A DNA stretch of 35,306 nucleotides from Actinomycetes bacterium (GCA_021803215.1 JAJZLV010000045.1:1-35306), one strand, 5' to 3'. Shown: positions 1 to 35,306, counted from the stretch's first letter. A program made the numbers and translations. The notes: generated by a model not told the origin, from the letters alone.

Positions 1-124
1 GGCTTTTGACACCCCGCTCAGCCCGCCGCCTCTCGACGACGAACCGGGGCCTGCTACTGGGCTCTCCGGCGATTACCCAGACGGGACTTGCACCCGCAGG
101 TCTGGTCCAGCTTTCAGGACGCAC
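1..124 (-). mobile_element. 5' end of a probable group II intron (continues past the window edge)
   Basis: Read on the minus strand from 124 downwards, the sequence starts with GTGCG, the consensus 5' end of bacterial group II introns. About 28 nt further it has GGGTGCAAGTCCC, which resembles the conserved 'gtgaaagtccc' stem seen near the start of domain I in many such introns. The intron would run off the left edge, so domain V and any reverse transcriptase are not visible. It begins 9 nt downstream, on the same strand, of a perfect hairpin (134-162). That arrangement is known for group IIC introns, which insert next to terminator-like stem-loops. The call rests on short motifs only; a decayed fragment or chance match is possible. 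Confidence 0.45.
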
Positions 125-133
125 CATCTCGCC

Positions 134-162
134 ATGATATCACTACATTGGAGTGATATCAT
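134..162 (-). terminator. Perfect 11-bp stem-loop at the end of the small unknown gene
   Basis: ATGATATCACT (134-144) and AGTGATATCAT (152-162) are exact reverse complements around a 7-nt loop. The stop codon of the gene at 159-344 lies inside the stem. It looks like a 3'-end hairpin without a U-tract. Its AT-richness in GC-rich surroundings also allows a protein-binding operator. The probable group II intron starts 9 nt beyond it. Confidence 0.5.
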
Positions 163-344
163 ACTCCCTCCTCCTCGACCCAGTCGAGGAAGGCCCAGAG
201 GCGCTCGTCGATCTCGACGAGGTCGGTAAGTGCCGCCCCGATCACATCGTGACCACCGAGGCCGTCGAGGTGCGCTGCGAGCCGGGCGGCGGCCTGGGCA
301 ATGCTCTGCGCTCGCCCTAGGGCGGCCTCAAGGTCCTCAGCCAT
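159..344 (-). CDS. Small helical protein of unknown function (61 aa)
   Basis: Not recognised. The ATG at 344 gives a 61-residue acidic, alanine/leucine-rich, probably helical protein ending in a Trp/Glu-rich tail (FLDWVEEEGV). The end of a short minus-strand frame at 337-414 (GTG start, 25 aa, reading VVRDLDDAVRLADLL) overlaps its start by 8 bp, which suggests the pair was once an operon whose first gene is truncated. The size, the antitoxin-like look of the upstream remnant and the nearby RelE/Phd pair hint at a degraded toxin-antitoxin or similar small module, but no family motif was identified. The stop codon sits inside the hairpin at 134-162. Confidence 0.4.
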   Translation of the reverse strand: MAEDLEAALGRAQSIAQAAARLAAHLDGLGGHDVIGAALTDLVEIDERLWAFLDWVEEEGV

Positions 345-722
345 CGGAGTGTCCCGGAGCGCGACGGGCGAGCAGGTCGGCGAGGCGGACCGCGTCGTCC
401 AGGTCGCGCACCACCTGGCTCGCCTGGCAGCTGCCGCCCCGGTGCGCTCACTTCGCCCCTGATGCCGATCCATTGTGCACGGCGCAACGCCTGGCGTGAT
501 GGACCGCCGATCTCCGGACGACGCGGGCCCGCTTGATCAGGCTGCCCGCTTGATCAGGCTCATAGCTCCTAATCGCGAATGAGGTTGTGGGTGACAACAC
601 CACGCCGGCCGGAGAGGGCTGCCTTCCTGCGAGCCGTCGGCGAGGACCGCCGACGCGGCCCGCGCCTGAACGAGCCCGCCTCACGTGACCCCCTGCATCG
701 CCGAGGCGTCGATGCTGCCGCC
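345..722. other. Gene-poor stretch with remnants
   Basis: No convincing full gene is seen between the small unknown gene and the RelE toxin. It holds the 25-codon minus-strand remnant at 337-414 and a 17-bp exact tandem duplication at 527-560. Longer frames in either direction show low-complexity, arginine-rich translations typical of non-coding GC-rich DNA. It is best read as decayed accessory DNA. Confidence 0.4.
527..560. repeat. Exact 17-bp tandem duplication
   Basis: GCCCGCTTGATCAGGCT occurs at 527-543 and again immediately at 544-560 without mismatch. Each copy holds the palindrome TGATCA. A recent slippage or duplication event is likely; a binding-site role is unproven. Confidence 0.8.
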
Positions 723-1016
723 TCAGGCTTGCGGACGGTGGTAGATCTCCGAGCGGTGATCGACGTCGAGGACTTGCACGGTGTGGGTGTCATCGTCGAT
801 GCGATAGACAATCCGGTAGGTGCCGCGACGTGCGCCATGGCAGCCCGCCAGTGGCCCGAACAACGGCTTGCCGACTCGCCGCGGACTGACGCTGAGCGTC
901 TCCGCGCAGAACTCGAGGACCGCGGCGGCGACAGCCTCCGGGAGACGCTCGGCGATGGCGCGCCGCGCAGGTGGCTGGAACCGGACCTGGTAGCGCTGCG
1001 ACGCCTTGTCGCTCAC
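723..1016 (-). CDS. RelE/ParE-family toxin
   Basis: This 97-aa protein has the usual length and layout of RelE/ParE toxins: an N-terminal basic strand (YQVRFQPPARRAI), a helical middle, then the core GTYRIVYRIDDD followed by VQVLDVDHRSEIYHR at the C-terminus. RelE members cleave mRNA in the ribosomal A site, whereas ParE members poison gyrase. The C-terminal His/Arg-rich end fits the RelE-type mRNA interferases better, but this is an inference. Its ATG overlaps the stop of the antitoxin gene by 4 bp (1013-1016), so the pair is translationally coupled, antitoxin first. Expression should be repressed by the antitoxin complex at the operator upstream of the antitoxin (1323-1353). Confidence 0.85.
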   Translation of the reverse strand: MSDKASQRYQVRFQPPARRAIAERLPEAVAAAVLEFCAETLSVSPRRVGKPLFGPLAGCHGARRGTYRIVYRIDDDTHTVQVLDVDHRSEIYHRPQA

Positions 1017-1312
1017 ACGCCGGTGGCGCGCCGGCGGGCCAGGTCCTGGCGGACGCTGTCGAGGTCAGCGCCGGACTCACCACGGCCCAGGGCTGCCAGG
1101 CTCTCAGAGATACGACCGACGGCCTCGCTGTCACCGAGGATCTCCAGGGTCATCTCCATGCCCTCCAGGTCGTCCACCGACAACAAGACAGCCTCAGCCT
1201 CCCCGTTGCGAGTCAAGGTGATCCGCTCGTGCTGCTGGCGTACCCGTCTGGTCAGCTCGGACAGTCGGGCCTTGGCCTCGGAGAGCGGTACGGGCGTCGC
1301 AGCGATCGTCAT
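1013..1312 (-). CDS. Phd/YefM-family antitoxin
   Basis: The start was placed at the ATG at 1312, giving 99 aa. It begins MTIAATPVPLSEAKARLSELTRRV, the standard N-terminal DNA-binding beginning of Phd/YefM proteins (short strand, then the SEA(K/R)xxLSEL helix). It continues with RITLTRNGEAEAVLLSVDDLEGME, the typical core. The remaining C-terminal half would wrap around the RelE toxin. A longer GTG start at 1489 would add about 59 residues of non-family sequence and would cover the operator, so it was rejected. The gene overlaps the toxin start by 4 bp. Confidence 0.85.
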   Translation of the reverse strand: MTIAATPVPLSEAKARLSELTRRVRQQHERITLTRNGEAEAVLLSVDDLEGMEMTLEILGDSEAVGRISESLAALGRGESGADLDSVRQDLARRRATGV

Positions 1313-1322
1313 GGTCAGAACT

Positions 1323-1353
1323 ATAGTCTTGATTGGTCCAAGTATTGGACTAT
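1323..1353 (-). promoter_or_regulatory. Palindromic operator/promoter region of the toxin-antitoxin operon
   Basis: Eleven bases upstream of the antitoxin ATG are nested inverted repeats: ATAGTC (1323-1328) with GACTAT (1348-1353), and TCCAA-GTA-TTGGA (1337-1349). The stretch is much richer in A+T than its surroundings. TATAGT on the minus strand near the antitoxin could serve as a -10 box. Autoregulation through such palindromes is the norm for Phd/YefM antitoxins; binding here is inferred. Confidence 0.55.
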
Positions 1354-1474
1354 CACTCCACCGCTCCCGGTGAGTGTGCAGTAGTTGCTCGCTCCGCCGG
1401 CGGCCTGTGAGCTTCAGGCCGTGCCGTTGCCTCGGACTGACGCATAAGAAGCCGCGCGAATAGGTGGCAGGCCT

Positions 1475-2116
1475 GTGAAGATCCCCCATCTCATCTCCTA
1501 CCAGGACGCTTCCTACGCCCGCCGTTATGCCGAGACGGTGGCCCGCTGCCGGGCGGCGGAGGAGGCTCGCTGCGACCTCTCAGACGGGCCGTTCGGGCGG
1601 GCGGTCGCCCTCCAGCTTCACCGCCTCATGGCCTGCAAGGACGAGTACGAGGTGGCCCGCCTGCATCGTTCACCGGCCCTGCAAGCCGAGATCGAGGAGT
1701 GCTTCGGCACCGGCGCTCGGGTCCGGTACCACCTCCATCCGCCGCTTCTGCGGCAGATGGGCCTCGGGCACAAGCTGGCCGTCGGGCCGGGAGCGGGCGT
1801 GGCCTTCGGCGTGCTGGCCTCGCTCCGAGGACTGCGGGAGAGCCGTCTCGACCCCTTCGGCCACACGGAGCTTCGGCGGGCCGAGCGGGAGCTGCGCGAC
1901 GGCTACGAGCTGCTCGTGCGCCGTCTCAGCGACTCCCTCGACGAACAGAGCCACGGCCGCTTTGTCAAGATCGCCCAGCTCCCCGAGGAGGTGCGGGGCT
2001 ACGGTCCCGTCAAGAAGGCCGCTATCAGCCGGTTCTGGAGCCGCCTGGAGGACCTCGATGCCGGCGGCGGCCCCCTCCTCGGAGCTAGGTGCCGGGAGGG
2101 ATCGCCCGCCGGGTAG
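1475..2116 (+). pseudogene. Orphan C-terminal domain of indolepyruvate ferredoxin oxidoreductase
   Basis: The 213-aa frame matches the last domain (DUF6537-type) of the roughly 1,100-aa indolepyruvate/2-oxoacid:ferredoxin oxidoreductases. Diagnostic stretches are LISYQDASYARRY near the start, HRLMACKDEYEVARLH around residue 50, ARVRYHLHPPLLRQMGL around residue 85, and LPEEVRGYGPVKKAAISRF near the end. The thiamine-diphosphate, pyruvate-binding and gamma domains are absent: an in-frame stop (TAA at 1445) lies just upstream and the preceding DNA is the toxin-antitoxin region. The GTG at 1475 falls exactly where the domain begins. It is therefore most likely a 5'-truncated remnant left by a rearrangement, although a stand-alone domain cannot be excluded. 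Confidence 0.75.
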
Positions 2117-2152
2117 TCGCCGGCGGCGACCGCCGGAAGTGCCCCTCGCGCC

Positions 2153-2186
2153 GGCCCCAGGGCCGCGTCCCTGGCAAGCCGGGGCC
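2153..2186. terminator. GC-rich nested hairpin between convergent genes
   Basis: GGCCCC (2153-2158) pairs with GGGGCC (2181-2186), and CCAGGG pairs with CCCTGG (2169-2174) inside it. The structure lies between the ends of the oxidoreductase remnant (plus) and the permease operon (minus). There is no T-tract, so termination is only a suggestion. Confidence 0.35.
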
Positions 2187-2212
2187 CAGCCCTGGCGACC
2201 GGGGCCAGCTCT

Positions 2213-3173
2213 TCAGCGCCTCTGCAGCCGCACCTCGAGCGAGTCCCGCAGGGCGTCGCCGATGAAGTTGAAGGCGACGACGACGAGCACGATGCAAAGT
2301 CCGGCCGGGATGAGGAGCCACCAGTCGCCGTTCGGCAGGTAGGGCTCGCCCTGGCCGAGCATCTGGCCCCAGTCGGCCTGCGGGAACTGGACCCCGAGGC
2401 CGAGGAAGCCGAGGGCGGCCAGGTACAAGATGGCGTCGGCCACCTGGAAGGTGGCGTTGACGACGATCGTGCCGATGGCGTTCGGGATTATGTGGCGGGT
2501 CACCATCCGCCGGCTCTTGCCGCCCATCACCCGGACGGCCTGGACGTACTCACGGGTCCTCAGGCTGAGGGTCTCCCCCCGCACGAGACGGGCCGGCGTC
2601 AGCCAGGCGAGGAAGCCGAGGATGAAGATCAAGGTGATCTTGTCCGGATGGAACAGCACCGCCAGGATGATGAGGAGGAAAAGCGCCGGGATCGACAACA
2701 AGACGTCGACGATCCGCATCATGAAGGCGTCGAGGATCCCGCCGAAAAAGCCCGAGGTGGCACCCCACAAGACGCCGACGACGGTGGCGATGGCTGCGGC
2801 TGCCAGGCCGACCTCGAGCGAGGTCTGCCCGGCGTACATGAGACGGCCGAGGACGTCGAAGCCGTTCGGGTCAGTCCCGAGCACGTGGGCCGCGCTCGGA
2901 GGCTGGACGCCGGCGCTCGTGTAGAGGTTCGAGTAGGTCTGGTTCGTGTGGTAGAAGATCGGCCCCACGAAGCAGAACAGGAACATGAAGACGAGGATGC
3001 CCACTCCGACGACGGCCAGCCTGTTCTCGAGGAAGACCCGCAGGATGATGCGCCCGAGGCTGCCGCTCGCACCCGCTTCGCCGCCCGAGGGCGCCTGGTC
3101 GCCCTGCAGGGCGCCGTCGAGGCCGGGCGAGGCCGGCGGGGTGATCCCGGCGACGCTCGTGGCCAGCTGCTCG

Positions 3174-3187
<14 letters not shown>
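2213..3187 (-). CDS. Peptide-type ABC transporter permease, DppC/OppC family
   Basis: The 324-aa inner-membrane permease belongs to the peptide/nickel (PepT) ABC importers. After a variable cytoplasmic N-terminus (about 50 aa, Gly/Ser/Ala-rich) comes the DppC-type first membrane segment (LAVVGVGILVFMFLFCFVGPIF). The periplasmic piece AHVLGTDPNGFDVLGRLMYAGQTSLEVGL is a hallmark of the C subunit. The cytoplasmic EAA loop reads AVRVMGGKSRRMVTRHIIPN and would contact the ATPases. It overlaps the DppB-type gene by 14 bp and is the last gene of the operon. DppD/DppF-type ATPases would normally follow, but the next DNA is the truncated oxidoreductase, so the operon may have lost its ATPases or they are encoded elsewhere. 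Confidence 0.9.
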
Positions 3188-4292
<1,105 letters not shown>

Positions 4293-4293
4293 C

Positions 4294-4332
4294 GGCCCGG
4301 GCCCGCCCGCTCGAAGCGGGTGGACCCGGGCC
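4294..4332 (-). terminator. Large intercistronic stem-loop between binding-protein and permease genes
   Basis: GGCCCGGG (4294-4301) pairs with CCCGGGCC (4325-4332). Within it CCCGCT-CGA-AGCGGG forms a second stem. It lies 17 bp past the binding-protein stop. Such hairpins commonly protect the binding-protein mRNA or partly terminate transcription, giving excess binding protein over permeases. That role is inferred from position. Confidence 0.55.
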
Positions 4333-4348
4333 GATTGGGTGAGTCAGC

Positions 4349-6289
4349 TCAACTCTTCGAGAAGTACCAGTACTCCGGCGTCAGGTTGAGCAGGGCGTTG
4401 ATGGGGGTCACGCCGTGGAGGTTGGTCGAGATCTCGGTCAAGGCGTTGGCCGGGTTCGGCTGCCAGACGACCGGCAGGTCCTTGGCGAGGAAGTTCTCGT
4501 ACGCGTGCATGTACTTAAGGCTGCTCGAGTAGTGCGTCTCGTTGATGAGCGTGTCGGCTGTCGTGCTCGAGTAGCTGCCCGAGTTGGAGCCGGCGCCGGA
4601 GGCGAAGATCTCCCCACCGGTCGGCATGTAGTCGGGCGAGTAGACCCAGCCGCCGCCCCAGTTGGCGAACTCCCAGGTGCAGTCGGAGGCTCCGACCTTG
4701 CAGGGGATGGCGGTCGAGAGGACCGTGTCGAAGGTCTCGCTCCTCAAAGAGACGTGGATGCCCACCTTCGACCACGCCGAGGTCTCGGCGGCCACGGTCT
4801 GGTCGATGGAGGTGGTGCCTCCGGCGTAGATCTCCTGGAAGTTGAGCTGGGCCCCGTTCTTGATGCCGGGACCGCACTTGGAGCCGACCTTGCAGACCGA
4901 GATCCCTCCCGGGTGGATGGTCCAGCCGTGCTTGACGAGCAGCTGCTTCGCCTTGGCCAGGCTGTAGGGGTAGTTGTTCTTCGACTCCTGGGGGGAGACG
5001 AAGCTGTTCTTCGGGAAGACCGGGACCGGCCCGTAGGTCGGGACCCCGTAGCCCTTGTCGATGTTCTTGATGACCGCCGGCTGGTCGATCAGGTACTGGA
5101 CCGCCTGGCGGAAGTAGAGCTGGCTGAAGATCGGACCGGCATTGCCGCCGTCGCCACCGGAGTGGAAGTTCATCGGGAAGTAGTTGATGCTCCAGCCGTA
5201 GACCGGCACGAGGTTGTAGCTGCCCTTCAGTGCCGGGGCGTTCGGGCCGGTCGAGCCGATGGGGCCGGTATTCTGCGGGACGTCCTGGGTGGGCACGTAG
5301 CCGACGTTGGGAGCTCCGGCACCACCGCTCGCCAGCGCGCTGTACTCGGAGCTGTCGGCCGTGAAAGGAAGCTCGACGAACTTCGAGAGGTACGGGTGCT
5401 GGGGGCCCGAGTAGGCCCGGTTGGGCACGAAGGTGGCCTCGCCGGAGGTCGTGAAGGCCGAGAGCCTCCAGGGGCCGTCGACGATCTGCCAGAGCGGGTT
5501 CGTGGCGTAGGTCGTCAGGTCGGCCGCCTCGGTCGGGTTCTTCGCCTTGCCGTTGTTGTCGGTGAGGAAGGTCCAGACCTTCACGCAGTCAGAGAGCGTC
5601 TTGGCGTTCGGGGTGAGCGAGGAGCAGCCGCCCGAGCCAGGGGCCGCCCCGGCCGAGGTGATGTCCCAGTTGATCGGGAGCGGGGTGATCTGGCTCAGCT
5701 CGTTGTACAGGTACCAGTTGGTGCTGTAGGCCCGGTTGAGGTGGAACGTGACCGTGTCGGCCTTGGTGTTGGCCGAGTAGCTCGTCACGTTGTCCGGGAA
5801 GGCGCCGGCGACGTAGCCGGCCCAGTTGGCCTTCTCGGCCTTCATCATGTTCATCCAGAACATGACGTCGTGGGCGTCGACGGTCTTGCCGTTCGACCAC
5901 TTCCAGCCCTTCATCGCGATCGTGACGGTCTTGTTCCCGTTGCTCCACTTCGGGGGCAAGGCGAGCGAGAGCGAGTAGTCGACCGTCGGGTTGGAGCTCT
6001 TCACCTGGCCGAACCAGTAGAGCGGCCGGAACATGAGGTACTGGAACTGGGTCAGGTTCGCCACCGAGAAGTAGGTCAGGCTGGAGAAGGGAAAGATCCA
6101 GTTCGGGGTCGCCTGGGGAGCTTCGGCCCAGTAGGCGGTGCCACCGTGGGCGGGCTTGCCGCTCGGGGCGGTCGTGGGATGCGGCTTGGCCGACGGGGTC
6201 GACGAGCCGCAGGCGGCGAGGATCAGCGCCGCAGCCGCACCAGCGGCCGCGACCTTCAGGACTCTTTTGAGCCCTCGGTTTGGTGCCAT
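4349..6289 (-). CDS. Extracellular solute-binding lipoprotein, family 5 (peptide type)
   Basis: The 646-aa protein captures the ligand for the DppB/DppC-type importer downstream. It has a basic N-terminus, a hydrophobic segment and a lipobox LAAC with the lipidated Cys at residue 27, followed by a Ser/Pro/Thr/Lys linker. The mature part shows family-5 features: GGTAYWAEAPQATPNWIFPF at the start, the WKWSNGKTVDAHDVMFWMNMM block around residue 130 to 150, and later YFRQAVQYLIDQPAVIKNIDKGYG with GPVPVFPKNSF. Length is somewhat above the usual 500 to 600 aa. The ligand cannot be read from sequence; oligopeptides are the default for the family. It is first in its operon, with a hairpin before the permeases. 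Confidence 0.9.
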   Translation of the reverse strand: MAPNRGLKRVLKVAAAGAAAALILAACGSSTPSAKPHPTTAPSGKPAHGGTAYWAEAPQATPNWIFPFSSLTYFSVANLTQFQYLMFRPLYWFGQVKSSNPTVDYSLSLALPPKWSNGNKTVTIAMKGWKWSNGKTVDAHDVMFWMNMMKAEKANWAGYVAGAFPDNVTSYSANTKADTVTFHLNRAYSTNWYLYNELSQITPLPINWDITSAGAAPGSGGCSSLTPNAKTLSDCVKVWTFLTDNNGKAKNPTEAADLTTYATNPLWQIVDGPWRLSAFTTSGEATFVPNRAYSGPQHPYLSKFVELPFTADSSEYSALASGGAGAPNVGYVPTQDVPQNTGPIGSTGPNAPALKGSYNLVPVYGWSINYFPMNFHSGGDGGNAGPIFSQLYFRQAVQYLIDQPAVIKNIDKGYGVPTYGPVPVFPKNSFVSPQESKNNYPYSLAKAKQLLVKHGWTIHPGGISVCKVGSKCGPGIKNGAQLNFQEIYAGGTTSIDQTVAAETSAWSKVGIHVSLRSETFDTVLSTAIPCKVGASDCTWEFANWGGGWVYSPDYMPTGGEIFASGAGSNSGSYSSTTADTLINETHYSSSLKYMHAYENFLAKDLPVVWQPNPANALTEISTNLHGVTPINALLNLTPEYWYFSKS

Positions 6290-6387
6290 AGTCGCTTTCG
6301 AACCTCCCTGGATCTATGACGGGGGACGGCGGCGAGGCCTCTTGGCCGCACCCAGATCTCGTGCGGGGCCACAACCGCCGGAGATCC

Positions 6388-6416
6388 ACCGTAGCAAAGT
6401 CGTAACAGTTCGTACA
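6388..6416 (-). promoter_or_regulatory. Possible promoter of the binding-protein operon
   Basis: On the minus strand, TACGGT (6393-6388), preceded by TGC as in an extended -10, lies 17 nt from TGTACG (6416-6411). It sits just after the pyrF stop, about 100 nt before the binding-protein ATG. The -35 match is weak. No clear terminator for the pyrimidine operon is seen between pyrF and here. Confidence 0.25.
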
Positions 6417-6424
6417 GGTCGCTA

Positions 6425-7129
6425 TCACCCGGATCTCGGCGAATTGCCAACGACAGCCGCTACGACTTCTGCGGCCGCCCCCCTTCTGTCCAGGGCTTTC
6501 GTGACGGTCCGGCCGATCACCAGGATGTCACCACCAGCGGCGATCGCATCACCAGGTGTGGTCACACGGCCCTGGTCGTGGCTCTCGGAGCCCGCCAGCC
6601 TGACCCCGGGGACGACCTTCACGAGCCCGCCGGCCGACGGGGGGAGGGCCCCGAGGTCGGGCCCGGCGCAGACGAGGCCGACGCAGCCGCAGGAGGCCGC
6701 CAGCGCGGCCCGGGCCGAGAGGAGCTCTCGCGCCGCCTCCCCCTCGCTCGTGAGCACCGTCACCCCGAGGATCCCGGCCCGCTGCCGGCCGGACTCGGAG
6801 GAGAAGCCGGCGACCGCCGCCTCGAGCATCGCGGCCCCCCCGGCGGTGTGCGCCGTCAGGTAGGTAACCCCGAGGGCGGCCGCCCGGGCGGCGGCGCGGG
6901 CGACGGTGCTCGGGATGTCGTGCAGCTTCAAGTCCAAGAAGAGATCGAAGCCCTCCGAGAGGAGCGCCGAGACCACGGGCGGCCCGGCGGCCACGAAGAG
7001 CTCGAGCCCGACCTTGGCGACGGCGAAGTAGGGCGACAGCTCGCCCGCCAGCTCGAGGGCGGCGCCGGCCTCTCCCACGTCGAGGGCGAGCGCCAGGTGC
7101 TGGCGGGCCTCTTCGGGCTCAGGGCTCAT
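6425..7129 (-). CDS. pyrF: Orotidine 5'-phosphate decarboxylase
   Basis: The last step of UMP synthesis, decarboxylation of OMP, is assigned to this 234-aa cytoplasmic TIM-barrel enzyme. It carries the family signature DLKLHDIPSTV with the catalytic Asp66-Lys68-Asp71 set. The N-terminal strand LALALDV supplies the first substrate-binding Asp. Towards the C-terminus VPGVRL and GDILVIGRTVTKA provide the phosphate-binding loops. Length matches the short bacterial pyrF class. Its ATG at 7129 overlaps the end of pyrD by 11 bp, and it closes the operon. Confidence 0.95.
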   Translation of the reverse strand: MSPEPEEARQHLALALDVGEAGAALELAGELSPYFAVAKVGLELFVAAGPPVVSALLSEGFDLFLDLKLHDIPSTVARAAARAAALGVTYLTAHTAGGAAMLEAAVAGFSSESGRQRAGILGVTVLTSEGEAARELLSARAALAASCGCVGLVCAGPDLGALPPSAGGLVKVVPGVRLAGSESHDQGRVTTPGDAIAAGGDILVIGRTVTKALDRRGAAAEVVAAVVGNSPRSG

Positions 7130-8131
7130 CTCTCCTCCTGGCTTTGCTCATGGCAGCTCTCGTCTTCTCGTCCTGGGCCGCCCCCACCACCTTGTCGAGC
7201 GAGTCGAAACCGAGGCGGGCCAGGGTCCTCCCGAGCAGCTGGCCGACCCGCTCGGGCGCCCGCGGGTCGGCCAGGGTGGCGGTTCCGACCTGGACGGCAT
7301 CGGCCCCGGCCATCAGCATGCGGGCGGCTCCTTCGCCGTCCGAGATCCCGCCGACGCCGACGATGGCGGTGGCCGGGAAGGCCTGCCGGCACTCGTAGAC
7401 GGCTCGAAGGGCGACCGAGTGGAGCGCCGGCCCGGAGAGGCCTCCCCCGCCCGCCCCGAGGAGCGGGCGGCGCTCTTCCAAGTCGATGGCGAGCCCGAGC
7501 GCCGTGTTGGTGAGCGTCAGGCCGTCCGCCCCGGCCCCGAGTGCGGCCCCGGCCACCTCTACGAGCTCGGGGGTGCTCGGCGAGAGCTTGGCGAGAAGCG
7601 GGAGATCGACCGCCTCCCGGACGGCCGCCACGGCCCCGGCGGTCGCCTCGGGCGAGTGGGCGAAGATCCGCCGGCGGTCCTCCAGGTTGGGACAGCTCAC
7701 GTTGAGCTCGACGGCCACGATGGCGGAGGACTCCCGCGCCACCCCGGCCAGCATCCGGGCGGCCGCCCCGAACTCCGCGAGGCGCCTTCCCCAGAGCGAG
7801 ACGACCACCCGGGCGCCGCAGGCCTCCAGGCGCGGGAGCTCCTCTCTCGCCCAGCCGGCGACGCCCGGCCCCTGCAGCCCGACGCTGTTCAGCATGCCGC
7901 CCGGCACCGGGCAGAGCCGGGGGCTCGGGTTGCCCGGCCAGGAGGTCGCCGAGAGGGACTTCACCACGACCGCCCCGATGGAGGCGAGGTCGAAGTAGCG
8001 GGCGAGCTCGGCGCCGTGCCCGGCCGTTCCGGCGGCCGTCATGACCGGGTTCGGGAGCTCGAGCCGCCCGAGGCGGGTCGAGAGGTCGACCGAAGAGCCC
8101 TCTCCTCGCCGGCTCCTGGTGCGAAAGCGGC

Positions 8132-8135
<4 letters not shown>
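7119..8135 (-). CDS. pyrD: Dihydroorotate dehydrogenase, class 1B-like
   Basis: This FMN enzyme oxidises dihydroorotate to orotate. Class 1 traits are visible: [21 protein letters not shown] at the start, [24 protein letters not shown] around residue 70 to 91, and NVSCPN with catalytic Cys148; class 2 enzymes use Ser there. The FMN-phosphate region is [28 protein letters not shown]. The GTG at 8135 overlaps the carB stop (GTGA) and is the only canonical start near the family N-terminus; it adds about 15 residues. Class 1B enzymes normally pair with the Fe-S/FAD subunit PyrK, yet no pyrK lies in this operon, so its electron acceptor is open. Confidence 0.92.
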
Positions 8136-11442
<3,307 letters not shown>

Positions 11443-11443
<1 letters not shown>

Positions 11444-12567
11444 CAGGAGGCCTTTTCCATCAAGGCGGCGAAGTCGTCGAAGAGGTAGCGGGCGTCGTGC
11501 GGACCGGGCCCGGCCTCTGGGTGGTACTGGACCGTGAAGGCCCGCAGCTCCTCGAGCGCCAGGCCCTCTATTACGCCGTCGTTCAAGTTGACGTGGGTGA
11601 TCTCGGCTCCCTCGACGCTCCCCTCCGAGACGGCATAGCCGTGGTTCTGGCTCGTGATCTCGACCGTGCCCGTGCTGAGGCGCTTCACGGGGTGGTTGCC
11701 CCCGTGGTGGCCGAAGCGCAGCTTGAAGGTCTCGCCGCCGAGGGCCGAGGCGACCAGCTGATGGCCGAGGCAGATGCCGAAGAGCGGCACCTCGCCGAGC
11801 AGCTTTCCGATCTCGGCGCTCAGGTGGCCGAGAGCGGCCGGGTCCCCCGGCCCGTTCGAGAGGAAGACCCCGTCCGGGCGCCGGGCGAGCACCTCGTCGG
11901 CCGGGGTCGTGGCAGGCACCACCTCGACCGAGGAGACCCGGGCGAGATGGCGGAGGATGGTCGCTTTTATCCCGTAGTCGTAGGCGACGACCGAGAGCGC
12001 CCGGGCCCTGCCGGTCGCCGGCCGGCGGTAGGGCTCGCTCGCAGTCACCTCCGAGACCAGGTCGGCCCCGAGGGTGCCCGGCTCGGCCCGGGCGGCCGCC
12101 AGCAGCTCTGCCTCACCGGCCGTCCCGAGGGCGCAGCTCATGGCGCCCTCGTCTCTTATGTGCCTCGTGAGCCGGCGGGTGTCGATCCCGGTTATCCCGG
12201 CCACCTTGTGGCGGGAGAGGAAGGCCTCGAGGTCTCCGCCGGCCCGCCAGTTGCTCGGGCGCTCGGTGACGTCGCGGACCACCACCCCCCGGCAAAAGGG
12301 GCGGGGCGCCTCCTCGTCCTCCGGCGAGACGCCGTAGTTGCCGATGTGAGGGTGGGTGAAGGCGATGACCTGCCCGGCATAGGAGGGGTCCGTCAGGACC
12401 TCCTGGTAGCCCTGGAGCGAGGTGTTGAAGACGACCTCGCCGGTGGCGAGGGCGGCCGGCTCCGGGTTGGCGGGCGAGGCGACGAGCGCCCCCATGGCCT
12501 CTCCTTCGAAGACGGCCCCGTCGGCGAGCACCAGGCGGGCCGGCGGGCGCTCTCTTCTCGGGCTCAT
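11443..12567 (-). CDS. carA: Carbamoyl-phosphate synthase small (glutaminase) subunit
   Basis: The 374-aa subunit hydrolyses glutamine and passes ammonia to CarB. The N-terminal CarA-specific domain shows [20 protein letters not shown] and [10 protein letters not shown]. The C-terminal class-I glutamine amidotransferase domain has the nucleophile in GICLGHQ (Cys266) and the catalytic His349/Glu351 in [12 protein letters not shown] forms the oxyanion loop. Start ATG 12567 overlaps the pyrC stop by 4 bp, so it is translationally coupled. Size and motif spacing are standard. Confidence 0.97.
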
Positions 12568-13865
12568 CGCCTGGCCTCTCCGTCGATCACGACCGGCTCT
12601 CCTTCGTAGATGGTGTGGCGCACCCTGCCCCGCAGCTTCCGGCCGGCAAAGGGGGTGTTGCGGCTCAGCGAGCAGAGCCGGGCCCGCTCGACCTCGTAGC
12701 TCGCCTCCGGGTCGAAGACGACGAGGTTGGCCGGCTGGCCGGCCGCCACCGCGCCGCCCTGGCGCCCGCCCGAGGCGACGTCGAGGCGGGCGATGCGAGC
12801 CGGCCGGGTAGAAAAAGCCGCCAGCAGCTCGGCCAGAGAGAGCCGGTCAGAAAGCGCCGTCCAGCAGACCGAGAGGGCGGTCTCGAGCCCGAGCATCCCG
12901 AAGGGCGCCTCGTCGAAGGGCCTCTCCTTCGTCTCGGCCTGGTGGGGGGCGTGGTCGGTGGCGACGGCGTCCACCAGGCCGTCGGCCAGCCCCTGGCGCA
13001 GCGCCTCGACGTCGCTCGCCTCTCTAAGCGGCGGGTTCACCTTGTAGACCGAGTCGTAGCTCGCCACCTCGGCGTCGGTGAGCGTGAGGTGGTGGGGGGT
13101 CACCTCGGCGGTCACCGGCAGCCCCTCGCTCTTGGCCCGCCTGAGCGCCTCGAGCGAGCCGGCGGTCGAGAGGTGGAGAAAGTGCATCGGGGCGCCCACC
13201 GACCGGACGAGGGCGAGGTCGCGTCCGAGCATCACCTCTTCTGAGAGGCGGGACTGGCCGGGGATGCCGAGGCGCGAAGACCAGGCGCCCTCGTGCATCT
13301 GGCCGCCGGCCGAGAGCGACTCGTCCTCGCAGTGCTCGGCGAGCACGACGCCGAGGTCGCTGGCGTACTCGAGCGCCCGGCGCATGAGCGAGGCGTCCTG
13401 CACCCCCCTCCCGTCGTCGGTGAACAGGTGGATCCCGAGGCCGGCCAGCTGGCCGAGGGGGGCGAGGCGCTCGCCCTTTCGCCCGATCGTTATCGCGCCG
13501 GCCACCGAGACCTCGCAGCAGGCCTGCCGGCCGAGGGCGAGCACGTCGCGGGCCACCGAGACCTCGTCGATGGCCGGCTCGGTGTTCGGCATGGCGACCA
13601 CCGCCGTGTAGCCGCCGACGGCGGCGGCTCTCGAGCCGGTCTCGATCGTCTCCGCCACCTCGGAGCCCGGCTGGCGGAGGTGGGCGTGCAGGTCGACCAG
13701 CCCAGGGGCCACGACCGCTCCATCCGCCTCGAGCACCCGGGCTCCGAGCGGCGCCTCGAGCCCCTCGCCGACGGCGAGGATCGAGTCGCCCGAGACGAGG
13801 ACGTCGCCCCGGGCCTGGCCCGTCCCGGAAAGGAGGCGGCCCCCTTTGATGAGCAGCTCAGGCAC
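12564..13865 (-). CDS. pyrC: Dihydroorotase, class I
   Basis: The enzyme cyclises carbamoyl-aspartate to dihydroorotate. The GTG start at 13865 was chosen because the family N-terminus (PELLIKGGRLL) begins right after it, with GGAGGAG a few bases upstream; this gives 433 aa, typical of class I. A longer start at 13889 would lie inside pyrB. Metal-site motifs are DLHAHLRQPG (His60, His62), FTDDGRGVQD, the HCED region, FLHLSTAGS, and ATDHAPH with the catalytic Asp. The gene overlaps pyrB by 8 bp and carA by 4 bp. Confidence 0.95.
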   Translation of the reverse strand: MPELLIKGGRLLSGTGQARGDVLVSGDSILAVGEGLEAPLGARVLEADGAVVAPGLVDLHAHLRQPGSEVAETIETGSRAAAVGGYTAVVAMPNTEPAIDEVSVARDVLALGRQACCEVSVAGAITIGRKGERLAPLGQLAGLGIHLFTDDGRGVQDASLMRRALEYASDLGVVLAEHCEDESLSAGGQMHEGAWSSRLGIPGQSRLSEEVMLGRDLALVRSVGAPMHFLHLSTAGSLEALRRAKSEGLPVTAEVTPHHLTLTDAEVASYDSVYKVNPPLREASDVEALRQGLADGLVDAVATDHAPHQAETKERPFDEAPFGMLGLETALSVCWTALSDRLSLAELLAAFSTRPARIARLDVASGGRQGGAVAAGQPANLVVFDPEASYEVERARLCSLSRNTPFAGRKLRGRVRHTIYEGEPVVIDGEARR

Positions 13866-14838
13866 CGGGCTCCTCCGAGGCGTCGACACCGCCAGCTGCG
13901 GTTCCCGAGAGCAGCCGCAACAGGACGGCCGAGCGGACGAGGACGCCGTTTCGCACCTGCCTCGTCACGAGCGAGCCCGGCAGGTCGGCCGCCTCGGGCG
14001 CGATCTCGACCCCCCGGATCATCGGGCCAGGGTGCATCACGAGCGTCTCCTTTCTGAGCCGGGCGGCCCGCTCCCTCGTCAGCCCGAAGCGGCTGTGGTA
14101 CTCGTCGAGCTCTGGCAGCAGCACCTGTCCGGCCCGCTCGGCCTGGATGCGGAGCAGGTAGACGACGTCGAGGTCATCGAGGACCCCGTCGAGGTCGGCC
14201 GTCGCGGTGGCCGGCCAGCCCTCGAGCGAGGGCGGCAGGAGCGTGCGGGGGGCGATCAGGGTGACGTCGGCCCCGAGGAGCGAGAAGGCGAGCACGTCGG
14301 AGCGGGCGACCCGCGAGAAGCAGATGTCGCCGACGATCCCTATGCGAAGACCCGAGAAGTCGGTGCTTAGCTCCCTGCCCATCTTCTCGGAGAGGGCCTC
14401 GCGGATCGTGTAGCAGTCGAGGAGAGCCTGGGTCGGGTGCTCGTGCTGGCCGTCGCCGGCGTTCACGACGGCGGCCGAGGTCCAACCGGTGACCTGGGAG
14501 GGCACCCCGGCCGAGCGGTGGCGCACGACCATGGCGTCTATCCCCATGGCGTCGATGGTCTCGACGGTGTCCCGCAGCGACTCGCCCTTCTCGAGCGAGG
14601 AGCTCGAGGCCACGAAGGTCATGACGTCGGCCGAGAGGCGGCGGGCGGCCGTCTCGAACGAGAGCCGGGTCCGGGTGGATGCCTCGAAGAACAGCGTCGC
14701 CACCGTCCTTCCTCTGAGAGTCGGCACCTTCGGTATCGGGCGGCGGGCGACCTCCTTGAAGGAGTCCGCCAGCTGCATGACCCCTTCGATGCCCTCTCGC
14801 CCGAGGTCTGAGATCGACAAGAGGTGCTCTCGGCTCAC
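13858..14838 (-). CDS. pyrB: Aspartate carbamoyltransferase catalytic subunit
   Basis: The 326-aa enzyme joins carbamoyl phosphate and aspartate. The carbamoyl-phosphate loop FFEASTRTR (residues 50-58) and HPTQALLD (134-141) are intact. SLEKGESLRDT provides the 80s loop, and MHPGPMIRGVEI lies near the C-terminus as in other bacterial catalytic chains. No regulatory pyrI is present, in line with PyrR-controlled operons. Its ATG overlaps the pyrR stop by 4 bp. Confidence 0.96.
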   Translation of the reverse strand: MSREHLLSISDLGREGIEGVMQLADSFKEVARRPIPKVPTLRGRTVATLFFEASTRTRLSFETAARRLSADVMTFVASSSSLEKGESLRDTVETIDAMGIDAMVVRHRSAGVPSQVTGWTSAAVVNAGDGQHEHPTQALLDCYTIREALSEKMGRELSTDFSGLRIGIVGDICFSRVARSDVLAFSLLGADVTLIAPRTLLPPSLEGWPATATADLDGVLDDLDVVYLLRIQAERAGQVLLPELDEYHSRFGLTRERAARLRKETLVMHPGPMIRGVEIAPEAADLPGSLVTRQVRNGVLVRSAVLLRLLSGTAAGGVDASEEPGA

Positions 14839-15416
14839 CGTCCCTCTCCCGGTTCGAGCATCTCGCCGATGCGCACGCCCTCGAGGCTGACGTCGACGAC
14901 CTCGTCCTTTCTCGTCGGCAGGTTCTTGCCGACGTAGTCGGGGCGGATCGGCAGCTCCCGGTGGCCCCGGTCGACCATCACCGCCAGCTGCACGGCTCGC
15001 GCCCGGCCGTGGTCGGCCAGGGCGTCCAGGGCGGCCCGGACCGTCCGCCCGGTGAAAAGGACGTCGTCGACGAGCACCACCGTCTTTCCCGTCAGGTCGA
15101 GCGGGATGTCGGTGACGGCCTCGGGCAGGACCGGGCGCAGGCTCACGTCGTCCCGGTAGAAGGCCACGTCGATCGTGCCGTAGGCGACCTCGGCCCCCTC
15201 GATCTCGCCGAGCAGCTCGACCAGCCGGGCGCCGAGCGGGCCGCCGCCGGTCTGCAGGCCGACCACCACGAGGTCGTCGAGGCCGTTGTTGTGCTCGATG
15301 ATCTCATGGGCGATGCGCCTGAGGGCCCGGCCGACCCCGGCCTCGTCCATCACCTCGGCCCGGGCATGGAAAACGCGCCCACCTGGGCGCGTCTCTCCTC
15401 GTTCCCGTCCGGCCAC
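14835..15416 (-). CDS. pyrR: PyrR: pyrimidine operon RNA-binding regulator / uracil phosphoribosyltransferase
   Basis: PyrR binds pyr mRNA in response to UMP/UTP and usually has some UPRTase activity. The protein has MDEAGVGRALRRIAHEIIEHN, the PRPP-binding loop VVLVDDVLFTGRT (residues 113-125), and the typical VDRGHRELPIRPDYVGKNLPT stretch. GLQTGG replaces the more usual GIxTRG. The GTG at 15416 has a well-placed GGGAG (15422-15426) five bases upstream and gives 193 aa. The internal ATG at 15350 (MDEAG) would give a shorter form. A terminator-like hairpin falls between these two starts, so start choice and regulation are linked. First gene of the pyr operon. Confidence 0.92.
   Translation of the reverse strand: MAGRERGETRPGGRVFHARAEVMDEAGVGRALRRIAHEIIEHNNGLDDLVVVGLQTGGGPLGARLVELLGEIEGAEVAYGTIDVAFYRDDVSLRPVLPEAVTDIPLDLTGKTVVLVDDVLFTGRTVRAALDALADHGRARAVQLAVMVDRGHRELPIRPDYVGKNLPTRKDEVVDVSLEGVRIGEMLEPGEGR
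15370..15392 (-). terminator. Terminator-like hairpin in the pyrR 5' region (candidate attenuator)
   Basis: On the minus strand ACGCGCCCA (15392-15384) pairs perfectly with TGGGCGCGT (15381-15373), followed by a short run of T (positions 15373-15370). It lies downstream of the PyrR-binding-like element and within codons ~9-16 of the long pyrR start. The U-tract is only four bases, so strength is uncertain. Confidence 0.5.
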
Positions 15417-15437
15417 CTGGGCTCCCTTTCGTCCGTA

Positions 15438-15455
15438 CGGGCCTCACAGGACCCG
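15438..15455 (-). promoter_or_regulatory. PyrR-binding RNA stem-loop (candidate)
   Basis: The minus strand reads CGGGTCCTGTGAGGCCCG: a CGGG/CCCG stem closing a loop region TCCTGTGAGG. It closely resembles the Bacillus PyrR-binding loop consensus UCCAGAGAGGCU, differing at two loop positions and the last base. It lies 22 nt before the pyrR GTG, just ahead of the GGGAG ribosome-binding site. PyrR bound here could block translation of pyrR or favour the hairpin at 15370-15392. The function is inferred from similarity and position. Confidence 0.6.
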
Positions 15456-15604
15456 CTTCACGTCCGAGAGACCACTCTAACGCCAAAACTGCTGGCGCTC
15501 TGGCGGGTAGTGGGTCAGTTTGACAAGGGCAACGCGCACCCTCCGCGTAGGATCCGTGCCCGAACAAACGTTTGGGGCTAGCCTAGGACAAAGGGGTACG
15601 GACT

Positions 15605-16309
15605 GTGAGCCTCATGAGTGATGCTCAGTTGCGAGCGGCGCTTGATCACGGCGACATCGTTCTCGATCCTTCGCCCGCCGACATCAAGGCAGCCAGTATC
15701 GACCTTCGGATGGGGCCAGAGGCCTTCCTCGGCACCAGTACCGAGGTCATCAACATGAAGACCCAACGTCTCGTGACTATTCCGCCGGGGGAACTTGCGC
15801 TTGTGAGCATCCTAGAGACGATGCAGGTCGGCGACCGCTTCGCTGCGCAGATAGGTCTGCGTTCATCCCTGGCTCGGCGAGGACTGGCACTCCTCGCTGG
15901 ACCCCAGGTCGACCCTGGCTTCCGCGGTCGTCTCCACGTTGCCTGCGTGAACCTCAGCCCTGTCGAGATCTCGATCGCTTACAAGGAGCCACTCATCACG
16001 GTGATGTTCCATGATCTCGGCGAAGCGGTCGAGCGTCCGTATGGCTCGGGAGCCGAAGACACCTACCAGGAGCAGGACCAGATAACCGGCGGGGAGATCG
16101 ACGACATTCGGCAACACCGCGGCTACGCGCTAAGCGAGGTCATCCGGGAAATGTCGACGCTCTCGACCAACGTAGGCGAACTCAAGACCTCAGTCGACGG
16201 GTATATCAAGCAGAGTGACGCCGTGCTCAAGCGAACTGAGATTTATCTTGGGATGTTCATAGCGTCGCTCATTGCCCTCGTGATCTTCACCATCGTGCAT
16301 TTTGCTTAG
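15605..16309 (+). CDS. Membrane-anchored dCTP deaminase/dUTPase-fold protein lacking the catalytic Glu
   Basis: Residues 1-160 of this 234-aa protein follow the Dcd/dUTPase trimer fold: SIDLRMG (31-37), RSSLAR (86-91, phosphate-binding), VDPGFRGRL (102-110) and a C-terminal lid-like YQEQ (154-157). In true dCTP deaminases the base after VDxGFxGxxxL is a catalytic Glu; here that position is Ala113, so deamination is unlikely. After the lid comes a probable helical/coiled segment (about 170-212) and one hydrophobic membrane span at 213-233 (IYLGMFIASLIALVIFTIVHF), which would leave the Dcd domain in the cytoplasm. GTG start has AAAGGGG upstream; ATG at 15614 is an alternative. Its base composition is visibly less GC-rich than the pyr genes. 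A nucleotide-sensing role is speculation. Confidence 0.7.
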   Translation: MSLMSDAQLRAALDHGDIVLDPSPADIKAASIDLRMGPEAFLGTSTEVINMKTQRLVTIPPGELALVSILETMQVGDRFAAQIGLRSSLARRGLALLAGPQVDPGFRGRLHVACVNLSPVEISIAYKEPLITVMFHDLGEAVERPYGSGAEDTYQEQDQITGGEIDDIRQHRGYALSEVIREMSTLSTNVGELKTSVDGYIKQSDAVLKRTEIYLGMFIASLIALVIFTIVHFA

Positions 16310-16325
16310 ATAGCAAGCGTTCTAT

Positions 16326-16341
16326 CTGACGTTCCGCATGT
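16326..16341. repeat. 16-bp dispersed repeat, copy 1
   Basis: CTGACGTTCCGCATGT occurs here and again in the same orientation at 19727-19742. This copy lies between the dCTP-deaminase-like gene and the DUF6788-type gene. The two copies bracket the mobile-element part of the island, so the sequence may be an insertion-sequence end or a recombination scar. Confidence 0.7.
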
Positions 16342-16353
16342 GGAGAGGGCCTT

Positions 16354-16722
16354 TTACGTCCCCCAGCCCTCGGCTCGCTCAACCCGGCGGATTTCGGCCT
16401 CGTCCAGCTGCACCAGCAGTTCCGTGAGGCGCCGTCCACGTTCGACTTCCGGCCGGTAGCGTTCCGCCTGCTCGGCGGTGAGCCACCGGGTGAACCTCTT
16501 GCGTCTCTTGCTGTAGCCCCACTGGATGTAGGGACCGTGCAGCTGGGGCGGGTCCGCTTTGCAGCGACAACCCGGCTTGCCACACCTCATCATGCGCTCG
16601 ACGATGCCACCGGGCAGGACCCCGCCGGGCTCGGCCAGCAGGTCGACGAGATGCCGACGGGCGATCGACACGCGCTGTTCGTCGCGTGCGCTCATCTCGA
16701 TCGACGAGCAGGGATCCACCAC
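16354..16722 (-). CDS. DUF6788-like small protein associated with transposons
   Basis: The protein (up to 122 aa) contains the compact motif RCGKPGCRCKADPPQLHGPYIQW at about residues 46-68. The four-Cys/His stretch followed by HGPY.W is, as I recall, characteristic of DUF6788-type proteins, often found beside transposases. A basic KRRKRFTRWLT segment and a charged helix follow. Start is uncertain: GTG at 16722 or ATG at 16695 (MSARDEQRV). Function is unknown; DNA binding is plausible from the basic Cys-rich character. No intact transposase remains nearby, so it may be a stranded passenger gene. Confidence 0.6.
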   Translation of the reverse strand: MVDPCSSIEMSARDEQRVSIARRHLVDLLAEPGGVLPGGIVERMMRCGKPGCRCKADPPQLHGPYIQWGYSKRRKRFTRWLTAEQAERYRPEVERGRRLTELLVQLDEAEIRRVERAEGWGT

Positions 16723-16737
16723 CGCATATCCATCACT

Positions 16738-16950
16738 CTATACAGTGTAGGACATGCCGACAAGCACGCTTCCGTCCAGCGGACCGTTGCGACGCCACTT
16801 GCCGATCATGGCCTCGCTCACGCCGAGCTTCGCGGCGACCCCGCGATTGGCGAGACCTTTGGCGCAGTTGATGACGATCCTGGCCTTCATGGCCATCGCC
16901 TGGGCGCTCTTTCGCCGGTTGGCCAGGCGCTCGAGCACGGGGCGTTCCAT
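16738..16950 (-). pseudogene. IS630-family transposase, N-terminal fragment
   Basis: The 70-residue frame has the IS630/Tc1-like N-terminal helix-turn-helix: RPVLERLANRRKSAQAMAMKARIVINCAKGL then VAAKLGVSEAMIGKWRR. This usually leads into the linker and DDE catalytic domain, but the frame ends after GPLDGSVLVGMSYTV, and no catalytic residues follow. On its 5' side it abuts the IS110 fragment directly. It is clearly a truncated remnant without activity. Confidence 0.75.
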
Positions 16951-17365
16951 GCCCGAGGGGGTAGCGGGGGTGGCCGCCCTTCACGAGTTTCTCACCGCCC
17001 ATGCCGACGACCCGACCGGGGTGGCCGTCGGCATCGAGACCGATCGGGGGATGTGGGTGACGTCGCTGGTGGCCGCCGGCTACGCCGTGTACGCGCTCAA
17101 CCCGCTGTCGGTAGCCCGCTACCGGGAACGCCACTCGATCTCGGGGACGAAGTCCGACCCTGGTGACGCCGCCATCCTGGCCGAGGTGGTGCGCACCGAC
17201 CGCCACCACCACCGCACCGTCTCCGGCGACTCGCCCGAGGCCCAGGCGGTCAAGGTGCTCGCCCGGGCCCATCAGCGCCTCATCTGGGACCGCCAGCGCC
17301 AGGTCAACCGGGCCCGCTCGGTGCTGCTGGAGTTCTTCCCCGCCGCGCCCGAAGCCTTCGGCACC
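16951..17365 (+). pseudogene. IS110-family transposase, internal fragment
   Basis: From about 16951 the plus-strand frame reads GVAVGIETDRGMWVTSLVAAGY, then VYALNPLSVARYRERHSISGTKSDPGDAAILAEVVRTDRHHHR, then LARAHQRLIWDRQRQVNRARSVLLEFFPA. These are the conserved N-terminal (DEDD, RuvC-like) parts of IS110 transposases; the Asp residues of KSDPGDA are visible. The first catalytic Asp region (GIDWA-type) at the start and the whole C-terminal transposase_20 domain are missing. It ends near FPAAPEAFG and sequence then diverges, so it is truncated at both ends. Confidence 0.8.
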
Positions 17366-17378
17366 GAGAGATGGTGCA

Positions 17379-17407
17379 GGCGGAGGGGGTGAACCATCCC
17401 CTCCGCC
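17379..17407. terminator. Perfect 10-bp stem-loop downstream of the beta-helix gene
   Basis: GGCGGAGGGG (17379-17388) and CCCCTCCGCC (17398-17407) are exact complements around a 9-nt loop GTGAACCAT. The hairpin lies about 100 bp past the end of the beta-helix gene (minus) and just past the IS110 fragment (plus). It may terminate the former or be a residual element end. No T-tract is present. Confidence 0.4.
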
Positions 17408-17503
17408 AGATCGTCATCAAGAACATCGGCGCCCGCGACGCCAGACGCGCTGTTGCTGGACCTCCGCCCGACGGCTCAAGCAGCGATGTCCTCCCGTCGA
17501 CAG

Positions 17504-19489
17504 TCAGCCTCCGTGTTGCTGGTCGCCTTGGCAGGACAGGACTGCCTGAATGCGCTGAGCATCGGCGACGAGCTGGCGGGCCTGGTTTGAACCGATCTTC
17601 TTTCCTGCCTGGGCGCGCACCTCGTTGATGAAAGCATCCAGCGTGGAACAGGTCTTGGCGATGTTGCCCGCGGCCAGAGAGGACCGGGCGACGTGCACCT
17701 TCCCAGCCAGGCTCTTGCCCGGCCCCACGCCCTGGACAGCGGTAGCCAGATCCGAGAGCTGGGCGGCGGCGCCTTCCACCGTCACGGTGAAGGTGGTGCT
17801 TACCGGGCTGTTGGTGTCATCAGAGGAGCTGGCTCTGCAGGCGACTGTGGTGGTGCCCACCGGGAACGTCGACCCCGGAGGCGGGGTGCAGGCGACTGTG
17901 GCGGTGGCGCCCTCGTCGGTGGCGGTAGGCATGGTGTAGTCAACCGTCGCCCCGTCCGCCCCGGTGGCCGGGGTGGTGATGTTGGCCGGGGTGGTGACAG
18001 CCAGGTCGGCGTCGGTGACCGTCACGGTGAAGGTGACCGTCGCCGCTGGAAGGTAGTCGGTGTTGCCGGCCTGGTTGGCGTCGATCACACAGCTGCCTAC
18101 CCCGGTGAAGGTGACCGTCGAGCCGTCAGTGCCCGACACGCTGCACACCCCGGCCCCGCTCGACGAATCGATGCTGAACACAACCGGGTTCCCAGACCCG
18201 CCACCCGTCGCCGACAAGGTGGCCTCGCCCCCGATGGTGCCGCTAGCCGGTCCCGTGAAACTGATCGTCTGGGAGGCCACCTGCACCGACCCGGCATCAC
18301 AGGGCGCTTCCGGCACGCTCGCGACGCCGCGCTGGTCGCTCGTCGGGCACAACCCGGACGTCTGGTTAGGGATGAGGCCGATCGCCGGATTGCCAACAGT
18401 CGGCTCGATCGTCTGTGTCGGCCCCCCGTTGTTCTGCAACGGCCCCAGATGCTCTGCCGCGCTCGAGTTGCTAATGCTGGTAGAGGTGGAGGCGAACCCG
18501 CACGACGTGTCGTCCGACACGTTGAAGCCCAGATCGGTGATGCTCCCCACGCACTCACCGCCCGAAGGAGCACCGCCAGGCGTCGCCAGGAGGTCAGCCT
18601 CCAAGCTCACCGACCCGTCGTTGTTGAAGATGCCGCCGCCAAGGCCGGCGCCGGCGGCGGTGTTGCCGCTGATGGTGGAGTCGGTGACCGTGACCGACCC
18701 GACGTTGTTGAAAAGGCCGCTGCCGTCGCTGGCGGTGTTGCCGGTGATGGTGGAGTCGGTGACCGTGACCGTCCCGCCGCCGCTGAAGATGCCGCCGCCG
18801 GCGTCGTCGCTGGCGGTGTTGCCGCTGATGGTGGAGTCGGTGACCGTGACCGTCCCGCCGCCGCTGAAGATGCCGCCGCCGGCGCCGCCAAGGTCGGCGG
18901 AGTTGCCTGAGATGGTGGAGTCGGTGACCGTGACCGTCCCGGTGTTGTTGTAGATGCCGCCGCCAAGGTCGGCGGAGTTGCCTGAGATGGTGGAGTCGGT
19001 GACCGTGACCGTCCCGGTGTTGTTGTAGATGCCGCTGCCGCTGCCGCCGGTGATGGTTATCCCGGACAGGTCCACGTACGCACCACTGTCGATGGTTAGG
19101 ACTGTGCCGTTGTTGTTTGCGTCGAGGGTGGGGTCGGTGACACCGGGGCCGGCCTGGACCGTGACCGGCGAGGTCGAGGTGCCGGTGGCGACAGTGAAGT
19201 TCCCGTCGTAGTCGGCGCCGGCCCCGGGGGTGACCAGGTCGATGGTGCCCCCGGCCGTCACCTCGCCGAGCGCGGTCGAAAGCGAGCAGGCGTTGGTGCT
19301 CGTTGAACAGTCACCGGTCCCCGTCGCCGACGCATATAGCGTCTGCCCGGATACCTGCGCCGAGGCGGGCAGCGCGGCGACCCCCGACCCGACCAGGCAC
19401 GCCGCTGCGACACCAGCGGCCGCGATCATTCGAGCGGGCCGATGTCCCCGCCGCGCCGTGTGTGTCCTTCGACACCCTGAGCTTGCCAT
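17504..19489 (-). CDS. Secreted beta-helix repeat protein with HYR-like domain
   Basis: The ATG at 19489 has a G-rich ribosome site and gives 661 aa. A basic N-terminus, a hydrophobic span and ALPASAQ indicate a Sec signal peptide cleaved near residue 44. A right-handed beta-helix follows, with five repeats of the type TVTVTDSTISGNSADLGGGIYNNTG (about residues 155-280), as in polymorphic outer-membrane-type and cell-surface beta-helix proteins. Then come an Ig-like block (TISFTGPASGTIGGEATLSATG) and a HYR-like block (DADLAVTTPANITTPATGADG). The C-terminus is a helical FIMS-like tail (LAAGNIAKTCSTLDAFINEVRAQAGKKI). It is isolated between element fragments, so it is probably accessory. A surface or adhesion role is inferred. 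Confidence 0.8.
   Translation of the reverse strand: MASSGCRRTHTARRGHRPARMIAAAGVAAACLVGSGVAALPASAQVSGQTLYASATGTGDCSTSTNACSLSTALGEVTAGGTIDLVTPGAGADYDGNFTVATGTSTSPVTVQAGPGVTDPTLDANNNGTVLTIDSGAYVDLSGITITGGSGSGIYNNTGTVTVTDSTISGNSADLGGGIYNNTGTVTVTDSTISGNSADLGGAGGGIFSGGGTVTVTDSTISGNTASDDAGGGIFSGGGTVTVTDSTITGNTASDGSGLFNNVGSVTVTDSTISGNTAAGAGLGGGIFNNDGSVSLEADLLATPGGAPSGGECVGSITDLGFNVSDDTSCGFASTSTSISNSSAAEHLGPLQNNGGPTQTIEPTVGNPAIGLIPNQTSGLCPTSDQRGVASVPEAPCDAGSVQVASQTISFTGPASGTIGGEATLSATGGGSGNPVVFSIDSSSGAGVCSVSGTDGSTVTFTGVGSCVIDANQAGNTDYLPAATVTFTVTVTDADLAVTTPANITTPATGADGATVDYTMPTATDEGATATVACTPPPGSTFPVGTTTVACRASSSDDTNSPVSTTFTVTVEGAAAQLSDLATAVQGVGPGKSLAGKVHVARSSLAAGNIAKTCSTLDAFINEVRAQAGKKIGSNQARQLVADAQRIQAVLSCQGDQQHGG
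18640..19035. repeat. Tandem repeats of about 75-84 bp inside the beta-helix gene
   Basis: A core containing GGTGGAGTCGGTGACCGTGA recurs five times, encoding the TVTDSTISGN repeat. Two neighbouring copies starting near 18886 and 18961 are identical over about 75 bp; the others vary in length by whole codons (GG/GA/SD insertions). Such near-identity implies recent duplication and possible copy-number change. Confidence 0.85.
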
Positions 19490-19713
19490 GCCTGGCCCCC
19501 CCACTTGACGCAGCGCACCACACTGCCAGTTGGTAAACGTTCACGGAGAATAACAAAAAGGGGTTATCCATTTCACTGCCACCTCGCTGCCCCGAACGCA
19601 GCATGTAGGGGGGTTGGCGGAGCGGACCACGAGATGTTGGAGTCGAGCAGGCTGTCGCGAAATCGCTTAAATCGCTTCTGGGCATGCATGATTATGCAAT
19701 CCGCTGCGCCAGG
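19490..19713. other. Upstream region of the beta-helix gene
   Basis: No gene is seen. The stretch 19530-19580 is unusually AT-rich (AATAACAAAAAGG) and is a plausible promoter area for the minus-strand beta-helix gene, but no confident -35/-10 pair could be picked. Confidence 0.3.
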
Positions 19714-20050
19714 TCATGACTGCAAACTGACGTTCCGCATGTCAGGGTCCGGGTCCCCGGCGATGATCCGAATGTCGATCCCGGTGCACCGCAGCGGGCT
19801 GTAGCGAGCTTCACTGGTCAGTTCGACCTTCGCTGGTGTGCCGTAGATCTTGTGCAGCATGGCGAAGTCCACGCGGTCCGAGCCGAACATAGGCTCGATC
19901 ACGGTCAGGTGGGGCTGGTGCCCGTCCGTAGTGATCTGGACCCTGCCGGGGCGCAGCGGTCGCGCAGGTCCGTCAGGAACACGTAGGCATCGCGGGCCGT
20001 CCGCTCGCCTACCAGAAGTGACGGGACAAGTTTCGTGGCGGCATACCCTA
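19714..20050 (-). pseudogene. IS1-like DDE transposase fragment with a frameshift
   Basis: On the minus strand one frame reads AATKLVPSLLVGERTARDAYVFLTDLRDR. After a frame change near 19955 the next reads RVQITTDGHQPHLTVIEPMFGSDRVDFAMLHKIYG, then ARYSPLRCTGIDIRIIAGDPDP. The order and spacing match the catalytic half of the IS1-like transposases that read 'KLVPSFxVGERT...LTTDGHxxYLxAVExAFG...YAMLxKIYG...YSPAxCxG...GNPDP'. The Asp of TTDGH is the second catalytic Asp. The N-terminus and the last part (after PDP) are missing. It is dead: frameshifted and truncated at both ends. Confidence 0.75.
19727..19742. repeat. 16-bp dispersed repeat, copy 2
   Basis: This is the second exact copy of CTGACGTTCCGCATGT (first at 16326-16341, same orientation). 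It falls precisely where the IS1-like transposase reading diverges from its family, so it marks a junction. Confidence 0.7.
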
Positions 20051-20079
20051 TGGCGGCGAGGCGGTTGCGAGAACCGAGC

Positions 20080-20560
20080 ATGGAGTCACGATCCTGCGCC
20101 AGCCGGCCGCCTTCCCCGCAGAGGCGGGCGGCTTTCTTACCTCCGAGCCGTCCACCGCCAACCTCATCGCCGCCTGGGCCGGCTCCCTCCTCTCCGGCCG
20201 GGCGGTCGGATCGGCCGAGGACACCTTCGTGGTGGCGCGCCCCGGCGGCGAGCTCGTCGGAGCCGCCACGCAGATGCCCCCGCGCGGTGAGCCACCCGTC
20301 CCGAAAGCTGTCTCATCTGCCACTTCCGACGAGAGCGGACTCCGGCGCCACCTGTTGCCGGTGGCGGTGGTGCGGCTCCCGTCTCGTCGTGGCCGACCGG
20401 TGGTACCGGGGCCGAGGTAGGCGTGAAGTCCCTGGCGCTGGTCTCCACCGGCGGGGTGACCGACAAGCCGTCGTGCTCTGCACGGAGCTCGCCGACCCGG
20501 TCTCGCAGGCAATCTGCCAGGCCACCGGATAGGTGGCCGACCACGACGCCGCGGAGAGGA
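20080..20560 (+). pseudogene. Degraded GNAT-family N-acetyltransferase
   Basis: The plus strand holds the two ends of a GNAT enzyme in broken form. After the ATG at 20080 a one-base loss shifts the frame, and then LRQPAAFPAEAGGFLTSEPSTANLIAAW...DTFVVARPGGELVGAATQMPP follows, matching the N-terminal half of GNAT proteins ('PAAFxAEAGxFL ... GExVGAAMQTPP'). The middle, including the acetyl-CoA loop, is lost or scrambled. The end reads VVLCTELADPVSQAICQATG, the usual 'LYTDLANPTSNxIYQxIGY' tail, and then hits TAG at 20530, where a short deletion removes the YRP that would lead into VADHDAAE. Acetyltransferase function is lost. Confidence 0.7.
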
Positions 20561-20572
20561 GCCTCGTGCGAC

Positions 20573-21682
20573 TTAGCGGAGCTCGAGCTGGTGAGATGAG
20601 TAGGTGACGCCGAGAGGCTCCAGCACGACCCGGCGCTCTCCCTCCTCCACCCGGCCGGCGACGAGGGTCTCGTATCCCGCCTCGGCTCCGAGGGCGGCCA
20701 CCGCCTCGCCGGCTCCGGCGCGGGCGAACAAGGCGAAGCCGCTTCCCATGTTGAAGGTGGCGTAGGCCTCCTCGGCCGGCAGCCCGGCGTGCTCGGCGAT
20801 GAACCCGAGGACCTCTGGCACCTCCTGCAGGGCGGTCAGGCGGTAGGTGAGGCGGCGGTCCGCCCGCATCAGCTTTCTCAGCCCGTGACCGGTCACGTGC
20901 GAGGCGTAGTGGACCGCCTCGCCGAGCTCTGAGGAGCGCAGGCCGGCCACGAGGGCGACATACGAGCGGCTCGCCTCGAGGACCGCCTCGCCGAACGACC
21001 GGCCGCTCTTCAGCGGTTCGGACCAACCCCTCTCGAGCCCGCCGGCGACCGCCCGGGCGAGCGAGGCGCCGTTCGCGTGGAGCCCGCTCGAGGCGACGAG
21101 GACGATCTCGTCTCCCGCCTCGAGCCGCTCGCCGGCCCACGGCGTGGTGCCGGCCGGCACCCGGCCGATCGCCGAGCCGGCGATGTCGGCCCCGGCGGGC
21201 GAGACGATGCCTGCCAGCATCGGCGACTCGCCTCCCACCCAGGCGGCTCCGGCCTCGGCGCAGGCCGCCCGCCAGCCCTCTACGAAGTAGGCGTGGCGCT
21301 CGCCGGCGTACCAGCTCGACGAGCCGGTCGCCAGGTAGGCGCTCACGACGAGGGGGAGGGCGCCCGCACAGGCGAGGTCGTTCACGATGGCCGCCACTGA
21401 GTCCCGGCCGATGGCCGCCCACGAGCTCGCTCCGCCCGCCTCTTCGAAGCTGCGGGCGATCTCGGACTTGGTGCCGAGGCACTCGAGGACGGTGGCGAGG
21501 ACGAGGCCGTCGACCTCGAACAGCTGGGCAGGCTCGCCGACGCTGGCGGGCTCGACCCGGGCTCCCCTCGGGCTCGGAGCCCCGAGGGAGGAGAGGACGG
21601 CGGCTAGCGAGCGCCGCTTGGCGGCGTCGAGCACGCCGTAGTCGACACCCGCCCGCTCGTAGGCCGACGAGCCCTCGCTCAC
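20573..21682 (-). CDS. purM: AIR synthase (phosphoribosylformylglycinamidine cyclo-ligase), divergent
   Basis: The 369-aa cytoplasmic protein belongs to the PurM superfamily, which closes the imidazole ring using ATP in purine synthesis. It begins YERAGVDYGVLDAAKRR, close to the SYxxAGVDxxA start of PurM. GLGTKSEIA-like ECLGTKSEIA and DSVAAIVNDLACAGALPLVVSAYLATG form the conserved ATP-binding and dimer core. GGESPMLAGIV and HVTGHGLRKLMR are visible later. The match is less tight than for classical PurM, so an AIR-synthase-related paralogue remains possible. Its ATG overlaps nusB by 4 bp, making it the last gene of the aro-efp-nusB operon. Confidence 0.75.
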   Translation of the reverse strand: MSEGSSAYERAGVDYGVLDAAKRRSLAAVLSSLGAPSPRGARVEPASVGEPAQLFEVDGLVLATVLECLGTKSEIARSFEEAGGASSWAAIGRDSVAAIVNDLACAGALPLVVSAYLATGSSSWYAGERHAYFVEGWRAACAEAGAAWVGGESPMLAGIVSPAGADIAGSAIGRVPAGTTPWAGERLEAGDEIVLVASSGLHANGASLARAVAGGLERGWSEPLKSGRSFGEAVLEASRSYVALVAGLRSSELGEAVHYASHVTGHGLRKLMRADRRLTYRLTALQEVPEVLGFIAEHAGLPAEEAYATFNMGSGFALFARAGAGEAVAALGAEAGYETLVAGRVEEGERRVVLEPLGVTYSSHQLELR

Positions 21683-22110
21683 GAGCGGGCCCTCTCGCCC
21701 GCCGGGCGCACGGCGGCCGCCACGGCCGACAGGACGCCATTCAGATAACGCCCGGAGTCCTCGGTCGAGTACTCCTTGGCGAGCGAGACCGCCTCGTCTA
21801 TGACGACGGCCGTCGGCACCTCTTGCTCCTCCAGCAGCTCGTAGCAGGCGATGCGGAGCAGGCAGCGGTCGATGGCCGGCATCCGCTCGAGCGGCCAGCC
21901 GGTGGCGTGGGCGTCGAGCAGGTCGTCGATCCGCCCGAGGCGGCGCTCGACGCCCGCCACGAGGCGCCGGGCGTAGGGCTCGGGCGCGACAGGCAGCTGC
22001 TCGAGCAGCTCGTCGAAGGCCATCTCCTTCAGCTCTGCCTCGTAGAGGATCTCGAGCGCCCGCTCGCGCGAGCGCCGCCGCTCCCCGCTAGGCGCGGGTG
22101 ATGTACTCAC
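21679..22110 (-). CDS. nusB: Transcription antitermination factor NusB
   Basis: NusB, with NusE (S10), loads onto boxA RNA and supports rRNA transcription antitermination. The all-helical protein shows RRRSRERALEILYEAEL at the N-terminus, where the RNA-binding Arg-rich helix lies, then MPAIDRCLLRIACYELLEEQEVPTAVVIDEAVSLAKEYSTEDSGRYLNGVLSAV, the highly conserved C-terminal block. The GTG at 22110 was chosen because the family sequence starts soon after; a longer form to 22140 would lie deeper inside efp. It overlaps efp by 23 bp and purM by 4 bp. Confidence 0.93.
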   Translation of the reverse strand: MSTSPAPSGERRRSRERALEILYEAELKEMAFDELLEQLPVAPEPYARRLVAGVERRLGRIDDLLDAHATGWPLERMPAIDRCLLRIACYELLEEQEVPTAVVIDEAVSLAKEYSTEDSGRYLNGVLSAVAAAVRPAGERARS

Positions 22111-22648
22111 CGCTCCGGGTGTCGACCTTGATCCGGTCACCCGGGTTGACGAAAAGGGGCACCTGCACGACGAGGCCGGTCTCTAGCGTCGCCGGCTTGC
22201 GGGCGCCCGAGACCCGGTCGCCCTGGATCCCGGGCTCTGTCTTCGTGACGGCGAGCTCGACGGCGGCCGGCAGGTCGACGTCGACTATCTCGCCGTCGTA
22301 CATCTGCAAGACGGCCGAGTCCCCCTCTTTGAGGTAGCTGGCGGCCTCGCCGAGGGAACCCGCCTCCACCGAGAGCTGCTCGTAGCTCGTGTTGTCCATG
22401 AAGACGTAGTGGGCGCCGTCTTTGTAGAGGTACTGCATCTCCCTCTTCTCGACGACGGCCTGCTCGATCTTCTCGTCCGCCCGGAAGGTCCGCTCGATGA
22501 CCGCCTTGGTGCGGGAGTTGCGCAGCTTGGTGCGGACGAAGGCCCCGCCCTTGCCCGGCTTCACGTGCTGGAACTCGACCACCGAGAAGAGCCCGTCGGG
22601 CAGGTCGAGGGTCATCCCGTTTCGAAGGTCGTTGCTGGAAAGCGGCAT
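22088..22648 (-). CDS. efp: Translation elongation factor P
   Basis: EF-P rescues ribosomes stalled at polyproline. The 186-aa, three-domain length is exact for the family. The N-terminal KOW-like domain has FQHVKPGKGGAFVRTKLRN with the tip Lys33 in the PGKGGA loop. The C-terminal OB part ends VNPGDRIKVDTRSGEYITRA, a standard EF-P ending. The ATG at 22648 shares a base with the stop of the peptidase gene (TGATG). No EpmA/EarP-type modification gene is in view. Confidence 0.97.
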   Translation of the reverse strand: MPLSSNDLRNGMTLDLPDGLFSVVEFQHVKPGKGGAFVRTKLRNSRTKAVIERTFRADEKIEQAVVEKREMQYLYKDGAHYVFMDNTSYEQLSVEAGSLGEAASYLKEGDSAVLQMYDGEIVDVDLPAAVELAVTKTEPGIQGDRVSGARKPATLETGLVVQVPLFVNPGDRIKVDTRSGEYITRA

Positions 22649-23781
22649 CAGAAGGTTGTGTCCTTGGTCGACTTGGTGAGAGGCCGCGAGCCGGTGGCCG
22701 TGACGACGAGCGTGTCCTCGATGCGGGCTCCGCCCACGCCGGGGAGGTAGGCGCCAGGTTCCACGGTGACGACGGCGCCCTCTTCGAGGATATCAGCGGA
22801 CCCGACCGCCAGAGCTGGGGCCTCGTGGATCAAAAGGCCCACCCCGTGGCCGGTGCCGTGCACGAAGAGCTCTCCGAACCCGGCGCCCCGGAGCGAGTCG
22901 CGGCAGACGGCGTCGACGTCGGCGCACTTCACCCCGGGCCCGAGCGCCCGCACGCCGGCCCGCTGGGCGACGAGGACGGCCTCGATGATGCCGTCCATCT
23001 CCGGCGAGGAGGGACGGCCGACCGTGAGGGTGCGGCTCATGTCGGAGTGGTAGCCCTCGACGAGGGCCCCGAAGTCGAGGACCACCACGTCGCCCTCCTC
23101 GATGCGGCGGGCGCCCGGGCGGTGGTGCGGCAGGGCACCGTTCGGCCCGGCCGCGACGATCGTCTCGAACGAGAGGTCGTCGGCGCCTCGCCGGCGCATC
23201 TCGAAGTCGAGCTCCAGCCCGAACTCGGCCTCGGTGAGGCCGTCGCCCAGGCGGGACTTCACCTGGGCCAGGGCGACGTCGGCGATGTCGGCCGCCAGCT
23301 CGATGCGGTCGAGCTCGCCGGCATCCTTCACGGCCCGCAGCGCTTCGACGAGCCCTTCGGTCGCCACGATCTCCTCCCCGGCGCCGTTCTCGGCCAGCAC
23401 GCCGGCCAGCCGGCGCTTCTCGGCCCAGCTGAGGGCGTGCGCCTCGACCCCGAGGCGACCAAAGGGGCGGGCCGCCTCGGCCAGGGCCTGCAGCTGCTCG
23501 GGCGGGCGCCCGATCGCCCGGGTAGTCGGCTCGACGCCGTCGGCCGCCATCTGCTCGGCCGACTGCTCCCCGTAGCGGCCGTCCGAGCAGAAGAAGGTCA
23601 CCTCCGGGGCGACGAGCAGCATGCCGGCCGAGCCCGTGAAACCTGTGAGGTAGCGGATGTTCTCGAGCGAGGTGACCAAAAGGGCGTCACAGCCCGCCTC
23701 TTCGAGCCGGGGCCGGAGCCGCCCGAGCCGGGCGGCCACCTCCATCGGGGCGAGGTTGCTTCGTTCAAGGCCAGGTGACAT
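22648..23781 (-). CDS. pepQ: Xaa-Pro aminopeptidase (M24 family)
   Basis: This 377-aa cytoplasmic metallopeptidase removes residues next to proline, a function often encoded beside efp. An N-terminal creatinase-like domain (LRPRLEEAGCDALLVTSLENIRYLTGF) precedes the pita-bread catalytic domain. The di-metal ligands are in place: Asp236 and Asp247 in VVLDFGALVEGYHSDMSR, His312 in HGTGHGVG, Glu341 in TVEPG and Glu355 in GARIEDT. The start at ATG 23781 was picked because the upstream extension to 23997 is non-family sequence overlapping aroQ. The symbol could equally be pepP; the class is clear, the substrate length is not. Confidence 0.92.
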   Translation of the reverse strand: MSPGLERSNLAPMEVAARLGRLRPRLEEAGCDALLVTSLENIRYLTGFTGSAGMLLVAPEVTFFCSDGRYGEQSAEQMAADGVEPTTRAIGRPPEQLQALAEAARPFGRLGVEAHALSWAEKRRLAGVLAENGAGEEIVATEGLVEALRAVKDAGELDRIELAADIADVALAQVKSRLGDGLTEAEFGLELDFEMRRRGADDLSFETIVAAGPNGALPHHRPGARRIEEGDVVVLDFGALVEGYHSDMSRTLTVGRPSSPEMDGIIEAVLVAQRAGVRALGPGVKCADVDAVCRDSLRGAGFGELFVHGTGHGVGLLIHEAPALAVGSADILEEGAVVTVEPGAYLPGVGGARIEDTLVVTATGSRPLTKSTKDTTF

Positions 23782-23815
23782 CGCCCGAAGAATAGGAGTT
23801 CGAGCCGCCGGCTGG

Positions 23816-24274
23816 TCAATCGGAGATGAGCCGGGCCGCCGCCTCGACGGCCAGCTCGTAGCCGAGCGAGCCGAACCCCGCCACCAGCCCGTCGGCGACC
23901 GGCCCGATGACAGAGCGGTGCCGCCAGGGCTCCCGGGCGGCCGGGTTCGAGAGGTGCAGCTCGACGACCACTCCCTCGAAGGCGGCCAGGGCGTCATGGA
24001 GCGACCAGCCGTAGTGGCTCAAGGCTCCGGCGTTCACGACGATCCCGGCGGCCCGCCCCCTCGAGCGGTGGACCGCCTCCACCAGCTCCTTCTCCGAGTC
24101 GGCCTGCAGGTGCTCGAGCTCGAAGCCCCGCGCGGCCGCCGCCTTCGCCGCCCGGGCCACGTGGTCCTGCAGGCGGTCCCGGCCGTAGATCTCTGGCTGG
24201 CGCTCGCCGAGGAGCTGCAAGTTCGGGCCCGAGAGCAGGACGAGCAGCCTCGGGCCCTCCTGGTCGCTCACCAT
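23816..24274 (-). CDS. aroQ: 3-dehydroquinate dehydratase, type II
   Basis: The third shikimate step is catalysed by this 152-aa dodecameric enzyme. SGPNLQLLGERQPEIYG near residue 15 carries the active-site Asn and the catalytic Tyr. IVVNAGALSHYGWSLHDAL corresponds to 'NPGAxTHYSxAxxDAL', and VVELHLSNPAAREPWRHRSVI to the substrate-binding 'VEVHLSNxxAREExRxxS' with its catalytic His. It starts 1 bp after the aroB stop with a GGGAG site inside aroB. A 34-bp gap separates it from the peptidase gene. Confidence 0.93.
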   Translation of the reverse strand: MVSDQEGPRLLVLLSGPNLQLLGERQPEIYGRDRLQDHVARAAKAAAARGFELEHLQADSEKELVEAVHRSRGRAAGIVVNAGALSHYGWSLHDALAAFEGVVVELHLSNPAAREPWRHRSVIGPVADGLVAGFGSLGYELAVEAAARLISD

Positions 24275-24275
24275 C

Positions 24276-25301
24276 TCAGGCTCCCATCTCCTCGAGCACC
24301 GCCAGCACCTCTTGTTCCGGCACCCCGCCGACCAGCTCGACCCCCCTCGGCCCGTCGAGGACGAAGCTGAGGTCGCCCCGCGCCTTTTTGTCCCGGCGCA
24401 TCAGCTCCACGAGCGCCGCCGGGTCGGCTCCTCGGGGCAGGGCGACCGGGAGGCCGTAGGACGAGACGAGGGCGACATGGCGCTCGATCGCCTCGGGACC
24501 GACCCGGCCGAGGCGGGCCGCCAGGCGGGCGGCGAAGACGAGGCCGGTGGCGACCGCCTCGCCGTGGCGGAGCTGTCCTTCCCCCTCCGCCAGCCCGGCC
24601 GCCTCGAGGGCATGGGCCAGGGTGTGGCCGTAGTTGAGGACGGCTCGCCGGCCCGACTCGGTCTCGTCCTCGCTCACCACCCTCGCCTTCAGCGAGACGC
24701 AGGCCGCCACCTGGGCCGCCAGCTCCATCTCGGCGAGGCCGTCGACGCCGATGAAGGCGTACTTGGCCATCTCGCCCAGCCCCGAGCGCCACTCGGCCTC
24801 CGGCAGGGTGTCGAGGGCGTCGAGGTCGCAGACGACGCCCGCCGGCTGCCAGAAGGCGCCCATGAGGTTCTTGCCCTCCGGCAGGTTGACGGCGGTCTTG
24901 CCGCCGATGGCGGCGTCGATCTGGGCGAGGAGCGTGGTCGCCACATGCACGACTGGGGTCCCGCGGTGCCAGCAGGCGGCCGCGAAGCCGGCCAGGTCGG
25001 TGACGAGCCCGCCCCCGAGGCCGATCACGACGTCGGAGCGGCTGAGCCCGATGCGGGCGAAGAAGCGCCCGAGCCTCTCGATGGTGGCGAGGCTCTTCTC
25101 GGCCTCGCCCCTCCCGATCGTCACCACCTCGAAGTCGACTCCGGGCTCGACGGGAAAGTCGATCCCCTCCTGGGTGACGACCGCCGCCCGGCGGGCGCCC
25201 GGCGGGAGGAGGCCGTGAAGCTCGTTCTTGGCGCCCCGGCCGACCAGCACGTCGTAGCTCCGCTCGCCGAGACCGACTCTGAGCCTCTCGAGCCCGCTCA
25301 C
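24276..25301 (-). CDS. aroB: 3-dehydroquinate synthase
   Basis: AroB converts DAHP to 3-dehydroquinate using NAD+ and a divalent metal. The 341-aa sequence has VIGLGGGLVTDLAGFAAACWHRG for nucleotide binding, VATTLLAQIDAAIGGKTAVNLPEGKNLMGAFWQP for the active site, and LNYGHTLAHALE with metal-binding His. RHGEAVATGL adds the second His. Length is slightly below the common 360 aa. It overlaps aroK by 4 bp (ATGA) and is followed by aroQ at a 1-bp distance. Confidence 0.96.
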   Translation of the reverse strand: MSGLERLRVGLGERSYDVLVGRGAKNELHGLLPPGARRAAVVTQEGIDFPVEPGVDFEVVTIGRGEAEKSLATIERLGRFFARIGLSRSDVVIGLGGGLVTDLAGFAAACWHRGTPVVHVATTLLAQIDAAIGGKTAVNLPEGKNLMGAFWQPAGVVCDLDALDTLPEAEWRSGLGEMAKYAFIGVDGLAEMELAAQVAACVSLKARVVSEDETESGRRAVLNYGHTLAHALEAAGLAEGEGQLRHGEAVATGLVFAARLAARLGRVGPEAIERHVALVSSYGLPVALPRGADPAALVELMRRDKKARGDLSFVLDGPRGVELVGGVPEQEVLAVLEEMGA

Positions 25302-25825
25302 GTCCGCTCCCCGAGGAGGTGGCGGGCGAGGCGGGCCGCCCGCTCGGCGACCAGGCTGGCGGGCAGGTGATCGACCTCGACCACGCCGTCGGCGAGCGAG
25401 GCGTAGAGGGGGCGCCGCGCCCTGTAGAGGCGGGCCAGGGTGCCGGCCGGGTCGCTCTCCAAGAGGGGGCGCCCCTCGCCTCTTCCCACCCTTTGCGCCA
25501 GGGTGTCCAGCCGGCCCCGCAGCCAGATGACGACGCCGCCCTGGCGCATCCGCCTTCGCGAGTCGGGGTCCAAGACGGCGCCGCCGGCCACCGCTATGAC
25601 TGCCGGCGGGCCGGAAGTGAGCGCCATCGCCAGCACCGCCTTCTCCTCTCCCCGGAACGCCGGCTCGCCCCGGGCGGCGAAGAGCTCCGCGACGCTGAGG
25701 CCGGTCCGGGCGAGCACCTCGGCGTCGCTGTCGTGAAAGGGCCGGTCGAGGCGGCGGGCGAGAGCTTCGCCGACGGTCGTCTTGCCCGAGCCCATCATCC
25801 CGATGAGAAGGACGTTCTCAGCCAC
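25298..25825 (-). CDS. aroK: Shikimate kinase
   Basis: The 175-aa P-loop kinase phosphorylates shikimate. GMMGSGKTTVG (residues 9-19) is the Walker A motif. FHDSDAEVLARTGLSVAELFAARGEPAFRGEEKAVL covers the shikimate-binding Asp and Arg positions. The LID region carries GRGEGRPLL. It overlaps aroC by 8 bp and aroB by 4 bp, consistent with one mRNA. Confidence 0.95.
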   Translation of the reverse strand: MAENVLLIGMMGSGKTTVGEALARRLDRPFHDSDAEVLARTGLSVAELFAARGEPAFRGEEKAVLAMALTSGPPAVIAVAGGAVLDPDSRRRMRQGGVVIWLRGRLDTLAQRVGRGEGRPLLESDPAGTLARLYRARRPLYASLADGVVEVDHLPASLVAERAARLARHLLGERT

Positions 25826-27014
25826 CTCGCCGGGCGCCCTCCGGGGCGGCCGAGGGCGTCTCGCCGAGCGAGGCCAGGTAGGCCTCCTTGTTGCGGACGA
25901 GCTCTGCGACCGAGTCGCCCCCGAACTTGCGCAGCACCTCGGAGCAAAGGACGAGGGCGACCATCGTCTCGGCGACCACGCCCATGGCGGGGACGGAGGT
26001 CACGTCGGTCCTCTCCTTGAACGAGAGGGTCGGCTCCTTGCTCGCCGTGTCGACGGTGGCGAGCACCGGCCTGTTCAAGGTGGCGAGCGGCTTCATGTAG
26101 GCCCGCAGGCCGAGGAGCGAGCCGTTCGAGATGCCGCCCTCTGTCCCGCCGGCGCGGGCGGTGCGCCGGAAGTAGGAGCCCGACTCCTCGTCGTAGTAGA
26201 TGGCGTCGTGGGCCTCGGAGCCCCGCAGCCCGCTCACCCTCACCGCCTCGCCGATCTCGACCGCCTTCACGCCCTGGATAGACATGACCGCCTGGGCGAG
26301 CAACCCGTCGAGCTTGCGATCCCACTGGACGTGGCTCCCGAGGCCGACCGGCACCCCCCAGGCGAGCACCTCGGCCACCCCGCCGAGGGAGTCGCCCGCC
26401 TTGGCGGCCGCCTTCACCTCGGCCACCATGGCGGCCTCGGCCTCCGGGTCGATGCAGCGGACCTCGGAGGCGTCGATCTCGGCCAGCTGCTCGGGGCGGG
26501 GGACGACGCCCTTCTCGGTCCGGGCCGAGCCGAGGGCCACCACGTGGCTCAGCACCTTGACGCCGAGCTCGGCCAGCAGCGCCTTGGCCAGGCAGCCGGC
26601 CGCCACCCGGGCGGCCGTCTCGCGGGCCGAGGCCCGCTCGAGCACGTCCCGGGCGTCGGCAAAGCCGTACTTCTGCATGCCGGCGAGGTCGGCGTGGCCC
26701 GGGCGAGGGGCGGTGAGCAGCTTGGAGGGGGTGCCGGGCGCCGGCGACATCTCCTGCTCCCACTTCGGCCACTCGGTGTTGGCTATCTCGATCGCCACCG
26801 GGGAGCCGAGGGTGCGGCCGTGCCGGATGCCGCCGATGAGCGTCACCTCGTCGCGCTCGAAGCGCATGCGGGGGCCGCGCCCGTAGCCGAGGCGCCGGCG
26901 GGCGAGCTCTTCTTCCAGGGCGGGCAGCTCGAAGCGGAGGCCGGCGGGGAGCCCTTCGACTATGACGACGAGGCCCTTGCCGTGCGACTCGCCGGCCGTG
27001 AGGAACCGCAACAT
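25818..27014 (-). CDS. aroC: Chorismate synthase
   Basis: The last shikimate-pathway step, EPSP to chorismate, needs reduced FMN. The 398-aa protein begins MLRFLTAGESHGKGLVVIVEGLPAGL and has RRLGYGRGPRMRFERDEV, SGxxG-like IRHGRTLGSPVAIEI, and RPGHADLAGMQKYG. Near the end RTDVTSVPAMGVVAETMVALVL and the DSV segment are typical. ATG at 27014 starts the family N-terminus exactly. It is the first gene of the aro-pepQ-efp-nusB-purM operon, about 85 bp after the nfuA end. Confidence 0.97.
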   Translation of the reverse strand: MLRFLTAGESHGKGLVVIVEGLPAGLRFELPALEEELARRRLGYGRGPRMRFERDEVTLIGGIRHGRTLGSPVAIEIANTEWPKWEQEMSPAPGTPSKLLTAPRPGHADLAGMQKYGFADARDVLERASARETAARVAAGCLAKALLAELGVKVLSHVVALGSARTEKGVVPRPEQLAEIDASEVRCIDPEAEAAMVAEVKAAAKAGDSLGGVAEVLAWGVPVGLGSHVQWDRKLDGLLAQAVMSIQGVKAVEIGEAVRVSGLRGSEAHDAIYYDEESGSYFRRTARAGGTEGGISNGSLLGLRAYMKPLATLNRPVLATVDTASKEPTLSFKERTDVTSVPAMGVVAETMVALVLCSEVLRKFGGDSVAELVRNKEAYLASLGETPSAAPEGARRGG

Positions 27015-27052
27015 GGCCCAACGCTACTTCGGGCCGGCCGGAGCCACCTCCC

Positions 27053-27115
27053 GGCGGACTGCGAAGCGGAGCTGCTTGTTGGCGGACCGCGAAGCGGAGC
27101 TACTTCTTGGCTGAC
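27053..27115. repeat. 28-bp tandem repeat at the nfuA 3' end
   Basis: Units 27053-27080 and 27081-27108 differ at three bases; GGCTGAC (27109-27115) resembles the start of a third. The second unit contains the nfuA stop codon and its last two Lys codons. The repeat core GCGAAGCGGAGCT is shared exactly. Confidence 0.8.
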
Positions 27116-27732
27116 TGGTAGTACGGGTTGTCGCCCGCCGCGTGGTCGGTCACGTCGAGGACCGAGGTCACCTCGGGCACGGCCTCTTGGATGGCGACCG
27201 TGATCCCCTGGCTCAAGGTGACCGCCGCCAGCCCGCAGCCCTGACAGCCGCCGAGCATCCGCACGTAGGCGGTCCCCTCGCTGTAGGCGACGAGGTCGGC
27301 GAAGCCGCCGTGCATGGCGATCTGGGGGTTCACCTCGTTCTCGAGGATCTCGAGGATGCGCTTTGCGACCGGGTCGGAGAGGTCGCTGCCGGGCAGGTCG
27401 CTCACGGGCTTGGCGGCGGGCGGGACGTTCGGGTTCAGCATGACGAGGCCCTGCTCGCCCCCGTGGTCGCCGACGTCCAAGGTGGCGCCGGCCAGCTTGT
27501 CGATCGAGCTCTCGGCCACGACCACCGAGAGGCCGTCCGAGGTGACGACGGCGTCACCCGCTCCGGCGTCGGAGATCTGCTGGAACCACATGTCATAGGT
27601 GTAAGAGCCGTTGGCGCTGCCGCTCACCTCGAGCCAGAGGGCGAGCGACTCGGGGTCGGACTCCCCGGCGCGGATCTGCTTCACCATCTCGAGGGCGGGC
27701 TCGGTCACCCGCAAGAGCTCTTCTTCGGCCAC
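27100..27732 (-). CDS. nfuA: NfuA-like iron-sulfur cluster carrier
   Basis: The 210-aa protein has two parts. Residues 1-105 resemble the degenerate A-type (HesB-like) domain of NfuA, lacking its Cys ligands (ALWLEVSG...YTYDMWFQ). Residues 120-200 form the Nfu domain with IAMHGGFADLV and the cluster-binding GGCQGCG (Cys163, Cys166). Such proteins bind a [4Fe-4S] cluster between two monomers and pass it to targets. It is transcribed away from the radical SAM cassette, with 55 bp between the starts, and such a carrier could supply that Fe-S enzyme. This link is inferred from position only. A tandem repeat overlaps its last codons. Confidence 0.88.
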   Translation of the reverse strand: MAEEELLRVTEPALEMVKQIRAGESDPESLALWLEVSGSANGSYTYDMWFQQISDAGAGDAVVTSDGLSVVVAESSIDKLAGATLDVGDHGGEQGLVMLNPNVPPAAKPVSDLPGSDLSDPVAKRILEILENEVNPQIAMHGGFADLVAYSEGTAYVRMLGGCQGCGLAAVTLSQGITVAIQEAVPEVTSVLDVTDHAAGDNPYYQSAKK

Positions 27733-27787
27733 GCCCCCAGGCTAATCGGCGAACGGCGCCGTCCTCTCGCCCCGGCAGACTGGCGGG

Positions 27788-29044
27788 GTGGAGACGGCCC
27801 TCATCATCCTGCCGGCTGGCACCTACCGGGCGGCCGAGTACCTGCAGGCCGCCCGGCGCCTCGGCGTCGACGTCGTGACGGCCTCGGACGCGCCGCAGGC
27901 CTTCAGCCGGAAGATGGGCGACCACTTCCTCCGCCTCCCCCTCGAGGACCCGGTCGAGTCGGCCCGCCTGATCGTCGCCCACGACGACAGGCTCCACCTC
28001 GACGCCGTCGTGGCGGTGGACGACCAGGGCCTGCTCGTCGCCTCTCTGGCGGCCGAGGCCCTCTCATTGCGCCACAGCCCGCCGGCGGCCGTCCGGATGA
28101 CCCGCGACAAGGCCTCGATGCGCCTGGCCTTCTCCCTCGCCGGGGTCTCGCAGCCCCGCTTCCTCGTCGTCTCGGGCAAGAACCCGGAGACGGCGGGCGA
28201 GGCGGCGGGCGAGCTCGGGCTGCCGGTCGTCGTGAAGCCGGTGGGGCTCTCGGGCAGCCGCGGCGTCATCCGGGCCGACTCGCCCCTCGAAGCCGTCGCG
28301 GCAGCCCGGCGGGCGAGCGCCATCGCCGAGGCGGCCGGCGAGCCGGCCGGCTCCTCTCTTCTCGTCGAGTCCTTCGTGCCCGGGCCCGAGATCGCCCTCG
28401 AGGGCGTCCTCTCGGAGGCCAACCTCGAGGTGGTGACGATCTTCGACAAGCCCGAGCCGCTCGAAGGGCCCTACTTCGAGGAGACCTACTACGTGACCCC
28501 GAGCCGCCTCGGGGCCCGGGCGGCCCGAGAGGTCATCGAGGAGGTGCGCCGGGCGGTCGGTGCCATCGGGCTGCGGGAGGGTCCGGTCCACGCCGAGCTG
28601 CGGCTGCCGGACGGCGGGCGCCCGGTCGTGATCGAGGTGGCGGCCCGCACCATCGGAGGGCGTTGCTCGAAGGCGCTCTTGCTCGCGAAGGGCGCCAGCC
28701 TCGAGGAGCTGATCCTCGCCCGCGCCCTCGGGAGGAAGGAGCCGGCCGCCGCCCTCGCCGGACCGGCGGGGGTGCTCATGATCCCGATCCCGCTCTCGGG
28801 CCGCCTGCTCGGGGTCCACCACCAGGACGAGGCCCGGGCGGTCCGCAACGTCACCGGGGTGGAGGTCACGGTCCCGCGGGGCCAGCCGGTGAGGGCCCTG
28901 CCAGAGGCCGACCGCTACCTCGGCTTCGTCTTCGCAGCCGCTCCGACCCGCCAGGAGGTCGAAGCGGCCCTCCGTGAGGCGAACGACCTGCTGCAAGTCG
29001 AGATCGCTCCGAGCGACCCCGTCCGGCCCGGTACCGTGGCCTGA
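27788..29044 (+). CDS. ATP-grasp family ligase, substrate unknown
   Basis: The 418-aa protein starts METALIILPAGTYRAAEYLQAARRLGVDVV, a pre-ATP-grasp Rossmann-like domain. The ATP-grasp core has MTRDKASMRLAFSLAGVSQPRF, LPVVVKPVGLSGSRGV (Lys150, glycine-rich loop), a carboxylate-rich LVESFVPGPEIALEG and VVIEVAARTIGG near residue 285. In the last motif Ala stands where an Asn often co-ordinates Mg, as in some amino-acid ligases. It resembles carboxylate-amine ligases of the L-amino-acid ligase/BacD type. The GTG start at 27788 is used. The next gene starts immediately after its stop, so a joint pathway with the radical SAM enzyme is likely. The substrate cannot be read from sequence. Confidence 0.85.
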   Translation: METALIILPAGTYRAAEYLQAARRLGVDVVTASDAPQAFSRKMGDHFLRLPLEDPVESARLIVAHDDRLHLDAVVAVDDQGLLVASLAAEALSLRHSPPAAVRMTRDKASMRLAFSLAGVSQPRFLVVSGKNPETAGEAAGELGLPVVVKPVGLSGSRGVIRADSPLEAVAAARRASAIAEAAGEPAGSSLLVESFVPGPEIALEGVLSEANLEVVTIFDKPEPLEGPYFEETYYVTPSRLGARAAREVIEEVRRAVGAIGLREGPVHAELRLPDGGRPVVIEVAARTIGGRCSKALLLAKGASLEELILARALGRKEPAAALAGPAGVLMIPIPLSGRLLGVHHQDEARAVRNVTGVEVTVPRGQPVRALPEADRYLGFVFAAAPTRQEVEAALREANDLLQVEIAPSDPVRPGTVA

Positions 29045-30463
29045 GTGCGGGTCCTCTGCCTTTCCACCTACGAGCTCGGCCAGCAGCCGGTCGGCCTCGG
29101 CGCCGAGGTCGCCCTCCTCGAGGCGGCCGGCCACGAGGTGAGCGCCGCCGACCTCTCCGTCGAGGCCTTCCCGGCCGAGGCGGCCGCCGCGGCCGAGGCG
29201 GTCGTCTTCTCGGTCACGATGCACACCGCCACCGAGCTCTCCTTGCAGGCCGCCCGCCGCATCACCGATCAGTCCGGCAAGCGGCCCTTCGCCTTCCTCG
29301 GTCTTTACGCCCCGGTCCTTGACGGCCACGAGCTCGTGGGCGACCAGGATCTCCTGGCGGCCGGTGAGACCGGTGAGGCGCTCCTCGGCTGGCTCGAGGC
29401 GCTCGAGGCCGGCGCGAGCCGGGCGAGGAGCGGGGTCGAGGTCTCGATCGGGCGCCCCCGGCCGCTCTCGGGGCCGCTGCCGGCCAGGCGGCGCCTTCCT
29501 CCCCTCGAGCGTTACGCCCGCTACCTCGAGAAGGACCGCGCCATCCTCGTGGCGGGCGTCGAGACGACCCGGGGCTGCAACCACAGCTGCCGGCACTGCC
29601 CGGTGGCTGCCATCTACGGCGGGAGGTCGAGAGCGGTCGAGCTCGAGGCCGTCCTGGCCGACGTCGACCAGGCGGTCTCGCTCGGGGCGGGCCACATCAG
29701 CTTTTTGGACCCCGACTTTCTCAACCGGCCCCGCCACGCCATGGCCGTCGCCGCCGGGCTCGCCGCCCGCCACCCCGGCCTCAGCTTCGATGCCACCATC
29801 AAGATCGAGCACCTGAACCGCCACCGCGAGCTCCTCGAGCCGCTCGCCGGCTACGGACTCAGCTTCGTCACCTCGGCCTTCGAGTCGACCGACGACCGGG
29901 TGCTCGCCCTCCTCGACAAGGGCCACACGGCCGCCGGGGCCCGCCAGGCCGTCGCCGCCTGCCGACGGGCCGGGATAGAGATCCGCCCCTCCTGGCTCCC
30001 TTTCAACCCCTGGACCACCCTCTCTTCCCTCGCCTCCCTCCTCGACTTCGCGGCCCGGGCCGACCTCGTGGCGAGCACCGACGCCGTCCAGTACTCGATC
30101 CGCCTCCTCCTGCCGACCGGCTCGCTCCTCTTGCGGGAGCCGGATCCAGTGCTCGAGGCGGCCCTCGGGCCCGAGAGCACCGGCAACAGCAGCTGGCGCC
30201 ACTCCGAGCCGGCCATCGACGCCCTGCAGGCAGAGGTGGCCGCCCTGGTCGCCCGGGAGCCGGCCAGCAGCGACCCGGTCGGCTCCTTCGAGGCCATCTG
30301 GCGGCTGATGGCCAAGGCCGGGGCGCCTTTGCCACGAGAGATCCCGCAGCCCGAAGGCGAGCTCGCCTCCCATCTCGCGGCCGGCGAGCGCCCCCGGCTC
30401 ACCGAGGCCTGGTTCTGCTGCGCCGAGCCGACCGCCGCCCAGCTGGAGGCTGTCTCGGGCTGA
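29045..30463 (+). CDS. CCAEP-tail radical SAM protein
   Basis: The 472-aa protein has a Rossmann-like N-terminal part of the B12-binding type (MRVLCLSTYELGQQPVGLGAEVALLEAAGH...), without an obvious cobalamin DxHxxG motif. The radical SAM motif CNHSCRHC (Cys178, Cys182, Cys185) holds the [4Fe-4S] cluster, followed by the TIM-barrel landmarks SLGAGHISFLDPDFLNRPRHA. Near the C-terminus WFCCAEPT (458-462 CCAEP) matches the tail of the 'CUAEP/CCAEP-tail radical SAM (seleno)protein' family as I recall it, where the first position can be selenocysteine; here it is Cys (codon pair TGCTGC). The GTG start abuts the ATP-grasp stop, and the stop overlaps the next ATG. The reaction is unknown. Confidence 0.85.
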   Translation: MRVLCLSTYELGQQPVGLGAEVALLEAAGHEVSAADLSVEAFPAEAAAAAEAVVFSVTMHTATELSLQAARRITDQSGKRPFAFLGLYAPVLDGHELVGDQDLLAAGETGEALLGWLEALEAGASRARSGVEVSIGRPRPLSGPLPARRRLPPLERYARYLEKDRAILVAGVETTRGCNHSCRHCPVAAIYGGRSRAVELEAVLADVDQAVSLGAGHISFLDPDFLNRPRHAMAVAAGLAARHPGLSFDATIKIEHLNRHRELLEPLAGYGLSFVTSAFESTDDRVLALLDKGHTAAGARQAVAACRRAGIEIRPSWLPFNPWTTLSSLASLLDFAARADLVASTDAVQYSIRLLLPTGSLLLREPDPVLEAALGPESTGNSSWRHSEPAIDALQAEVAALVAREPASSDPVGSFEAIWRLMAKAGAPLPREIPQPEGELASHLAAGERPRLTEAWFCCAEPTAAQLEAVSG

Positions 30464-31221
30464 TGGGCGGGAGGAAGAGGAGCCGGGACGGCGCGCCGGG
30501 CCTGGCGGGCGCCCACGAGTGGGTCTCGTTCGAGGATCCCGACGAGGACCGCACCTGGCTGGTCGACGTGACCTTTCTCGAGAGCAGCTGGGAGTGCATC
30601 TTCGGGTGCGGCTGCCAGGGGGTGCTGACGGGCCCGGCCGAGGAGCTGGCAGAGGGCTGCTGCTCCTACGGGGCGCACTTCACCGGCGAGGCCGACCTCG
30701 CCCGGGTCGAAGAGGCCGCCGGCACGCTCAGCCCGGCCGATTGGCAGTTCCGCTCGAAGGGCCGCCGGAGCGGGGTGGCCAAGCGGGTCGGTGGGGAGCT
30801 CCTCACGCGGCTCGTCGACGGCGCCTGCATCTTCTTGAACCGTCCCGGCTTCGGGGCCGGCCCCGGCTGCGCCCTCCACCGGGCGGCCCTCGAGCGGGGC
30901 GTCGAGCCGCTCGAGCTGAAGCCCGACGTCTGCTGGCAGCTCCCCTTGCGCCGGAGCGAGGAGACCGGGCCGGACGGACATGTCACTACGACGATCGGCG
31001 AGTGGCAGCGGCGCCACTGGGGAGAAGGCGGCCACGAGTTCCACTGGTGGTGCACCGAGGCTCCCGAGGCCTTTCGCGGCGCCCGGCCGGTCTATCTGAG
31101 CCTCAGAGCCGAGATAACGGCCATGTCGAGCCCGGCCGTCTACGAGATGATCGCCTCCTACATCCAGTCCCGGGCCACCAAGGCGGTGCGTCTCCGCCAC
31201 CCGAGCCTGCGGGCTCAGTAG
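30463..31221 (+). CDS. Cysteine-rich protein, YkgJ/UPF0153-like (zinc or iron-sulfur binding)
   Basis: The 252-aa protein is rich in paired Cys: Cys45-Cys49-Cys51 (ECIFGCGC), Cys66-Cys67 (GCCSYG), Cys122 (GACIFLNRPGFGAGPGCALHR, with Cys136) and Cys157 (KPDVCWQLP). The layout, with CIFLNR..., GCALHRAAL and P..CWQLPLR, resembles YkgJ/UPF0153-type CxxxCxxCC zinc/iron chelate proteins. No membrane segment is seen. Its ATG overlaps the radical SAM stop (TGATG), so it is translated with that enzyme and likely acts in the same process. The exact role is unknown; a metal-binding partner or maturation factor is a reasonable inference. Confidence 0.75.
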   Translation: MGGRKRSRDGAPGLAGAHEWVSFEDPDEDRTWLVDVTFLESSWECIFGCGCQGVLTGPAEELAEGCCSYGAHFTGEADLARVEEAAGTLSPADWQFRSKGRRSGVAKRVGGELLTRLVDGACIFLNRPGFGAGPGCALHRAALERGVEPLELKPDVCWQLPLRRSEETGPDGHVTTTIGEWQRRHWGEGGHEFHWWCTEAPEAFRGARPVYLSLRAEITAMSSPAVYEMIASYIQSRATKAVRLRHPSLRAQ

Positions 31222-31514
31222 GTCGAGTTCTCCTCTTCTTCCTCGTCCTCGAGCTCATCTGAGTCGTGCAGGCACCAGGAGGCGTGCTCCTTTTCCGGCT
31301 CGGCCCCGCACTCGGGACACGGCTCTTGGTGTACCTCGAAGGCGCGCTTCAAGCTGCGCGCCTCCTCGAACCGACGGTGTCGTCCCTTCTTCACGAGCCG
31401 CTCCCAGAGGACTGGATCCTGCCCCGGCCAAAGTGCGCCAGGCCGCGGGCTGAGGCGCCTGGCGCCTGGCAGCATACCGCCAGCTAGAGCGACGTGACCC
31501 ACCAGCACCGGCAC
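31215..31514 (-). CDS. Small zinc-ribbon-like protein with acidic tail
   Basis: The frame from GTG 31514 encodes up to 99 aa. The convincing part is the C-terminal 60 residues: a basic helix KKGRHRRFEEARSLKRAFEV, then CPECGAEPEKEHASWCLHDS, a short Cys-based ribbon (three Cys and two His), and an acidic tail DELEDEEEEE. The N-terminal 35 residues look unlike a protein, so the real start may be later. It converges on the cysteine-rich gene and overlaps its end by 7 bp. No family was recognised. Confidence 0.5.
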   Translation of the reverse strand: MPVLVGHVALAGGMLPGARRLSPRPGALWPGQDPVLWERLVKKGRHRRFEEARSLKRAFEVHQEPCPECGAEPEKEHASWCLHDSDELEDEEEEENSTY

Positions 31515-31540
31515 ACCGGAGGCGCCTCTAGGGTGAGCAC

Positions 31541-31759
31541 GTGCCCGAGGATTTCCAGCCCGAAGAGATGATCATGCGCTTCAAAGAGCGGGCCGAGGCG
31601 GTGCGCCGCCGGGGCCTGCCGCCGGTGGAGGGCCCCGAGCGCCAGATGATCCTGCGCCAGATGCAGCTCGACTACCAGGACTTCGCCATGCTGGGCGACG
31701 CGAAAGCCAGCATCGAGGACGGGGTGCTCACCCTTCGGGTCGACCTCCGCCCGAAATAG
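31541..31759 (+). CDS. Small conserved-looking hypothetical protein (72 aa)
   Basis: The 72-residue protein starts at GTG 31541 and reads PEEMIMRFKERAEAVRRRGLPPVEGPERQMILRQMQLDYQDFAMLGDAKASIEDGVLTLRVDLRPK. I recall similar short proteins as widespread in actinobacteria ('...PPVAGPER...DFAMIGDAEV...DGVLTLRIDLRP'). No function is known to me. It is a single gene with a GC-rich hairpin over its stop. Confidence 0.7.
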   Translation: MPEDFQPEEMIMRFKERAEAVRRRGLPPVEGPERQMILRQMQLDYQDFAMLGDAKASIEDGVLTLRVDLRPK

Positions 31760-31787
31760 GGCGGGGCCCCGGAGCCGGGCCCCGCCC
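31759..31787. terminator. 11-bp GC-rich hairpin between convergent genes
   Basis: GGGCGGGGCCC (31759-31769) and GGGCCCCGCCC (31777-31787) pair without mismatch around a 7-nt loop. It lies at the end of the 72-aa gene (plus) and 9 bp from the RNase D stop (minus). It lacks a T-tract and probably acts as a two-way terminator. Confidence 0.7.
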
Positions 31788-31795
31788 CCCGGCTC

Positions 31796-32974
31796 TCAGG
31801 CGAGAGGGCGGTTGGAGCGCTCCTCGAGGACGAGGCCGCCCGAGCCGTCGAAGGCGAGGGCCGCCTTTCCCTCGGCCAGCTGGCCGAGAAGCCTTCCGAG
31901 CAGGTTGTTCCGCCAGCCGGACACGAGCCGGCCGGCCGGCTCGGGCTGGAAGAACGAGACGAGGTCGGCCCGGGTGGCGAGGATGGCCGGGTCGATCGAT
32001 AACTCGCCCGCCCGCTGGCCGACGTAGGCGCTCGCCAGGGCGATCATCGGCTTGTTGGGCCTCTCGGGGGCCTGGGAGGCCGGCAGCTGAAGCTCCTGTG
32101 GGCTCAGCTGGCGACCCCGGCGCACCGCCTCGAGCAGCTCGCCGGCGGCGTTGCCGCCGAGGTGGCGCGAGTCGACGCCTCTCGTCCGCAAGAGCTCCTC
32201 TTTGTTCGAGGGAGGGCGCTGGGCGAGCGAGCCGACGGCCATGTCCGAGAGGACGAAGCGGACCGGCAGGTCGAGGCGCTGGGCTCTCTTCTCGCGCCAG
32301 GCGGCGATCTCCTGAGCGATGCCGCGGGCCGGCCCTCTCAGCTGCCGGGCGTGGGGCAGCTTCCACCAGGCATGCTCGGGCCTTGTCTCGGAGTGGTCCT
32401 TGTTGAGAAGGACGGCGCACTCCTGCGCCGCCCACTCGCTTCGCCGAGCGGCCTCGAGCCGCTCTTCGATCATCGAGTGGAGCTCGAGGAGATAAGCGAC
32501 GTCTCCCGCCGCGTAGGCGAGCTGGCTCTCGCTGAGGGGCCGGCGCATCCAGTCGGTCAGCTGGTCTCCTTTTTGCAGCCTCACCCCGAGCAGGCTCTCG
32601 ACCAGGTTGGAGAGCGAGGGCGAGCAGTAGCCGATGAACCCGGCGCACAGCTGGGTGTCGAAGATCTGCTCGGGAAGGCGCCCGCAGGCCCGTTGCAGCA
32701 CCTCGAGGTCCTGGTCGGCGGCGTGCAGGATCACGAGCGGGCCGGAGGAGAAGGCCTTCGCGAGCGAGGAGACGTCGACCGCCAGGGGGTCGAGGAGCAC
32801 GAGGCCGTCCTCCCAGGCGATCTGCACGAGAGCCAGGCGGGGGTAGTAGGTCCGCTCCCGGTGGAACTCGGTGTCGATCCCGAACCGATCGACCGACGAG
32901 AGGGTCTCTACTACGTCTGCCAGGGCCTCTTCGGTCTCGATGAGCTCGCCCCGGCTGGTCTTCCTCCTGCTCAT
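31796..32974 (-). CDS. rnd: Ribonuclease D (DEDDy 3'-5' exonuclease with HRDC domain)
   Basis: RNase D trims the 3' ends of tRNA precursors and other small RNAs. The 392-aa protein has the three exonuclease motifs: GIDTEFHRER (Asp34, Glu36), ILHAADQDLEVL (Asp region at 87-89) and LAYAAGDVAYLLELH (Tyr154, Asp158), making it DEDDy. An HRDC domain follows at about residues 225-300. The C-terminal region (residues 310-392) is a second HRDC-like helical part as in long RNase D. It overlaps the flavin reductase by 4 bp and ends the tyrS operon. Confidence 0.93.
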   Translation of the reverse strand: MSRRKTSRGELIETEEALADVVETLSSVDRFGIDTEFHRERTYYPRLALVQIAWEDGLVLLDPLAVDVSSLAKAFSSGPLVILHAADQDLEVLQRACGRLPEQIFDTQLCAGFIGYCSPSLSNLVESLLGVRLQKGDQLTDWMRRPLSESQLAYAAGDVAYLLELHSMIEERLEAARRSEWAAQECAVLLNKDHSETRPEHAWWKLPHARQLRGPARGIAQEIAAWREKRAQRLDLPVRFVLSDMAVGSLAQRPPSNKEELLRTRGVDSRHLGGNAAGELLEAVRRGRQLSPQELQLPASQAPERPNKPMIALASAYVGQRAGELSIDPAILATRADLVSFFQPEPAGRLVSGWRNNLLGRLLGQLAEGKAALAFDGSGGLVLEERSNRPLA

Positions 32975-33507
32975 CCCCCGTAGCTCATCCTCGTGTCCTC
33001 CATCCGCAGGACCTCTGAGCCTTCGCCTCCACCGGCGTCGACCACCTCGCCGAGAAAGAGGGTGTGGCTCCCGGCCTCGAGGCTCTGGCGGACCTCGCAG
33101 TCGAGGTAGCCCGTGGCGAGATCGGGGATCGGCGCCCCCGTCGTCGCCGTCTTGTAAGCGACCTCGTTCAGGGTCTTCTTCTCTCGGTCATGGATGGCCG
33201 GCTTGACGAACTTTCGCACGACGGCCCGGTCCTGCCGCGAGACCAGCGAGAGGGCGAAGCAGCCTCCTTCGGCCACGAGGCGGTGGGTGAGGGCGCTTCG
33301 CTCGACCGAGACGGCCAGCTGCTTTGGCCGGGTGGCGACCTGCATCGCCCAGTTGAGGGTCATGAGGTTCTTCTCCTCGCCGGCGGCCGACCCGAGCAGG
33401 TAGAGGCCCATCGGGAGCTGCCAGAGGAGGCGGCGGCGCAGCTTGTCGTAGCTCTCCGGGTCGCTCCCGGGAGGAAATGGTCCGACGAGCTCGTGGCGGT
33501 CAGCCAT
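32971..33507 (-). CDS. Flavin reductase-like FMN-binding protein
   Basis: This 178-aa protein has the split-barrel flavin reductase fold: KLRRRLLWQLPMGLYLLGSAAG at the start, NLMTLNWAMQVATRPKQLAVSVERSALTHRLV for FMN binding, FALSLVSRQDRAVVRKFVKP in the middle, and YLDCEVRQSLEAGSHTLFLGEVVDA at the end, a typical flavin_reduct closing block. It would reduce or bind free FMN with NAD(P)H. The partner enzyme is not obvious here. It overlaps the lipoprotein gene by 8 bp and rnd by 4 bp. Confidence 0.88.
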   Translation of the reverse strand: MADRHELVGPFPPGSDPESYDKLRRRLLWQLPMGLYLLGSAAGEEKNLMTLNWAMQVATRPKQLAVSVERSALTHRLVAEGGCFALSLVSRQDRAVVRKFVKPAIHDREKKTLNEVAYKTATTGAPIPDLATGYLDCEVRQSLEAGSHTLFLGEVVDAGGGEGSEVLRMEDTRMSYGG

Positions 33508-33985
33508 CCCGCCACGCTAACTGCACCAGGTGGTCCAACTCGGCCGAGTGGACCCCGTAGGAGGCCATCTTCCGGTCGGCAACTGCCAGCTCGGCCGCCC
33601 CGTCCTTCACCGAGGCGAGTGCCCAGGCGACCGAGGCGTCCCGGGTCGAGCCGGCCACGGCGCACTTCTCGGCCGCCTTGAAGAAGTCCTCCATCGAGCG
33701 GGCGATCTCGCTCGTGAGGGTGTGGTCGGGAGCGTCGAGGGTCGAATAGAGCGTCCCGGCGTCAGAGGAGAGCCCGCCGCAGACGGTGCGCATCTTGAGC
33801 GCCGAGCCGACCCGCACGGCCCGCTCGAGGTCGAAGGCGTCGAGGGCCACCTGCTCGGCGTTCGAGAGGTAGCTGTTGGTCCTCGCCCACTGGCGCACCT
33901 GGGAGGCGTGGCTGCCGCTGAACCCACAGCCCGCCAGGGCTGCTCCGAGGAGCAACAGGGCCCCAAGCGCGGCGCCGAGCCTCAT
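33500..33985 (-). CDS. Small lipoprotein of unknown function
   Basis: The 161-aa protein starts MRLGAALGALLLLGAALAGC, a lipoprotein signal with lipidated Cys20 in LAGC. The mature part is mostly helical and has two further Cys residues (RTVCGG, EKCAVAG) that could form a disulfide. No domain was recognised. It lies between tyrS (4-bp overlap) and the flavin reductase gene (8-bp overlap), so it is co-transcribed with housekeeping genes, but no functional link is evident. Confidence 0.7.
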   Translation of the reverse strand: MRLGAALGALLLLGAALAGCGFSGSHASQVRQWARTNSYLSNAEQVALDAFDLERAVRVGSALKMRTVCGGLSSDAGTLYSTLDAPDHTLTSEIARSMEDFFKAAEKCAVAGSTRDASVAWALASVKDGAAELAVADRKMASYGVHSAELDHLVQLAWRDG

Positions 33986-35265
33986 TCGAACGAGACGAGG
34001 TGGTACTCGCGCTTTCCCCTCCTCAGCACTACATGTCTCCCGAAAAGGAGGTCGTCTCGCGTGATGAAGGCATCCTCGGGCGAGCGACGGCGGTTGTTCA
34101 CGTAGGCACCGCCCTGGGCGATGGCGGTGCGGGCAGCTCCCTTCGAGGGAGAGAGCCCCGTGCGGGCCAGGGCCTCGTCGAGCGAGAGGCCGCTTCCCTC
34201 GAGCTCGCTGCCGGCCAGCCTCGAGGCGGGCGCGTCGGCCATCAGCTGCATGAGGAGCTCCTCGTCCAAAGAGGCGATCTCCTCGCTGTAAAGGGCCCTC
34301 CCCGCCTGCTCGGCCCGGGCGGCCTCCTTCTCGCCGTGCACGAGGCCGACGACCTCAAAGGCGAGGGCGCGCTGGGCCTCCCTCTTTTCGGGGTGGGCGG
34401 CCGTGACGGCGTCGAGGGCGGCGATCTCCTCGTGGGAGAGGAAGGTGAGGTACCTGAGCAGCGGACCGACCTCGTCGTCGGCCTTGCGCAAGAAGTACTG
34501 GTGGAGGCCGAAAGGAGAGGTGCGCCGCCTGTCCAGCCACGGCACCCCGCCGGCGTCGCTCTTTCCCACCTTCGAGCCGTCCGCCCGGGTGAGAAGCGGC
34601 CAGGTGAGCCCGTGGGCCTCTTGCTGGCGGGCCTTTCGAACGAGCTCGACGCCCATCGTGATGTTGCCCCACTGGTCCGAGCCACCGATCTGGAGCCGGC
34701 AGCCGTAGCGGTCGAACAGGTGGAGGTAGTCGGCCGCCTGCAAGAGCATGTAGGAGAACTCGGTGAAAGAGATGCCCTGTCCGGGTCGCTCGATCCGGCT
34801 TCGCACCGACTCCTTGGCGATCATCTGGTTGACGGTGAAGTGCTTGCCGACATCGCGGAGGAAGTCGACGAGCGGGTAGCTCGCCAGCCACTCGGCGTTG
34901 TCGAGCAAAAGAGCGGCCCGCTCGGGCGGACCCGAGAAGTCGAGCAGCCCCTCAAGCTGGAGACGGATCGAAGAGACGTTGTGGGCGATCTCTTCGAGCG
35001 ACAACAGGGGGCGCTCGGTGTCCTTCCCGCCCGGGTCGCCGATCCGGCCCGTCCCCCCGCCCGCCAGGGCGATCGGGCGGTGGCCAGCCTCCTGCAGGCG
35101 GCGCAGCGTCAGCACGCCGATCAGATGCCCGACGTGCAGACTGTCGGCGCTCGGGTCGATGCCGTGGTAGACGGTGAGGCCGCCTCGGTCCAAGAGAGGT
35201 CGCAGGCCCACAGTCTCCTGGCTGACGAGCCGGCGAAAGTCGAGGTCCTCCGATGGGGCCACCAT
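33982..35265 (-). CDS. tyrS: Tyrosyl-tRNA synthetase
   Basis: The 427-aa class I synthetase charges tRNA-Tyr. The HIGH-type motif is HVGH (44-47), preceded by TVYHGIDPSADSL for tyrosine binding, and the KMSKS-type loop is KVGKS (232-236). QIGGSDQWGNI (192-202) and the SYMLLQAADY helix are standard. The C-terminal S4 RNA-binding domain (residues ~355-427) ends RGKREYHLVSFE. The ATG at 35265 is close to the window edge, so its upstream control is mostly unseen; the remaining 41 bases show no clear T-box. Confidence 0.96.
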   Translation of the reverse strand: MVAPSEDLDFRRLVSQETVGLRPLLDRGGLTVYHGIDPSADSLHVGHLIGVLTLRRLQEAGHRPIALAGGGTGRIGDPGGKDTERPLLSLEEIAHNVSSIRLQLEGLLDFSGPPERAALLLDNAEWLASYPLVDFLRDVGKHFTVNQMIAKESVRSRIERPGQGISFTEFSYMLLQAADYLHLFDRYGCRLQIGGSDQWGNITMGVELVRKARQQEAHGLTWPLLTRADGSKVGKSDAGGVPWLDRRRTSPFGLHQYFLRKADDEVGPLLRYLTFLSHEEIAALDAVTAAHPEKREAQRALAFEVVGLVHGEKEAARAEQAGRALYSEEIASLDEELLMQLMADAPASRLAGSELEGSGLSLDEALARTGLSPSKGAARTAIAQGGAYVNNRRRSPEDAFITRDDLLFGRHVVLRRGKREYHLVSFE

Positions 35266-35306
35266 TTCCCTAGCGTGCCACGGATCCCCGGTAGGCCCGG
35301 CACGTC

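Follow-up and report, generated by a model that had tools for sequence, protein, structure and literature searches.

Organization of the locus

The window, by which we mean the whole stretch of 35,306 nucleotides that was analysed, belongs to a 2.64-Mb assembly of 148 contigs whose nearest named relatives are Acidimicrobiales-type Actinomycetota MAGs. Its plus strand carries genes for a predicted ATP-grasp ligase of the L-amino acid ligase type (27788..29044, 418 aa), a CCAEP-tail radical SAM protein (29045..30463, 472 aa) and a Cys-rich, weakly DUF3109-like protein (30463..31221), while an NfuA-like Fe-S carrier is encoded divergently from the ATP-grasp gene on the minus strand (27100..27732). 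The three plus-strand ORFs had been described as joined end to end, and both junctions are present: the TGA stop of the ATP-grasp gene (29042-29044) abuts the GTG start of the radical SAM gene at 29045 with a 0-bp gap, and the radical SAM stop (30461-30463) overlaps the ATG of the Cys-rich gene (30463-30465) in a TGATG. Start codons (GTG, GTG and ATG, respectively) are as called by ORF and define predicted N-terminal extents. Homology indicates that the genes are real (full-length NF040546 match; ATP-grasp_4 and LAL_C2; NifU).

The radical SAM protein and the selenocysteine form of its tail

The best NCBIfam match of the radical SAM protein is NF040546, the CUAEP/CCAEP-tail radical SAM (seleno)protein family, over its full length (453 bits, E 9e-136). 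The protein has the cluster motif GC178-x3-C182-x2-C185 (CX3CX2C, residues 178-185, 29576..29599, plus strand), which is invariant in our alignments A5 and A7, and its C-terminus, ..RPRLTEAWFCCAEPTAAQLEAVSG, contains the WFCCAEP end, with the CCAEP motif at residues 458-462 (30416..30430, plus strand). Both features by which NF040546 is recognized, a C(C/U)AEP C-terminus and CX3CX2C, are thus found in sequence and alignments, and both the CCAEP end reported in the original prediction and the full-length match are unambiguous. The score lies below the curated 500-bit cut-off of the family, which orthologs at L060, L103, L237 and other loci pass (543-738 bits); we therefore call the window protein a divergent relative with the family's tail. 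It shares the full-length architecture and tail of NF040546, and it and all its orthologs belong there. The only conserved cysteines of the family are the three cluster ligands and the Cys-Cys or Cys-Sec pair of the tail. NCBI has already named the family, and our literature search returned no function or partner for NF040546, though an earlier mention in the selenoprotein papers of Haft and colleagues is possible; a 2026 review of prokaryotic selenoproteins mentions neither NF040546 nor CUAEP.

In relatives the second Cys of the tail is replaced by UGA/Sec. Among 119 radical SAM genes with readable tails, 89 end in W(F/Y)CC(A/S)EP, while in the other 30 the ORF stops after W(F/Y)C; in all 30 loci (29 distinct genes, as L121 and L254 carry an identical one) the stop is TGA and is followed by an in-frame AEP continuation. 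A short SECIS-like stem, in most cases with an AGTT-type loop, lies 15-19 bases 3' of the UGA, and its stem varies by paired changes (GGACC/GGTCC, GGAGC/GCTCC, CGAGC/GCTCG). Sec and Cys tails could not be told apart by mean folding energy alone (p 0.37) but differed in the shuffle z-score of folding (p 1e-4). Of 32 genomes counted as UGA-type (in one search on the strength of stop-inside flags, with not every case checked), 31 have SelB above cut-off, as do 21 of 28 other genomes, the window's own included; the UGA form thus goes with SelB, and the Cys form is found both in genomes that have SelB and in genomes that lack it. Thermomicrobium roseum (DSM 5159) carries the selenoprotein form on its megaplasmid, where the annotated gene stops at the UGA. 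The combination of in-frame UGA, SECIS-like hairpin and SelB is found in relatives, the window copy having Cys, and the earlier statement that the CCAEP/CUAEP family includes selenoproteins is borne out by UGA-AEP plus hairpin at every one of the 30 loci where the ORF ends W[FY]C.

Kinship with ArsL and predicted fold

The second NCBIfam match of the radical SAM protein is ArsL (NF040542), at 212 bits against a cut-off of 450 and with a tail other than RCCLKC, and the NF040546 and ArsL families are each other's second-best NCBIfam matches. Identity to Pseudomonas ArsL is 31% over 411 aa, end to end. A joint alignment of 11 sequences has 43 invariant columns, among them the cluster motif, many residues of the barrel and the Cys pair of the tail, with C458-C459 aligned to the CC of RCCLKC. 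Judged by sequence, the window's radical SAM family is a sister family of ArsL. ArsL forms AST-OH from SAM and As(III), making the C-As bond by transfer of a 3-amino-3-carboxypropyl (ACP) group (PMC8552651); ACP transfer to As(III) is also the subject of JACS 2024 work, as cited in PMC12159101. The two families share the vicinal C-terminal Cys pair and, at some ArsL-type loci, an ATP-grasp neighbour. They differ in the tail itself (RCCLKC versus WFC(C/U)AEP), in a spacer of ~45 extra residues before the tail of the window family, and in the latter's Sec variants and chromosomal housekeeping context; because of the differences in tail, spacer and genomic context we do not file the window family as ArsL. 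No arsM, arsQ, arsN or arsR was seen among its neighbours, and with no ars gene family among the recurrent ones, arsenic itself is not indicated.

An AlphaFold2 model of the radical SAM protein (pLDDT 92.4) consists of a Rossmann N-terminus resembling a B12 domain, a radical SAM barrel and the C-terminal tail. Its nearest solved folds are AprD4 (6fd2, Z 25.7, rmsd 3.9, 405 aligned), MgmA, OxsB and TsrM. The N-domain fold is similar to that of cobalamin radical SAM enzymes, and the B12-binding profile PF02310 gives a match below cut-off (E 0.003, 17.8 bits). As AprD4 and the cobalamin enzymes use other chemistry, these folds count against ACP transfer. They favour instead a 5'-deoxyadenosyl radical reaction, as in AprD4, on a small substrate, in which the Cys-Cys/Cys-Sec tail would serve as H-atom or electron donor or as covalent anchor and the ligase would act before or after. 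The exchange of Cys for Sec would fit redox or H-atom transfer as well as it fits metal binding. However, in sequence the protein is clearly closest to ArsL, an ACP transferase, with which it has the tail CC in common, and we regard the 5'-deoxyadenosyl reaction as rather unlikely. The predicted fold does not decide the chemistry.

The ligase and its linkage to the radical SAM gene

In the ATP-grasp protein, ATPgrasp_N, ATP-grasp_4 and LAL_C2 all score above their Pfam gathering scores, and a profile of its orthologs (A2) finds the L-amino acid ligase BL00235 (PDB 3VOT) as best PDB match, nearly full length (E 3e-63). BL00235 makes Met-Gly and Met-Met (PMC6920838). By sequence, then, the protein is of the dipeptide-forming L-amino acid ligase type, and this is its predicted activity. 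With BL00235 and BacD it shares the ATP-grasp domain order and LAL_C2, and it differs from them in having a radical SAM partner. Apparent fusions of the ligase to a 235-aa N-terminal domain (L054, L059, L073, L077) were rejected as a gene-caller artefact, being antisense readings of NfuA.

GTDB contigs were scanned with an alignment of 16 orthologs, and genes at the loci were called by script and then checked by profile searches. Among the best 80 of 293 loci, those nearest to the query, 73 extend far enough to be judged, and 60 of these have the ATP-grasp gene immediately 5' of the radical SAM gene in the same orientation. In a sample of 396 Actinomycetota genomes the radical SAM gene occurs in 24, the ATP-grasp ortholog in 35 and both in 23 (Fisher p 2e-27); among 60 relatives the corresponding numbers are 32, 33 and 31 (p 1e-13). 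These p-values are indicative only, since the genomes share ancestry, and the genomes are mostly MAGs, in which contig breaks affect presence/absence counts. The ligase is thus found in 23 of the 24 radical-SAM-positive genomes of the larger sample; its presence without a radical SAM gene in 12 of the 396 counts against a two-gene core. Genomes in which no ligase was seen next to the radical SAM gene mostly have it elsewhere, as in 23 of 26 cases (11/13 in one search and 12/13, mostly Chloroflexota, in another; the remainder of each search set consisted of linked controls, every one of which was positive). For the radical SAM protein and the ligase, the distance matrices correlate with r 0.78, and with 0.60 after NfuA has been regressed out. 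We conclude that the radical SAM and ATP-grasp genes are a real, recurrent pair, co-inherited across Actinomycetota and Chloroflexota.

ArsL-type loci that combine the same enzyme types are also found on plasmids of Pantoea and Alicyclobacillus, with an ATP-grasp gene of their own beside arsM; the Alicyclobacillus protein gives a sub-threshold LAL_C2 match. These ligases are only distantly related to that of the window (24% identity), so the parallel may be convergent. A plasmid search with the window's ATP-grasp protein did not recover them, which leaves shared descent of the two modules unsupported.

The Cys-rich gene

The Cys-rich protein of the window has no match in Pfam or NCBIfam; a homolog matches DUF3109 at 24 bits, below the gathering score of 33.5. 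Its orthologs (55-81% identity) have 8 invariant Cys, and a PDB search with its model (pLDDT 84) yielded no match of use, which is no proof of a new fold. The original prediction joined ligase, radical SAM enzyme and Cys-rich metal-binding protein in one cassette acting together, a reading that the tight, overlapping junctions of the window and the recurrence of the same gene order would favour. However, 22 of 76 loci among the best 80 of 293 have the Cys-rich gene 3' of the radical SAM gene, and these all belong to the lineage of the window; in the other 54 the two genes do not adjoin. It is also near-universal in the order without the pair, being present in 58 of the 60 relatives as against 32 with a radical SAM gene, and in pair-free genomes it keeps company with NfuA: radical-SAM-free genomes have the order NfuA, shikimate kinase, Cys-rich (G016, G032) or NfuA, aldo/keto reductase, Cys-rich (G056), and NfuA adjoins the Cys-rich gene in G054, as does a second copy of NfuA in both G003 and G029. 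Read in the simplest way, this arrangement suggests that NfuA and the Cys-rich gene are habitual neighbours and that the ligase and radical SAM genes sit in the gap between them, so that the window's overlapping junction cannot be taken as a sign of a shared pathway. The Cys-rich gene is a syntenic bystander outside the core. Joint action of all three genes is already largely refuted and highly improbable: when the CCAEP/CUAEP loci are compared, the ATP-grasp half of the proposed cassette survives and the Cys-rich half fails.

Fe-S and iron carriers as recurrent neighbours

Better third partners than the Cys-rich gene are Fe-S or iron carriers. The NfuA-like protein has a NifU domain above the Pfam cut-off and a degenerate, sub-threshold A-type domain; we call it NfuA-like because it scores 83 bits against TIGR03341, whose cut-off is 269. 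The divergent placement of NfuA, already part of the original prediction, is conserved: among the best 80 of 293 loci, such a gene lies within 2.5 kb in 51 of 60 with enough sequence. DUF169 is close by in 26 loci of the same set; its profile has no PDB relative by sequence, and a literature search on it returned nothing usable, only a nitrate-fitness list, a neighbour list and false hits to DUF1697. Where Actinomycetota have ligase and radical SAM gene at separate places, NfuA is found at the ligase (L255, L257, L265, L266) and DUF169 can accompany the radical SAM gene (L260, L264). Chloroflexota loci L246-L251 have genes for radical SAM, ligase, NfuA and DUF169 together, in changed orders. 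In a second Chloroflexota group, YggX (PF04362) and a formyltransferase-family gene (PF00551) lie near the radical SAM gene at 18 loci; in T. roseum-like genomes these two are beside the ligase instead. By domain content the carriers belong to the NfuA and YggX families, one replacing the other beside the pair. An association with Fe-S/iron carriers that is repeated in different orders is better functional evidence than a single conserved order. NfuA is not exclusive to the pair, being present in 51 of the 60 relatives and common in the order without it. In two genomes metK, ahcY and mtnA lie beside ligase-YggX, which is circumstantial. The search for a shared third partner thus yields NfuA, or YggX in one Chloroflexota group, with DUF169 and lipoate/pyruvate dehydrogenase genes also recurring.

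Two alternatives bear on these neighbours. By analogy with diphthamide, the pair might modify a protein (a lipoyl enzyme, NfuA or DUF169), first by radical ACP transfer and then by ATP-dependent amidation. This would suit the Chloroflexota loci in which NfuA is divergent to ligase, radical SAM, LipB, LipA, AceE, E2 and E3, as well as the Acidimicrobiia-type loci L101, L114, L116 and L117, in which AceE is divergent to the radical SAM gene; NfuA, moreover, regenerates the cluster of lipoyl synthase (reference 66, as cited in PMC8593673). However, a pyruvate dehydrogenase E1 gene is found within 3 kb in only 17 of 81 loci (13 Chloroflexota and 4 Acidimicrobiia-type), and the ligase resembles ligases of free amino acids, not RimK-type protein ligases, so that we consider protein modification quite unlikely. 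The exchange of NfuA for YggX, both with functions that overlap with those of cellular thiols (a yggX/gshA reference, as cited in PMC8593673), could instead point to a low-molecular-weight thiol or selenol as product, which would take the place of mycothiol and aid Fe-S homeostasis. Against this, an MshC-like gene is present in 60 of 60 relatives with or without the pair, although all scores are below the curated cut-off. We see in this no sign of mycothiol replacement, and such a product is very unlikely.

A possible pathway

Our tentative reading, to which we give somewhat less than an even chance, is that the two-gene core produces a small non-standard amino acid, by chemistry proposed to be ArsL-like, and then links this product to another amino acid. 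The radical SAM enzyme would carry out an ArsL-type transfer of the aminocarboxypropyl group of SAM. The acceptor would be a soft atom (As, Se, S or some other thiophilic element) that the Cys-Cys or Cys-Sec pair of the tail keeps in place, and methylthioadenosine would be released. The ligase would then use ATP to activate the resulting methionine/glutamate-like amino acid and form a dipeptide, and NfuA, or YggX in one Chloroflexota group, may supply or repair clusters. Methionine is itself an aminocarboxypropyl thioether, which makes an ACP-X amino acid a plausible ligase substrate. The presence of the pair in most genomes of some lineages and its housekeeping neighbours suggest that its role is metabolic or cofactor-like rather than that of an accessory antibiotic. 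A further-reaching version, in which ACP on As, Se or another soft element is formed with a Cys-Sec claw, ligated to an amino acid and used as a widespread non-antibiotic organo-element metabolite in the Fe-S/lipoyl-enzyme metabolism of whole Actinomycetota and Chloroflexota lineages, is in our judgement unlikely.

The product of the two-gene core is undescribed, in agreement with the original prediction. A radical SAM family so far known by its NCBI name gains a co-inherited partner enzyme, a candidate chemistry derived from ArsL and recurrent helpers. If the proposed pathway is true, diphthamide and arsinothricin would no longer be the only cases of radical ACP transfer, and selenocysteine might serve to hold the substrate of a radical enzyme. 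Altogether, the pair points to an undescribed small molecule in two phyla.

UGA ends, SelB and record labels

On the Thermomicrobium roseum megaplasmid, the CUAEP radical SAM gene (L122 8440-9876; NC_011961.1 796591-798027) is annotated as ending at a UGA codon. Since an in-frame AEP and a hairpin lie beyond this annotated end, the record is probably truncated. The window's own genome contains a SelB-like gene (G000:C92:16115-17191) scoring above the curated cut-off, even though its CCAEP protein is the Cys form. An Acidimicrobiia-type radical SAM locus was seen on two contigs titled Bifidobacterium breve MAGs (L063 and L098). The gene order of L063 is that of locus L074, and the Bifidobacterium breve labels on both records appear to be wrong.

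Neighbouring genes

Within the window, the minus strand at 31215-31394 encodes a small protein that is conserved, carries the motifs CPECG and ASWCL and has a weak zinc-ribbon match; its gene adjoins the Cys-rich gene in approximately 18 loci. The N-terminal part of an IS110-type transposase (PF01548) lies at 16871-17389 (plus strand).

ArsL-type loci (tail RCCLKC), in which arsM lies beside genes for an ATP-grasp protein and a transporter of the MFS type, were observed on plasmids of Pantoea agglomerans (L124 5476-10219) and Alicyclobacillus (L125 1902-6738), and their products may be arsinothricin-like peptides. In T. roseum-like genomes (L276, L283), metK, ahcY and mtnA, named by eye from sequence, are found close to the ligase, YggX and formyltransferase genes. 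Methylthioadenosine salvage would fit ACP transfer.
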